A stretch of DNA of 64,000 nucleotides from Candidatus Bathycorpusculum termitum (GTDB lineage Archaea; Thermoproteota; Bathyarchaeia; Bathyarchaeales; Bathycorpusculaceae). The notes under the pieces were generated by a model. The model did not search any database, was not told where the DNA came from, and was given only the letters and a program-made list of their open reading frames with translations. Made by a program: the position numbers and the translations under genes. The DNA is taken from contig JAIRTW010000105.1 of the NCBI GenBank assembly GCA_031254875.1, positions 18,358 to 82,357 on the forward strand, given 5' to 3'. Within the stretch, counting starts at the first letter, position 1, and every line of letters begins with the position of its first letter. Below are positions 1-64,000 of the stretch, one piece after another.

Positions 1-1597
1 TGCGATCGTCTGACGCCCAGTTTTTGAAGTATTCGATGACTGGACCGCCTTCGAGCATGCCACTGGTTGCCAAAACGATACAAGGTTCACCTTCCATTAT
101 ACTTGAGCGCTGGCGGGGGTGGTCAACTATAGTAAAGTAATCGGACTGGAAGGGGTTAACTTCTTCATGCAGTATACTGTGGCGGACTTCCCTGCCCAGA
201 TATTCTGGATACGCTGTGTGAATGGCAGTGGCTTCGCTTATCATGCCTTCGATAAATACGGGCGCTTCTTTCATCATGCCTCGTTTCATATAACCATCAA
301 TAACCAACATGATTTCCTGTGCACGACCAACAGCGGGGACAGGGATGAGAACTTTACCCTTGCGTTCAAGGGTTTGGTTAATCACCTTAGTCAAGGTTTC
401 CTCTGCTTCAACACGAGAGGGCACAATGTCGTCGGGTCCACTGTAGGTGGATTCGGTGATGACCGTTTCGATACGTGGAAACTCTGTTGCAGCAGCTTCA
501 AGGAGCATGGTTCGTCCGAATTTATAGTCACCAGTGTAGACAATGTTGTGCAAACCTTCGCCTATGTGGAGGTGTACCATGGCACCACCTAAGATATGAC
601 CGCTGTTGTGTAATGTTAAGCGGATATCGGGTGCGATGTCGGTGACGACACCGAAACGCAACGGAATGGTGTGTAGCACACATTCACGGACGTCTTTTTG
701 GTCGTAGAGCGGCGTTACGCCCTGCTTGTTAGCAACATCGAGATAGTCGAGCTGAAGCATAGTCATCAAATTTGATGTTGGTGCTGAGCAGTAAACAGGA
801 CCATCGTAACCATATTTGTAGAGAAAGGGAACTAGACCGCAGTGGTCAAGATGTGCATGACTGATGACGACGGCATCGAGTAGGTCTATTTCAAATTCGG
901 GTGAATCAAACCGTGGGAACGATTCGAATGGACGGCTACTACCGGGGTGAATACCACAGTCTAGGAGCACGCTACTTTCGCGGGTTTTAAGCAAAAAAGC
1001 GGATCGCCCAACTTCTTGTGCGCCGCCCAATACGGTGAGGCGTATGTCGCCGACATCGTAGGCTTTAGGGCGGAAGATGCGTTCGCCTACGGTGCGGAGT
1101 ATACGTTCGCGCTCTTTGCTTTCTGAATGGAGGTAGTGGCGCATGTGGGTGACGATTTTGGATTTAATCGGTGGACTACGCAGTACATGGGGGCGCCACT
1201 TGGTTTTCTTTATAATTTCTTGGAGAACTGCACCGTTTCTGCCGATGACTAATCCGGGTTTTTTGGTTTCGATGATGATTTCACCTAAGCTGGGGTCAAA
1301 GTTTATGTCTGTTATTTCAGCTTCGGGTGCGATGAGTTCACGGGTGATTTTTTCTGCTTCGGGCTCGGGTATGCGAACGGAGGGGTCGGGTCGTATGACG
1401 ATTCTTTTGCGGATGACGCCGACAATTTCGGCTACGATACTGCTTTGGTCGACTAAAATTTCTGGCCGCTTAGTGTAAACCGCAAGCATGGGTCCTTCGT
1501 ATTCGATTCGGGTGACTTCTGCTTCACGGGGAACTTTTTGAAGAATATATTGACTTATCTCTATCTTATCTTTGTCTTTTTCTTGAGTTCGTGCCAC
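1..1597 (-). CDS. Archaeal CPSF1/FttA-type KH-domain beta-CASP metallo-ribonuclease (3' end truncated by window edge)
   Basis: Reverse-strand translation from a GTG at 1597 reads MARTQEKDKDKIEISQYILQKVPREAEVTRIEYEGPMLAVYTKRPEI...; contains KH-like region and metallo-beta-lactamase motif SHAHLDHCG, plus ESTYSG; runs off the window start. Confidence 0.9.
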   Translation of the reverse strand, partial: MARTQEKDKDKIEISQYILQKVPREAEVTRIEYEGPMLAVYTKRPEILVDQSSIVAEIVGVIRKRIVIRPDPSVRIPEPEAEKITRELIAPEAEITDINFDPSLGEIIIETKKPGLVIGRNGAVLQEIIKKTKWRPHVLRSPPIKSKIVTHMRHYLHSESKERERILRTVGERIFRPKAYDVGDIRLTVLGGAQEVGRSAFLLKTRESSVLLDCGIHPGSSRPFESFPRFDSPEFEIDLLDAVVISHAHLDHCGLVPFLYKYGYDGPVYCSAPTSNLMTMLQLDYLDVANKQGVTPLYDQKDVRECVLHTIPLRFGVVTDIAPDIRLTLHNSGHILGGAMVHLHIGEGLHNIVYTGDYKFGRTMLLEAAATEFPRIETVITESTYSGPDDIVPSRVEAEETLTKVINQTLERKGKVLIPVPAVGRAQEIMLVIDGYMKRGMMKEAPVFIEGMISEATAIHTAYPEYLGREVRHSILHEEVNPFQSDYFTIVDHPRQRSSIMEGEPCIVLATSGMLEGGPVIEYFKNWASDDR

Positions 1598-1602
1598 AGT
1601 AA

Positions 1603-2247
1603 TTAACTTCCTGCATGAAGCAGTTTAGCTTTTTCTTCATTGGTTAACTCGGTGTATCCGTGGTTGTTGATAACTATGATGTTGTAGCTGTTGCCTGATG
1701 CCACGTCGCGTTTCATGGCGGCGTTGACAGCTCTGACGATAATCGGCAAAGTTTCAGCTATGGTACTGCCTTCCTTGAATTTATCTTCCAATACACCAAG
1801 TGCAATTGGGGAGCCGCTACCTGTGGATATCATTTTTTCCTCGTTTAAACTGCCATATGGATCCAAATTGAAGACATGCGGACCAGTGGTGTCGATTCCT
1901 CCGACAAGAACTTGTGTTGATAGAGGAACATAACGTGCAGAGAAGAGCAAATTAGCCACTAACCGTGCAGCTGATGCAACAGGGATGGGACGGTTCATGT
2001 TGATTTTGTATAAGTGAGCGTTAGCGATTAGGATGTCTACTACGCGCTGGGCGTCGGCAACGGTACCGGCGATTGTCATGCCGAGGTGATCGTCGATTTT
2101 GTAGACTTTTTTGCCTGCTGTATGAGCAATATAGTAACCCATGGTTACGCGGGTGTCGGAGGCTAATATTACGCCGTCTCTACAGACTACGCCTATAGTT
2201 GTTGTTCCTTTAAGGACTAATTGGTTAGCTGAATTATTTTGTGACAT
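1603..2247 (-). CDS. psmB: Archaeal 20S proteasome beta subunit
   Basis: LVLKGTTTIGVVCRDGVILASDTRVTMGYYIAHTAGKKVYKIDDHLGMTIAGTVADAQ is typical of the N-terminal-Thr beta subunit; likely start at MSQNNSAN (2247) rather than the ORF-track Met at 2310. Confidence 0.95.
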   Translation of the reverse strand: MSQNNSANQLVLKGTTTIGVVCRDGVILASDTRVTMGYYIAHTAGKKVYKIDDHLGMTIAGTVADAQRVVDILIANAHLYKINMNRPIPVASAARLVANLLFSARYVPLSTQVLVGGIDTTGPHVFNLDPYGSLNEEKMISTGSGSPIALGVLEDKFKEGSTIAETLPIIVRAVNAAMKRDVASGNSYNIIVINNHGYTELTNEEKAKLLHAGS

Positions 2248-2449
2248 AGTTTTATATTCCCCTAAAACTCCGTTTTGCGGAATGCCATCCACTGAAGGAA
2301 GATGCACCATGTAATCTTTCTGTGCGCCTAATTAATATTTCGCCAAAGCGAGGGTCGACTGGTTTTTATGTGGATATCATAATTGCGCTTCGACACCCGC
2401 ATAACAGAGCTATAGGAGCCCTAAACATTTTTAAGGCGCTCAATGTTTG

Positions 2450-2521
2450 ACTCACCCAATTGGCGGGTGAGTGGAGTCTCCCATCCGTTCCGCCAATAAA
2501 AACAAAACCCGGATAGGGAGG
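2450..2521 (+). promoter_or_regulatory. Candidate structured RNA leader (riboswitch-like) of queT-queC with kissing-loop/pseudoknot and sequestered Shine-Dalgarno
   Basis: Hairpin P1 ACTCACCC(2450-2457)/GGGTGAGT(2465-2472), 7-nt loop AATTGGC; hairpin P2 CTCCCATCCG(2478-2487)/CGGAT-A-GGGAG(2510-2520) containing the GGGAGG SD (2516-2521); P1 loop ATTGGC(2459-2464) is complementary to GCCAAT(2492-2497) in the P2 loop. Confidence 0.6.
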
Positions 2522-2528
2522 CAAAACA

Positions 2529-3050
2529 TTGAAAATACAAACCAAAGACTTAGCGATAATATCACTATATGGCGCCCTCTATGTGTCAATGGTAATGTTT
2601 CTCCCAGCCATATCTTATGGAGCCGTGCAATTCCGTGTGGCCAACACATTGCTGGCAGTGGTGCCGCTTTTGGGCATAGCAGGAGTTTTGGGGCATACAT
2701 TAGGCGTTTTTGTTGCGAACATATTTTCGCCCTTTGGTCCCATCGATCTGCTTAACACAATACCTTCATTTGTCATGACTTTTGTTGTTTACTATATCTA
2801 TAAACGCACCAAAAAAGACTCAACAGTGATCGGAACCTGCATCGCTTACTCCGTAGTCTTAGGTGTGACAGTGGGGTGGATGCTCAATTACTACGCACCA
2901 GAGTTGCAGAGAGAACCCTTGATAGGCACCATCGCATATGTCGCTTTGGGAAACAGTCTTGTCAGTGTACTTGTCGGATGGCCAGTGTTTAAGATTCTCA
3001 AAAGAAGCGGCGTATTTGATGCTTGGTTAGGAGAGAAAAAACATGAGTGA
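2529..3050 (+). CDS. queT: QueT-family (COG4708-like) 7-deazapurine precursor transporter
   Basis: Small multi-TM protein, MKIQTKDLAIISLYGALYVSMVMFLPAISYGAVQFRVANTLLAVVPLLG...; TTG start 7 nt after GGGAGG; overlaps queC. Confidence 0.75.
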   Translation: MKIQTKDLAIISLYGALYVSMVMFLPAISYGAVQFRVANTLLAVVPLLGIAGVLGHTLGVFVANIFSPFGPIDLLNTIPSFVMTFVVYYIYKRTKKDSTVIGTCIAYSVVLGVTVGWMLNYYAPELQREPLIGTIAYVALGNSLVSVLVGWPVFKILKRSGVFDAWLGEKKHE

Positions 3051-3711
3051 CAAAAAGTGTATAGTCGTGTTAAGCGGAGGCCCTGACTCCGCGGTGGTGG
3101 CATACTGGGCTAAAAGACAGGGCTACCAGATTTACCCCATAACCTTCAACTACGGTCAAATCGCCGTCAAAGAAACACAGGCAGCCCAAAAAATCGCCCA
3201 AACCCTCGATACCTCTACCAAAGTTATCGACCTCTCAGCCCTCAAAGATATCTTCGGCGGTACCACATCTCTAGTGACCCGCGATATTCCCCTCACCTCA
3301 GAATTCAGCAACACCATCATCGTACCCTTTCGCAACGCCATCTTTCTCTCTGCCGCCGTCGCATACGCTGTAACGGTGGATACAGATGAAATCTTCTATG
3401 GCGCCCACGGCTCCGATGAACCCTTCTATCCCGATTGCAGGCGCGAATTCTATGAAGCCTTTGAGAAAGCAGCCCAGTTAGGAACCACCCGGAAAATTAC
3501 CATAAAAGCGCCCTTCAGTAGCAAACCCAAATCAGAAGTTATAAAAGAAGGCATCAAACTGGGCGTACCCTTTGAGCTTACTTGGTCATGCTATCTCGAT
3601 GGTATCACACACTGCGGTAAATGTGAGGCCTGTGTTAACCGCAAAAAAGCCTTCAACGCAACAAACACCACAGACCCCGCAGAATACGAGACCACATCAC
3701 AAGTGGCTTAA
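3043..3711 (+). CDS. queC: 7-cyano-7-deazaguanine (preQ0) synthase
   Basis: PP-loop VVLSGGPDSAVVAYWAKRQGY and C-terminal Cys cluster CYLDGITHCGKCEACVNRKKAF. Confidence 0.9.
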   Translation: MSDKKCIVVLSGGPDSAVVAYWAKRQGYQIYPITFNYGQIAVKETQAAQKIAQTLDTSTKVIDLSALKDIFGGTTSLVTRDIPLTSEFSNTIIVPFRNAIFLSAAVAYAVTVDTDEIFYGAHGSDEPFYPDCRREFYEAFEKAAQLGTTRKITIKAPFSSKPKSEVIKEGIKLGVPFELTWSCYLDGITHCGKCEACVNRKKAFNATNTTDPAEYETTSQVA

Positions 3712-3925
3712 AAATCAAGTCTACCAGAGGATACAACTGTTACGCCTGGCAACTATCCACACATTTAGGTGCCACATTTGAGAAGCGACAACTTAGGGCC
3801 TATGTAACGGTTGATTGGGCCTGTTTTGGGGAAGTAACTGTGCAGTTGATTTATTATGTGTACCGACCGTATGAGATTGAAGGTGCGGTCTACGGTTATA
3901 TAAGGAGGCACACAGTAAACTATCG

Positions 3926-5152
3926 ATGAATACGCAGAATTTCCCCCAAGCAATGGTTATTGGCGCTGGACCGGCCGGTTCCTACACAGCGCTCCATCTA
4001 GCAAAACAGGGCATAAAAACTAGAGTTTTTGAGGAACATAGCCAAATCGGTTTACCCGTTCATTGTGCCGGACATATCAGTATCCGTAGCCTCAAAACCT
4101 TGGGGCTCTATCCATTGCACGGCATAATTGAGAACATATTCTGCGCGGCTAACTTTTATTCACCCCACGGCACTAAATTCACACTGCAACTCAACTGTCC
4201 CGTCACCACCGTTTTGAACCGGGCGCACTTCGACCAGTACCTCGCAGAGCAGGCACAAACGGCAGGCGCGGAGTTCATTTTGAATTCCCGGGTTCAATCG
4301 CTACTTATGCAAAATGGTACTGTGACCGGCATCAAAGTGGAAGGCTCAAACGGCGCCGAAATGAGGTTGCGCTCCTCAATAGTTGTGGATGCTGAGGGAG
4401 TTTCGTCTCGGCTACTACGGCAAACCGGCTTAGTTCCCCTAAAACCCAGCGGGATTGTCTATGCAGTGGAAGCAGAAATGGACAACATACAGAATGTAGA
4501 GAAACATGCTGTGGAGGTTTATTTTGGCAGAGGTTATGCACCGGGCTTCTATGGCTGGGTTATTCCAAGGCCAGATGGCACAGCCAAAGTAGGTTTAGCC
4601 GTAGACAAAGGCGACCCTCGCATGTATCTTAAACGTCTCATGACCAAACACCCCGTCGCCTCAAAACAGCTATCAAAAGCCAAAATCATAAGCACGGGCT
4701 ATCATGCCATCAGTTTGGGAGGCCCAATTCCGCAGGTCTGCAGCAACGGTTTTTTAGCGGTCGGTGACTGTGCCTCACAGGTGAAGCCAACGACGGGCGG
4801 CGGTGTAATTTTTGGTTTAACCGCTGCTAAAGAAGCCGCAAAGGTAGTAAATCAAGCGTTAGAGAGAGGTGATGTTTCTGCAGAGGCGTTACAACCCTAT
4901 CAAAAGCGGTGCAATGAGTTGTTTGGTTTTGATTTTAAAACGATGCTACGTCTTAGACGCTTTCTGGATTCACTCTCTGACGAAAAGATAGACGAAATGC
5001 TCAGGGTCTGTAGCAAACTCGGTGTTGATGGCGCATTACGCGGCGTTACTGAAATCGATTTTCAAGGTAAAATGTTGTTAAACGTAGCGACAAAACCCGC
5101 CATGATAGCGACTCTCGTATACTTTGGTTTGCTCTACCTAAACCAAGGCTGA
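3926..5152 (+). CDS. Geranylgeranyl reductase family FAD-dependent oxidoreductase
   Basis: N-terminal FAD motif VIGAGPAGSYTALHLAKQG; PRPDGTAKVGLAVDKG and VGDCASQVKPTTGGGVIFGL motifs of GGR family. Confidence 0.85.
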   Translation: MNTQNFPQAMVIGAGPAGSYTALHLAKQGIKTRVFEEHSQIGLPVHCAGHISIRSLKTLGLYPLHGIIENIFCAANFYSPHGTKFTLQLNCPVTTVLNRAHFDQYLAEQAQTAGAEFILNSRVQSLLMQNGTVTGIKVEGSNGAEMRLRSSIVVDAEGVSSRLLRQTGLVPLKPSGIVYAVEAEMDNIQNVEKHAVEVYFGRGYAPGFYGWVIPRPDGTAKVGLAVDKGDPRMYLKRLMTKHPVASKQLSKAKIISTGYHAISLGGPIPQVCSNGFLAVGDCASQVKPTTGGGVIFGLTAAKEAAKVVNQALERGDVSAEALQPYQKRCNELFGFDFKTMLRLRRFLDSLSDEKIDEMLRVCSKLGVDGALRGVTEIDFQGKMLLNVATKPAMIATLVYFGLLYLNQG

Positions 5153-5196
5153 TAACAGTTTGTTACTACGCAGCATTTATAGCCACTAAGGATTAG

Positions 5197-5738
5197 TTAA
5201 AAAATAACTTGACAGTTATTGGGGTAGTATTTTGTAATTCCAGGATTCAAAAGGCTGAATTTTAACCAAAGAAATAGGCTCAAAATCGTTATCACTGACT
5301 TTTTAGCCAATTCATACTCAGCATCATCGAACACAAACAACTTTAAGCCCGTTTTCGTTTTTATTGACCCAATCAAATCAACCGCACTCTGCACATCAAC
5401 CAAAGGCTTCCCCTGCCAAGTTTTGCTAAAAAACAAAAAAGACGATGCTCCACCTTATTCCACTTCGACGTCCCCCGCGGTGATGTTTGGGTGTTTGGTG
5501 TTTATGTTTTTTCTTCCGCCGCCTTTTTTCTGATATTTTTTGGGAGGAGTTGTGGGTTTTTTAGTTCGTTTATGGGCCTGTGGTGATGGTTGTTCCGGAG
5601 GTTCTGCTTATTTTGTTGTAGGTTTATTCCGCCGTGTCCGTAGCTTATTGCTTCGTTTGCGAGAAATTGCCGCCATAGCCGTTCGTTGAGCAGAGGTTTC
5701 ATTCGTAGAATTCGTTCGGCTATGTTATTTTCATACAT
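5197..5738 (-). pseudogene. Degraded ISAzo13-like transposase (N- and C-terminal fragments)
   Basis: 5502-5738 reads ERILRMKPLLNERLWRQFLANEAISYGHGGINL (ISAzo13-like N-terminus); 5197-5436 reads TWQGKPLVDVQSAVDLIGSIKTKTGLKLFVFDDAEYELAKK (C-terminal part); the middle is missing. Confidence 0.55.
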
Positions 5739-5960
5739 CGCCGTTTCTGGAGTGTAATAAACAAATCTTATTGATAAATATTGTCCAACTTATTTTTTAA
5801 CTAATTCTAAACCGCTTAGATCTCAATAGCCAATGCGATAGAAATGGTTTTCCTTTTTTGGATCTGCCGCGCGTCACCTATTACATGATTTTATTGATGG
5901 TCATTTATATGAATGTTCAACACATGCTAACTAAATGAAACATATATCAAGGTGATGTTG

Positions 5961-7064
5961 ATGGCAGAAAAAGACCTTGGGTACCGTCGTGTCCAATGTA
6001 CGGGCAGAGGCGCCTACATTATTAGCCTTCCCAAAGAATGGGTCGAAGATATAGACCTAAAACGCGGCAGTGAAATAGCGTTTAATATCCAACCCGACAG
6101 TACACTCTTATTAGTTCCGCGAAAAATCGCCGAAAAAGAAGACAAAACCGATACTGCTAGACCCAAAGAATACGCCATAAACATCGACCCAAAAGAAGCC
6201 CCTGAATCTGCCCTACGTATGATACGCGCACTCTACGCCATAGGAGCTGACATCATCCACGTTCACTTTAAAAACATAAAAGATGCCACAAAATTCAAAG
6301 ATGAAACCCAAAACTTTGTCCGCGACACCTTTTTGGGTACAGAAATCATCGACGAAACCCCCGACGAAATTACCCTGCAGATCTTCATTAAGCATTCAGA
6401 GTTCGGCATAGAAAAAGCCGTCCGTCGCATGGCAATCGTGGCATTAGCCGCCAACCGCGGCGCAATAGCCTCTCTCACCGACCGCAACCCCGTGCTGACA
6501 GAAAGTGTTATCCAAGCACGAAATGATGTGAACCGACTGGGACTATACATCGTACGCCAGCTCAAGTACGGCATCGAGCGCAACCTCTACCGTGAACTCG
6601 GTTTTCAAACTCCCAAAGAGTTTCTGCTCTACCGCATAGCCGTCAATGACATCGAAAATATAGGAGAAAATGCCCTAAACATCATCAACAACATCAACGC
6701 CTTCCAAAAGCTCCTTGACACCGAAACGCTGTTCATAAAAGGCCCCATCGATGAAGAGGTGTATGAAGCACTAATGAGCCATTATGCACAGGCACAACAA
6801 ATCTATGAGGATGCCGTGAAAGCGATGTTTAAACGTGACTACAAAGATGCTGAAAAGTTGATTTCAAAACGGGAAACATTTGTAGACTTGGAAAAGGAGT
6901 TGATGATGCTGATTTCAAGCAAAAAAATGGATCCCAATGTTACAGCGATTCTGCGGCTGATTTTTGACACCACTAAACGCATCATGGACTACGGCAGAAA
7001 CATGGCGGAACTCACCCTAAATCGCACCGTAGAAGAACGTTGCGCAACATTGACGTATAAGTAA
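5961..7064 (+). CDS. AbrB/SpoVT-like DNA-binding domain plus PhoU-domain phosphate regulator
   Basis: MAEKDLGYRRVQCTGRGAYIISLPKEWVEDIDLKRGSEIAFNI AbrB-like start followed by a helical PhoU-type region. Confidence 0.8.
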   Translation: MAEKDLGYRRVQCTGRGAYIISLPKEWVEDIDLKRGSEIAFNIQPDSTLLLVPRKIAEKEDKTDTARPKEYAINIDPKEAPESALRMIRALYAIGADIIHVHFKNIKDATKFKDETQNFVRDTFLGTEIIDETPDEITLQIFIKHSEFGIEKAVRRMAIVALAANRGAIASLTDRNPVLTESVIQARNDVNRLGLYIVRQLKYGIERNLYRELGFQTPKEFLLYRIAVNDIENIGENALNIINNINAFQKLLDTETLFIKGPIDEEVYEALMSHYAQAQQIYEDAVKAMFKRDYKDAEKLISKRETFVDLEKELMMLISSKKMDPNVTAILRLIFDTTKRIMDYGRNMAELTLNRTVEERCATLTYK

Positions 7065-7426
7065 GCTTTTAGAGAAGCCCAATAATCGCAGAGAACAAAG
7101 AGCACGTTCTTAGCTCTAGAAAAATTGGCTTCGGCGGTTAACCCACTATATCCACAAAGAAGGGTTGACTGGTTTTCTCAGAAAGCGCATCATACAGTTG
7201 AATAGGGGTTGTGTTTGGTTGGTGAATTCACTTTTTAGGTCACTGGCGAGTTTGTTGGTATCATAAAAGAGTATCCATCGACGATGCGCCGATGCTGGAA
7301 GATATTAAGCGATGCAGGTTGGGTGTTTATTGAGGCAAGTCCTCACTTAAAATGAGCTCCTTATATTGACAAAGCGTGATTATTTTGCTTAGCTACCGTT
7401 TACTTACTATCGGCAGGGGCTAAAAT

Positions 7427-8653
7427 GTGAACTTAAAGAAGGTATACTCAACAGGTGATGCCTGTTTTATTGTACTTTGCGTACTAGGGACGCTGGTCAT
7501 TCTTAGTTCGACGATGGCCAAAACCCCCGTTCTCAACCCCTTTGCCGTTAGTTTAGGAACCCCATCAGACCTCATCGGGATAATAGCGGCCGCCTCTACC
7601 ATTCCGGGAATACTAGTTAGTCTACCAGCCGCCTCTCTCTCCGACTTTTTTGGTAGAAGAAAGGTACTCTTATTTGCTACATTCATTTTTGCCTCCGCGC
7701 CTTTTCTTTATCTTGGCGTGACAAACTGGTGGCAACTATCGCTTGTACGTTTTTATCATGGGTTTGCAACTGCCATTTTTATTCCCGTTGCCGAGGCCAC
7801 AGTAGCAGAGCGTTTTCCGACCAAGAGAGGCGAACGCATGTCTGCCTTTAACTCAGCAACCTATGTAGGCCGAGGGATTGCACCGTTTCTGGGAGGGGCG
7901 ATACTTTTCGTTACCAATTATGGTTTTCACACCTTATACTTAGCAGTCGGACTAGCAGGTGTCACTTCCTTTGTAATAGCCCTACTCTTGCTATCGGAAA
8001 ACAAAATTGATAACGTCAAACCAGTGAAGGCCAAAATTGCAACGGGAAAGATGTTAAGGGGATGGATAGAGGTTGCCCGCAGCCGAGGTGCATTGGTCGT
8101 CAGCTTTGTTCAGGCGTGTCAGTACTACGCTTATGGGGTTATGGAGTTTTATCTGGTTCAATACATGATAGGGGTAGCAAATCTCAATGCGCTAGCAGTA
8201 TCAGTGGTTATCGGCATGCAGGTTATCGCCTTGATTGTCGCCAGGCCGTTGCTTGGGCGTTTTTCGGATAAATATGGCAGACGTCTGCCAATCGTTTTTG
8301 GTTGCATTTTAAGTGGTGTGCTTCTTTTTGTTGTTCCGTTTACAACCCAGTTTGCACTATTACTTGTTATCGCCATGGGATATGGAGCAGGATTTGCCAT
8401 GGTTGTTTCATCAACTTCGCCGCTAATGTGTGAATTAGCACCACCAAAATTAGTTGGAACTTCAATGGGCTTTCTGAGTACTGTAATGGATATAGGACAA
8501 ACTCTTGGACCAATAATAAGCGGCGTAATACTAGCCACCGCTTTTGCCTACACGGGACTATTCACATCTTTAACGCTTTTGCTTGTAGCATCAGCTGTGA
8601 TTTTTTTGATTTCAGACATAGGCAAAAAAAATAAAACGATAGAACATTCATAA
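7427..8653 (+). CDS. Major facilitator superfamily transporter
   Basis: 12-TM pattern, SLSDFFGRRKVLLFATFIFA and GRFSDKYGRRLPIV MFS loop motifs. Confidence 0.85.
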   Translation: MNLKKVYSTGDACFIVLCVLGTLVILSSTMAKTPVLNPFAVSLGTPSDLIGIIAAASTIPGILVSLPAASLSDFFGRRKVLLFATFIFASAPFLYLGVTNWWQLSLVRFYHGFATAIFIPVAEATVAERFPTKRGERMSAFNSATYVGRGIAPFLGGAILFVTNYGFHTLYLAVGLAGVTSFVIALLLLSENKIDNVKPVKAKIATGKMLRGWIEVARSRGALVVSFVQACQYYAYGVMEFYLVQYMIGVANLNALAVSVVIGMQVIALIVARPLLGRFSDKYGRRLPIVFGCILSGVLLFVVPFTTQFALLLVIAMGYGAGFAMVVSSTSPLMCELAPPKLVGTSMGFLSTVMDIGQTLGPIISGVILATAFAYTGLFTSLTLLLVASAVIFLISDIGKKNKTIEHS

Positions 8654-8920
8654 TGTTCAACTTTTTTGTCTATAATTTAGATTCGGAACTTTAGTTTTGT
8701 GTCATAGGCATTAGTTTTGAGAGTATTTCAGGCATAGAAAAGGCGGAAACATATTTTGAAGGTTTTAAACGCTGGTTGCAACGTAGTTGACATATGGTAC
8801 AACTATGATACAACCAAACTCCAAAATTTGTGGCTTAAATATTAATCGGCGGCAAGATAAGCCTTAAAACAAGCAACCTATGGTACAAAATGAAAAGTTC
8901 CGGTTAGATAACAAAACTGT

Positions 8921-9260
8921 CCAATTGGAGCCTTGGCAACTGTCAAAGGATTCTTGACAGTTCAAAAGGAGGGCGAACGCGAGGTTTCACGAAACGTAAA
9001 ATACTACCAGCGTATTTTGGTTACCGGGCAATTGAAAGGCCTAAGACACCTAAAATGATCAAGAAAACGAAGGGCAACTTCACCGTTTGGGAGTAGCTTG
9101 AGGCTGTGACGGGCTCTTACAAGGCGTTGATCATAGTCGTGGATGGGTTCACTGGTAGTCAGGCCCTTATTATTTTTTGGGAATCTAAAAATCGGGCTAA
9201 TATTTTAACAATTTGAAGAGGAGATCGTACCCAAAGGGATAGTACTCTGGCCGAGCTTGA
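8921..9260. pseudogene. Internally deleted remnant of a RhuM-integrase element (rhuM fragment fused to integrase 5' end / att region)
   Basis: 8921-9025 resembles 10374-10497 inside rhuM (TTGGCAACTGTCAA...TTCTTGACAGTTCAAA...GAGGTTTC...AAACGTAAA.TACTAC); 9035-9253 resembles 12318-12538 (GGGCTCTTACAAGGCGTTGATC.TAGTCGTGGATGGGTTCA...TACCCAAAGGGAT). Confidence 0.8.
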
Positions 9261-9544
9261 GCCGTTTGAGTCACTATCTGCTCCTCAAAATCGCGATTTT
9301 GACTTTGAGGATTCATATTTACCACTAATGAACCGAGTATGCTTAACCCTTAAAAAACTTTTTCCCCACAAGATTTTATGCTGGATGATGATGTGAGAAA
9401 GGTGTGAGGTTGTGATTTTTGTGATGATTGTGATTATCAAACATTTGTACACTTCCAACAGAAAATAATTATCAAACAAGAAGCCCCCTATAACTCTAAT
9501 AGACAAGTTTGTAACCTGTCAATTAGATATTTCTATGTCACTTT

Positions 9545-9760
9545 TGCTAATAGTGTTAAGGGGTTGATAGGGGCGGCTGTTGAGGTTGTTAAGCGTAATG
9601 AGTTGCACAAGTTTGTGGTTCTTCCTAAACGTTGGATCGTTGAGCGTTCGTTTGGCTGGCTTGAGGATTATCGTTTGTTGTGGAAAAGTTGTGAACGGAA
9701 AATCCCAAACACTTAACAAGCCACAAAATTAGCATTCATTTCGCTGTTATTACGGAGATA
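9545..9760 (+). pseudogene. IS5-type transposase C-terminal remnant
   Basis: Reads VVKRNELHKFVVLPKRWIVERSFGWLEDYRLLWKSCERKI, the typical C-terminus of IS5-group DDE transposases. Confidence 0.7.
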
Positions 9761-10199
9761 TTAAACAGGCTTTTAAAAAGTTGGCTATTAAGATTTTTTG
9801 TTACCTTTTTGGTGTTGTGCCTGTTTGTGTTTTTGCTCTTAAAAATTTGATGGTTTATGTTTGTGGTGACTATTTTGACTGAATATGTTAGTGTTGATAA
9901 AAAATTGTTAGCAGAGATTCTAAATGAGGTTGGCGAGTTAAAAAAAACTCGTTAATAAAAAACAGGCTACAGTTTACCTTGGGCCTGAGTGAGAACAGAA
10001 ATAACGTCCACCAGTTTTTCTTAATCTTTATCTACACTGTCTCTTCTTGGACTTCAAGAATCTTTTCCTCTTGCTGCATTTCTGCTTCTCAACAGGTTTG
10101 AAGATAATTTAATGGTGCGTATGCTTGTCGAGTTTTGTTTGCATTCTGTTTTATATATCAGTAAAAGCAGGTTACCTTAATTGTAGTGGTCGATTGGTT

Positions 10200-11228
10200 A
10201 TGTCGTTTGGCAATTCTGAGATAATTATGTATCAAACTGATGATGGTCATACAAAAATTGATGTACGACTGGTAGAGGAAACTGTTTGGTTGTCCCAAGC
10301 ACAGATGGCCGAGTTGTTTCAAACAACAAAACAAAACGTTAGCCTGCATATCAATAATGCCTATGAAGAAGGCGAATTGGAGCATTTGGCAACTGTCAAG
10401 GATTTCTTGACAGTTCAAACTGAAGGTGAGCGTGAGGTTTCTAGAAACGTAAAGTACTACAATTTGGATGTTATTATTTCAGTTGGTTATCGTGTAAAGT
10501 CTTTGCGCGGGGTTCAGTTTCGTCGTTGGGCAACAGGAGTTCTACGTGAATACATTGTTAAGGGTTTTTCGATGAATGATGATTTGTTGAAAAAGGCTGG
10601 TGGGGGGAGTTATTGGTTTGAGCTTTTGGAGCGTATTCGTGATATACGTTCTAGTGAGAAAGTGTTTTATCGTCAGGTTTTGGATCTTTATGCCACAAGT
10701 GTAGACTATGACCCGCGAACGCCTGTGTCGCAAGAATTTTTCAAAATGGTTCAAAACAAAATTCATTTCGCAGCACATGGTCATACGGCTGCTGAAGTGA
10801 TTGCCCAGCGAGCTAATGCAGAGTTGCCGTTTATGGGGTTAACTGTTTTTTCAGGTGAGCAACCTACAAAAAACGAGGTGGGAATTGCCAAAAATTATCT
10901 ATCTCAAGAAGAGATAGCTGTGTTGAATCGTATGGTGTCGGCGTTTTTTGATCTTGCAGAGCTTCGAGCTATGCAACATAAGCCTATGTATATGAGGGAT
11001 TGGGTTGGGGAATTGGATGATTTTGCTAAACGTTATGGCAAAGGGGTTTTGTCTGATGCCGGCGTAGTTAGTCATCAGGATGCTCTTGCACAAGCAGAGG
11101 TAGAATACGTAAAATATCGACAAAAAACAATAACTGCTCTAACACCTGTTGAACAAGAATACCTTGCAACCCTTAAAAATACACAAAAAAAGCTGGAAAA
11201 CAAACCCCAAAATAAAGCTGAGGAGTAA
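10200..11228 (+). CDS. RhuM-family (virulence RhuM-like) protein
   Basis: SEIIMYQTDDGHTKIDVRLVEETVWLSQAQMAELFQTTKQNVSLHINNAYEEGEL...REVSRNVKYYNLDVIISVGYRVKS is the RhuM signature; Met at 10200 fits the family start. Confidence 0.9.
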   Translation: MSFGNSEIIMYQTDDGHTKIDVRLVEETVWLSQAQMAELFQTTKQNVSLHINNAYEEGELEHLATVKDFLTVQTEGEREVSRNVKYYNLDVIISVGYRVKSLRGVQFRRWATGVLREYIVKGFSMNDDLLKKAGGGSYWFELLERIRDIRSSEKVFYRQVLDLYATSVDYDPRTPVSQEFFKMVQNKIHFAAHGHTAAEVIAQRANAELPFMGLTVFSGEQPTKNEVGIAKNYLSQEEIAVLNRMVSAFFDLAELRAMQHKPMYMRDWVGELDDFAKRYGKGVLSDAGVVSHQDALAQAEVEYVKYRQKTITALTPVEQEYLATLKNTQKKLENKPQNKAEE

Positions 11229-11239
11229 CAAACAAGACC

Positions 11240-12445
11240 TCAAACCTTGCCCCTTGAGCCTATCAAAGCTGAAATAGCTTCTTCAAGCTTGTTTAGCCTT
11301 GTCTGCAATTCTACATTATCTTTTTCAAGTCCCTTGGCTTTTTGCATTTCCACATTTTCCAAATTCAATGCGGTCTCTTTGTCTATTATCATGCCGCATG
11401 TGGTGCATCTTATTTTGCCTATAGGATTTTTGTTGCCACATCTTGGGCAGTTAACTATTTTTGTTATGCCTGTGTCTTTGGTGGTAGTTTTTAGCCCGTG
11501 AAGTTCAAGTATGGCGTCTTCTAGGTCTCTGGCGGAGAAATGTACGTATCGGCTGGTCATTTTACTTCCATACGTCCAGCCAGCGAATTGTTCTAGACGA
11601 GATTCGGTGAAGACTTTGGCCATTGCAGTTAGGCTAGTGTGGCGGTAGAGGTAGGGCCACATGTCTTTTTTTATGTCTGCTTTTTGGGCCAGTTTTTTGA
11701 TTTTTATACGAAAGTGCCTGTAGCTTAAGCGTTCTCCTATGCGGTTGCTGGCCAGAGAACACCATAAGGGGGCTTCAGGTTCGTCTCTGTTTGGATGATC
11801 CTCTAACCATTCCAAGAGGGGCTTACAGGACATGACCAGTGGTATGCGTTTGATGCCTGTTTTGCCATTTGCGGCGATGAGGCAGTATTCTTCTTTGAAT
11901 ATCACACTGTTTATGTGCATGGTTAAGAGCTCACCAGGGCGTAGGGCTGCTTCGAAGAGAACATAAACCATGGCGCGGTCACGTTTGTTGGTGGTGGCTT
12001 TTATGATGGCTGTAAAGTCTTCTTGGGTGAGCAGGTTTTCAGGGGTTACGCGGGAGTCTTTGTCTTTTACTGCTAAGCTGATCCAGTTTATCTCGGGAGG
12101 CATGGGGGTGCCTTTAGCACAGCTACCGACTTTGGCGTATTGGATAAGTTTGCGCAGGGTTAGTTTTTTGTCTCGTTTGGTCAACGCTTTTTGTTTGCTG
12201 CAATTTATGGCGGCAACAAGGGTTTCAACATCTGCTTTACTCATTGATTTAAGGTCAGTATCTATCATACGTAAAAGTACGGGCAGGTGGGCGGCGTATT
12301 TTGTTACGCGAGCAATCGAGAGACCTAAAGCGCCTAAATGATCAAGAAACCTAATGGCCACATCACCATTAGGAAGTAGTTTGAGGCTGTGGCGGGCTCT
12401 TACAAGGCGTTGATCGTAGTCGTGGATGGGTTCATTGGTGGTCAT
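11240..12445 (-). CDS. Archaeal tyrosine recombinase/integrase with C-terminal zinc ribbon
   Basis: Core-binding plus catalytic region (FEAALRPGELL...PLVMSCKPLLEWL...YLYRHTSLTAMAK...) and CPRCGNKNPIGKIRCTTCGMII ribbon; lies next to tRNA-Glu. Confidence 0.85.
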   Translation of the reverse strand: MTTNEPIHDYDQRLVRARHSLKLLPNGDVAIRFLDHLGALGLSIARVTKYAAHLPVLLRMIDTDLKSMSKADVETLVAAINCSKQKALTKRDKKLTLRKLIQYAKVGSCAKGTPMPPEINWISLAVKDKDSRVTPENLLTQEDFTAIIKATTNKRDRAMVYVLFEAALRPGELLTMHINSVIFKEEYCLIAANGKTGIKRIPLVMSCKPLLEWLEDHPNRDEPEAPLWCSLASNRIGERLSYRHFRIKIKKLAQKADIKKDMWPYLYRHTSLTAMAKVFTESRLEQFAGWTYGSKMTSRYVHFSARDLEDAILELHGLKTTTKDTGITKIVNCPRCGNKNPIGKIRCTTCGMIIDKETALNLENVEMQKAKGLEKDNVELQTRLNKLEEAISALIGSRGKV

Positions 12446-12527
12446 GTTCTTATTATTTTTTGGGAGTTTAAAAATCGGGCGTTTTATTTGAACAATTTGA
12501 GGAGGAGATACGTACCCAAAGGGATGG

Positions 12528-12602
12528 TGCTCTGGCCGGGATTCGGACCCGGGTCCGCGACTCGAGAGGCCGCTATACTTGACCGGACTATACTACCAGA
12601 GC
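12528..12602 (-). tRNA. tRNA-Glu (CUC)
   Basis: Reverse complement GCTCTGG...GCGGC-CTCTCGA-GTCGC...CCGGG-TCCGAAT-CCCGG-CCAGAGC-A folds as a cloverleaf; anticodon CUC. Confidence 0.85.
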
Positions 12603-12910
12603 GCAAAGATTAGCGTACATACATATTTCTCCTCTATTAATTTACCTTCCCCTCGACAAACAGCGAAGGGTAACTTACCGCTAAAAAGCTTTGATGATGA
12701 AATCAGACTGCACAATAACGCGTATTTCTGAGTGGTGACTGGCATTTTATTATTTTTTTAACAGATTTACACTAATTTTTAGTAATTTTTCTTTTAATGT
12801 TATCGATACATGAAAAAATTACGCCTGAGTTATGTAAACTGTTCGTTTTTGCGCAGTCTGAAATTGAAAATAAAAATAAAAATAAAATTATGGGGGGATG
12901 AATTGAGTGT

Positions 12911-14548
12911 TTAGTCTTCGCCCATACCGCCGGGTCCGCCTGCGGGTGCTTTGGGCGCTTTGGCTGTGATGACGTCGTCGATGCGCAGTATGAGTGCGGC
13001 TGATTCGGAGGCGGATTTGATGGCTTGCTCTTTAACTATGATGGGTTCGATGACACCGTTTGTGATGCTGTCTTGGAGTTTGCCGGTGAAAACATTGATC
13101 CCTTTGAATTTACCTTCGCTTTTGTCGTGCGTGCTACGGAGTTCGACAAGGATGTCTATGGGTTCTAGTCCTGCGTTCTCAGCTAGGGTGCGTGGGATGA
13201 CTTCGACTGCGTCTGCGAAGGCCTCGACTGCGAGTTGTTCGCGACCGCCGACTTTTGTTGCGAATTTACGGAGTTCTTTGGCGATTTCGATTTCGATTGC
13301 GCCGCCACCTGGAACAATCTGGTTGTTCTCGATTACATCGGATACGACGGAGAGCGAGTCAGTCATGGCGCGTTCGGCTTCGTCGACTAGACGTTCGAGG
13401 CCTGCGCGTATGAGAATGGCGACTGCGTGGGGGTCTTTACATTTTTCGACAAAGAGTAGTTTGTCATCGCCGATTTTGCGTTCCTCTACTATACCTGCAA
13501 ATCCAAGGTCTTCTTTTTTGAGGTCGTCGAGGTCGCTGACGATTCTGCCGCCGGTTGCGCGGGCGAGTTTTTCCATATCGGATTCTTTTACTCGACGTGC
13601 AGCGATGATGCCTTCTTTTGCAAGGAAGTGTTGAACCATGTCGTCGATACCTTTTTGGCAGAAAATCACGGTTGCACCGGAGGTTTTGACTTTGCTGACC
13701 ATGTCTTGCATCATGGAAGTTTCTTGGTCAAGGAAGGCTTTCATCTGGGTTGGGTCTTTGATTCTGATTTCGGCTGAAATTTCGGTTTTTTCGATTTCCA
13801 GTGCAGAGTCGAGGAGGGCGATTTTGGCGTTTTCTTTGAGTTTTGGCATGCCGGGGTTGACGACTTCTTTGTCGATTATAATTCCTTTGATAAGCTGAGT
13901 TTCAATGAGGCTTTTTCCAGTTTTTTTGATGAGTTGGATGTTGTCTATGTCTGCGATTGTTTTGTCTCCGCGTTGTTCAGTGATTTGTTTTACTGCATCG
14001 ATGGTGATTTCAGCGAGGTGGTCACGGGCTGAGCCGAGGGATTTGCTACTCATAGATGTTAGGGCAACTTTGAGGAGGGTTTTTTTGTCGTTTGTGTCAA
14101 GGGGTTGTGCAGTTTTGCCGATTATTTCGATGGCTTTTTGGCTTGCTTTGCGGAAGCCACTTACAAGGATTGTTGGGTGGATATTTTGGTCGAGTAGTTC
14201 CTCGGCTTTTTTGAGGAGTTCGCTTGAGAGCACGACTGCGCTGGTGGTTCCATCGCCAACCATATCATCTTGGGTTTTGGCGATTTCAACCATCATTTTT
14301 GCTGCTGGGTGTTCTACGTCGATCTCTTTTAGGATGGCTGCACCATCATTTGTAATGGTGATGTCACCGAGGCTATCGATGAGCATCTTATCCATTCCGC
14401 GTGGGCCCAAAGTGGTTTTAAGCACTTCACCGATGACCCGAGCGGCCATGATGTTATTTCGTTGGGCTTCTTTGCCTCTGCTTCGGGTGGTTCCTTCTTT
14501 AAGGATGAGGACGGGTTGTCCTGAACCTGTTGTTGTTAAATACGCCAT
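12911..14548 (-). CDS. Thermosome (group II chaperonin) subunit
   Basis: GKEAQRNNIMAARVIGEVLKTTLGPRGMDKMLIDSLGDITITNDGAAILKEIDVEHPAAKM, VGDGTTSAVVL, C-terminal GGPGGMGED; start at MAYLTTTG (14548). Confidence 0.97.
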   Translation of the reverse strand: MAYLTTTGSGQPVLILKEGTTRSRGKEAQRNNIMAARVIGEVLKTTLGPRGMDKMLIDSLGDITITNDGAAILKEIDVEHPAAKMMVEIAKTQDDMVGDGTTSAVVLSSELLKKAEELLDQNIHPTILVSGFRKASQKAIEIIGKTAQPLDTNDKKTLLKVALTSMSSKSLGSARDHLAEITIDAVKQITEQRGDKTIADIDNIQLIKKTGKSLIETQLIKGIIIDKEVVNPGMPKLKENAKIALLDSALEIEKTEISAEIRIKDPTQMKAFLDQETSMMQDMVSKVKTSGATVIFCQKGIDDMVQHFLAKEGIIAARRVKESDMEKLARATGGRIVSDLDDLKKEDLGFAGIVEERKIGDDKLLFVEKCKDPHAVAILIRAGLERLVDEAERAMTDSLSVVSDVIENNQIVPGGGAIEIEIAKELRKFATKVGGREQLAVEAFADAVEVIPRTLAENAGLEPIDILVELRSTHDKSEGKFKGINVFTGKLQDSITNGVIEPIIVKEQAIKSASESAALILRIDDVITAKAPKAPAGGPGGMGED

Positions 14549-14790
14549 ACTGTTATTCCCTACTTTAGTAGAATAGTTTATTTCAGAAATATGCAAAAAG
14601 TAAACGAAAATATAAATGTTAAGGCTTCACATAGCCCTTACAGGTCTTTCAACGGTGTAGAAAAAGAAAATCCCTAATAAAAAAACAGACAGAATATTTT
14701 CCAGTTACACGCAACAACTTAACGCTAGCAAAACTTTAATTTAGAGTTCCCCTAAAGAAAGGCGTTATATATGAATTAGGTGAAAGGGGA

Positions 14791-16227
14791 ATGCTTGAGA
14801 GTCTGATGGAAAATCCAACATTAGGTAAATTTATTCTCGAACGGCTAAAAACAAATGCTTTTGATTCTTTTGAAATCCCTCTATCAAAAGCGCTTGAAAA
14901 CCAAACAAGAACTCTAAACTACAAGTTTGAACACTTAGAAAAAACAATCATAGGTAAAAAGCTTGGAGTTCACAACAAAACAAAGCTCAAAAACTTACCC
15001 TACACAGATTACACCTTCTATGAACCCTTCTATGAAAACCCCTCACCCGATGCTTTCATGTACCCCCTCGAAGAATATGCACCAATCAAAACAAGCGGGA
15101 CTACAGGCAAAAACAAAACATTTCTAATCCCACGCAAAGCCATGCGAAAAGCACTCAGAGAAACCGCACTCCCCGTAATTTTCGCGCTATTCCACGACGG
15201 CAAAAAAATAACCATGCAATACGGAGACACCTTCTACCTCAACATGGGACCAGCTCCCTACCTATCAGGTTCCATGTTCAACATGGGCTCCAAAGAAAAA
15301 CGAGCCCCCTTCCTAAACCTAGTCCCAAACATCAACCTCACATACAAAGAAAAAGTAGACTACTTCATTCTAAACTACAAAAAAATCGACGCTGTCTGGA
15401 TCGTGGCCTCAACACTAATCACCCAAGTAATACCCAAACTAAAAGAACCCCTAAACCTCAAAGGCATAATCGTAATGGACGACCTAATAGCCAAAACCCA
15501 CAAAGAGGACATTGAAAAATTCACGGGAACATCCCCAAAAACATGCTTCTCATCAACCGAAACCATCTCACCCACAATACCCTCAATTCAACACTCCATG
15601 GGCTTCATATTTGACCCCCGTCGAGGAATCTTTGAATTTGCACCATGCGAAAAAACCCAAACCGAAGAAATAGTTGGACTAGACCAGGTACAAGTAGGAA
15701 AAATATACCGTCTAATCTACACTGACCTGATAGGTGAAATCACCCGATACGACACCACCAACGCTTTCAAATGTATAGCCAAAGGCGACAATATAATCAA
15801 CACTGATTATCCAATATTCGAATACAGTGCAAGATTAGATGCTACCATTTCAATAATGAACTTTACCCGGATAGGAGAAACAGAATTGCTTGATGCATTC
15901 CATAATCTCGGGCTAAAACTTGTTGATTTTACCACAAAGATCAAAACCGAACAAGGCCGTGAATATCTACATATCTACGCTGAGTTAATTGACCAAGACC
16001 AAAATCAAGACATAAAAATAGAGGATAAAATTCATCAATATCTCTACACTAATAATCCTGACTATAAACTGCTTGCAGATTCGTTTACGTACAAACCAAT
16101 CAAGCTAAGCCTTCTGCCAAAAGACGCCTTTACCAATTACCTCGAAAACAGAAAGGGGTCATTCCCAAAAATATGCAGAATCGGTATAAGCGACTATGAA
16201 TTACAGCAACTTTGTAGCTCTAAATAG
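14791..16227 (+). CDS. GH3/phenylacetate-CoA-ligase-like adenylate-forming enzyme
   Basis: P-loop-like TSGTTGKNKTFLIPRKA; later CFSSTETISPTIPSIQ and RLIYTDLIGEITRYDTTNAF resemble GH3/PaaK-type adenylating enzymes. Confidence 0.6.
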   Translation: MLESLMENPTLGKFILERLKTNAFDSFEIPLSKALENQTRTLNYKFEHLEKTIIGKKLGVHNKTKLKNLPYTDYTFYEPFYENPSPDAFMYPLEEYAPIKTSGTTGKNKTFLIPRKAMRKALRETALPVIFALFHDGKKITMQYGDTFYLNMGPAPYLSGSMFNMGSKEKRAPFLNLVPNINLTYKEKVDYFILNYKKIDAVWIVASTLITQVIPKLKEPLNLKGIIVMDDLIAKTHKEDIEKFTGTSPKTCFSSTETISPTIPSIQHSMGFIFDPRRGIFEFAPCEKTQTEEIVGLDQVQVGKIYRLIYTDLIGEITRYDTTNAFKCIAKGDNIINTDYPIFEYSARLDATISIMNFTRIGETELLDAFHNLGLKLVDFTTKIKTEQGREYLHIYAELIDQDQNQDIKIEDKIHQYLYTNNPDYKLLADSFTYKPIKLSLLPKDAFTNYLENRKGSFPKICRIGISDYELQQLCSSK

Positions 16228-16260
16228 AAAGGACAAAACCGCAGGGAGCAAGCCACATAC

Positions 16261-17412
16261 TTGATCGATATAACCCTGCTCTGGCTATTACTAAATGGTA
16301 TCTTCACAATCGCTTGCGGGTTAATAATCTCATACTATGCTATTAAGGAACGAGTTAGTGGGAGCATCTTCCACTATACATGGGCGGCTGGTTTTTTAGT
16401 TTATGGTATTGAAATATTTCTAAGAGCACACGGCTTTCCTCCGGAAATTGTTCACACCCTATTTTTTAGCGCATTCATATTATTTGTAGTCGGTATTTGG
16501 CAATTATGTAAAGCCAAACAGTTCATAATCACGTTTAGCATTGCCATAGTTTTTCTTTTCCTCGCAGGCGTTATAGTATATTTTGGATTGGCACCTAGGC
16601 ACTTTTTACAAATTACCAGCTACACCGTTTTGTTTTTGTTTGTAGCCATTCCCATATTTCAGCACAGAATGTTATTTGGGAAAAGCACTGATAGGTTACT
16701 AATAGGATGGATTCTGCTCTACACTACCAACATTACCCAACTTCTTTTAAGTGAAGGCACAAGCTGGGTCGTTGATGCCTTTGCAGTTATAGCAAAAATA
16801 ATCATTCTATTCGGTGTTTTAGACTACGATTTTGTAGTCATAGCCGATAAAGCTCGGGTAAAAAAATTCCCTGCACCTGAGGTGGGCTATGGGCAGGAAG
16901 GTAAACTAATCCTGCTTACCTCAGCAGAGAACTCTAATGTCATCGTAAGAGAAGCAAACTGGCTAAAGAAGAAAACTGCCGAAAACGTCAATGAAGAAAC
17001 TGAAACCGCAGTTTTCGTTTTTCAAGATGTATTTCCATACAAAGAACTGCGAGCCATCAAATGGATCAATCCAGAAAAAGTCTCAGTGTATCTGTTTTCT
17101 TCAAGTGCTCAAAAAGCAAAGTCAGAGTTCATCGTACTTCCTATGGGCTTAGCCCAAATCGGAGCAGCCCTCTCACAAGTAACACTACAAAGTCAAAAAG
17201 CAGAAAAAGGCTACACTGTAATATTTTTACACCTTTCATTGTTAATTCAAGTCTTTGGCACAGATGCAGTCTATAACATGCTACTCAACAAGATGGGCTA
17301 CATAAGAGAAAATGGCATAAATCTATATGCATTCTTCTATCCAACAATACATTCTGACCCAGCCACCGTTTCACTCTTCACCAGATTGGCTGATGAGACG
17401 GCTAAGCTGTAA
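16261..17412 (+). CDS. Multi-TM membrane protein with C-terminal degenerate RecA/KaiC-like (DUF835-like) domain
   Basis: About 7 N-terminal TM segments, then a soluble alpha/beta C-terminal half (GKLILLTSAENSNVIVREANWL...). Confidence 0.5.
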   Translation: MIDITLLWLLLNGIFTIACGLIISYYAIKERVSGSIFHYTWAAGFLVYGIEIFLRAHGFPPEIVHTLFFSAFILFVVGIWQLCKAKQFIITFSIAIVFLFLAGVIVYFGLAPRHFLQITSYTVLFLFVAIPIFQHRMLFGKSTDRLLIGWILLYTTNITQLLLSEGTSWVVDAFAVIAKIIILFGVLDYDFVVIADKARVKKFPAPEVGYGQEGKLILLTSAENSNVIVREANWLKKKTAENVNEETETAVFVFQDVFPYKELRAIKWINPEKVSVYLFSSSAQKAKSEFIVLPMGLAQIGAALSQVTLQSQKAEKGYTVIFLHLSLLIQVFGTDAVYNMLLNKMGYIRENGINLYAFFYPTIHSDPATVSLFTRLADETAKL

Positions 17413-18127
17413 CTGGTTCAGAAGCATATACAATGATGCCGCTATCAGAAATCTCATATTTCCGAGGCTGATCATCATGCTTTAATCCACGCATTTTTTC
17501 AATCCAGACTGTTTTTGTTACAGCAAAGTTACGATGAGAATTGGAAAGAATAATCACTCCATCGGCGAGGTACTCTTCTACAAAAAATTCATCCTCTGCG
17601 GGAGACGCTGACTCAGACGTAATTAGGGAGTTGCAATTCATTTTTCGTAACCCCTTCATTAGCTCAAGTACTTCCAAACGTTTGTCAGTAGGAAACCGTT
17701 GATGAATTATTGCACTAGTAATTGAATCTATAACCAGTCTATTAGCCCCAGAGCTTGTAACTAAAATTTGTAATTGATCAATTGTATTAGAAATTACAGG
17801 TCTTTGGGCATCAATACCCCTTCTTTCCTCACCAAACTTGTACACCATTCGGCTACCATCAAATATTCCAATAAGCTTTTCTTTTTCATATTTTTCTAAA
17901 TCAAGGTTTAAGCTAGTAGCTGTTTTACGTACTGAATCTACGGGTTCCTCAAGAGTAACATATAGCCCCATTTCACCTTTTTTTGCTCCCTCAATAAGAT
18001 ACTGCAAAGAAAAGATAGTCTTGCCTGTACCAGGCCCACCCCTCAACAGTATTGCTCTATTGGGAAGAAAACCGCCCTTTAGCATTTCGTCTATGCCCTT
18101 GACACCGGTGGAAACTCTCGAAGACAT
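17402..18127 (-). CDS. Single-domain KaiC/RadA-like ATPase
   Basis: MSSRVSTGVKGIDEMLKGGFLPNRAILLRGGPGTGKTIFSLQYLIEGAKKGEMGLYVTLEEP: KaiC Walker A and context; start at 18127. Confidence 0.9.
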   Translation of the reverse strand: MSSRVSTGVKGIDEMLKGGFLPNRAILLRGGPGTGKTIFSLQYLIEGAKKGEMGLYVTLEEPVDSVRKTATSLNLDLEKYEKEKLIGIFDGSRMVYKFGEERRGIDAQRPVISNTIDQLQILVTSSGANRLVIDSITSAIIHQRFPTDKRLEVLELMKGLRKMNCNSLITSESASPAEDEFFVEEYLADGVIILSNSHRNFAVTKTVWIEKMRGLKHDDQPRKYEISDSGIIVYASEPVTA

Positions 18128-18337
18128 AATAACAGTAAATGTAGCAGGTCGGTTATAAATTGATTGGGCATCAGTCAAGTATGCTGATATAACAAATTTT
18201 ACAGGGCAATACAACAAGCACCAACTAAACGTGTATAAATTGTAAAAAAATACGACAGCCTTTTTTATTCATAAATGGTAAAAAATAATTCGAAAAAAAC
18301 AACAAACGACAACTATCGGAATTGACATTTAGAAGCT

Positions 18338-18964
18338 TCAACGCAACTGCTTTACGCGCTCACAGATCAACCGCTCAGCCAGTTGCAACTCCTGCACTGT
18401 GTTGATATTAACCGCTAGTTCCTCATGGTCTAAAATATATATATCTTGATCGAGCCATTCATCGCCATAACGTTTGCTACCATCAATCACATTTATTCCA
18501 ACCGGCACCAACTCCTGCCCCTCCCCTACAAATGAGTAATCAACACACATCCCCAGCCGCACTTTAACCGCCAGTGGAACCGCAACTGTTAACGCAGGCT
18601 TCCCACAACGTTCATAGCGCTCCACAACAGCATCAAACATCTCTGGTTTTACCAACGGCAGATCAGCAGCAACCGCCAAAAACACACCCAGCCGCAACGA
18701 CTGCACCACACAACCCATATCAGACACATAGTCTCTGCCGGGCGTTTCAATAACCTCCACATTGCGCCGCTCCATTAACACCGTGGTTTTAGGCGTAACA
18801 GCAGTTGTGGCAACGATTATTCGATCGACCCTCTTTGCGTCATTGAGAGCAGAGAGCACATATTCGATAACGGGCTTACCACAGACTTCGATAAGTGGTT
18901 TCTCCACAGACAATTTCATCCGCGTACCTCGCCCGCCCGCCATAACCAGCGCAACTACGCCCAT
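18338..18964 (-). CDS. cobY: Adenosylcobinamide-phosphate guanylyltransferase-type NTP transferase (CobY-like), copy 1
   Basis: MGVVALVMAGGRGTRMKLSVEKPLIEVCGKPVIEYVLSAL; overlaps cobS. Confidence 0.8.
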   Translation of the reverse strand: MGVVALVMAGGRGTRMKLSVEKPLIEVCGKPVIEYVLSALNDAKRVDRIIVATTAVTPKTTVLMERRNVEVIETPGRDYVSDMGCVVQSLRLGVFLAVAADLPLVKPEMFDAVVERYERCGKPALTVAVPLAVKVRLGMCVDYSFVGEGQELVPVGINVIDGSKRYGDEWLDQDIYILDHEELAVNINTVQELQLAERLICERVKQLR

Positions 18965-19749
18965 ACCACCACCGCCAACAATACAACCACACAAACCAGC
19001 CGCGACAGTTCATTTGTAGCACCAAATACATCGCCAGTAACGCCATTAAAGTTCCGATGAGCAACCACAGTCATGACCAAACCCGTGATTGGAGCAGCTA
19101 TAACAACAAAAAAACCAACCCACCCCAGCAGAGGCAAAGCAAATACAAATGAAACCGCCAACGCAACAATCAAACGCCAATTACCACCTGCACCATGCAT
19201 AGCCTCCAAAAACGGCGAGTTCATACCCTGATGTACCGATTTACCAGCCCAAGCAACCGCAACCATCGAAAGTTTCGCACATAACTCAACAACGATTAAC
19301 CCCGGAACAAACAAAGGCACATAGAAACCGGCAATTGATACGCCTTTGCCTAGCTCCGCAAAGGCGAAGGCAGTAACTATGTAGGTCATCAAAGTTAACC
19401 CTATGGCACCTGCGCCTGTGAACTGGTCATGCATAACAGCTATCTTTTTTTCTGCATTACCATGGACCATTATACCATCGCCAAAATCTAGCAAACCATC
19501 AGTATGATGGAGGCCTGTCACCCATAGTAGTAGTGCTAGTGCCAATGCGCCGACAACAAGACCGGGCAGGAACTGAAGTGTAACCCAGCCAAAAACGCCC
19601 ACCAAAAGACCTATCAATGCACCAATGAGGGGAAAGGCCCACATGTTTTTGGCGCAGTCAGTGAGCAGGTTCTCATCCATTTTAACTGGGAAAACGGTTA
19701 AAAAAGATAGAAGGTTCTTAAACTGTTTAACGACCAAGGGGTGTCTCAC
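18955..19749 (-). CDS. cobS: Adenosylcobinamide-GDP ribazoletransferase (cobalamin synthase), copy 1
   Basis: FKNLLSFLTVFPVKMDENLLTDCAKNMWAFPLIGALIGLL, TGLHHTDGLLDFGDGIMVHG, GVTGDVFGATNELSR motifs. Confidence 0.92.
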   Translation of the reverse strand: MRHPLVVKQFKNLLSFLTVFPVKMDENLLTDCAKNMWAFPLIGALIGLLVGVFGWVTLQFLPGLVVGALALALLLWVTGLHHTDGLLDFGDGIMVHGNAEKKIAVMHDQFTGAGAIGLTLMTYIVTAFAFAELGKGVSIAGFYVPLFVPGLIVVELCAKLSMVAVAWAGKSVHQGMNSPFLEAMHGAGGNWRLIVALAVSFVFALPLLGWVGFFVVIAAPITGLVMTVVAHRNFNGVTGDVFGATNELSRLVCVVVLLAVVVWA

Positions 19750-20834
19750 TTTATCTGCATCAGTGAGGCATAGTTACGTTCTATCTCCTTAAGAAGAATT
19801 TGCTTATCAACCGCACCGCCGGTCTTAGCCATAGCCGCTATAGATGCGCCGCCTGCACCTACGCCTTCTTTGACTAATCCGGTTTCATAGATTTGCAAGC
19901 CTGGATACTTGGATGACCCAAAATCCAGATCAGCTGCGATGATTGGAACTTCGCAGAATTGATTAACGATACCGCAGATATCGCTGGACTTATCTTTGGC
20001 GACCCAGCGGGTAGTGCCGACGGCAACGTTACAGAGGGCTTTGGGTTCCAAGGCGTTGATTACGGCTAAAACGGCGGTCATCTGGGTTCCGCCTGCCATC
20101 AAAACGGGTGTCTGACGTGAGCCGCCGATGACTAAACCGGCAACTGCCGCCATCATGGGGTCACCGACCGCTGAAATTGCTTTTATGGGATCGCCCTTAA
20201 AGTTACCAAACTTTTGTGCGGCGGCTTTCAAGCCGACTGCTACGACTTCTGCCTTCAAGTTATGCGGATTATCCGGCAAAGTACTGCTGACTTTACCCTG
20301 TGCATTAACATTAAGAGCCGCCAGTACACCCAGTGCAGTGGTGGTTCCTCCGGGTACACTTTCGCCGATGACGAGGTATTCCGACGCTTTTGCCAAGTGT
20401 TCGCCGACAACTTTGGCGCGATCGATCACTTCCTCGACGTTATCGACAGAATCTCCTGTGCGAATGTCGCGGCCGGGACTGCCGTTGACATTTATGTAGG
20501 GAATTTGGGGTTTAACTTTGACGCCGCCGTTTACGATTAGTGCTGGTATGTCGGCTAAGTGTAATGCAGAGGCTGTTATGAGGGCTGGTGTCGGAATGCC
20601 ATCAGGGGTTATGGGAACGCCCTGTATAGATTTGCATTTGCCTAGCAATAGTAATTCGGCATCTGCAGGAGGAGTAAAATCGGTAAAGTCGGGGTTTGCG
20701 CCTGCAGCTGATAAGCCGGGGATTTTGCCGGTTTCGGTGGTAGCTAATGTGGCTATGAAGAGGGGTGTTTTTCCTTCGATCTCTTGGAGAAAGGCTTTTG
20801 CTTTCAATTCATTATTTGCAACTATGAGGTCCAT
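19746..20834 (-). CDS. cobT: Archaeal CobT-like nicotinate-nucleotide/base phosphoribosyltransferase
   Basis: IGESVPGGTTTALGVLAALNVNAQGKVSSTLPDNPHNLK; VLMAGGTQMTAVLAVINAL; operonic with cobS. Confidence 0.85.
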   Translation of the reverse strand: MDLIVANNELKAKAFLQEIEGKTPLFIATLATTETGKIPGLSAAGANPDFTDFTPPADAELLLLGKCKSIQGVPITPDGIPTPALITASALHLADIPALIVNGGVKVKPQIPYINVNGSPGRDIRTGDSVDNVEEVIDRAKVVGEHLAKASEYLVIGESVPGGTTTALGVLAALNVNAQGKVSSTLPDNPHNLKAEVVAVGLKAAAQKFGNFKGDPIKAISAVGDPMMAAVAGLVIGGSRQTPVLMAGGTQMTAVLAVINALEPKALCNVAVGTTRWVAKDKSSDICGIVNQFCEVPIIAADLDFGSSKYPGLQIYETGLVKEGVGAGGASIAAMAKTGGAVDKQILLKEIERNYASLMQIK

Positions 20835-20843
20835 GTTTTTAGC

Positions 20844-21512
20844 CTACTTTGGAGTTACTTTCCAGTTCTTGATTTCTAAGTATCCAAAGCCATTATCTAA
20901 GCGTTTCTTTTCTGTCGCCACTAACTCGATTTTTTGCTTAAAGTCTGGACCGTCAGTGATGATAGTGTGGTATTCGCCACCTTCACCGCAGGGATCCACA
21001 TCGAGGAGTTTTTGGATATCGTCATAGAATTGGTGATCCAAGATGCGACCAAGCCAATCTACGCTGAGGTTTTTGTTGGTGCGAACTACGGTTGCTTTTA
21101 AGCCTGTTGTTAGATAGTTGAGATAGAGTTGGTTTGTGTTGATCATCCATAGCGGCTTGATGGGGGTTAAGCCGATTTCTTTGCAGATGCGGTCCAGCCA
21201 GCCTGCCTCGTGCCCAGCAACCTCACAGATGTCTCCAGTAACTATGCCCTCGGCTCCTTTGTTTTTGAAGTCGGTGAGGATTGTTTTGAAGTCGGTTTCG
21301 TAGGTTTGGGCAGAGGTGGTTTTTTTTAAAAGCGGAACTCCGGCGGCGTTTGCTTGTGCGTCGATGACATCTGCAGGTATCATGTGGAAGTTGGATTTTT
21401 CTTTGTTCATCATCAGAGTTAGCAGAGATAGGACTTGGTGGCCTTGCTGTTTTGCAAGGAGATATGCATAGGCGCTGTCTTTGCCGCCACTCCATGAAAC
21501 AACAACTTTCAT
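20844..21512 (-). CDS. Diphthine-ammonia ligase-family ATP pyrophosphatase
   Basis: MKVVVSWSGGKDSAYAYLLAKQQGHQVLSLLTL; GAEGIVTGDICEVAGHEAGWLDRICKEIGLTPIKPLW; DPCGEGGEYHTIITDGPDF. Confidence 0.9.
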   Translation of the reverse strand: MKVVVSWSGGKDSAYAYLLAKQQGHQVLSLLTLMMNKEKSNFHMIPADVIDAQANAAGVPLLKKTTSAQTYETDFKTILTDFKNKGAEGIVTGDICEVAGHEAGWLDRICKEIGLTPIKPLWMINTNQLYLNYLTTGLKATVVRTNKNLSVDWLGRILDHQFYDDIQKLLDVDPCGEGGEYHTIITDGPDFKQKIELVATEKKRLDNGFGYLEIKNWKVTPK

Positions 21513-21775
21513 TCTATGCTTCCTCTAATTTTACGTCAATTTTATGGTTTTTTGCCATATTAACAATCAGCCATAAAAAAGCATTTTTTATTATACAACC
21601 ATGCAGATAATTTGTCCACCATCAAATTTTCGCATAATATATTGGTGTCTTTTTATGTTTAGCAATTCCACATCAGCTGTTGGCTGGATTAGCCAAGCTT
21701 TTCATATAAGGTTTACGGAAAACCCCTCAATAACACTTAAAATACACAGCAACCACTAAAAAGCGGCTGACCCCT

Positions 21776-22258
21776 ATGAAAAACCATATCCCGCCCCTGC
21801 TGACATATCTTGAGGCCCGAGGCATTAGCCTCCAAAGCCTAATCGACAGTGCCCTTGAAATGTATGTACCCCACCCAGGCATAGAAACACCCGAAAAAGC
21901 CACTGAACTTCTTACAGAGGAATTTCTCGATATCCTCCAAGACGTCAATGTCTCCACACTTATCGTCGCGGCCTTCCACGCACAAGAAGAAGCCCAAAAC
22001 GGCCGAATCCCCGGCTTAACCATGGAACGCTTCATGGGCAGACCAGGACTTGTGGCTGATGAGCTTATTGGCATAGCAATCGCCACCTACATCGGCGGCT
22101 CACGTGGTATGTTTGAGTTCGTGCGCTTTGATCAGGCTAAACCCGGCATCTTAAAAGAACTCCCACCCCTAACCAATGACGCAATCGGCGCATTAGTAGC
22201 TGGGGCATCCTCAAACGTTTACACTAAAGCGCTCAAAAACACAGACACCACCACCTAA
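21776..22258 (+). CDS. cobZ: PgpA-like / alpha-ribazole phosphatase CobZ-type protein
   Basis: PPLLTYLEARGISLQSLIDSALEMYVPHPGIETPEKATELLTEEFLDILQDVNVSTLIVAAFHAQEEAQNGRIPGL; close to cobT/S/Y. Confidence 0.7.
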   Translation: MKNHIPPLLTYLEARGISLQSLIDSALEMYVPHPGIETPEKATELLTEEFLDILQDVNVSTLIVAAFHAQEEAQNGRIPGLTMERFMGRPGLVADELIGIAIATYIGGSRGMFEFVRFDQAKPGILKELPPLTNDAIGALVAGASSNVYTKALKNTDTTT

Positions 22259-22313
22259 CGAATTTCCGTAAATTTTAATACCGCGCCGGCTGAGGGTTAC
22301 TCGTTGGCTCTTC

Positions 22314-23471
22314 ATGGTTAAAACACGTCTCTGCATCGTGACACATACGTTTCTGCCTCATGTCGGAGGGATTGAGAAAGTGGTAAACGAACAGAGCAAG
22401 CGACTGTTGCACAAAAACTATGCACCAGTTGTAGTGACCAATCGCATTGAAACACCCAAACACTACGCAGTAGATGGTGTGCCTGTGGAATGTTATGAAT
22501 CCTTCAATATCGGCTTCAGATTAGGCATTCCCTACTCGATTCCAACCATCCCCAGCCTGCCCATCTTCACCAAATCCGTAAAAAACGCCAAAATCATCCA
22601 CGCTCATGGCCACCCCTATCTCACCACGCTTCTCGCAGGCAAACTCGCTAAATTCTACAACAAACCCTTCGTGCTCACCCAACACAACACCTTCATCGAT
22701 TACAACAACATCTTCGATCAAGTCGAACTAGTCAACGATATCTCAGTGGGAAAACAGAACCTAAACGCCGCAGACAAAATCATCACCATAAGCAACGCTA
22801 CTAAGAACTATGTACTCCGATTAGGTGCAAACCCAAACAAAGTCAAAGTCATCTACAACGGCGTTGACTTAACCAGATTCTGTCCCCGCACCGACAAAAA
22901 ATTGGAGTTGCGACAAAAAATAGGCATACCAAAAGAGGCAGTGGTTGTTTTGACTGTTAGACGGTTAGTGTATAAAAATGGTATCGACACTCTGCTTGAC
23001 TGTGCAAGCATTGCTGTCAAAAAAAACCCCAACATCGTGTTTTTGGTCGCGGGCAAGGGTCCCGACTTGGAGAATGTAAGGCTACAAGTGGCGCAACGAA
23101 GAATTACAGCTAACTTTAGGTTGGCAGGGTTTGTAGGCGATGCTGATTTACCCGGCTACTATAATTTAGCGGACCTGTTTGTGCTACCGTCGAAGTCGGG
23201 GGAGGGATTACCGTTGGTGGCGCTGGAAGCTATGGCATGTGGATTACCCGTTATAGCGACTAATGTGGGTGGCATCGGTGAGGTTCCTGTAGCGGAGTTT
23301 GGTAGATTGATACCGCCTGATGAGCCGGAGCGGCTTGCGGAAGCGATTTTAGAGTTGGCCATGTCTGGATATGGTTCCCAAAAAGCTGAGTTGCGCGCGA
23401 GAGTTGAGGAACGGTTCAGCTGGGATACAAACATTGAGCAACTGACCGAAATATACGAAGAACTTATTTAA
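22314..23471 (+). CDS. Glycosyltransferase family 4
   Basis: HTFLPHVGGIEKVVNEQSKRL; VIYNGVDLTRFCPRTDKK; SGEGLPLVALEAMACGLPVIATNVGGIGEV. Confidence 0.93.
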   Translation: MVKTRLCIVTHTFLPHVGGIEKVVNEQSKRLLHKNYAPVVVTNRIETPKHYAVDGVPVECYESFNIGFRLGIPYSIPTIPSLPIFTKSVKNAKIIHAHGHPYLTTLLAGKLAKFYNKPFVLTQHNTFIDYNNIFDQVELVNDISVGKQNLNAADKIITISNATKNYVLRLGANPNKVKVIYNGVDLTRFCPRTDKKLELRQKIGIPKEAVVVLTVRRLVYKNGIDTLLDCASIAVKKNPNIVFLVAGKGPDLENVRLQVAQRRITANFRLAGFVGDADLPGYYNLADLFVLPSKSGEGLPLVALEAMACGLPVIATNVGGIGEVPVAEFGRLIPPDEPERLAEAILELAMSGYGSQKAELRARVEERFSWDTNIEQLTEIYEELI

Positions 23472-23518
23472 CCATGTAACGGAACATTATAGCCCGCTAA
23501 TACGGATGGTGTAACCAA

Positions 23519-24238
23519 ATGACGACTAAAGTTGAACTGGTCTCGGTTGTTATTCCAACCCTCAACGAAGCCGGAAACATTTTGGAAGCCGTAGAAACTA
23601 TTCAAAAGGATTTGATTTATCCCAAAGAAATCATCATTGTCGACGGCAACTCCACTGATGGTACCAAAGAAATCGTGAAAGGCCTCGATTACTGTCGTCT
23701 AATCGTGGAACCTCGCCGCGGATACGGCTTAGCCCTCTTAACAGGCATGAAAAACGCCAAAGGCAACATCATCATAATGGTGGACGGCGACGGCACCTAC
23801 GAAGTTCGCCACATTAACCGCATGATAGCCAAAATGATCGAGACAGACGCCGATATGGTTTTAGCCACTCGCATGTATGACCCCAACAAAGCCATGGGCT
23901 TGATGAATTTCATCGGCAACAAAGTCATCACCTTTGTCTATGATTTCGTTTACAGTCAGTTCTTAAGCGATACACAATCAGGGTTTCGCGCCATCTCCCA
24001 TGAAGCCATCAATAAAGTGGAACTCAAAGAGGACGACATGGCATTTGCCACAGAGATGCTCATCCAGTTTGCTAAGGAAGGTTTCAGCATGGTAGAAGTT
24101 CCCACGACATATAAAACACGGAAGTATGGCAAACCGAAACTGAGAAGATTTAAGTCAGGAATTGAAATATTTAGCACCATCTTTAAGGGGATTTTAGATG
24201 CTGAAACTATCCGAAATCAGAAAAATCGGTTTGGATGA
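23519..24238 (+). CDS. Glycosyltransferase family 2 (dolichyl-phosphate sugar synthase-like)
   Basis: VSVVIPTLNEAGNILEAVETI; MVDGDGTYEV; DTQSGFRAI. Confidence 0.92.
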   Translation: MTTKVELVSVVIPTLNEAGNILEAVETIQKDLIYPKEIIIVDGNSTDGTKEIVKGLDYCRLIVEPRRGYGLALLTGMKNAKGNIIIMVDGDGTYEVRHINRMIAKMIETDADMVLATRMYDPNKAMGLMNFIGNKVITFVYDFVYSQFLSDTQSGFRAISHEAINKVELKEDDMAFATEMLIQFAKEGFSMVEVPTTYKTRKYGKPKLRRFKSGIEIFSTIFKGILDAETIRNQKNRFG

Positions 24239-24707
24239 AGAAAAAGGCTATGTTGTAGCGATTTTCTTGGCGCTGATTATTGTTGCCGCTGTGGTAGCAG
24301 GCTACTACCTCCTCGGCGACCACACGCCTGAAGAATACAACACCATCAGTCTGCTTAACCACCAAAAACAAGCCACAGAGTACCCAGAAATTATCTTAAC
24401 CAACCACACCAGCGAGTTCAGCGTCTATGTTAACGTTGAAAACCACATGAACACCGCACAAAACTATATAGTACATACCAAAATCACAAAGAACCTGCCC
24501 GCCAACTTTCCAAACGGCCTCCAAGTTGACCCCACCGACACCTACAAATTCAGCCTATCACCGGGAGAAACCCACCAGAAACTAGTAACAGTTACCGAGG
24601 ACACACCCGGCAACTATGCAGTTGTTTTTGAGCTGTGGCGCGATTCAGGAACAGGCATCTATATGTTTACCCGAAACTACTGTAGCCTAAACATACAAGT
24701 CAAATAA
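24198..24707 (+). CDS. DUF1616-like membrane protein
   Basis: Single N-terminal TM, beta-rich extracellular part with YKFSLSPGETHQKLVTVTEDTPGNYAVVFELWRD; overlaps the GT2 gene. Confidence 0.6.
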   Translation: MLKLSEIRKIGLDEEKGYVVAIFLALIIVAAVVAGYYLLGDHTPEEYNTISLLNHQKQATEYPEIILTNHTSEFSVYVNVENHMNTAQNYIVHTKITKNLPANFPNGLQVDPTDTYKFSLSPGETHQKLVTVTEDTPGNYAVVFELWRDSGTGIYMFTRNYCSLNIQVK

Positions 24708-24976
24708 CTATTCAAACAAGCAAACAACAACATATACCGCTCTCATACCACACACAATACATAACCTGCCCTCACATAATACACATCATGTTTTCTGTAT
24801 CAAACCAAACCTTAAAAGCAGAGGAAATAACTGAAAAAAACAAAAACAACTCTACAAAGACCTAAAGTAACCCCCAACAGTGATTTATGTATTAACGGGA
24901 ATTCGGGATATAAAGATAAAGTATACATAAAATACGGCGTTAGCGCTCTATGGGTTAGATGCTTATATGCAGGTAT

Positions 24977-26539
24977 TTATTTTCGGCGACGCATCCTCTG
25001 AGACGGGACGACAGCGAGCTCGGGTGTTTTGAGCTCATTAATTAACGGCTCTTGAGGAACAGGCGGATTTTGTCGGTCAGCATATTCATTTTCAATGGCG
25101 ACGCGATGGACATTGTTGTAGGCACAGAAGGGAATGATTTTCTTATCAGGAGTAATGTAGTGAACAACGCATCGACGGACACGATTAACGTCAAAGTTAT
25201 AGTTGTCCATAAATGCCATACAACCTAGCAGGAAAATACGACGACGGATTTTGCCCAGCGACTTGTAGGAGGGCGCGATGTGTGTCTGCAGGATAGTTTT
25301 GAGGAGAGTAAAGGTTCCGACTTCTTTTGTGACTAGTAGCATATCCATTGATACCATGGCACCCATGAACAGTGAGGAGAGTAATTGGAGTTTGTTTTTG
25401 GATTCAGCGTTTTCAGCGGTTTTGCGTATGGTGTTAAAGAAGCGATCGAAGTTGACGAAGCGATTAATTGGATACATTTTCCCCGTGTGAGGCGATACGT
25501 AAATCCAGTTAACGATGCCGCATTGGGGGCTACAGCTAAATAGCGGCCAAGGCTTTTGCATAAATTTACGCATTATTTTAATGGGAGAGGTCATAACCGA
25601 CATGGGGAATAAATCGGTGGTTTTGATCTCACCGTTAGTCTGTTGTTCCACATCTTCAGCGAAACTCCATTCGCGGAAGTTTTCGCGGAAAGGGTTCTCT
25701 GTGGCTCTACCGGTGAATGCGATGGGCTGGAAGATTAAGCCGCGGATGATATCGGTGTGTTTGGAGGCGAAGCGAATCATATCACCGACTTCTTTGTCGT
25801 TGAGACTCTTCATGAGTGTGTTAACTAGGATGATTTCCATGTCGTATTTGCGGCAGACGTCGATGGTTTTAAGTTTCATATCCACAAGGGGAAGTCCGCG
25901 GATTTTCTTGTTAAAGTCTTCATGAAAGCTATCAAAGGATAGGTAAACTATGTTTAAACCGCTGTCTTTAAGCCGCTTAGCTAGGCCTTCATCAGTGACG
26001 AGGTGGGTGCCGTTGGTTGCTAGAATCGTCATGAATTTCAAGCGGTGTGCGGCGGCAATGATTTCAGGCATGTCTTCGCGTTCAAGCGGTTCTCCTCCGC
26101 TAAATAGTATTGCAGGCGGTTTGGGGTTGGCTTTAGCGGCGAACTCGAGCATGCCGATGAGGGCTTCTTTGGTGGGTTCATAATCGGTTGTTTCCTGTCC
26201 CGGAAACGTTGAGAAACAGACTGCGCAATGGAAATTGCAACGTTTTGTTACATCGATGACGCCTATGACAGTTCCAGAAGCGTGGTTTTTGCAGGTTTCG
26301 CATACATAGGGGCAACCCTCGGGGTTTTTGGGTGCGTTTAAGTCACCGAGGTACTGGAACTGGTCATATTTTTTCATATGACTAAAGATGGGCTGGCTTT
26401 GCCAGTGAGTGGCTTTGAAGTTACCGTGTTGGGGGCAGTGTTTTGTGATTTGGATTTTGCCGTTTTGACTGCTGAGTTGAGCATCAATTTTCTTTTGGCA
26501 TTCAGGGCAGATGCTTTTGGTTTTGCTCATATTAACCAT
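24977..26539 (-). CDS. Tes-like radical SAM protein (tetraether lipid synthase family)
   Basis: N-terminal SICPECQKKIDA...CPQHGNFK, GCPYVCETCKNHASGTVIGVIDVTKRCNFHCAVCFSTFPG and FSGGEPLEREDMPEI; matches the Tes/COG1964 layout. Confidence 0.75.
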   Translation of the reverse strand: MVNMSKTKSICPECQKKIDAQLSSQNGKIQITKHCPQHGNFKATHWQSQPIFSHMKKYDQFQYLGDLNAPKNPEGCPYVCETCKNHASGTVIGVIDVTKRCNFHCAVCFSTFPGQETTDYEPTKEALIGMLEFAAKANPKPPAILFSGGEPLEREDMPEIIAAAHRLKFMTILATNGTHLVTDEGLAKRLKDSGLNIVYLSFDSFHEDFNKKIRGLPLVDMKLKTIDVCRKYDMEIILVNTLMKSLNDKEVGDMIRFASKHTDIIRGLIFQPIAFTGRATENPFRENFREWSFAEDVEQQTNGEIKTTDLFPMSVMTSPIKIMRKFMQKPWPLFSCSPQCGIVNWIYVSPHTGKMYPINRFVNFDRFFNTIRKTAENAESKNKLQLLSSLFMGAMVSMDMLLVTKEVGTFTLLKTILQTHIAPSYKSLGKIRRRIFLLGCMAFMDNYNFDVNRVRRCVVHYITPDKKIIPFCAYNNVHRVAIENEYADRQNPPVPQEPLINELKTPELAVVPSQRMRRRK

Positions 26540-27411
26540 CCTGCTATGGCTTCAACTATGAGTGCAAGTGGCAATAGCATCATCGACATGGTGACGATGC
26601 GTTCGTATTTGCGGACGTTTTGCACTGTGGAGCCAGAGATAAACAAGCGGACAGACGAATAGATTAACAGAGCGCTCCAGGTGAGGATAAGCGGTAGATA
26701 ATAAACGGTAAAGTGACCAGGGAACAGAGGCAGTGACGGCAGAGGAGCAAGCAACCCAGTTAGCAAGAAGAACACAGCCCCGACTTTTGCAGCGTTATAT
26801 TTGCCTATTTTCTGGGGCAGGGTGGGGTATCCGACCTTGGCGTCGCCCTCAAAGCTTAGCACATCTCGAAGCACATTGCCGCCGATGGTGCCAAACGCGA
26901 TTGGATAGAGACTTAGCGAAATCATAGTTACGGTACCCGAGATTGCGGCCTGGCCATACAGAAAAGCCGTTCCCGTTAGAATACCTACAACTATGTTGGC
27001 AGCAAAACCCGATTTTTTCTTCACCAAATAGGAGTAGAGTATAAGCACCAAGGAATCAACGGCAAGAATAGCAAAGCTAAGTGGCGGTAGCCAGTAAGTA
27101 AGACCCAACCCTACAGCGAAGAGGATGCTTGAAATCGTCACCACCTGTTTTAAGGTCAGCGCGCCTGCGGGTATAGGGCGTTTAGGTTTGATGACAGCAT
27201 CACTTTCGCGGTCAAAGTAATCGTTTATTGCAAAGCCAGCAGATGTTATGAATGCCATGGAGAAGAAAATTAAAACAGCCGTCTGCAGACTCATATTTAG
27301 AGGGTCTTTCAGAATGGCAAACGCTGTTAAAAGCGAGAGACCACCTGTCATGAGCCAATAGGGAAGCCGCAGAAGCGCAACTAAACCCTTAACCGGTGAG
27401 GAACTAGTCAT
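26527..27411 (-). CDS. UbiA-family prenyltransferase (digeranylgeranylglyceryl phosphate synthase-like)
   Basis: NDYFDRESDAVIKPKRPIPAGALT and DVLSFEGDAKVGYPTLPQKIGKYNAAKVG motifs; multi-TM. Confidence 0.85.
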   Translation of the reverse strand: MTSSSPVKGLVALLRLPYWLMTGGLSLLTAFAILKDPLNMSLQTAVLIFFSMAFITSAGFAINDYFDRESDAVIKPKRPIPAGALTLKQVVTISSILFAVGLGLTYWLPPLSFAILAVDSLVLILYSYLVKKKSGFAANIVVGILTGTAFLYGQAAISGTVTMISLSLYPIAFGTIGGNVLRDVLSFEGDAKVGYPTLPQKIGKYNAAKVGAVFFLLTGLLAPLPSLPLFPGHFTVYYLPLILTWSALLIYSSVRLFISGSTVQNVRKYERIVTMSMMLLPLALIVEAIAGWLI

Positions 27412-28334
27412 ATGCTGATTTTCCTGTCAGCGATGACTTCATTTATGCTATCTTCCAAGGTGACTTTGGGGACCCAGTTGAGATCTTTTTGGGCTTTACT
27501 GATGTCAAACCAGATTTTAGTTACGTCACCCTGCCAAGACTGATTTGTGGTTGTAACAATCGTTCGATTTTGGAGCCCAAGGATGGTTAAAATAAGTTGA
27601 GCAAGCTCGAGGATGCTGGTAGATTTGCCGACGCCCAAATTGTAGATTTCGCCATTAAATTTATCGCCGGCACCGACGCGTAACAGAGCTTCAACCACAT
27701 CGGAGACATGCACAAAATCCCGTGACTGCTTGCCTGTGCCGATGATTTCGAGCTTGTTGGGGTTCTTGGCAAGCTTGTCGAGAAAATCATGGATAACACC
27801 ATGGCACCGAAGACCATACACATTAGCGAAACGGGTTATGACAATATCTAGACCATATTGGTCACGATACATCTGGCAGTATTCTTCACCCACCACTTTG
27901 GATAAGCCATAACATGAGAAGGGATGGAACCCATAGGTTTCAGGTGTTGGAAACACACTCGGGTTACCATAGACTGCGGCGCTTGAGGCAAACACCACTT
28001 TTGCGTCGTCTTTTCGGGCTTTCTCCAACACGTAAACAGTGCCTTTAGCGTTGGTTTCGAAATCAATCAGCGGATTCTCCATAGAGTAGGGCACAACGAC
28101 TTGTGCGGCTAGATGATAAATCAGATCCTGCTTGGGTAAACCGCAGAGGGTTTGGAGGTCTAATATGTCGCCCTTTACGAATTTAGCCGAGGGAACATCG
28201 TTAACGTTTTCTATTTTGCCGCTGGATAAATCATCATAGATGGTTAAATTACCGGTTATCGTTGAGAGTTTTCTGCATAGGTGATAACCTATGAACCCCG
28301 CTCCGCCTGTAACTAGGACCTTTTGCTCGTCCAC
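27408..28334 (-). CDS. NAD-dependent nucleotide-sugar epimerase/dehydratase (GalE-like)
   Basis: VLVTGGAGFIGYHLCRKL Rossmann motif; SCYGLSKVVGEEYCQMY YxxxK motif. Confidence 0.92.
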   Translation of the reverse strand: MDEQKVLVTGGAGFIGYHLCRKLSTITGNLTIYDDLSSGKIENVNDVPSAKFVKGDILDLQTLCGLPKQDLIYHLAAQVVVPYSMENPLIDFETNAKGTVYVLEKARKDDAKVVFASSAAVYGNPSVFPTPETYGFHPFSCYGLSKVVGEEYCQMYRDQYGLDIVITRFANVYGLRCHGVIHDFLDKLAKNPNKLEIIGTGKQSRDFVHVSDVVEALLRVGAGDKFNGEIYNLGVGKSTSILELAQLILTILGLQNRTIVTTTNQSWQGDVTKIWFDISKAQKDLNWVPKVTLEDSINEVIADRKISI

Positions 28335-28376
28335 AGTAACCCCTTAAACCTACGATAAAGCCTATATTCTATTTAA

Positions 28377-29228
28377 ATGAGTTGTAAGTGTATGCCACTG
28401 GTGAAAGCCCTAAAAGTTTTCAAGGATCTGTTATCTTTCCTCACCATCATCCCATTGGGAGGAAAAGAAGACTTCATTTTCACCACAGCATCCAACATGT
28501 GGCTTTTTCCTGTAGTTGGCAGTTTCATCGGTCTTTTAGGCAGTTTGTACTTCATGCTTTCAAGCAACGTCACCGCCTTTCTGCTGAATTTAATCAATAC
28601 TTACGTGGCTTTGCCTAGGGTATTTTTGGGTGCAGCTATCCCGGCTGCCATGACCATAGCTTTTCTGCTTGTTCTCACGGGGCTACAACACTTTGATGGT
28701 TTAATCGACCTCGGCAATGCACTGGGACTACGTAACCTTCACGACCGCAAAATGAAGGCACATGCTTGGACGGTAACATATGCCGGTGCAGTTTTGGCTT
28801 TAGCCGTAGAATTCGCTGCGGTTGCAGGTTTGTTCTTGATTAATCCTGTGTTTGCTTTCTCCGCCATCATCCTTGCCGAGGTTTCAGCCAAACTCGCCAT
28901 GGTAACAATTGTCTGGATAGGCAAACCTTCGCATAAAGGGTTAGGCTCGATTTTTCTGGCAAAAGCCAAAAAGAACCTCAACGCCGTAGCATACCTGCTC
29001 TCAGCCCTCATAGTTTATGCCGTTTTCTATTTCACCGGCCACGTCATGTTGGGATTGGCAGCAGTGGGTTTAATGTTTATCAGCGTTCCCATAGCATTTG
29101 TTATGAACAGGGTATCAAACCATGTGTTTGGGGGAGTCAGTGGAGATATGATTGGGGCAACCAACGAAACCGCAAGGGCAGTGACACTAATTTTGTTTGC
29201 ACTACTACTATTGGTGGTGGTTGTTTGA
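28377..29228 (+). CDS. cobS: Adenosylcobinamide-GDP ribazoletransferase (CobS), copy 2
   Basis: FKDLLSFLTIIPLGGKEDFIFTTASNMWLFPVVGSFIGLLG, TGLQHFDGLIDLGNALGLRN, GVSGDMIGATNETAR. Confidence 0.9.
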   Translation: MSCKCMPLVKALKVFKDLLSFLTIIPLGGKEDFIFTTASNMWLFPVVGSFIGLLGSLYFMLSSNVTAFLLNLINTYVALPRVFLGAAIPAAMTIAFLLVLTGLQHFDGLIDLGNALGLRNLHDRKMKAHAWTVTYAGAVLALAVEFAAVAGLFLINPVFAFSAIILAEVSAKLAMVTIVWIGKPSHKGLGSIFLAKAKKNLNAVAYLLSALIVYAVFYFTGHVMLGLAAVGLMFISVPIAFVMNRVSNHVFGGVSGDMIGATNETARAVTLILFALLLLVVVV

Positions 29229-29848
29229 TGGTTTCTGCGTTGATTATGGCAGGCGGCAGAGGAAGCCGTATGGGGCGGCCCACTGAGAAACCGATGTTGC
29301 CGTTTCTAGGCAAGCCGCTGATTGACTGGGTCGCAAGTGCCGTCTTAGCCGCACAAAGGATATCTGAATTCTATATCATCACAAGCGCCAATACGCCTAA
29401 AACTGAGGAGCACTGCCTTAGCATGGGCTGGAAAGTTTTGCACACCGACGCCAGAGGCTACCATGACGACTTGAAGCAGGCAGTGAGCAAACTGGGCTGG
29501 GCGGGTCCGGTGCTGACAATGCCATCGGATGTTCCGGCGATAACGGGGGAGATACTAGATAGGGTGGTCGTGGAGTTTGAGGGTTGTGGTAAAGATTTTT
29601 TGGCGGTGTTTGTTCCCATCGAGAAGCGGCAGAGTCTGGGACTCTCTATTTCCTCCACTGACGAATACCGAGGTGTTTGGTATGCTGTGTCGGGTGTCAA
29701 TATTATAAACGGCGCCAAAATTTTAGGTGAAGGCAAAACCGAAACCGCCGCCATAATCACTGAAGAAAACGAAGTTGTCCTAAATATAAACACCACAAAG
29801 GACTTAGAGGTTGCAGAGCAGATTATGGACAAAAGCAGAAAACAATAA
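29225..29848 (+). CDS. cobY: CobY-like NTP transferase, copy 2
   Basis: MVSALIMAGGRGSRMGRPTEKPMLPFLGKPLIDWVASAV; 4-nt overlap with upstream cobS copy 2. Confidence 0.8.
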   Translation: MMVSALIMAGGRGSRMGRPTEKPMLPFLGKPLIDWVASAVLAAQRISEFYIITSANTPKTEEHCLSMGWKVLHTDARGYHDDLKQAVSKLGWAGPVLTMPSDVPAITGEILDRVVVEFEGCGKDFLAVFVPIEKRQSLGLSISSTDEYRGVWYAVSGVNIINGAKILGEGKTETAAIITEENEVVLNINTTKDLEVAEQIMDKSRKQ

Positions 29849-29898
29849 AGAAGCTCATATAGTCGCTGGCTTAAAAAATAAAAGAAAGAGAGGTTCGT

Positions 29899-30609
29899 TT
29901 AGACATTTATGTGGGCGGTGGAATCTGGCTGATATGGGTTACAGTGGCAGGTGTTTGGCGCTTGATGTTTGATTTGGAAAAGTGCGATTGCTAAAAGCAG
30001 AACAGCGGCCCAGATTAGGATAATGCCTATTAATACGATAGTCAGAAATGCGCCGATGAGTAGCAGTGTACCAGCAGTTCCAAATAAACCGACGTTTGAT
30101 TTTTCGCTGAGCTGTTTTAGGGACCGTCTGATAAGAAAGGTTGCGATGATAGTGGTAATCCATGTAATGACAACTACAATGATTAAATTGGCTAAAAATT
30201 GGAAAACTATTGCGATATTGATGCTGTCTGAAGTGAGGTGGCTTGCGTCGGGCGTTATTCCTTGAAGGGAGGCCCAATTGCCATCCCAGCCTGGAAACAC
30301 CTGATGTACTAGAGGGACAAGGCTTGGTAATAAAACGAAGTACAAAATGAGTGGCGCTAAAACTAGACTGATTATGACAATAATTCCGCCGATGAGTGCA
30401 GATTTAAAGATACCGGGTTCATGATAATGTTCGCTTAAACCGTATAAACCTGCTAACATCAAAATTAGACCTGTGAGCAGAATGATGTTGGGCGCTATTG
30501 TAATGCCTAACATCATAAGGGCGTAGCTAAAAATTATTGATGCTACAGGGCTTATGAGCACTATGATTGCTCCTATGCGGCCTAATGTTTTGCTTGTGCC
30601 TAAGTTCAT
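29899..30609 (-). CDS. DUF996-like multi-TM membrane protein
   Basis: MNLGTSKTLGRIGAIIVLISPVASIIFSYALMMLGITIAPNIILLTGLILMLAGLYGLSEHY; ~5-6 TM segments. Confidence 0.55.
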   Translation of the reverse strand: MNLGTSKTLGRIGAIIVLISPVASIIFSYALMMLGITIAPNIILLTGLILMLAGLYGLSEHYHEPGIFKSALIGGIIVIISLVLAPLILYFVLLPSLVPLVHQVFPGWDGNWASLQGITPDASHLTSDSINIAIVFQFLANLIIVVVITWITTIIATFLIRRSLKQLSEKSNVGLFGTAGTLLLIGAFLTIVLIGIILIWAAVLLLAIALFQIKHQAPNTCHCNPYQPDSTAHINV

Positions 30610-31159
30610 TGTTTTTCCTCTAAAACATCAATCAGGCAAGCTGTTATTAGTTGTTTATCCCACCGTTGAGGAGCCAGTTACTGTGAATGAGTAATTGAGA
30701 TTTATGGCGCCGAATTCCCTGCTGTTCGGTCAGCTGAGTGTGAATGTATTACAAACTGTTTCTGCTTCAAACATTCATTATCGAGGTTGCTTAGGTGATA
30801 TTTGTTATTTTCGCGGGATCAGTAGTAGATGGAAAGGTACCTTTAGGTTTGATTATATTATCTTAGTGCAAGCCTTTGAGATTTTGCGCTAAGACAAAAA
30901 AACGTAAGTTAATAGAGCAGAGGATATCTCGCAAAGTCTTCAAATACACAGCTCGCCTGCTTGACAGCTACCTAAAGTTTCCCTCAGCAAAAAACAGCCA
31001 CTACAACAGCAGCCAAATCAACCAAGCCTAATACAACTACCCTCACACAAAGCTACGCAGAAAGCGGCCTAACAAACCTCCAAAAAAAGCCACAGCAAAC
31101 AAGGGATACATTCCCACCGGAAGAACCCTCAGAAACAGAACCCAACGCCTAACTGAGAC

Positions 31160-31990
31160 GCAGATTCGCAGCTCCCTAACAGCGGCCAACGACCAAATCC
31201 TCCAGGTACTAAGAAGCCACGGCGTTTTGAGACGCAAAACCATCGTCGCAATCGACTACACCACCCAACCCTTCTATGGAAACAAAAACGCCCCAAATAT
31301 CATAGGCGGCAAAGGGACTGGGGAACAAACTGGGCTACACCTACACCAGCATAAACATAGTTGAGGCTGGACGACGATTCACCATATATATACTCCACAA
31401 CAGTAACCAATTCAGTGAGAAAGCAACTATAGTTAAAGAATTACTCGCCCAAGCCAAAACCCGAGGCATACATATTGATGTGGACTGCTTGACCGCGGAT
31501 TCTACACCGTGGACGTTATCACCAAACTCAAAGCCCTTGGCATCTGCTTTATCATACCAGCCGTTAAAAACCACACAGTCAAAGAAGCTATGCAAAACTA
31601 TGAGGCCGCCCAGCCAACAAAACGTTTTACTCTGGGCAGTAAGAAGAAATGTTACGTTCAACTTGTACCTCTATAAGCGCCCCGCAGACCAGTTGCCAAA
31701 AAAGAAAAAGAAGCTAACGGTTTCAGATCTGTATTTTGGGTTTGCAACCAATCTTCCCCGATTGTATGCCGCTATGCTGCCGATGTTTATTCCCACGAGT
31801 ACCACCGCAGATGGGGCATTGAGACCGGTTACCGCGTCCAAGATAAGGTTTGGGCTAAGACGACGAGTGTGAACTATAAGCTTAGGCTACTCTACCAGAG
31901 GGTTTCACTGTTGCCCTACAATATTTGGCACTACGCAAACTTTTTGCTTTGTCGGGCTTTAGAGAGGCCCTTGTTAAGCCGGTTTTGATG
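31160..31990 (+). pseudogene. Decayed ISH3-like transposase
   Basis: Frames joined read AIDYTTQPFYGNKNAPNIIGGK...AYTYTSINIVEAGRRFTIYILHN, then TVDVITKLKALGICFIIPAVKNHTVKEAM, and GIETGYRVQDKVWAKTTSVNYKLRLLYQRVSLLPYNIWHYANFLLCR; broken by frameshifts. Confidence 0.75.
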
Positions 31991-32317
31991 TTGTCTTGTT
32001 TGGCTGTGCACTTTGAAGGCTTTATCATTAGCGGGTTAGGGCCCGCCTCCTCGATAATGTGCAGACATATTTAATCGAGGCGCCGACCCGGGTAGATCTA
32101 ACCCTAAACTCCGCCACCTTTCCTCTTTAACGTTTAAGAATATAAAAACTGTGCAACCGAAGACAGGTTATACAACCCACCGCTTGAAAATTATTAACAG
32201 TTAAAACGCGAATAAAACATCATGTCAAAAACTACGTCTCCATCTACTACGGGGGATAGAGAAATCTTTACATCCAGCACATATCAATTAGTATAAAACC
32301 TGCTTGGAGATACCGCC

Positions 32318-33769
32318 ATGAGCATCCTATCGCATGATACATTTTGGAACGCCGTTATCTCTATGCCCATGACCAAGTGGATGCTTCAGCTCTCGCTTAA
32401 AAAATGCGACGAATGCGGTAGAACTGTGCTGGAAGTAGCTCTGGATGATTACGCGGGCAAAACCGATAAAAAATGCAACGGATGTAGCAGGTTTTATTCG
32501 CAGGTGATTGGGTTTTGGGTTGAATTTCTCCGCAGGGCTTTGGGGTTTAAACGGGAAAAAGTGGCAAATCTCTTAACAGACCGATATGCCCGAAATGCTG
32601 TTCTTAACTTGGTGGAATCGTTTGCGTATTTTGGAATAAAAAAACCCATATCACTTTGTGCGCCGTTTCTTGTGGTTTGGGATTTTACTCACAGATGCAA
32701 CTTGCGTTGCAAGCACTGTTACAGCAACAGCGGCGCAGTAGAAGAAGAGGAGTTAACCACTGAGCAGGCGCTTAACATAGTGGATCAGTTGGCTGATGCA
32801 CATGTAACGGCACTGGCATTCAGTGGAGGCGAACCCCTCACCCGTGAGGACTTCTTTGAAGTTGCCAAGCATGCCTCAGATCGTGGGCTCTACGTCTCGC
32901 TGGCATCCAATGGCACCCTTCTCACAAAGGAGAACACGGCAAAAATCAAGCAAGCCAAAGTCAACTACATCGACATAAGCATCGATGGTGCATCCGCCAA
33001 AACCCATGACGACTTCCGAGGGGTTCCAGGTGCATTCGAAAAAGCCGTGATGGGACTCCAAAACTGCATAGACGCAGACATCTGTGCCTGCATCGCCACC
33101 ACCGTGGGCAAAAACAACATGACAGAGCTACCGGCGATTATCGATCTGGCAGAACAACTAGGAGTTGAGCGATTTACCTATTTCAACTTCATACCTACCG
33201 GGCGCGGCACAAACCACCGCGACCAAGACCTCTCACCACAAGAACGCGAAGACGTAATGCACTACCTGCTCAACCGCATGTCAGCAGGGTGCAAAACCAC
33301 AATTTTGGCAACGGCACCTCAGCTTGCGCGGGTGGCGGCACAGTGTCAAGGTCCAAGTGGTACAGGCGAAGTCACCATGGCCCTAGCTCATATGCAAACT
33401 GTTAAAGTTACCAAAAAAGCGGTGCCACTGGGTGAATTCATCGGTGGATGTGGCGCTGGTCGGCTGTACTGCTCGATTTCACCTAAGGGCGATGTGCATC
33501 CCTGCGTGTTTTTGCCCCTAAATGTAGGAAACCTCAAAACCCAGCAGTTCAAAAATATCTGGCTGAATGCCCAGCTATTTAACGCCTTTCGTAACCGAGC
33601 TAACCTCAAGGGTAGTTGCGGCGGCTGCCAATACAAGTTTATCTGCGGCGGATGCAGAGCACGATCGGCGGCATATCATAACGGTGATACCCTAAACGGC
33701 GATCCAGGATGTTTGATGAGCGCAAAAAACTACACGATCCAAAGCACAGATAGGCCTATACATTCTTAA
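32318..33769 (+). CDS. Radical SAM/SPASM-domain protein
   Basis: WDFTHRCNLRCKHCYSNSG, FSGGEPLTREDF; C-terminal CGAGRLYCSISPKGDVHPC...CGGCQYKFICGGCRARS; N-terminal zinc-ribbon-like CDECGRT...CNGCSRF. Confidence 0.9.
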   Translation: MSILSHDTFWNAVISMPMTKWMLQLSLKKCDECGRTVLEVALDDYAGKTDKKCNGCSRFYSQVIGFWVEFLRRALGFKREKVANLLTDRYARNAVLNLVESFAYFGIKKPISLCAPFLVVWDFTHRCNLRCKHCYSNSGAVEEEELTTEQALNIVDQLADAHVTALAFSGGEPLTREDFFEVAKHASDRGLYVSLASNGTLLTKENTAKIKQAKVNYIDISIDGASAKTHDDFRGVPGAFEKAVMGLQNCIDADICACIATTVGKNNMTELPAIIDLAEQLGVERFTYFNFIPTGRGTNHRDQDLSPQEREDVMHYLLNRMSAGCKTTILATAPQLARVAAQCQGPSGTGEVTMALAHMQTVKVTKKAVPLGEFIGGCGAGRLYCSISPKGDVHPCVFLPLNVGNLKTQQFKNIWLNAQLFNAFRNRANLKGSCGGCQYKFICGGCRARSAAYHNGDTLNGDPGCLMSAKNYTIQSTDRPIHS

Positions 33770-34213
33770 TCAAGAATAAGTTGAGTTAGCAGTCTATCTT
33801 GGAGTGGTAGTTTGAATGGGTGTCCGGCGCCTATTTGGTGTTTTCTGTTTCCTCTTTTTGTGTCTTTGTTTTTCAGTCTTTATAGTTGGCAGTTATTTTG
33901 AGGTAGATTGCGTCGAATTCTTTGATTCCCATCCCGGTTAGGGATCTAAACAGTGCAGGTTTTTTCATTAGTCAGTTGTAGTTTAGAAGGTTGTTTCCTC
34001 AACATTTGTTAACTTTAAAAAAAGATAAGCTTGCTCAACATCCATCGATATTGCTGATCAATATGTTATACGCGAAAAAACCATACCTTTTATTCCTAAC
34101 TACATGTTTTTGACAAAAACCCGCCTTAACCTGCCACCATTCACCATCAACAACTAAATTACGCCTAAGGCCTAATCAACATATATTAATAGCTTAATAT
34201 CGTAAAACTGGTT

Positions 34214-35593
34214 TTGAGAGATTGGTTAATGGGTATCCTGACAAGGGCGTCTCGAAGTATCCAGCGGAGAAAGACAAAATCTCTAATAGCAATTGTCGCC
34301 TTGACGCTTGCCTTAACCATGATAATTATTTTACCCCCCAGCATCAATGCAAGACAAAATTTCACCCAAAAAGCAATCGATCATTTAGCGTGGAACTCCG
34401 ATATTCTTAAAGATATGGTGACCTTGTCGGCAACCGAAATAGAATGCAACTACCCCATAACAATGAACATGGCCCCATCCGATGTAGAGGGTAAAATGAT
34501 CTGGAGCAAACATCAACCATTAATAAATGAGATACTGCGAGATAGCATTGCCTCAATTCCCGATGTCGTTGACCTGATCCCCATACTGCTAGATCATGCT
34601 TCAAACGATCGAGCATATGTCATCTATGGAGTGCCGATAGATGATGCTTCTATTCACAAGGTTCCGACCCTTTTGCCAATAAACATTACTCAAGGACGAA
34701 ACCTACAAGCAGGCGATAGAGGCGTTGTTGTATTAGACGAGTGGCTTGCACAAAAATTAGGTGCAAGCGTGGGCGAAACAGTGACAATCTTGGACCACCC
34801 CTTTACAGTAATTGGTATAGAAGGACAATACCCTCAGTACTATGAGGTGGGGAGTCGCGTGACCATGAGTTTGCCCGATGCCCAGGTCCTTGTGAACGCG
34901 ACTGGTTCGGCTTCAACATACAAAATCTTTGTTAATAGTGTGGATAGTGTAAATACAGTTGTAACCCGGCTTAAAAATTTAGACCCAACCCTCAATGTTG
35001 TGGCCGGTTTTTTTGAGCTAAACATTGCACAGTCATTACAAAATCAAATTGATGCATTAAATGATGTGGCACAAAGTAATTTTAATCAAATTCGAATTAC
35101 GGGTATGACTGAGATGGGCGTGGCAGTAGTTACAAATGTTGTTGTAATCTTGTTTATTATGTTGTATAGTGTGCGTGAGCGGACCCGAGAAATTGGAACG
35201 CTAAAAGCGATGGGCGCTAGCACCTCAAAGGTTTTGGGGCAATTTATACTTGAAGGAGTAATCCTAAATGTCATAGCGGTTGTTCTTGCTATAGGGATCA
35301 GCATCTTTTTCACCACCTACGTGTCCAGTTTAATATTACCCACACCCATACAAACAAGCGTCTCTATAGGATGGGATCCAAGTGGGACCCTGGTTTTGGG
35401 GCATTATTCGTTTGGGGATCAGCCTATTCGTCCGGGTCAGGAGTCTTCTAATCTTATTGGGGCATCTATTACTCCTTGGGTGATGTTGTTTGGTTTGGGT
35501 GTTGCTGTATGTTTGGGTGTGTTTGGGAGTTTGTATCCTGCTTTGCGGGCTGCGCAAATTAAACCTGCTGAGGCGATGAGATTTGATGAGTAA
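34214..35593 (+). CDS. FtsX/MacB-type ABC exporter permease 1
   Basis: N-terminal TM, large extracellular region, MLYSVRERTREIGTLKAMGASTSKVLGQFILEGVILN and LYPALRAAQIKPAEAMRFDE. Confidence 0.9.
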   Translation: MRDWLMGILTRASRSIQRRKTKSLIAIVALTLALTMIIILPPSINARQNFTQKAIDHLAWNSDILKDMVTLSATEIECNYPITMNMAPSDVEGKMIWSKHQPLINEILRDSIASIPDVVDLIPILLDHASNDRAYVIYGVPIDDASIHKVPTLLPINITQGRNLQAGDRGVVVLDEWLAQKLGASVGETVTILDHPFTVIGIEGQYPQYYEVGSRVTMSLPDAQVLVNATGSASTYKIFVNSVDSVNTVVTRLKNLDPTLNVVAGFFELNIAQSLQNQIDALNDVAQSNFNQIRITGMTEMGVAVVTNVVVILFIMLYSVRERTREIGTLKAMGASTSKVLGQFILEGVILNVIAVVLAIGISIFFTTYVSSLILPTPIQTSVSIGWDPSGTLVLGHYSFGDQPIRPGQESSNLIGASITPWVMLFGLGVAVCLGVFGSLYPALRAAQIKPAEAMRFDE

Positions 35594-36332
35594 TGAGTTT
35601 GTGTTAAAAATTGAGAATCTGACTAAAACCTATAGTATGGGTAAGCGGTGTGTTTCGCCTTTAGTTGATCTTGATTTAGAGGTTAGAAAAGGTGAGTTTA
35701 TTTCTGTTATGGGTCCGTCTGGTTCGGGGAAGACTACGCTTTTAAATATAATTGGTTGTATTGATAGGGCCTCAGAGGGGCGTGTGTTTTTAGGTGAGGT
35801 TGATGTTGCGGGGCTCTCTGAGTCGAGACTTTGCAAAATTCGTCGTGATAGGATCGGGTTTGTTTTTCAGAGCTTTAATCTTTTGTCGTATTTGAATGCT
35901 AGGGAAAATGTAGAGTTGGCTATGGAGCTTGCGGGTAAGTTTGGGGGTCAGCGCAGGCAGCGGGCTTTGGAGCTTTTGTCGATGGTTGGTTTATCGGGCC
36001 GTGAACAACATCGACCTGCACGGTTGAGTCAGGGGGAGCAGCAACGGGTGGCTATTGCTCGTGCGTTGGCTAATGAGCCTGCTTTGATTTTGGCTGATGA
36101 GCCTACGGGGAATTTGGATGTTGTTAATAAGCAGGAGATTGTGCGGTTGTTGGTGGATCTTAATGAGCGACGGGGTACGACTATTATTGTGGTGACTCAT
36201 GATGAGGCAGTGGCAGCGCAAACTCGCCGTATGATGTATTTAAAGGATGGGAAAATACTTGAAAAAAATAATCGACAAGCAAACCGCGGCAATTTTGATG
36301 AGGGGTTAACTCGGGAGGTTTTTGAGAAGTGA
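35583..36332 (+). CDS. MacB/LolD-type ABC ATPase
   Basis: GPSGSGKTTLLNIIG Walker A, LSQGEQQRVAIARAL signature, ALILADEPTGNLD Walker B. Confidence 0.97.
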   Translation: MMSNEFVLKIENLTKTYSMGKRCVSPLVDLDLEVRKGEFISVMGPSGSGKTTLLNIIGCIDRASEGRVFLGEVDVAGLSESRLCKIRRDRIGFVFQSFNLLSYLNARENVELAMELAGKFGGQRRQRALELLSMVGLSGREQHRPARLSQGEQQRVAIARALANEPALILADEPTGNLDVVNKQEIVRLLVDLNERRGTTIIVVTHDEAVAAQTRRMMYLKDGKILEKNNRQANRGNFDEGLTREVFEK

Positions 36333-37669
36333 TCCAGTTGAAATTAAGCAAAGTTTATAGTTGTTTTATGGTTGGGGTTTTTCTTGTTGCTTTTTTGTCT
36401 GTGATAGGATTATCTCAAGCAGATACGGTTACGGTGGCTGTTGGTGGGGATCCTATGGATTTGGTGATGACACCTGATGGAAAATATGTTTATGTAGCTA
36501 CTGGCAAAAATGTCGTTGTAATAGATACGTCAACTAACAAGCTGTTAACGTCCATAAAGACCGGGGGAATTTCTGAGGGTGTAGCGGTGACGTCTGATGG
36601 TCAATATGTTTACGTTGCAAACCGCGAGCCGCCCACTCCCCCGGGGGCATCAGCATCTAGGGGGTCCGTTTCTATAATAAGTACTGTCACTAACGCGGTG
36701 ACATCAACAATGGTTGTTGGGGCCGATCCTAGGGCTGTTGTTATAGCGCCTAATGGTGAGTATGCCTATGTGCTGGTGAATGAGTTTGTGGCTGAGGGTT
36801 CATTGCTGAATACGTTTGGGGTGGTTTCGGTGGTAAGTACGGCTACGGCGGAGGTGGTAGCTACGGTGACTGTTGGCAAGGAGTCTGGTGCTTTAGCTAT
36901 AACGCCTAATGGGGAATATGTTTATGTTACCAATGGGGATGGAACGATCTCTGTGTTGGATACCGCAAGCAATATTGTCACAGCAAAAATAACAGTTGGA
37001 CAAGTTAATTTTAGTGGTTTGGCTTTTACGCCTGATGGAAAATATATCTATATCAGCACGGGTCTTGATGGAGTTTTGGTAATGAGTACGGAGAGTAATG
37101 CAGTAACTACAACCATAACCGGAGACTTTGTTGGTCTTAATGGTGTGGCGGTAGCGCCTGATGGTAAATATGCTTATGTTACCTGTGGTCTTAGGAACAA
37201 TTTGATTTTAGTGATAAATACTGCTACAAACGTTGTCGAGTATACATTAAGTGGTGGCGTAAGACCTTATGGAATAGTTATAGCGCCAAACGGCCAGTAC
37301 GCATATGTAACAAATCTAGTGTCCACTATAGAGAAAAATAGTTTCGAGAGTACTTCTGCGGGTACAGTTGTAGTAATTAGCACTGCCAAAAACGTGGGGG
37401 TGTCTGATTCTTCTGATTCGGATGGCGGGGTGTCTGATTCTTCTGATTCGGATGGAGGTGTATCTGGTTTCTCTTTTGTGTTTGATTCTTTTTATTTACT
37501 CTTAATTACATGTGTGTTGGTGGTTGTGGCTCTTTTAGGGATGGTGGTGTTTTTTGTGCGGCGTGGGCGTAAGCGTGGCGTGGGTTCTGCGGGTTTAGGT
37601 GTAGGGACTAGTGGTGGGTTGGCGGAAATTTGTTTGTCTAACTTGTCTGGTTGCTGTTTTTGTTTTTAG
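36329..37669 (+). CDS. YVTN-repeat beta-propeller surface protein with C-terminal TM anchor
   Basis: Signal peptide, repeats VTPDGKYVYVAT / ITPNGEYVYVTN / APDGKYAYVT, C-terminal TM and basic tail. Confidence 0.92.
   Translation: MIQLKLSKVYSCFMVGVFLVAFLSVIGLSQADTVTVAVGGDPMDLVMTPDGKYVYVATGKNVVVIDTSTNKLLTSIKTGGISEGVAVTSDGQYVYVANREPPTPPGASASRGSVSIISTVTNAVTSTMVVGADPRAVVIAPNGEYAYVLVNEFVAEGSLLNTFGVVSVVSTATAEVVATVTVGKESGALAITPNGEYVYVTNGDGTISVLDTASNIVTAKITVGQVNFSGLAFTPDGKYIYISTGLDGVLVMSTESNAVTTTITGDFVGLNGVAVAPDGKYAYVTCGLRNNLILVINTATNVVEYTLSGGVRPYGIVIAPNGQYAYVTNLVSTIEKNSFESTSAGTVVVISTAKNVGVSDSSDSDGGVSDSSDSDGGVSGFSFVFDSFYLLLITCVLVVVALLGMVVFFVRRGRKRGVGSAGLGVGTSGGLAEICLSNLSGCCFCF
37400..37459 (+). repeat. 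30-bp in-frame tandem repeat (VSDSSDSDGG) in the propeller-protein stalk
   Basis: GTGTCTGATTCTTCTGATTCGGATGGCGGG repeated twice, then a partial third unit. Confidence 0.9.
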
Positions 37670-38967
37670 GGGTGGGTGTGTTGGGTGTGTTGGGCAGGGC
37701 GGTTAAGACTGTTTTTAGACGGAAGGTTCGTTCTGTGTTGGTGGTTGTGGTTTTGGGTTTTGTTTTGGCGATGCTTGTTTCCATTCCGCCCGGTATTACT
37801 GAGAGTCAGGTTGTTACTCAGAAAACTATTGATGCTTTGATATCTAGTTCGCATGAGGTTAATGCTACGATGAGTGGTGTGGCCACTCAAATAGACTGTC
37901 ATCTGCCTGTTGTTGCTCCGAATTCGGGTCCAAACAATAAAGCTATCTTGGTGCAGCCGTTTATGAACCTGACTCAGTACCTTAGTAATGTCACTTCGAT
38001 TGCGCATGTTGTGGCTGTTGTTCCTGTGTTTGAGGTGGAAGAGTTTTCGTCTGATTTTGTGTATAGTGTTTATGCTTTGCCTTTGGGTGATGTGTCTTTG
38101 TGGGGTGTGGGTTCGTTGCTTTTGCCTTCTAATGTTTCTGTGGGGCGTAATTTGGTGTTTGGTGATGGGGGGGTGGTTGTGTTGCAGGAGGGTGTTGCGG
38201 ATTATTTTGGTGTGGGGGTTGGGGATTCTTTTAGGGTTTGGAATCAGTCTTTTGGGGTGGTGGGTATTGAGAGTTATTCGGTGCTTAATAGGACTGCGGT
38301 TTATGTGGGTCTTGATGATGTTTGGGGGTTGAGAAATAATACGGGGGAAGTGACTAATTTTTGGGTTTTTGTTGATGATGTTTCTAATGTGGAGGTGGTT
38401 GTTGGTGAGCTTGGTCTTATGTTTCCCGAGTTGTCGGTTTCGTTTTCTGCTTCTTTGGTTTATTCGATTTTGCAGGTGCAGGCTCAGTTTGGTCAGCAGT
38501 TGGAGGTGGCGCAGGAGGCTTTGAGTTATATTCAGAGTATGGGTGTGTTGGAGATGGGTGTTGTTGTGGTGGTGGCTGGGGTGATTGTTTTTTTTGTGAT
38601 GTGGTATAGTGTGCGTGAGCGGGTTTGTGAGATTGGGACTTTGAAGGCTTTGGGGGCTAGTAGTTGGGCGGTTTTGGGGCAATTTATGTTTGAGGGGGTG
38701 TTGCTGAGTTTGTTTGCAGGCCTGGTTGGTGTGTTGATTGGTACGGTGGGTGCGACTTTTTTTGCTAACTTGTTGCTTCCAGAGCCGGTTATAGGGGGGA
38801 GTAGTGTGTTTTCTTCGTCAGGTGCTATTTTTTCTGTGTTTATAACTTCTGAGTTGGTATTGTTTGGGTTGGGGATAGCGGTTCTTTTGGGTGTGCTGGG
38901 GAGTATTTACCCTGCATGGAAAGCCGCAAGAATACGCCCCGCAGAAGCAATGCGACACAGTAAATAG
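37651..38967 (+). CDS. FtsX/MacB-type ABC exporter permease 2
   Basis: MWYSVRERVCEIGTLKALGASSWAVLGQFMFEGVLL and IYPAWKAARIRPAEAMRHSK; true start probably GTG near 37675. Confidence 0.88.
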   Translation: MLFLFLGVGVLGVLGRAVKTVFRRKVRSVLVVVVLGFVLAMLVSIPPGITESQVVTQKTIDALISSSHEVNATMSGVATQIDCHLPVVAPNSGPNNKAILVQPFMNLTQYLSNVTSIAHVVAVVPVFEVEEFSSDFVYSVYALPLGDVSLWGVGSLLLPSNVSVGRNLVFGDGGVVVLQEGVADYFGVGVGDSFRVWNQSFGVVGIESYSVLNRTAVYVGLDDVWGLRNNTGEVTNFWVFVDDVSNVEVVVGELGLMFPELSVSFSASLVYSILQVQAQFGQQLEVAQEALSYIQSMGVLEMGVVVVVAGVIVFFVMWYSVRERVCEIGTLKALGASSWAVLGQFMFEGVLLSLFAGLVGVLIGTVGATFFANLLLPEPVIGGSSVFSSSGAIFSVFITSELVLFGLGIAVLLGVLGSIYPAWKAARIRPAEAMRHSK

Positions 38968-39108
38968 GATGTATGTGTGGCGGCTAAAATAAATTCAAAG
39001 TTAATGTACTGTTAAATCGGTATGGAGGTCGGCGTTGGTTTTGATGATGTAGTGGATAAAAGAAGAGAGAGGACAGGAGCAACTATAGCCTATACTATAT
39101 AATGCCAA

Positions 39109-40305
39109 TCATTGCAGGGCTTCATCGTAGACTTGCATCGCCTCTTTGACAACTATACGCCAATCCAACTGCTCCACCACCGTCTGACGTGCTTTTATGC
39201 CCATCTCAGTCGCCTCCGCTGGATGCTCTAGCAAGTAGAGGATTGCCGCTGAGAACTGCTTGGAATTAAAGGGCTGAACCAATAAGCCGTTTCTACCGGT
39301 TTGGATGGTTTCTGATATACCACCCACGGTTGTTGTGACGACAGGCAAACCTGTTGAGAGTGCTTCTAGAACGGCGAAAGGATGATGCTCATAAAAAGTG
39401 CTGAGCGCAAAAACATCGGCTGCTTGATAGAGCTTAGGTAGCTCCCTATCGGGGGTGTAACCAGTGAAGATTATACTGTTTTTTACGCCCAGCCGTTCAG
39501 CATAGGCGAGCAATTTGATCATTTCGCCGCTTTGTCCCTTACCGGATATGATAAATTTGGCGTTTGGAAATCGCTTTACCACCGCAGGCATACCCGCGAT
39601 GAGATTAAAGAGACCCTTACGTGCATAGAGCCGCCCTACTGAGACAATGGCGATGTCGTTGGGGTTTAAGCCTAACTCGGTCTTAATTTTATGCTTGTCC
39701 ACTGCAGGTTGGAATTTTTTGATGTTAACACCGTTGTGGATAACTTTGATTTTGTGTGTTGGAATGTTGTAGTAGTTGGTGAGTTCCCATTTGGTGAAGT
39801 TGCTGACAGCGATTATTTTTCGGGCGCGGTGTAACATACCTTCTTCAAAGAACCTTAGGAATCGGTTGGCGAGGACTAGGAATTTTTCATTGGCGTTTAG
39901 CCGCATGTAGGGTTCGCCGCGTATGGCTTCGGCTTCCCCTTTCCAGGTGGAATGGACGGTACAGACCAATGCTTTGCTGAAGTGCGGGGGAACTGCGAAG
40001 CTGGGGGTGAGAGGCAACTGGGGATGGGTTATGTCTACTTTAGCGGTTTCGTTGGTGCTTTGGAGTTTGTGACTACTTTGGGCGGCCAGCATAAACGATT
40101 TGATGATGGGCGTTTTAGGAATTTTTAGGAATGATACATCCAGTTGCTTGTTGACGTGAACGTCTTTGGTTTGGTTTGCACCTGTAACGACGTATATGGG
40201 GTAGCCGTTTTTTTGGAGCTCGCTACTGAGGTAGTAGATGTAGCTACCTGTACCTCCTGTCAGCGGCCAAAATTCGGGGGAGATGAAACAGACTTTGGGC
40301 GGCAT
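39109..40305 (-). CDS. Glycosyltransferase family 4
   Basis: FISPEFWPLTGGTGSYIYYLSSEL; VIHNGVNIKKFQP; EHHPFAVLEALSTGLPVVTTTVGGISE. Confidence 0.93.
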   Translation of the reverse strand: MPPKVCFISPEFWPLTGGTGSYIYYLSSELQKNGYPIYVVTGANQTKDVHVNKQLDVSFLKIPKTPIIKSFMLAAQSSHKLQSTNETAKVDITHPQLPLTPSFAVPPHFSKALVCTVHSTWKGEAEAIRGEPYMRLNANEKFLVLANRFLRFFEEGMLHRARKIIAVSNFTKWELTNYYNIPTHKIKVIHNGVNIKKFQPAVDKHKIKTELGLNPNDIAIVSVGRLYARKGLFNLIAGMPAVVKRFPNAKFIISGKGQSGEMIKLLAYAERLGVKNSIIFTGYTPDRELPKLYQAADVFALSTFYEHHPFAVLEALSTGLPVVTTTVGGISETIQTGRNGLLVQPFNSKQFSAAILYLLEHPAEATEMGIKARQTVVEQLDWRIVVKEAMQVYDEALQ

Positions 40306-41294
40306 TAGGGGTTTCTCCTAGCTATATAGGACAGGGTTGTTGTGACGGCCCCGTTAAACCATGCACCTGCACGAACGAAGTAGAGTACCACTAGCCGCAT
40401 GGCTGACCAATCGTGGAATTTAGAGGAAATTTTGATGGCTGAATAGGTAAAGTAGAGAAGCATACCCAGCAAGATTGCAGGTGGTCCAATCCAGAGAAAC
40501 CTCAAGAGGGGCATAATCCCTAAAAAGAATAGTAACACAGCCGCCAACAGCAATACGGGCTGAATGTTCATACCGGCGTCGGTAATTTCATCGCCCCGTG
40601 CTAATTTGCCATGTTTGAAGTAGAGTTTAAGGGTGTTTTTGCCGTATTGGAGCTGTTGGCGGTAGAACGATTTGAGGGTAGGACGGTTATAGTGATAACA
40701 GATTGCAGATGGTTCGTAGGCGATTTTGTAGTTTTTTTTGGCAATTCGGAAACCGAAGTCGGTGTCGTATTGGCTGGGTAATTTTTCATCCCATCCGCTG
40801 ACCTCCTCGATGACAGATTTTTTGAGCAACAGATTCATGGTGGCGATACGTCCTGTGTATTTGCCGATGCGGTGGTAGCGGTTTTTGATTTCGTAGCCGA
40901 TGCTACGGGCCCAAGGGTTGTTTTGGTTCCATGTTTCTATGCTACCACTGACACCTGCCACCTGCGGCTCACTGAGATGGGGAATCAGTTTTTTTAGCCA
41001 CTGTGGTTCGACTTTGGCATCGGAGTCTATAAAGCCCAAGATGGGGTGGCGGGCGGTTTTTTGGGCATAATTATAGGCGGCTGGTGCGTTGAGGTGAATG
41101 GAGACGACTTTGACGGGGAGTTGTCTGGCGATTTTCACCGTGTCGTCTTTGCTGGCACCGTCCATAACGATGATTTCCACATAACTCTCGGGGTAATCCA
41201 GTGCCAAAATTGATTCGAGACATTCCTTGATTGTGCCGGCGCTGTTATAGGAGGCAACGATAATTGAAACTTTGGGGTAATTGGTCTGTGTCAT
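40305..41294 (-). CDS. Glycosyltransferase family 2 with C-terminal TM segments
   Basis: KVSIIVASYNSAGTIKECLESILALDYPESYVEIIVMDGASKDDTV; C-terminal hydrophobic helices. Confidence 0.9.
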   Translation of the reverse strand: MTQTNYPKVSIIVASYNSAGTIKECLESILALDYPESYVEIIVMDGASKDDTVKIARQLPVKVVSIHLNAPAAYNYAQKTARHPILGFIDSDAKVEPQWLKKLIPHLSEPQVAGVSGSIETWNQNNPWARSIGYEIKNRYHRIGKYTGRIATMNLLLKKSVIEEVSGWDEKLPSQYDTDFGFRIAKKNYKIAYEPSAICYHYNRPTLKSFYRQQLQYGKNTLKLYFKHGKLARGDEITDAGMNIQPVLLLAAVLLFFLGIMPLLRFLWIGPPAILLGMLLYFTYSAIKISSKFHDWSAMRLVVLYFVRAGAWFNGAVTTTLSYIARRNP

Positions 41295-41300
41295 CCTCGT

Positions 41301-41999
41301 TTACCCCTTCAGATAAGCCATTATAATCGAAAACATGATTTTAGAACCATCTATCATCGGATCCACACCTGATCGGCCATATGTGCGTTGTTCAAAAGTA
41401 ATCGGTACTTCAGCCACGCGGAAACCATCCTTGGCAGCTTTTACAAGCATTTCAGACTCGATTTCATATCCGCCCGATTTGAGTTGTTGTGCCATTAGGA
41501 CTTCCCGTTTCATGGCTCTGTAGCCTGATTGGCTATCAGTTATGGTGACACCGGTGAATAGCTGAATAAGGGAGTTAAAGATTCGGACGCCGAATTTGTT
41601 GAGCTTTCTGGCTTCAACCCTTTTGCGATTCATGTATCGAGAGCCGATAACCATGTCTACTTGGTCGCAGAATACAGGTGCCAGCACCTCGTGGAGCTCC
41701 TCAGGCCAGTGGGAGCCGTCAGAGTCGATGGTGACTATTAGGTCGCCTTTAGCTTTGGCAAATCCCGCCCGTAATGCATAGCCTTTACCAAGGTGTTCTT
41801 TTAGTGTGTAGACTTTAACGCCACGTTTGCATGCAACCAAAAGCGATTTATCGTGTGAGCGGTCATCGACAACGATGATTTCTGTTTCTAAACCAATCTG
41901 CCGTGCTACCTCTTTGGTGCGGTCAATAATGTTGCCTATTGTTAACTCCTCGTTGTACACGGGAATTATTATGGAGAGCAACATTTGACATTGGCTCAT
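41301..41999 (-). CDS. Glycosyltransferase family 2 (dolichol-phosphate mannosyltransferase-like)
   Basis: LSIIIPVYNEELTIGNIIDRT; VTIDSDGSHWPEEL; DSQSGYRAMKREVL. Confidence 0.92.
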   Translation of the reverse strand: MSQCQMLLSIIIPVYNEELTIGNIIDRTKEVARQIGLETEIIVVDDRSHDKSLLVACKRGVKVYTLKEHLGKGYALRAGFAKAKGDLIVTIDSDGSHWPEELHEVLAPVFCDQVDMVIGSRYMNRKRVEARKLNKFGVRIFNSLIQLFTGVTITDSQSGYRAMKREVLMAQQLKSGGYEIESEMLVKAAKDGFRVAEVPITFEQRTYGRSGVDPMIDGSKIMFSIIMAYLKG

Positions 42000-42034
42000 T
42001 ACGTGTTAACCTCCAATGGAAGCCCTTATAAAGT

Positions 42035-42637
42035 TTGGCCGACCAACCTTGTAAGCAAACCAACTGTAGAGTTGAAGCAAAAATGCAAGCCACCTCCAAC
42101 ACCAATATCTACTCGGATCGGAAAGTGTGGTTTTCTATGTGGTTTTTGGGGGCGGTTGTAACTTTCGGTGTTGCTTTTTTTCCTATGTTCTATCGATTGG
42201 TGGAGGGTAGAAACAGGCATTTTCAAAATGAAGCGCAATTTGAGCATCGTATCGCCGAATACCTCAAAAGTAAAGGTAAAGAGCCATCGGTGCCGATTGA
42301 GCATGTGAAGCAACGAAATGCTAAGCTATGGGCGACAAGCATCATCCTCATCATTCCTGCCTTTGTAATCGTTTATCTGCTATCCAAGGACTTAGCGGTC
42401 CATGAGCATAAACAGGACGCTTACCTCGCCGCGGCTCTTCCCGAACGGGTTTTCATGCCCCAGACGGTACCGTTAACCACATATGTATTGCTTACAATAG
42501 TTACACTGGGGATTGGGGTTGTGTACTGGCTGTATAAAACCGTAAACCTATATAACGCTCATTACAAGGCTCACTTGGCAGTTGAAAAAGAGCTGAATCG
42601 GCTAATGGAGGAGCAAAATAATATCAAGTACATGTAA
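42035..42637 (+). CDS. DUF4234-like membrane protein
   Basis: KVWFSMWFLGAVVTFGVAFFPMFYRLVEGRNRHFQNE and VLLTIVTLGIGVVYWLYKTVNLYNAHYKAH. Confidence 0.55.
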   Translation: MADQPCKQTNCRVEAKMQATSNTNIYSDRKVWFSMWFLGAVVTFGVAFFPMFYRLVEGRNRHFQNEAQFEHRIAEYLKSKGKEPSVPIEHVKQRNAKLWATSIILIIPAFVIVYLLSKDLAVHEHKQDAYLAAALPERVFMPQTVPLTTYVLLTIVTLGIGVVYWLYKTVNLYNAHYKAHLAVEKELNRLMEEQNNIKYM

Positions 42638-43739
42638 AAAACGTCGTTTCGTAAGCCACGGTGGCGATATATGGGGGTTCAGCCGAAAATACAACATACC
42701 TGTCGAAGAAGTGCTGGAATTTAGTGGACCCATCAATTTTATGGGACCTCCGCCTAAAGCTGTAGAAGCCGTCAAAGAACATGCTCGTTTAATCAAATTC
42801 TATCCTGACCCAAACCCGGTCAAGTTTAAAGAAGCCATTGCCGATTATGTGGGACACGGAGTCGATATAGAAAACGTTCTGTTGGGCAACGGTTCAATTG
42901 AGCTCATCTATATGATAACTGAGATACTATCACAGAGATTTAAGGCGGTGATACCGGTGCCGTCCTTCTCAGAATACGAAAAAGCAACTTTATGTGTCGG
43001 CGGTGAGGTCATCTTTGTCCAGTTGCCAGCGGATTTTTCGCTGGAAAACCCCAAAATTAAGGCAGCCGTCACCGATGACACCAAAATTATGTGCCTCTGC
43101 AACCCGCATAGTCCCTCAGGTAAACTCTATAGCAAAGAAAGCATCATGGATTTGGTGGATTTCTGCCATAAAAAAGACGTTATCTTTAGTATCGACGAAA
43201 ACTATATCGAATTTGCCGAGGAAGGCGAGCAGAACACTGTCGCAGGTATGGTACGTGAATACGAGAACCTCTTTGTCATACGCTCGGTCACCAAATTCTA
43301 TGGTATGGCTGGTCTACGCTTTGGCTATGCGCTTGCCGCAAGTACCCTCATTGATAAGCTGGAAACGATGCGGCAACCCTGGAGCATCAATGGTTTAGCA
43401 TGCCAAGTCACTATGGCGGCATTTAGCGACAAGGACTTCACAGAGGGTACCAAAGAAACCATCAGCAAAAACAGAGAGCAACTTGCCAAAGACCTAAGCC
43501 AAATCGGCGGCTTACAGGTCTACCCATCCACGACCAACTTTCTCCTCATAAAAATAACCAACCACAAACTTACATCCACCATGCTCAAAGAACTGCTGGC
43601 AAAAGAACGCATCTTGATTCGGGATTGCTGTACCTTTGTGGGAATGGATGATAGTTACATCCGCGTTACTGTACGCTCAGCCAAAGATAACAAGATACTT
43701 GTCGAAAAAATAAAACAAGCGCTAAGCAAAAACGGTTAA
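42618..43739 (+). CDS. CobD-like threonine-phosphate decarboxylase / HisC-like aminotransferase (start unresolved; ORF-track start 42711 is too late)
   Basis: Open frame upstream of 42711 encodes KKRRFVSHGGDIWGFSRKYNIPVEE, matching the CobD-type HGG(N/D) N-terminus; then LEFSGPINFMG, NPHSPSGKLY, RSVTKFYGMAGLRFGY. Confidence 0.75.
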   Translation: MISSTCKKRRFVSHGGDIWGFSRKYNIPVEEVLEFSGPINFMGPPPKAVEAVKEHARLIKFYPDPNPVKFKEAIADYVGHGVDIENVLLGNGSIELIYMITEILSQRFKAVIPVPSFSEYEKATLCVGGEVIFVQLPADFSLENPKIKAAVTDDTKIMCLCNPHSPSGKLYSKESIMDLVDFCHKKDVIFSIDENYIEFAEEGEQNTVAGMVREYENLFVIRSVTKFYGMAGLRFGYALAASTLIDKLETMRQPWSINGLACQVTMAAFSDKDFTEGTKETISKNREQLAKDLSQIGGLQVYPSTTNFLLIKITNHKLTSTMLKELLAKERILIRDCCTFVGMDDSYIRVTVRSAKDNKILVEKIKQALSKNG

Positions 43740-44232
43740 CACAAAGACTACACTTTAAGATGATGTTTCAGGTTAAAGGTTCCCTTCTCTAAAAGGAGAG
43801 CCCAGACGTTTGCCGCCTTCAACACGGCTCAGCAACAGAAGTATACGACGATTTGAAGATTTATTAAAAACGTTGTTTCTCCTTTTTGAGGAAACATCTT
43901 GCCCTACGATGAAAGCTTATGCTTGCCATCATCAAAAATCAGCAAAAGTATAGTCAACATATCCACCGTTAAACTGGCGCACGACATCTCGATCAAGCGG
44001 TTCCAATGGGCATCTGGACGCAGGCGCCATCATCAATGATGAAGGTTGGTATGGTACCGAGAGATATTATCCTCCAAGTCGAATGGTGAGATCAAGCGGA
44101 TTGAGAAGTTAGTCGCAGAAATCCATAAACACAATGTCGGCGAGACGTACAAGTGTTTGCTGTACATAACGATAAAGAACACTTCTTTGAGTTACACTCA
44201 GCAAAATCCCCTAAATCACAGGTGGGAACAAA

Positions 44233-44664
44233 ATGAGTCAAGAAGAAATCAAAGAAATCCTATCCAAAAGCCGTGTTATCGCCATCGTCGGTTTATCAGA
44301 CACAGTGGGTAAACCCAGCCACCGTGTCGCGGCGTATCTCAAAAAACACGGCTACCACATAATTCCCATTAACCCCTTCGTCGACAAGGTTTTAGGCGAA
44401 AAAAGCTACAAAAGCCTTCTAGACATTCCGCCAGACATACAAAAAACCATAGATATCATTGATATCTTCCGAAAAAGCGATGATGTTCTACATGTTGTAG
44501 AGCAAATCATCAAACTCAAAAACCAGCTTGTCCGGTCTTGTGTGATTTGGATGCAACTGGGTATCATTAACATGGATGCCGCCAAGGCGGCACAGCAGGC
44601 AGGGTTTGAGGTGGTTATGGACAGATGTATAATGGAGGAACATATGCATTTGTGCCGGGTTTAG
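44233..44664 (+). CDS. CoA-binding domain protein (YccU-like)
   Basis: SRVIAIVGLSDTVGKPSHRVAAYLKKHGYHIIPINPFVDKVLGEKSYKSLLDIP; VVMDRCIMEEH. Confidence 0.9.
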   Translation: MSQEEIKEILSKSRVIAIVGLSDTVGKPSHRVAAYLKKHGYHIIPINPFVDKVLGEKSYKSLLDIPPDIQKTIDIIDIFRKSDDVLHVVEQIIKLKNQLVRSCVIWMQLGIINMDAAKAAQQAGFEVVMDRCIMEEHMHLCRV

Positions 44665-45521
44665 CCGGCGCCTAGCAGAAGCGAAACCACTGTTGCGATT
44701 ATGACAATGACTAAAGTTTCGGCGAGTGTTATTTTCCAGTTGACACGGGTTTTCTTAGAGCGGTATCGGACCAAAAAGACACCGACTATAACGCTAATCA
44801 GTACAAGTGAAACCACGATGTTGTAGTATAATGGTAGAAGGATGTATGTGGATATTGGGATTATGCCTGCGATGAAAGTTGTAACTCCGCAGATGATGGC
44901 AGCATAGAGGTTAGAGCGGTGAATCTGCCTGCCCAGCAATATGAAGAGCTTCTGTACCAGTAGAAGCGATTTGTCGCGTTCTTTTTTGTCAGGAATGTCA
45001 CTTAGGCTGTAGTTAATTAGGTTCTGCAAGGTCATGATATCGTTTAGGTCTTCTGTGATGCCGCCCAGCAGGAAGCTGGAAAAGTTGGTAATAGCAACCG
45101 CGCTCAGGGTTAGGAGAGCAGAGAAGATAACAAGATCAGGATTGCTGAATATGGCGTTCTCGGTGAGTGTGCCGATGAAGGCTGAGAGAATGACAACGAG
45201 GCTTGTGATGGAGCCATCGACTAAACCGGCGACGACTTCCATGATGGGCTCCTTCTTGAGCAGGAGGCTTTCCCATTCTTTGCCCAGCCTCTGACCCTGC
45301 GGCGTCAGCTGGACATATTCACCGTTTTCTTCGATAAGACGCTCTGCCGCCATCTCTCCAAGCGCCTTGTCAAGCTCGGCAAGGTCGACACAAACATAAC
45401 CCACGCAGACACGATCGATACGGCGTTTAAGCGTGGACCGCTTTAGTTTAACGCCGCTAGTGAGATTTAAGAGAACAATAACCCGGATAACATCAGGTAA
45501 TTCTTGGATTTCAAATGACAC
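44661..45521 (-). CDS. N-terminal winged-helix-like domain fused to a VIT1/CCC1-type membrane transporter
   Basis: LDKALGEMAAERLIEENGEYVQLTPQGQRLGKEW (wHTH-like) followed by MEVVAGLVDGSITSLVVILSAFIGTL (VIT1-like) and more TM segments. Confidence 0.7.
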   Translation of the reverse strand: MSFEIQELPDVIRVIVLLNLTSGVKLKRSTLKRRIDRVCVGYVCVDLAELDKALGEMAAERLIEENGEYVQLTPQGQRLGKEWESLLLKKEPIMEVVAGLVDGSITSLVVILSAFIGTLTENAIFSNPDLVIFSALLTLSAVAITNFSSFLLGGITEDLNDIMTLQNLINYSLSDIPDKKERDKSLLLVQKLFILLGRQIHRSNLYAAIICGVTTFIAGIIPISTYILLPLYYNIVVSLVLISVIVGVFLVRYRSKKTRVNWKITLAETLVIVIIATVVSLLLGAG

Positions 45522-45744
45522 TTAAATGGTCACCGATACAACAATAACGTCCGCACGCTACCAAAAAGAAACTATAGATTACTCTTAAACGTTCTTGTAT
45601 CACTTCCTAAGCAAAGTGTGGTCAACACAATAGACTTCCGCACAACAAACCCCTAAAATAGCGAGATGTTACAGTGTTGACTACTCACTTGTTGCTCCTA
45701 AAAATATTGATTAACTACAAAACCTACCTTAAAATGGTGATTTT

Positions 45745-46176
45745 TTGTCTGATAACATCTTAGTTCGGGAAATTATGACAAAACCGGTCAGGGTTGTTAG
45801 AGAGGACACAAATCTTCAAGAGGTTATTGCAACCTTGAGTAGTTTTGACATCGACGCCATTGTTGTTGTGCAGGGAAAACGTCCTGTGGGCATCATAACT
45901 GCCAAAGATGCCTTGACGAGAGGTTTTGAACATGGCTTGCCGGCACGCGAAATAAAGGCGGGAATGGTATCATCTTCGCCTGTTACAACAATCGACCAAG
46001 AGGCCAGCTTAGAAGAAGCCGCAGATATGATGCGGAAAAAACACATTAAACATCTACCTGTTGTTAACAACGACGAATTAGTCGGAATCGTCACCGATAT
46101 GGACATAGTTTTTGAGATACCCGCAATGCTAAGCAACATGGAAGAAGTTTGCCGGCAACCAAATCAAACCACATAA
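45745..46176 (+). CDS. Tandem CBS-domain protein
   Basis: VREIMTKPVRVVREDTNLQEVIATLSSFDIDAIVVVQGKRPVGIITAKDAL and second CBS unit IKHLPVVNNDELVGIVTDMDIV. Confidence 0.92.
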   Translation: MSDNILVREIMTKPVRVVREDTNLQEVIATLSSFDIDAIVVVQGKRPVGIITAKDALTRGFEHGLPAREIKAGMVSSSPVTTIDQEASLEEAADMMRKKHIKHLPVVNNDELVGIVTDMDIVFEIPAMLSNMEEVCRQPNQTT

Positions 46177-46486
46177 ACGAGCATTGAAAAACATATACCG
46201 TATATATCCGTCAAGAGCGGACAATAGATTCGGAGGCTTCTATGAATAGTACCTTCCGTTTTTATGTTGGCACAACTTCCTTCTGCTATTTAGGCAACTT
46301 CGGAGTTTTATGGGAGCTGATATCCTCTTTTCATCTATTTACCGTGTCCTCACCTATAAGCGCGCTCACATCAATAGTTTAATCCCACAATTTTAAATCC
46401 CAATAATTATTGTACCCGCAACATCAAATAGGTAAATTAAAAAGTTACCGCTTACACTGTAAAGGTAATCTAAGTGGTGATAAATT

Positions 46487-46852
46487 ATGAGCAATGAAGT
46501 CTCCGTGTCTTATGAGCCTTTTAAGGAAATTGTGATTATGGAGAAAACCCGTTTCAACAGCCCTGAAGAAATCGCGCGGTTCATCAGTGTAATTGCAGGC
46601 GGCAAGCTGGCTGGGTTGTATTGGGTTGATGGTATTGTATTCCTCTATTTCCCTCTTTCTGCATCTAACGTTGCAGTTGCCAGAGAACTTCTTGAGAAAC
46701 GGCGGGTTTACTGGACCTATGTCGGTTATGCACCCATGCCGCGCTATATGCAGACGATTGAGACTAAAGAAAAGATGATCGTACCCGTCGTGGACATATC
46801 CTGCGACCCCATACTCAAATCGGTTGCGCAGTGGCTAAACCAGCAACCCTAA
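46487..46852 (+). CDS. Small uncharacterised protein upstream of ribK
   Basis: 121-aa ORF with good codon structure, directly upstream of RibK; no family recognised. Confidence 0.55.
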   Translation: MSNEVSVSYEPFKEIVIMEKTRFNSPEEIARFISVIAGGKLAGLYWVDGIVFLYFPLSASNVAVARELLEKRRVYWTYVGYAPMPRYMQTIETKEKMIVPVVDISCDPILKSVAQWLNQQP

Positions 46853-46867
46853 TCTGAAGGCAAAGGT

Positions 46868-47254
46868 TTGGGGCAACTGGTTTTCAGGGGCACCGTTTTT
46901 TCAGGTAACGGCGCAGGCAAGCATTTCATTGAGTTGTCGTGGGTTAAGTGCCAAGTAGAACGGAAGGTGGGGTTTACACCTTATCTAGGAACTCTAAATC
47001 TGCGTCTAACAAAAGAAGAGGCGGAAAAAAGAAAAATGCTTGATCCCACCAGGGGCATACAGATTAAACCTGCAACAGGTTATTTTTTAGGGGTACTCTT
47101 TAGATCAATGGTTGAAGAGCAGGAGGCGGCGGTTGTGGTTCCCGTCATGCCAAATTACCCGACGGATGTTTTGGAGATCATCGCACCTATTTACCTGCGC
47201 GGAAAACTAAAGATAGAGGATGGTGCCGGGATTGTTGTGACAGTTACGGTTTAG
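46868..47254 (+). CDS. ribK: CTP-dependent riboflavin kinase (DUF120)
   Basis: GTVFSGNGAGKHFIELSWVKCQVERKVGFTPYLGTLNLRL...RGIQIKPATGYFLGVLFRS; IIAPIYLRGKLKIEDGAGIVVTV. Confidence 0.85.
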   Translation: MGQLVFRGTVFSGNGAGKHFIELSWVKCQVERKVGFTPYLGTLNLRLTKEEAEKRKMLDPTRGIQIKPATGYFLGVLFRSMVEEQEAAVVVPVMPNYPTDVLEIIAPIYLRGKLKIEDGAGIVVTVTV

Positions 47255-48746
47255 CCGCAACTGTTTTTTTATAGTTGGCGATGTAGGCTTCTAAGCCACC
47301 ATTCTTTTTGAGGTATTCACCATACCAGACTAATGCTTTCATGGCGCGGGCAGCGGCTTCGGGGCTACCAAAACTTGGAACGCCCAATCTATCAAAACGA
47401 CTTCGGGTATAGAGAGCCATTTCGGTTTCGCCGATGTCCACCACAACAATGGGCTTGTCGTATTTACGGGCAACTTCAACGGTACCTTCGATGTATTTTT
47501 CCTGTAGACCCGGCATATGGTGGAGCCCAAGCAGGATAATACCGTAGATGTTGTTGTCCTCAAACATAAGGTCTGCTGATACGATGAACTGATCGTCGGT
47601 AACTGAGCCAGTTAAGTCAACAGGGTTATGGGTAGCGGCGATGGCCAAGATTTTGCCTTCTTTTTTAAGTTGCTCAAATTTCTCGTCAGTTTCTCTTTCA
47701 AAGTGATCGGCAGTCAGACCCTGTGTTTCGAGCTCGTCAACAGCCATAACACCGGGTCCACCTGCATCGGTTAAGATGCCCATGTTTCTGCCGATGGCGG
47801 GAGGCTGCATAGCAAGAGCTTTGCCAAAGTCAAAGAATTCATCCATACTGCGTGCACGGATGACACCACACTGCTCAAAGGCAGCATCATACACTTTGTC
47901 GCTACCTGCTATGGCACCTGTATGGGATGCAGCAGCACGTGCACCTGCAGAGCTACGACCTGATTTGATAACGACAACGGGTTTTTTAAGGGTGACTTTT
48001 TTGGCGATTTCGATAAAGTCGCGACCACCCTTAACATCTTCGAGGTAAACGAGGATGACTTTAGTTTCGTCATCGTAGAGAAGATAATTAAGGATGTCTG
48101 ATTCGGAGACGTCGCTTTTGTTACCAAAGCTGACGAATTTAGAAACACCCATCTCACGTCCTGTGAGGTAGTCAAGTGCAGCTGAACCAAAAGCACCACT
48201 TTGGGTGATCATGGCAATATTTCCAGATAGAGGCCGAGGGGTAGCTATGACTGTTTTGCCGGTGCTAAGCGTTTTCATTTCGGGCAGAAACAGAGTGTCA
48301 ATACCGCTTTTGCGATAAAAGATACCTAGGCAGTTTGGACCTAAAAGCCTGATGTTTCCTTTTTTGGCTATGGCTACAACTTGGTCTTCGAGCTCTTTGT
48401 TTCCGACTTCTTTGAAGCCTGCGGTGATTATGACGGCCGCCTTGACTTTTTTAGCGACCGCTTCCTCCATGACGGAGGCAACAGCTTTTGAGGGAACGAT
48501 TATAACGATTAAGTCAATTTCATCTGCGGGAACTTTAGTTAATGTCTCGAAGCATTTAAAGCCTAATAGTGAGTCTTCGCTGGGGTTCACCGGGTAGAGT
48601 TCGCCCTTGTAAACGCCCTCGCGTTTATTAATTGCAAGGTTCTCAAAGATGACGCAACCAGCTTTGCCAGCTTTTTTGGTGGCTCCGATGACTGCGACTG
48701 ATTTTGGATTAAAGAATGCATCCAGCCTTTGTAGTGATTCTTCCAT
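47244..48746 (-). CDS. ADP-forming acyl/acetyl-CoA synthetase alpha subunit
   Basis: LDAFFNPKSVAVIGATKKAGKAGCVIFENL; SGNIAMITQSGAFGSAALDYL; AAASHTGAIAGSDKVYDAAFEQCGVIRA; start at MEESLQRL (48746). Confidence 0.92.
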   Translation of the reverse strand: MEESLQRLDAFFNPKSVAVIGATKKAGKAGCVIFENLAINKREGVYKGELYPVNPSEDSLLGFKCFETLTKVPADEIDLIVIIVPSKAVASVMEEAVAKKVKAAVIITAGFKEVGNKELEDQVVAIAKKGNIRLLGPNCLGIFYRKSGIDTLFLPEMKTLSTGKTVIATPRPLSGNIAMITQSGAFGSAALDYLTGREMGVSKFVSFGNKSDVSESDILNYLLYDDETKVILVYLEDVKGGRDFIEIAKKVTLKKPVVVIKSGRSSAGARAAASHTGAIAGSDKVYDAAFEQCGVIRARSMDEFFDFGKALAMQPPAIGRNMGILTDAGGPGVMAVDELETQGLTADHFERETDEKFEQLKKEGKILAIAATHNPVDLTGSVTDDQFIVSADLMFEDNNIYGIILLGLHHMPGLQEKYIEGTVEVARKYDKPIVVVDIGETEMALYTRSRFDRLGVPSFGSPEAAARAMKALVWYGEYLKKNGGLEAYIANYKKTVAAKP

Positions 48747-48827
48747 TAACAATCCCAACGTATTCGCATAGTGCACACAAGCCGATTTTTATGTGTTACT
48801 CTCCAAAAATAGTTTTTTATTTATAGT

Positions 48828-49697
48828 TCATTTATTTTTATCACTATCATTTAAACGCAACTTCTTTCTGACGATAACCAGTGGTTTATGGGGAATTGAA
48901 TCAAGCAACTCCCAGCTGACCATATCCACCTCAACATGAAATCGCGAAGCCATATCCCACACCGTTGCACCTGAACCCGGCCCCCGTGCTCTGTCTGCGA
49001 TGTTGGTGACTGTTAAGGCTTCCCCGGCTAAGAGGGGACGACCAATAGATGCCAACGGCGTAGAACTCCGCTTTAACCCTAAAAACCTGCCTATAACATA
49101 GCTGGCCACACCACCCACCGAATGAATACCACGCATCGGATTGGGGCGTGGCGTGAAGTAAAAATTACGGAAACGATAAGTTTTATCCGTGTCGGCAATA
49201 ACCACGCAGACATTTTTTCCCAGATCTCTTTGGATGCAACTATGAATTTCCTGAGCAAACGCAACGGTGTTGTTCAAAGGCAAGCTAACGTAGGAATAAG
49301 CCAAATTAGAACCGTCAATGCCACCCTCCGAGCCAAACATCAACGCCCCCAAAAGCCCCGCATGCTCCAGTGCAACCTGCTTATGCCGGCTCCCTGACTC
49401 CAACGGATACTCACGAAGACGCCTAAGCAACCGCAACCCAAACCCGCACATAAAACCAAGACAGTATCCCCAAACCATGCGCATCCAAAAACCGGCAATA
49501 AATTTGGCATTTCGGCTGGGCTTAACCATAGCTTCATCCACTATGCAACCTGTAGCAATCGCCAACGCCTTCTCAGAAACAACCACAAAGTCACCATCTT
49601 GGAGTTTACCCTCTAAAGCCGTAGTTATACTGATGAGGTAATTTTCATTTGGTTTCCAGTAACTGGTTGCAACCGCCAACGCCGAATATCTAGTCAT
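48828..49697 (-). CDS. Coenzyme F420-0:L-glutamate ligase-like protein
   Basis: LQDGDFVVVSEKALAIATGCIVDEA; CVVIADTDKTYRF; EALTVTNIADRARGPGSGATVWDMA. Confidence 0.75.
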   Translation of the reverse strand: MTRYSALAVATSYWKPNENYLISITTALEGKLQDGDFVVVSEKALAIATGCIVDEAMVKPSRNAKFIAGFWMRMVWGYCLGFMCGFGLRLLRRLREYPLESGSRHKQVALEHAGLLGALMFGSEGGIDGSNLAYSYVSLPLNNTVAFAQEIHSCIQRDLGKNVCVVIADTDKTYRFRNFYFTPRPNPMRGIHSVGGVASYVIGRFLGLKRSSTPLASIGRPLLAGEALTVTNIADRARGPGSGATVWDMASRFHVEVDMVSWELLDSIPHKPLVIVRKKLRLNDSDKNK

Positions 49698-49844
49698 AGA
49701 GAAGCGCTTTACAGAGCAGAATCTACTTTGTATTAATAAAATTAATCCAAGTTTTTTTAATCCTCCAATTTTTGGCGGGATTGAGCATGAATATGACTTT
49801 TACAGGATTACCGCTCAAGCCTCTCTTAGCAATTTATGCTTAGT

Positions 49845-50927
49845 TTAGAATAGTGCATAGGGAAATCGCTGGTTGTTTTGCCATAGTTTGCCCTTTATGG
49901 GGATGTCTTGTCCACATACTGGACAGCGCATGTCGATGGTGAGGTTCCATTGAGTGATCTCGAAGCCGCAACGTTTGATGACGGGTGTGTCGCAGTTGGG
50001 GCATATTGTGTTCTCGGCGGGGTGGTCGGTGATGTTACCGATGTAGACATAGTTGAGGCCTTGGTTTTTGGCAGTGAGGTAGGCATGTTCCATTTCCTGT
50101 ACGCTGGTGGCGGGTATGTTGGACATTTTGTATTCGGGGTGGAAGCGCAACATATGGAGGGGTGTGTCGGGTCCAAGGTAGTCTTTTATCCATTTAGCTA
50201 AGGTACGGATACGTTCAGATGAGGCTCCGGTTTTGGGGATGACGAGATTGGTGAGTTCGATGTGGACGCCGTGCAGTTTGAATTCTTTTAGCGCGTCGTA
50301 GATGGGCTCGACGTTTGGGACGCTCATGACTGTGCGGTAGAAGTCGGGGTCGGCATTGCCTTTAAAATCCACGGTAACTGCGTTGAGGTAGGGCGCGATT
50401 GTTTTGACGGCTTCAGGGGTCATATATCCGTTGGTTACAAAGGTGTTAAACAGCCCTGCTTGTTTCGCTAATTTAGCGATATCGTAGACATATTCCATAA
50501 AGATTGTGGGTTCAGTGTAGGTGTAACTTAAGCCTTGGCAACCGGCGTTCTGAGCTACTTTAATTGCTTCTTCTGGCGGGAAGGAATTGCCGGGAGCTTC
50601 GTGGTCTTGGCTTACCATCCAGTTATCACAGAATTGGCAACGGAAGTTGCAACCAGCCGCCGCAACCGACAGCACCAATGCTCCGGGGTTAAAGTGATAT
50701 AGTGGTTTTTTGCTGATAGGGTCGACGCCCACAGAGACGACTTTGCCATAGTTTAGGCTGTAGAGGGTCCCGTTTTCGTTTTTGCGGACCAAACAGAAAC
50801 CGGGTGCTCCCACGCTGATGAGACATCGGCGTGCGCAGAGACAACATTTGATATTACCGTTGCCTTGACGGGTGTAGAGCATAGCTTCATGCAGAGACAT
50901 AATAAGTCCACAAGAGAAGAAGAGCAC
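49845..50927 (-). CDS. amrS: AmmeMemoRadiSam-system radical SAM enzyme (AmrS)
   Basis: CCLCARRCLISVGAPGFCLVRKNENGTLYSLNYGKVVSVGVDPISKKPLYHFNPGALVLSVAAAGCNFRCQFCDNW. Confidence 0.92.
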   Translation of the reverse strand: MLFFSCGLIMSLHEAMLYTRQGNGNIKCCLCARRCLISVGAPGFCLVRKNENGTLYSLNYGKVVSVGVDPISKKPLYHFNPGALVLSVAAAGCNFRCQFCDNWMVSQDHEAPGNSFPPEEAIKVAQNAGCQGLSYTYTEPTIFMEYVYDIAKLAKQAGLFNTFVTNGYMTPEAVKTIAPYLNAVTVDFKGNADPDFYRTVMSVPNVEPIYDALKEFKLHGVHIELTNLVIPKTGASSERIRTLAKWIKDYLGPDTPLHMLRFHPEYKMSNIPATSVQEMEHAYLTAKNQGLNYVYIGNITDHPAENTICPNCDTPVIKRCGFEITQWNLTIDMRCPVCGQDIPIKGKLWQNNQRFPYALF

Positions 50928-51279
50928 ATTTTGTTTAAATACATACTGCCATAATGATCGGTGAATTAGTTTACAATTATAATTCTTCGGTATCTATAAC
51001 ATAGCAATAATGACAGTGAGTTTCTTAATTTTAATTGTTATGAGAAGCGGCTATGGTGCCTGATTTAGAAGATGAAATTTTATATAGCACATAAAATGAA
51101 TAATTGTTTTAAAAAATTTGACCGTTATGTATGATCATAATACATAAATTTGCATGTGTCAAAATCGCAGAATTTAGGTTTAAATTTTGCGGAATTTATG
51201 AACTTAGAGACATTACTAATTTAACCATTGATTCGATAAGGTGGTCAAAAATAACGGAAATTTGTTTGGGAAGCCTTGT

Positions 51280-51597
51280 TTAGAGCAGTTTGTTATAGAA
51301 ACAACTGTATTCTCCGGTGTGACATGCAGGTCCGGTCTGTTCAACCACATATAGTAGCGAGTCGTAGTCACAGTCTGTACTTACAGAGATTATTTGCTGT
51401 GTGTTTCCGCTGGTTTCGCCTTTCACCCAGATTTCATTTCGGCTACGGCTCCAGTAGGTGGCTTTTTTGGTTTTGAGGGTTAGTTCTATGGCTTCTTTGT
51501 TGGCGTATGCTTGCATCAGGACCGTTTTGGTTTTGGCGTCTTGGGTGATAACTGGGATAAGCCCGCCGCTCTTCTTGAAGTCCAGTTTAGAGAGCAA
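51280..51597 (-). CDS. hisI: Phosphoribosyl-AMP cyclohydrolase
   Basis: [87 protein letters not shown]. Confidence 0.95.
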
Positions 51598-51608
51598 ATC
51601 GTCTTGTG

Positions 51609-52412
51609 TTATTGTCGTATAGTCACCCCCATTTTGCGCAGATAGTCTTTCACTATGGGAATGGGATAGTTGTTATAGTGAAAAATCGAGGCGGCTAATG
51701 CGGCATCTGCTTTGCCCTCCGTGAACACATCGTAGAGGTGTTTGGGTTCTCCTGCTCCGCCGCTTGCAATGATGGGAATGTTAACACGTTCGCTTATGTT
51801 GCGAGTTAACGCGATATCATAGCCGTCTTTGGTTCCATCTCTATCCATGGAAGTTACCAAAAATTCACCTGCACCAAATTTCTCTGCATCCATCGCCCAC
51901 GCTAAAGCATCTATACCAGTGGATTTTCTGCCGCCATAAATGACGACTTCAAACCAAATTGGACCACCCGCAGTTTCCACCATAATTTTTCCGTCAGTTG
52001 ATGTGCGGTTGCGTCTAACATCTATTGCGCAGACAATACATTGCCGCCCGAAAACGTCAGCTAACTCGGTGATTAGTTTAGGATTTTCAACTGCTGCCGT
52101 ATTAACCGACACTTTATCAGCGCCACTACAAAGAACCAGTCTTGCATCCGACACGCTACGGATTCCCCCTCCGACAGTGAAGGGTATGCTTATGGCTTTG
52201 GCGACACCTTCAACGTATTTACGCATGATGTCACGTTTTTCACTTGATGCAGTGATGTCAAGAAAGACAAGTTCATCAGCGCCTTCGTCACTGTAACGCT
52301 GAGCCAGCTCAATGGGGTCGCCGGCACATTTGGGGTTGAGAAAATTTATGCATTTGACAACTTGTCCGTGATCGACGTCGAGGCAGGGTACGATTCTTTT
52401 TGCTAGCGGCAT
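51609..52412 (-). CDS. hisF: Imidazole glycerol phosphate synthase subunit HisF
   Basis: [22 protein letters not shown]...[31 protein letters not shown]. Confidence 0.97.
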
Positions 52413-52416
52413 ATGC

Positions 52417-53151
52417 TTAGGTTCCTATCTCTACTAATGCTTCTCTTAGAGTGAAACGCCCTTCATATAGGGCTTTCCCGATGACCGCCCCTTCACAATT
52501 GATTTCTTTGAGCGCCGCCAAGTCGCCAATGGTTCCTATGCCGCCGGCCGCGATAATTTTAGCATTTGAAGAATGAACAGCATCAGTGAGTGTCATGAGG
52601 TCGGGGCCGTTTAGCATGCCATCCTGCGCGATGGAAGTTATAAGAAATGTATGGACACCAAGTTGCGTATATTTATTGAGTGCCTCGTCAACAGTCATAG
52701 GGGTTTCAGTCTGCCAGCCATCAACCATAATGTGCCCGTTACAGTTATCTAGGGCAACTATAACGGCGTCGGTACCGAAGTGTTTTTGGATTTTTCCAAT
52801 GGCTGACTGGTCGCTAAACGCTAGAGAGCCCAGTATGACATGGGCGACGCCGACTTTGAGGAGCCCCTCGGCGACTTCGTAGCTACGTATACCGCCGCCG
52901 ACTTGTAGGGGCAATGAGATGTTTTTTGCGATTTCAGCAATAACTGCTCGGTTGTCGCCGATGCTGAACGCTGCGTCAAGGTCGATTATGTGAAGTTTGC
53001 CTGCGCCCTCGCTCTCCCAGCGTTGTGCAGCTTGGAGTGGGGTGCCGAATTGTGCTTCATAGATCTTGGCGGTTTCGGCTACTCCGCGTGTTAAGCGGAC
53101 GATTTTACCGCCCATGAGGTCTATTGCTGGAATCAACTGCATATTTGTCAC
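52417..53151 (-). CDS. hisA: Phosphoribosylformimino-AICAR ribotide isomerase HisA
   Basis: MQLIPAIDLMGGKIVRLTRG; LQVGGGIRSYEVAEGLLKVGVAHVILGSLAF. Confidence 0.96.
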   Translation of the reverse strand: MTNMQLIPAIDLMGGKIVRLTRGVAETAKIYEAQFGTPLQAAQRWESEGAGKLHIIDLDAAFSIGDNRAVIAEIAKNISLPLQVGGGIRSYEVAEGLLKVGVAHVILGSLAFSDQSAIGKIQKHFGTDAVIVALDNCNGHIMVDGWQTETPMTVDEALNKYTQLGVHTFLITSIAQDGMLNGPDLMTLTDAVHSSNAKIIAAGGIGTIGDLAALKEINCEGAVIGKALYEGRFTLREALVEIGT

Positions 53152-53753
53152 CGTATGATTGTTTTGGCGAAGTTTTTGAGTATTCTGAGACCTACCTCGC
53201 CTGATTTTTCGGGGTGGAACTGGGTTCCGTAGATGTTTTTTTGGGCGACTGCGGAGGGGAATGTTGTACCGTAGTCGGTTTCTGTGACCACTATGTTTGA
53301 GTATTGGGGGGAAGGGTAGAGGGAGTGCACAAAGTACACGTAGGTACCTTCTGCGATACCGTCGAGGAGTTCATTGGATTCGACGATGTTTAGGGTGTTC
53401 CATCCCATATGGGGTACCTTCACCATTCCGGGCAACTGCTTAACTGTGCCTTTGAAGAAGGCTAAACCGTCTCCGGGGCCTTCTTGGCTGGATTCAAAGA
53501 ACAGTTGTAAACCCAAGCAGATACCCAATAGTGGTGTGCCCTCCGTCACTTTAGTCTGCAGAGTCTCTTTAACCATGCTGAGCCTTTTGAGGGCAACAGT
53601 AAAGCTTCCGACACCAGGCAGAGTGATGGCGTCAGCTTGGGCTAAGTCTTCTGCAGTGGTGCCGATTGATGTGGTTAAGCCTGTTTTTTCCAAGGCGATT
53701 TTGAGGCTGAGGAGATTTCCGGCGCCGTAGTCGAATATGACTGTGTTTGCCAC
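53148..53753 (-). CDS. hisH: Imidazole glycerol phosphate synthase amidotransferase subunit HisH
   Basis: VIFDYGAGNLLSLKIALEKTG; GTPLLGICLGLQLFFESSQEGPG; GTQFHPEKSGEVGLRIL. Confidence 0.97.
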   Translation of the reverse strand: MANTVIFDYGAGNLLSLKIALEKTGLTTSIGTTAEDLAQADAITLPGVGSFTVALKRLSMVKETLQTKVTEGTPLLGICLGLQLFFESSQEGPGDGLAFFKGTVKQLPGMVKVPHMGWNTLNIVESNELLDGIAEGTYVYFVHSLYPSPQYSNIVVTETDYGTTFPSAVAQKNIYGTQFHPEKSGEVGLRILKNFAKTIIR

Positions 53754-54338
53754 TTAGATAACTCCTTTGCTACTGGGTATGCCTTTTCGACGGGGGTCAA
53801 GGGCAGTAGCTTGACGAAGCGAAAGCGCGAGGGCTTTGACTGCGGCTTCAGCTTTATGGTGATCATTACTGCCGTACATAACAAGGATGTGAATATTGGC
53901 TTGTAGCGTCTGAATTAGGGATTCAAAGAAGTGCACGATATCCTCGGTTGCCATCTCTTCTATTTTTTTGCCTTTGAGTTTAAGGTCGATTTTGAAATAG
54001 GGACGTTTGATGAGGTCGACGGCGACGAATGCAAGTGAGCAGTCCATGGGGGCTACGGCATTTCCGAAGCGGGTGATACCTTCGCGTGTACCCAACGCTT
54101 TATTTAACGCTTCGCCTAGGCCCAACGCGAGGTCTTCTACACAGTGATGCACCAAGTCGCCCCGAACAGAGGCAGATATATCAATTAAACTGTGTGTCGC
54201 CAGTGAAGTCAGCATGTGGTCAAGGAACGGCACACCTGTAGCGATTGCAACTTTACCTTCGCCGTCTAAGTTAACTTTGACTTTAACTTCTGTCTCTTTT
54301 GTTTTACGGTAAACTTCTTCAGTTCTCATTTTAGTCAC
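53754..54338 (-). CDS. hisB: Imidazoleglycerol-phosphate dehydratase HisB
   Basis: ATGVPFLDHMLTSLATHSLIDI; HHCVEDLALGLGEAL; NDHHKAEAAVKALALSLRQA. Confidence 0.97.
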   Translation of the reverse strand: MTKMRTEEVYRKTKETEVKVKVNLDGEGKVAIATGVPFLDHMLTSLATHSLIDISASVRGDLVHHCVEDLALGLGEALNKALGTREGITRFGNAVAPMDCSLAFVAVDLIKRPYFKIDLKLKGKKIEEMATEDIVHFFESLIQTLQANIHILVMYGSNDHHKAEAAVKALALSLRQATALDPRRKGIPSSKGVI

Positions 54339-55449
54339 CTTGAATTTGTTTTAGCGCTTCAATCAGTTTAGCGTTCATTTCAGGTAAACCCACCGTCACG
54401 CGGAAGCAATTCTCATACTGCAAAAGCGGGCCCCATTTTTTAAGTATAATACCTCGCTTTAGCAGTTTCATGTACACTTCATCGGCGGGGGCTTTTGTGT
54501 TTATGAGCACAAAATCCGCCTGTGATGGGAACGCCTCTACACCTGCTATCTGGTTGAGTTGCTTTATGAGCTTTCCTCGCTCCGCCACCAACGCCGCCAC
54601 AGCTGTCTGTTCTATGTCGATATTGCCAAGCAGTTTAATACCCATGCGGATGGTGAAACCACTCACAGGGTAAGGCAACGGAGCTTTATCGCGCAGAACC
54701 GCCGCTAACTCTGGGTTGGCAACGACATAGCCCAACCGCAACATGGCTAGTCCAAATGCCTTGGAGAATGTGCGCAGTATAATCATGTTTGGAAATTCTC
54801 GTATGCGGGGAACAAAGCTATAATCAGCGAATTCACCATAGGCTTCGTCGAGGATGACGATTCCGGGAAACACTTTTGTTAGCTTCTCAATGTCTTGGGG
54901 CTTCATCTGATTGGAGGTGGGGTTATTTGGCGAGCACAGATAGAGCAGACGAGTTTTATCCGAAAATATACTGAGCATCGCATCTGTGTCGAGCTGAAAG
55001 TCGCCTTTGAGAGGCACTGCCACGTATTCACCACCCTGCCGCTTCACACAAAGCCGCGGGATAGCAAACGAGGGCATAAATGACACTGCCACATCACCTG
55101 GCTCGATAAAAAGCCGCACTATGCGATCTATCAGTTCATCGCCTGCGTTCCCCACCGCTAGAAAGTCTTTTGGGACATCCATGTAGCCGCTTAGTTGCTC
55201 GCGCAATTTTGCTTCTTCATCTTCAGGATACAGACGCAAATCGATTTCGTCTGCTAATTGCTTCATAATTGCTGTCTGCTTGGTGCGGTCGATGAAGAGG
55301 TTTTCGTTAAAATTGAGTTTAACTATTTTTGACTGGTCAATGCCCAGTTGCTCGGCTAATCCCTCTGGTGTGACGCCCGCGCTGTAGCAGTCAATGGTCT
55401 GTAGCTTCGCTAATTTTTGTTTGAACCACGTTTGGTAGGATGCATTCAT
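54331..55449 (-). CDS. hisC: Histidinol-phosphate aminotransferase HisC
   Basis: IVKLNFNENLFIDRTKQ; LLYLCSPNNPTSNQM; RTFSKAFGLAMLRLGYVVANP; in his operon. Confidence 0.95.
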   Translation of the reverse strand: MNASYQTWFKQKLAKLQTIDCYSAGVTPEGLAEQLGIDQSKIVKLNFNENLFIDRTKQTAIMKQLADEIDLRLYPEDEEAKLREQLSGYMDVPKDFLAVGNAGDELIDRIVRLFIEPGDVAVSFMPSFAIPRLCVKRQGGEYVAVPLKGDFQLDTDAMLSIFSDKTRLLYLCSPNNPTSNQMKPQDIEKLTKVFPGIVILDEAYGEFADYSFVPRIREFPNMIILRTFSKAFGLAMLRLGYVVANPELAAVLRDKAPLPYPVSGFTIRMGIKLLGNIDIEQTAVAALVAERGKLIKQLNQIAGVEAFPSQADFVLINTKAPADEVYMKLLKRGIILKKWGPLLQYENCFRVTVGLPEMNAKLIEALKQIQGD

Positions 55450-56753
55450 TACTCGAACCTTGCCTCTATAGCTTTGAAGTGATTAGGGAGGTTCTCGGTA
55501 TCGGTTAATACTTTGACTTGGGCGCGGACTTTTTCTAGGCCTTCACGGGAGCACTCTGCAATACTAACTCGACGCATAAAGTCAATGACTGAGAGCCCTG
55601 AGAATGATTGTGCAAAGCCGTCTGTGGGCAACACGTGGTTGGTTCCGCTGGCGTAGTCACTTAGCGCCACAGGGCTGTAGGGACCAATCAGAATTAAGCC
55701 CGCAATGAGACGTGTGGAAAGTTTTTTGGCGTTGTTTGTCATGACTTCTAGGTGTTCGGCGGCGAATTGATTGGTTAGTTTGATGGCTTCTTCCATGTCG
55801 GCGCAGGTGATAATGAAGCTGTATTTGGATAGTGACTCGGTGATTTTTTCTGCTCGGGGGGCAGTGGCAGTCAGTTTGGTAAGCCAGTCCTGTACGTTCT
55901 GTGCCAGCTTTTGTGAGGGGGTTATAAGGGCGGAAACGCTGTCGGTGCCATGTTCAGCCTGTGAAATCATATCGTAGGCGATTAGGCGTGCGTCTGCGTA
56001 TTGGTCGGCTAAGATGAGGACTTCGCTGGGTCCCGCAGGCATGTCTATGGCGATGTCTTGCGAAACCATCACTTTAGCCGTTGTGACGTATTTGCTACCT
56101 GGCCCGACGATTTTGCGTACAGGCGCTATGGTTTCTGTGCCGTAAGCCAATGCGGCGATAGCTTGGGCTCCTCCGACTTTGTAGATTTCGGTTATTCCAC
56201 AGATATCGGCAGTGACGAGCACCAGCGGGTTCACTTTGCCCTCTGAGTTTGAGGGGGAACATATAACAATCCTTGGAACATTGGCGATTTTGGCAACCAG
56301 GGCAGTCATAACAACTGTGCTTGGGTAAACAGCTTGCCCGCCGGGAACATAACAACCGACACTTTCGAGGGGTTGTAGCAGGGTTTGAATCATAATGCCC
56401 TCGTTGAAGACTTTAACATCGGTTTGGGTGAGCAAATGTTTTTGGAAGACACTAACACGGTGCTTCATGAACTCGATGGCGGCAATCTGCTCTTTGGTAA
56501 CTTTTTGATAGGCTTCTTTGATTTCTTGGAGACTAACTTTGAGAGTGGTCGAAGTAAGAGGGGCCTTGTCGAATTCCTGTACGAAGTCAAGGAGAGCTTT
56601 GTCTCCTTCCACTCGAATACGGTCTATGATGGATTTTACGTTGGCTTCAAGCTCCGCTTGGGCTTTTTGGTCTGTATGTTGACGACAGAACCAATCTTTG
56701 GGTAACTGTTTTGAATCCCACAGTTTTATTGCTGAACCTTTTTGCATTGACAT
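55449..56753 (-). CDS. hisD: Histidinol dehydrogenase HisD
   Basis: [81 protein letters not shown]. Confidence 0.97.
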
Positions 56754-57727
56754 TCATTTCTCCGAGCGATTTCGTCGAGTGCCAGCACCTGGCGTGGTTC
56801 AAACACCACCAAACCCTGGGCAAGTCGACGGATTTTAGGAAGTAAACCGATGAAGCAGTCTTTTTCGATGACTGTGTTGACACCTACCCAGCCATCGTCT
56901 GCTAACGGGGAAATTGTGGGGTTCTTGAGCGCGGGCAACTCTGCTAGCAGAGTTTGGAGGTTTTCTTTTTTAACGTTAACAAATATATGTATACGCTTGG
57001 AGCCATCTACGACGCCTTTGAGTAACGCCACGATGTCGTAGATTTTCTCGCGCTTCTCTGGGTCTTCGAGCGCTTTCTTGTTGGCGATAAGAATAGCGGC
57101 AGATTTTAGAACTGTGTCGATTATCCGCAAACCGTTGGCTTCTATGGTTGTTCCGGTTTCAGTTACGTCCATGATACAGTCGCTGTTTTCTGGCGGCTTA
57201 GCCTCAGTTGCGCCAAAGGAGAGAAAGATTTTGGCTTTGGGATTATCACCCTTTCGCCACCATGGCGTAACCAGCATGGGGTCGGTGTCACCGAAGCGGG
57301 TCTTGTATTCGGGTGTGTTTTTGAGGTATTCAGAGGCGATGTTGAGGTATTCCGTACTGACACGGAAATTTCGGCCCTGGCTCCAGATGGACTCCATGAA
57401 CTGACCCAGTGTAGTGCCTTCAGGAACACTTTCTGGAACGGCAATGACTAGTCGGATTTTGCCGTATTCAAGATTCTGGAGAACTTCCACGTCGGCGCGG
57501 TTTTCCTTTACCCAGTCCTCGCCTGTGATGCCTATGTCCTGTAAGCCTTCGTTGACAAACACTGGGATTTCCTGCGGTCGCAGAACTTTCAGCTCGATTT
57601 GGGGATCATTTATGCTTGGGCGGTATGTACGGTCGGTTCCACCGATTTTGAAACCTGATTTAGAGAAAAATTCTGCGGTTGCTTTTTCTAGGGAGCCTTT
57701 GGGAATGGCAAATTTTAGTTTATCCAT
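56726..57727 (-). CDS. hisG: ATP phosphoribosyltransferase HisG
   Basis: LKFAIPKGSLEKATAEFFSKSGF; IPVFVNEGLQDIGITGEDWVKEN; IMDVTETGTTIEANGLRIIDTV. Confidence 0.95.
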   Translation of the reverse strand: MDKLKFAIPKGSLEKATAEFFSKSGFKIGGTDRTYRPSINDPQIELKVLRPQEIPVFVNEGLQDIGITGEDWVKENRADVEVLQNLEYGKIRLVIAVPESVPEGTTLGQFMESIWSQGRNFRVSTEYLNIASEYLKNTPEYKTRFGDTDPMLVTPWWRKGDNPKAKIFLSFGATEAKPPENSDCIMDVTETGTTIEANGLRIIDTVLKSAAILIANKKALEDPEKREKIYDIVALLKGVVDGSKRIHIFVNVKKENLQTLLAELPALKNPTISPLADDGWVGVNTVIEKDCFIGLLPKIRRLAQGLVVFEPRQVLALDEIARRNECQCKKVQQ

Positions 57728-58093
57728 AAATTTTCACCTAAACATTTAGAGTTACATCTAAGGGGGTTTTGCTTTGTGAGAATGTTCTGTTTTGAGACTG
57801 CGCCTAATTTACAATAACAAATCGATGTTAAGCTTTCAATGAAGGCAATCGCCTTGTATGAACGCAATCCCTCATCATCATACGTCACTAAACAGCACCA
57901 CAACAGCTGTCTCACTAATAAACGATTTCATTAATATTTAGCTGTCGAAATAGCGCAGGATTACTATTACAGCAGTCTATTTCAATGCCAACGGAGAGAC
58001 CAAAGTCTACGCCTCCATCTCCTACGATGAACAGACCACGGCACATACTACAAGCAACCAAAACAGATAATGAACCAAGCATCAAAAATGCAG

Positions 58094-58167
58094 TGGACCG
58101 GGAGGGATTTGAACCCCCGACCTCTTGAGTGCAAGTCAAGCGTTCATACCAGCTGAACTACCGGCCC
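58094..58167 (-). tRNA. tRNA-Ala (UGC)
   Basis: Reverse complement GGGCCGG TA GTTCAGCTGGTATGAAC G CTTGA-CTTGCAC-TCAAG ... GGGGG-TTCAAAT-CCCTC CCGGTCC A; cloverleaf with anticodon UGC. Confidence 0.88.
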
Positions 58168-59103
58168 GTGCTTGCCAAATGATACGGTTCTTTGATATTT
58201 AGGTTTTGCCAGCCACCACCGAAGGCAACAGACAAAACAACACAAAAAGGGAAAGAAGCAACAACACAGTATATAACAGGTTAAAAGCTTGGAGAAGCAA
58301 TAGGCTGTAGGATAGGATATGCCGTGTGTGTTTTAGATCTTGTAGATCCAGTTTTCTAAGTTGAACTGCTATACAAATAGGGTTGTTAACAAAATAGCTC
58401 CAGCAAAAAAAGGCTAATAACGAAACGAGAGCGCATTAAACGTTATATCAAACAATCGATTATGTTTTTTGCGAGAAGGCATCAAACAAAAAACTAAGGC
58501 TTAACATATTCAACCAAAGTCCTCTCGCTGTATACAGGGTTAATATGCGTTCGATTCCCGGTTCATTTATGGCCGATATCTGCGTTAGGTCCGCTTTGAT
58601 TAAGCGGCAGACTCCCAGCTCGATGTATAAAGTACCGTTTAGCTATACATACACATACCATCGGGAATTACGATAATACTACCGTCCGAATGAAGGCAAA
58701 GAACATTCCGGGTTGCTTCGATTCGTATGATTGCGGGTTTTATTATTTTGTTCTTTCAAGTCTCGGGTTCAGAAAATTATTTTCAGTTCAATAAAAAAAA
58801 AGTTGTTGGTGGATAGACTTTATTTATGGGTCGTATCCGTTTAGTAGAGCCAGGCCAGTTTTGCACCGGAGCCAAAAGGATTGGTGAACGAGATGCATTG
58901 CAGGTTCTTGCGTATTCAAAGCCTTTTACTTTGGTGTAGTAGTGACCGCCTCCACGCACGTCTTGGTGTTCGTAGGTCCAGGAATCAAGAAGGGGCCCCG
59001 TGATAGCGTTTCTAAATTCAACTCTATCTGCGTAGAAGACCGCTTCGTAGTCCATTTTGCCTGGTGAGCCAAAGCCGATAGTGCAACTCTTGTATACATT
59101 AAA

Positions 59104-59374
59104 CCCTAACTCTGCAAATTTTTGGTAATATGTTTTTTAGTGCTTGTGTAACTCGTTTAAATTTGACTAAAAATTAAAAATAGCCTTAAATCGCGCCATA
59201 GCAACATAAAAATTGTTAAGGATCATATTACCAATATTGGCAATACCAATATTGGCAATACCAATATTAGAAAATTTCGCGTAGTTCCGACTGTATTTGA
59301 GGCTATTTTTGAACTTCAACCAAATTTAAGAGATTTCTGTTGTCACATATTACCAAAAAATGGAAAAGTTAGGG
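59104..59374. mobile_element. MITE-like non-coding element with long imperfect inverted-repeat arms
   Basis: Left CCCTAACTctgcaaaTTTTTGGTAATATG...TTTAAATTTG...AAAAATAGCCTtAAAT versus reverse complement of the right end CCCTAACTtttccatTTTTTGGTAATATG...TTAAATTTG...AAAAATAGCCTcAAAT. Confidence 0.65.
59231..59269. repeat. 15-bp tandem repeat of a palindrome (CCAATATTGG CAATA), ~2.6 copies
   Basis: CCAATATTGGCAATA CCAATATTGGCAATA CCAATATTA, at the centre of the inverted-repeat element. Confidence 0.95.
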
Positions 59375-59468
59375 CTTAAAACCATGCCGGCTGCCTTCTG
59401 TATGCACCCTGTAAATAATTTAGTGATACCCAATTAGAGACAAATACCATTTCAACACACAACCACAT

Positions 59469-60788
59469 CTAAGCCAGAGGTAAAGATTTCATGCACCTGC
59501 GTTTTCTTAAAAACAACAACAAACAAACACCAACAACAACCAAAACAACAACCGCAACAACAACGATAAATAACATCGATAAAGGCGCATTAACAACAGA
59601 AAAAGATACAGTCTCTGAAACCCCTACATTCCCATATTTGTCCTCCGCAAACACCCTAACACTATGCCACCCACCAGACAACCCCGACAAAACAACACTA
59701 CTACCCTCAACCGTTACATTAGCTTGACCATCAAGACTATACCCAACCCAAACCACAGGTTGCTTTATACCAAACTCTAGAGTCACATTTCTAAAATCAT
59801 ACACCCCATTCTCCTCAAGAGACAAAACACAAACCTCAGGCGCAACCCGCCCATAACCAAACGGCGTATACACAAAACAACTCCGAACAGAAGCCCGCAC
59901 AGGAATCTCTGTGTTAAAAGGATCTTTATACGTTTTTGTACATCCTCCCAAAGCATACAACAACCCCTCCACCTCAACAACTCCTCTGCCATAAAGCTCA
60001 CGCGGCAAACCAGCCCCATCCACCCAACTATCCAAACCAAGATCATAAATCCGAAGCTTAGAACCATCCCAAACATACTCCCGCCCATCAAAAACCATGC
60101 TATTAGAAGGCATCTCCGGCCCTGGTCCATCATACACAGACCAAGTATCCTCTATGGGATCATAAACCTCACAAATCGTCGGATACAACACCCCATCATA
60201 TGGGGGGGCTGCATATCTACCCATAACATATATGCGGCCGTCTAAAACACAAGCATACCCAGCCCCTCTAGAAGCCATAGCAGTCTTTGTTTCCCATTGA
60301 CCTGTAGCTGGATCATAAACCTCAGTCACACCTACGTCGGAATCACCGTGAAGTCTATCTGTGTATCCGCCTATACAGTAAATTTTGCCCATAAAACACG
60401 CTACAGCAAATCCATATCGGGGTGTAGGCATCGGTGACGATCTCTCTGCCCATCTATTAGTCAGGGGATCATACACCTCAACACTACTAACAATCACAAT
60501 ACGTTGTGGGTTTGGATGACCAACAATTCCCTGTTTTTCAATACCTCCAATGGCATAGATTTTACCATCCACCACCGCCGCACCAAAGTCACATCGTGCA
60601 TAACGCATCGATGCCACCTCAACCCAAACATTCTCCTCCGGAGGCGGCACAGACACCCCCAAAACAAAAACCGTACCAAACAAACAACAAACCAACAAAA
60701 AAACCAAACCCAACACCACAAAACCCCCACCCACACCACACCAACACTCCCCATTCACTATTTTCCGCAACTCCACCACAGATACCAC
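59469..60788 (-). CDS. Secreted/membrane-anchored Kelch-repeat beta-propeller protein
   Basis: N-terminal TM/signal, repeats such as GKIYAIGGIEKQG, GKIYCIGGYTDRL, EVEGLLYALGGCTKTY with VEVYDPLTNRW; C-terminal TM and basic tail. Confidence 0.9.
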   Translation of the reverse strand: MVSVVELRKIVNGECWCGVGGGFVVLGLVFLLVCCLFGTVFVLGVSVPPPEENVWVEVASMRYARCDFGAAVVDGKIYAIGGIEKQGIVGHPNPQRIVIVSSVEVYDPLTNRWAERSSPMPTPRYGFAVACFMGKIYCIGGYTDRLHGDSDVGVTEVYDPATGQWETKTAMASRGAGYACVLDGRIYVMGRYAAPPYDGVLYPTICEVYDPIEDTWSVYDGPGPEMPSNSMVFDGREYVWDGSKLRIYDLGLDSWVDGAGLPRELYGRGVVEVEGLLYALGGCTKTYKDPFNTEIPVRASVRSCFVYTPFGYGRVAPEVCVLSLEENGVYDFRNVTLEFGIKQPVVWVGYSLDGQANVTVEGSSVVLSGLSGGWHSVRVFAEDKYGNVGVSETVSFSVVNAPLSMLFIVVVAVVVLVVVGVCLLLFLRKRRCMKSLPLA

Positions 60789-60821
60789 CCAACAAAAACA
60801 AAAACAAAAAAGAGGAATGTT

Positions 60822-63566
60822 CTATGTGCAGCGGTAATTTGCGGTTATCGTTGTGTTTGAAGATATTGTCCGGTAGTCTCCATTGTTACAGCCGTCACTA
60901 AACGAATCAAAGATTACAAAAATATAGATCTGCCAATCAACCGTAATACAATGCGAACCAGCACCCACCATAAAAGACACCGGCGCAGAATCAACAAGCT
61001 GCCCATCAACATAAACACACACAGGCAACGAATTCCCATAATTATCCCACGCCTCCACAGTCACCCAAGGATTAGCCCCAATCGCAACACTATAAGGCAC
61101 AGACAAATCACTACGACACCCATCTTCACATTGCGCATAGACTCTAACCCCATACACCCCATTACTGCTCCAGCTATGAGACACTGAAACAGGCACCCCC
61201 GAATTATAATAACCCGTAGTTGTCGAGGTGCCGTCTGCCCAATCGAAAATATAGCGTATCCTATGGCCAAATGAGTCAACAGAAGACGATACCGTAAAAC
61301 TATTAGATGTGCCAACGGGGTTGCTTGTTGGGCCGCTAATAGAGGGAACACTAACTGTATGCGGATCAAAATTCTTCAAATGAATATTCCCATTCCCAAA
61401 CACAGCTAATCTGCTTATCGAACTAGAACTAAAGCCTGGCCAAACAGGCGTAAAATCATTCTTCAAAGGCGAATAGGCAAAAGAAAGCCCCGTAAACTCT
61501 ACGGAAGCCGCATCTAAAGCATCATTCACCGACTGATCAATCGTCAAGGCATTAGCCATAAAACTATTCAGCCACTTAGAATACGAATAGCTCCCAGAAC
61601 CCACGGGAAAAATCTGCTCCAAAGACGCCGCTCCACCCTTGAACCCCATATATACTTGGTTCCCCCAATCCGGATTACCATACCCATCATCACTAATGTG
61701 CGTACTAATAGCAAAACCCGGCGTGTTCATACTAGATACACGCCGCCCAGTCCAAGCAAACGGCATACCCACAGCCCGCTCAGGATACACCAAAAGATGA
61801 CCCGGCAACATACCCTGACCATAAGTCGCATCCGCAGACAAACAAGTACCAATAAACACAAACGTCGTCTTACTCTGAACCGCTAAATTATAAACCTCCC
61901 AATCATACACCGCATTACCCGGCTTACCCCCGCTAGGAAGTTTAGGCCCGACTGTTCCATTTTGGTCTTCAAACATGTAGTGGAATTCGGTTAATGGAGG
62001 GAAACTATCAGGTCTTCCAACGCCATGATCAAAAGTAACAGCTGCTACACAGTCTTTAGAGGAATATAGCGTCGAGATGTCATTTTTAATTTGGCTGGCA
62101 AGAGACCCTAAACCCGTGGAGCCTTGATGATTAATCCCGCTATTACCCGTATAGCCCCCGCTTAGAAAGTAATTAGAAATATTGACACTAATACCTTGTT
62201 GAAGAGTAATTTCAGCTTGAGATTTACGCGGATTAGTATTGGTCGCGGAATCGTACCCTTCTACGCTTTCTGAGCCCCAGACTACTGCGCCGCGTGTTGT
62301 GGCGCTGGCAGTTTCAAGTGCACCAAAAAATATAGTCGAAGCTAAAATAAGACAGAACAGCACACTGCTGACTTTAAACCCATGCCGTCTAAACAACCCC
62401 ATATAGTACCGCTTTTTTGTGCCGCCCATACAAACAACCGCAAACCCCGATACCATAGCAACACAAGCAGAAAACATTACAAGTACAGTTAAACTCAAAC
62501 CAGTCTCAAACACCCCAGTGTTCTGATCCGATACGCCAGCAAAAAATGCGGCCTCTTCTTCAGGAAGAATAGATGACCAAGCCTCATGCACCCGCCTAAC
62601 CTCACCACTATCAGCCCAAACATCCACCTCCACACCATACATATAACCATACCACCTATCCAACGCAAGCCCAAACTGCCAAACCGGATAAAGCACCAAC
62701 GGATACTCACCCCGAACATTATCCGCCTCCACCGACCCCATAAAAACCAAAGACGCCCAACACACACTAGCCTCATTAAAATTCTCAACAGACAAACTAG
62801 AAGCCTCAACCTCCAAACTCCAAGCATGACCCCTAGCCGCCTCTAACGCAACAGCAAGCGCCTCATCACGAGAAATACCCACACAAGTATTGCCCACTGG
62901 ATATAGCTGCCAGTTATCAACAAACGCACTCAAAGCCCCCCGCTCAATAATAATAGATATAAACTTGGAATAAGGTGCCACAACACCGTTGGCAGTGTAG
63001 TACCATTTGAATATGGTGTCGTTTTCAGTTATTGTGATTTCGAGTGCCGCATTCTCAGATGTTATTGTAGAGTTGCCGACTATACGCTCGGTTGGTATCA
63101 TGGTGCTTAGTTGGTTATAGAGAGAGTTTCCGGTGTATTTTTGGTATTTAGTGAGGAAATTTTTAGCGACATCAACATCTCGAAAATAATTAGACCTCTC
63201 TTGCATAGGTCCAGTTTTGTGGATAGCTATTCTTTGCAGGTTATCGTTTGCAAATATATAGAGTAACTGGAAGCTGTTTTGATTTGAGATGAGGGTATAA
63301 GCTACGGTGTGCTGTGGAACAACACCAAGATACCACATTGATGTGTTGTGCTCATAGTTTTCGACCTGCACCTCATATTTTGAGGTATCAAAACCTAATA
63401 CTTCAGTGGTCAGGGTCAATGCTTTTTGTTCCGGCGTCAACTCAGCAGCCCTAACGCCGGGCACAAAAACACAGACAGCACTCACAATCAACAATACTGA
63501 GAGGAATAGAGAGAAGTATTTTTTTGAGGATTGACTATTTTTACTCATCTTAATCACCCTTAGCAA
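60822..63566 (-). CDS. Large secreted/membrane protein with probable clan-CD (caspase-like) peptidase domain and PKD domain
   Basis: Signal peptide; internal TM segments; CVAAVTFDHGVGRP (hydrophobic strand + HG) and TTFVFIGTCLSADATYG (hydrophobic strand + Cys); SFGHRIRYIFDWADGTSTTTGYYNSGVPVSVSHSWSSNGVYGVRVYAQCEDG PKD domain. Confidence 0.65.
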   Translation of the reverse strand: MLRVIKMSKNSQSSKKYFSLFLSVLLIVSAVCVFVPGVRAAELTPEQKALTLTTEVLGFDTSKYEVQVENYEHNTSMWYLGVVPQHTVAYTLISNQNSFQLLYIFANDNLQRIAIHKTGPMQERSNYFRDVDVAKNFLTKYQKYTGNSLYNQLSTMIPTERIVGNSTITSENAALEITITENDTIFKWYYTANGVVAPYSKFISIIIERGALSAFVDNWQLYPVGNTCVGISRDEALAVALEAARGHAWSLEVEASSLSVENFNEASVCWASLVFMGSVEADNVRGEYPLVLYPVWQFGLALDRWYGYMYGVEVDVWADSGEVRRVHEAWSSILPEEEAAFFAGVSDQNTGVFETGLSLTVLVMFSACVAMVSGFAVVCMGGTKKRYYMGLFRRHGFKVSSVLFCLILASTIFFGALETASATTRGAVVWGSESVEGYDSATNTNPRKSQAEITLQQGISVNISNYFLSGGYTGNSGINHQGSTGLGSLASQIKNDISTLYSSKDCVAAVTFDHGVGRPDSFPPLTEFHYMFEDQNGTVGPKLPSGGKPGNAVYDWEVYNLAVQSKTTFVFIGTCLSADATYGQGMLPGHLLVYPERAVGMPFAWTGRRVSSMNTPGFAISTHISDDGYGNPDWGNQVYMGFKGGAASLEQIFPVGSGSYSYSKWLNSFMANALTIDQSVNDALDAASVEFTGLSFAYSPLKNDFTPVWPGFSSSSISRLAVFGNGNIHLKNFDPHTVSVPSISGPTSNPVGTSNSFTVSSSVDSFGHRIRYIFDWADGTSTTTGYYNSGVPVSVSHSWSSNGVYGVRVYAQCEDGCRSDLSVPYSVAIGANPWVTVEAWDNYGNSLPVCVYVDGQLVDSAPVSFMVGAGSHCITVDWQIYIFVIFDSFSDGCNNGDYRTISSNTTITANYRCT

Positions 63567-63666
63567 TGTGGAGACACTTTTTTGTGGCGTTTATAGCCGC
63601 AAGCTACTGTGTATATGCAACTAAGCACTAACACCATTGCATTTCAATATATTAAACAACGAAACT

Positions 63667-63689
63667 TGATTTAAGCTTTTCTTAAATCA
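63667..63689. terminator. Perfect 9-bp hairpin, possible terminator or IS-end structure
   Basis: TGATTTAAG-CTTTT-CTTAAATCA between the transposase 3' end and the start of the 60822-63566 gene. Confidence 0.35.
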
Positions 63690-63786
63690 GGCATATTTGT
63701 CTTTTACCAAAATAATTTCACCCACGACGTACGCATGAAAAGTTTTTTGTAATCGAACTTTAAGCGATGAACTGAGAGATAGAAAA

Positions 63787-63999
63787 TTAGAGGGTTAAAA
63801 TCCGCGCTAAATATGTCACTGGATCGCAGCCAACAACAAAACGCTTCTTAGTTAAACTATGTATACCCCTGCAATTAACCTCCAACAACCGAAGCACACT
63901 CAACACCAACTTACGCAAAATATTAAGATTAAACGCCGCCGTCTTATCCAACACCCGACAAGCATCCTCCCCAAACAAAACATCTAAACACCAATGCAT
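63787..63999 (-). mobile_element. ISAs1-like transposase C-terminal part (continues beyond the window)
   Basis: MHWCLDVLFGEDACRVLDKTAAFNLNILRKLVLSVLRLLE...LTKKRFVVGCDPVTYLARIL is the typical ISAs1-family C-terminus. Confidence 0.75.
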
Positions 64000-64000
64000 C

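Follow-up and report, generated by a model that had tools for sequence, protein, structure and literature searches.

The window, a 64,000-nucleotide stretch of a contig from Candidatus Bathycorpusculum termitum, carries a leader located between a divergent psmB gene and the genes queT and queC, both identities being those originally proposed. The features of this locus are listed below in window coordinates.

1603–2310, divergent: psmB
~2420–2427, + strand: A-rich BRE-like stretch (A-rich at −40 to −37 across upstream sequences)
2428–2434, + strand: predicted TATA box TTTTTAA (A+T peak across upstream sequences)
2456–2459, + strand: predicted transcription start zone (from TATA spacing and general promoter knowledge)
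2460–2466, + strand: S1 5' strand UUGGCGG (DNA TTGGCGG), partner 2490–2496 (covariation)
2467–2477, + strand: loop L1, opening with GUGAG in 114 of 146 copies
2471–2474, + strand: GUGG within L1, able to pair with CCAU 2481–2484 as the alternative hairpin PA
2478–2487, + strand: S2 5' strand, the anti-SD, CTCCCATCCG (RNA CUCCCAUCCG), partner 2510–2520 (own-versus-swapped pairing score)
2488–2489, + strand: loop L2, UU, joining the S2 5' strand to the S1 3' strand
2490–2496, + strand: S1 3' strand CCGCCAA (covariation)
2497–2509, + strand: A-rich loop L3, conserved ...AUAAA(A/C)CC
2510–2520, + strand: S2 3' strand, CGGATAGGGAG (RNA CGGAUAGGGAG), containing most of the SD
2516–2521, + strand: Shine-Dalgarno (SD) GGGAGG, 7 nt before the TTG at 2529, masked in S2
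2529–3050, + strand: queT, TTG start, ECF S-component for 7-deazaguanine precursor uptake (PF06177 QueT, 79 bits)
3043–3711, + strand: queC, 7-cyano-7-deazaguanine (preQ0) synthase (PF06508, 210 bits; TIGR00364, 189 bits)

The leader contains a compact H-type pseudoknot of two crossing helices, S1 and S2 (2460–2520, about 61 nt), and folds better than every one of 200 dinucleotide shuffles (z −4.1). The original prediction had instead described a kissing loop between two hairpins. The second of these, P2 (CTCCCATCCG 2478–2487 / CGGATAGGGAG 2510–2520), covers the queT SD as claimed and corresponds to S2; the position of the SD relative to the TTG start and the A-rich stretch that follows GCCAAT were also correctly read. 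The complementarity between ATTGGC and GCCAAT is present, but it extends over 7 bp and forms a conserved, covarying helix, S1, rather than a loop-loop contact. The first hairpin, P1 (ACTCACCC 2450–2457 / GGGTGAGT 2465–2472), can be drawn in the window but is absent from relatives, in which only its 3' arm GGGTGAGT is kept.

The compact motif, UUGGCGGGUGAGUGG..UCUCCCAYCCGUUCCGCCAA..AUAAAACCCGG..GGGAGG, was found in all 26 leaders (L001–L026) of queT orthologues from the genus and beyond. In a sequence-only MAFFT alignment of 25 of these leaders, which was not fitted to S1, this helix is 94% paired, both partners differ in three of its pairs (GC to CG, GC to AU and UA to AU) and its covariation score was reached by none of 500 shuffles. 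In an alignment of 77 copies made with a covariance model, and therefore fitted to S1, 92% of S1 is paired, 39 cells are changed on both sides and the covariation score is 0.173 versus 0.058 ± 0.008. Three core pairs of S1 are invariant and thus bring no covariation support. S2 provides an independent test, as it was not part of the search model: with phylogeny ignored, its strands score 16.58 with their own partners versus 14.32 ± 0.19 with swapped partners (146 copies) and 16.45 versus 8.5 for shuffled 5' strands (77 copies). In some copies the helix is completely rewritten (ACATCTC/GAGATGT, TTTCCGAC/GTCGGAAA, CTCGCA/TGCGAG, GCTCCG/CGGAGC). Compensatory changes therefore occur in both S1 and S2, while P1 is not conserved. 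The loops are conserved to the same degree as the stems: L2 is UU in almost every copy (3–4 nt in some divergent ones) and the 3' end of L3 is nearly invariant (AAACCCC/AAAACCC). An SD-like string lies within the S2 3' strand in 135 of the 146 copies. In one copy (L237, G511:C101), S2 covers a region ending at AUG (GTCGGAAAATG) with no clear SD, which suggests start-codon masking.

The position of the element relative to the promoter appears fixed. Across 159 distinct upstream sequences, which include a few chance bacterial matches, a TATA-like A+T peak is found at −35 to −29 from the GCGG (2463 in the window), preceded by an A-rich stretch at −40 to −37. Archaeal transcription starts about 25–27 nt downstream of the TATA centre, and the mRNA is thus predicted to begin within a few bases of S1. 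A start at 2456–2459 would place the element first in the transcript and leave out both the 5' arm of P1 and a further upstream stem (2416–2441) that had been proposed and that overlaps the TATA box, i.e. the promoter. A start downstream of the P1 5' arm had itself been named in the original prediction as telling against P1, and the kissing loop was rejected on this ground together with the lack of P1 conservation. The outer stem CAATGTTT/AAACATTG, obtained by folding 2410–2560, was also discarded, its 5' arm lying upstream of the predicted start.

In total, 146 distinct archaeal copies were recovered, chiefly from Bathyarchaeia and also from Methanomethylicia, records labelled Nitrososphaeria and Asgard. 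A first covariance model has matches in 131 of 165 genomes of the host order and 192 of 260 genomes of the host class (Bathyarchaeia), mostly with one copy per genome. A second one has matches in 80 of 401 genomes across the host phylum, in 15 of 40 Methanomethylicia and in 12 of 197 genomes of the Asgard-containing phylum. A pattern scan of GTDB genomes points to Bathyarchaeota, Methanomethylicota, records labelled Nitrososphaeria/Thaumarchaeota and Asgard. Bacterial pattern matches (8–24 bits, versus at least 28 for those archaeal copies at the search threshold that were confirmed) were dismissed as chance, and the viral contigs searched hold no copies.

Every copy to which a downstream gene could be assigned belongs to the preQ0/archaeosine pathway or its operons. 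The gene is queT for 135 of 146 copies (133 QueT-like frames detected by HMM, plus L079 and L129, in which queT is cut by a contig end or frameshifted). Four copies precede queE (L067, L084, L154 and L174), followed by a fused glutamine-amidotransferase-QueC gene in L084 and L154 and by FolE in L174; one (L240) precedes queC and then queE. In L084, the fused gene is itself followed by a gene for a DUF2848 protein, which may be part of the 7-deazaguanine pathway. Two copies (L169 and L241) precede a membrane protein gene in an operon with queC. The multi-spanning protein of L241, whose gene begins 63 bases downstream of the element's GCGG, has no match in Pfam or NCBIfam, and that of L169 has none in Pfam; this protein is a candidate for a new transporter of 7-deazaguanine precursors. 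Two others (L080 and L158) lie ahead of an ArcS-domain gene and a RaSEA-like gene, the former encoding a short protein and the latter a radical SAM protein. These two carry a variant element (CCCCAAAA) with a weaker S2 and without the CGG inner helix, and possibly differ in switch logic or ligand. Downstream of the second element copies in G171 (L187) and G179 (L188), no gene was recognisable (contig end; no frame). As for the metabolite, QueF was found in none of 101 genomes of the class Bathyarchaeia, in which controls were detected, whereas an ArcS domain occurs in 38 of 41 relatives, and the genome from which the window comes also has one. The absence of QueF makes preQ0, and not preQ1, the expected metabolite and hence the likelier ligand.

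S1 is compatible with two mutually exclusive states. When the predicted transcript is folded alone, S1 closes the inner hairpin PA (GUGG/CCAU) and S2 is absent (−22.3 kcal/mol), versus −19.2 kcal/mol for the fold with S2 only; these energies compare only the S1/PA and S2-only folds. In the −22.3 kcal/mol fold, a short local stem still contacts part of the SD region, and keeping the SD unpaired by constraint leaves the S1/PA hairpin on its own at −18.0 kcal/mol. PA is paired at 3.44 of 4 positions versus 3.18 ± 0.03 with swapped partners, phylogeny again being ignored, and exists in variant forms (GCGG/CCGU, GCCG/CGGU, AUGG/UCGU); it does not hold up in some of the divergent copies, namely those from Asgard and the CCCCAAAA variant. 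As S1 fits both states, a ligand-dependent exchange from PA to S2 would be the simplest mechanism, and the following model can be drawn. Without ligand, S1 would close an elongated hairpin in which L1 is paired to the anti-SD strand (PA), leaving the SD free so that queT–queC are translated. An abundance of the base would lead to its binding where S1 meets S2, together with L1 and the A-rich L3; S2 would then displace PA and mask the SD, and both uptake and synthesis would stop. For L080 and L158 (ArcS/RaSEA), such a feedback shut-off is less obvious.

Among queT leaders of the class without the new element, a second conserved form was found. Seven (L260/G005, L261/G012, L262/G057, L264/G090, L266/G097, L268/G007 at C2:547213–547256 and L273/G123) carry GGUAGUUUCCGUANAUAACCUACC..AAAAAACCGG, a preQ1-I-like H-type pseudoknot with AC and UU signatures; the form is also seen before queT as GGTAGTTTCCGTANATAACCTACC..AAAAAACCGG. 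Those examined have no Rfam match, and a match to the corresponding model in G117 is due to chance. The new element is absent from six of these seven genomes, an overlap whose smallness has P = 0.0015 if relatedness is ignored; the seventh, G007, has both leader types, each ahead of a different queT.

Taken as a whole, the leader is a real, conserved and apparently undescribed RNA element. The same knot occurs almost only ahead of the genes of one pathway in many archaea, which leads to its reading as very probably an undescribed archaeal riboswitch, on sequence grounds. Comparative analysis supports the conserved pseudoknot, the masking of the SD, the association with the pathway, the fixed promoter position and PA, whereas we infer the identity of the ligand, its direct binding, its site and the OFF direction. 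Alternatively, a protein such as tRNA-guanine transglycosylase or another pathway enzyme might bind the pseudoknot and repress translation by feedback, the RNA perhaps mimicking part of a tRNA. This would predict the same pathway association and suits the two copies ahead of ArcS/RaSEA-like genes, but very strongly conserved unpaired bases (GUGAG of L1, UU, AAACCCC) in an H-type pseudoknot of small size and with an A-rich L3 are in the style of riboswitches for small bases, and related genomes have a preQ1-I-like pseudoknot in its place, so that we consider it unlikely.

A second alternative, that of a divergent preQ1-I riboswitch of the same homologous class, draws on the H-type topology, A-rich L3, SD occlusion and target genes, which are all shared (PMC11625349). 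In preQ1-I, AC or UC, with the specificity cytosine, stands before the 3' strand of the first stem (PMC11625349), whereas the new element has UU in 140 of 151 pattern matches, and the C that follows is a paired, covarying base of S1 (GC 72, CG 5). S2 is also long (about 8–10 pairs), the preQ1-I signature is carried by a distinct leader of the host genus, and Rfam gives no match for window positions 2300–2620 at E ≤ 10, as originally expected for its preQ1 models, nor for eight relatives at E ≤ 5. Common descent with preQ1-I thus seems quite improbable. That the leader is structured but blind to ligand is scarcely credible: a stable stem masking the SD would suffice for a constitutive attenuator or an RNA thermometer, but the loops are conserved like the stems, a single pathway is concerned and the element occurs in groups with probably different growth temperatures.

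The claim of a conserved, pseudoknotted, SD-masking leader on archaeal 7-deazaguanine genes holds, and we regard the element with good confidence as a new class of archaeal translational riboswitch for a 7-deazaguanine base, with preQ0 as the likeliest ligand and probably acting as an OFF switch. The balance also leans, less firmly, towards a class so far confined to archaea, tuned to preQ0 over preQ1, spread across Bathyarchaeia, Methanomethylicia and Asgard, based on an exclusive ON hairpin and OFF pseudoknot that share S1, and interchangeable with the archaeal preQ1-I-like switch. Archaea have very few known natural riboswitches, and the fluoride switch is the only validated native one listed in a 2024 paper (PMC11549558). 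If true, a new class acting on the archaeosine pathway would mean that archaea evolved a 7-deazaguanine sensor of their own, besides offering a test case for whether RNA can favour preQ0 over preQ1. Archaeal genetics could also gain a natural translational switch from the element, which could further serve as a marker for unknown transporters of the pathway.

The element shows the general traits of riboswitches, i.e. a covarying 5'-UTR structure, one pathway and an expression platform, and no description of a similar one was found in the literature searched, preprints and most subscription papers lying outside it. The crcB fluoride riboswitch (RF01734) is also pseudoknotted and has known archaeal members, but differs in sequence, structure, genes and ligand, without Rfam match to the element. 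PreQ1-III (RF02680), of about 100 nt and five helices, shares the queT location, a pseudoknot and SD pairing, whereas the new element is about 61 nt long and has PA besides its two helices, again with no Rfam match. A 2024 review (PMC11625349) lists three preQ1 classes, with descriptions from bacteria only, and names queCDEF and queT among the genes that preQ1 riboswitches control there, which is a bacterial precedent for the new element. PreQ1-II (RF01054), an HLout pseudoknot with P1–P4 confined to Bacillota (PMC11625349), shares queT leaders and an SD-anti-SD helix formed upon ligand binding; the new element has only two conserved helices, no embedded hairpin and no Rfam match. PreQ1-I (RF00522), especially its type III with full SD occlusion, shares the H-type pseudoknot with an A-rich third loop, the SD in the 3' strand of P2 and, as targets, que genes and transporters. 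The new element differs from it by a much longer S2, the conserved GUGAG of L1, its archaeal hosts and genomes without QueF, for which preQ0 rather than preQ1 is expected. By the available tests it lies outside the known classes, and in its presumed working it resembles a translational riboswitch of the preQ1-I/II type.
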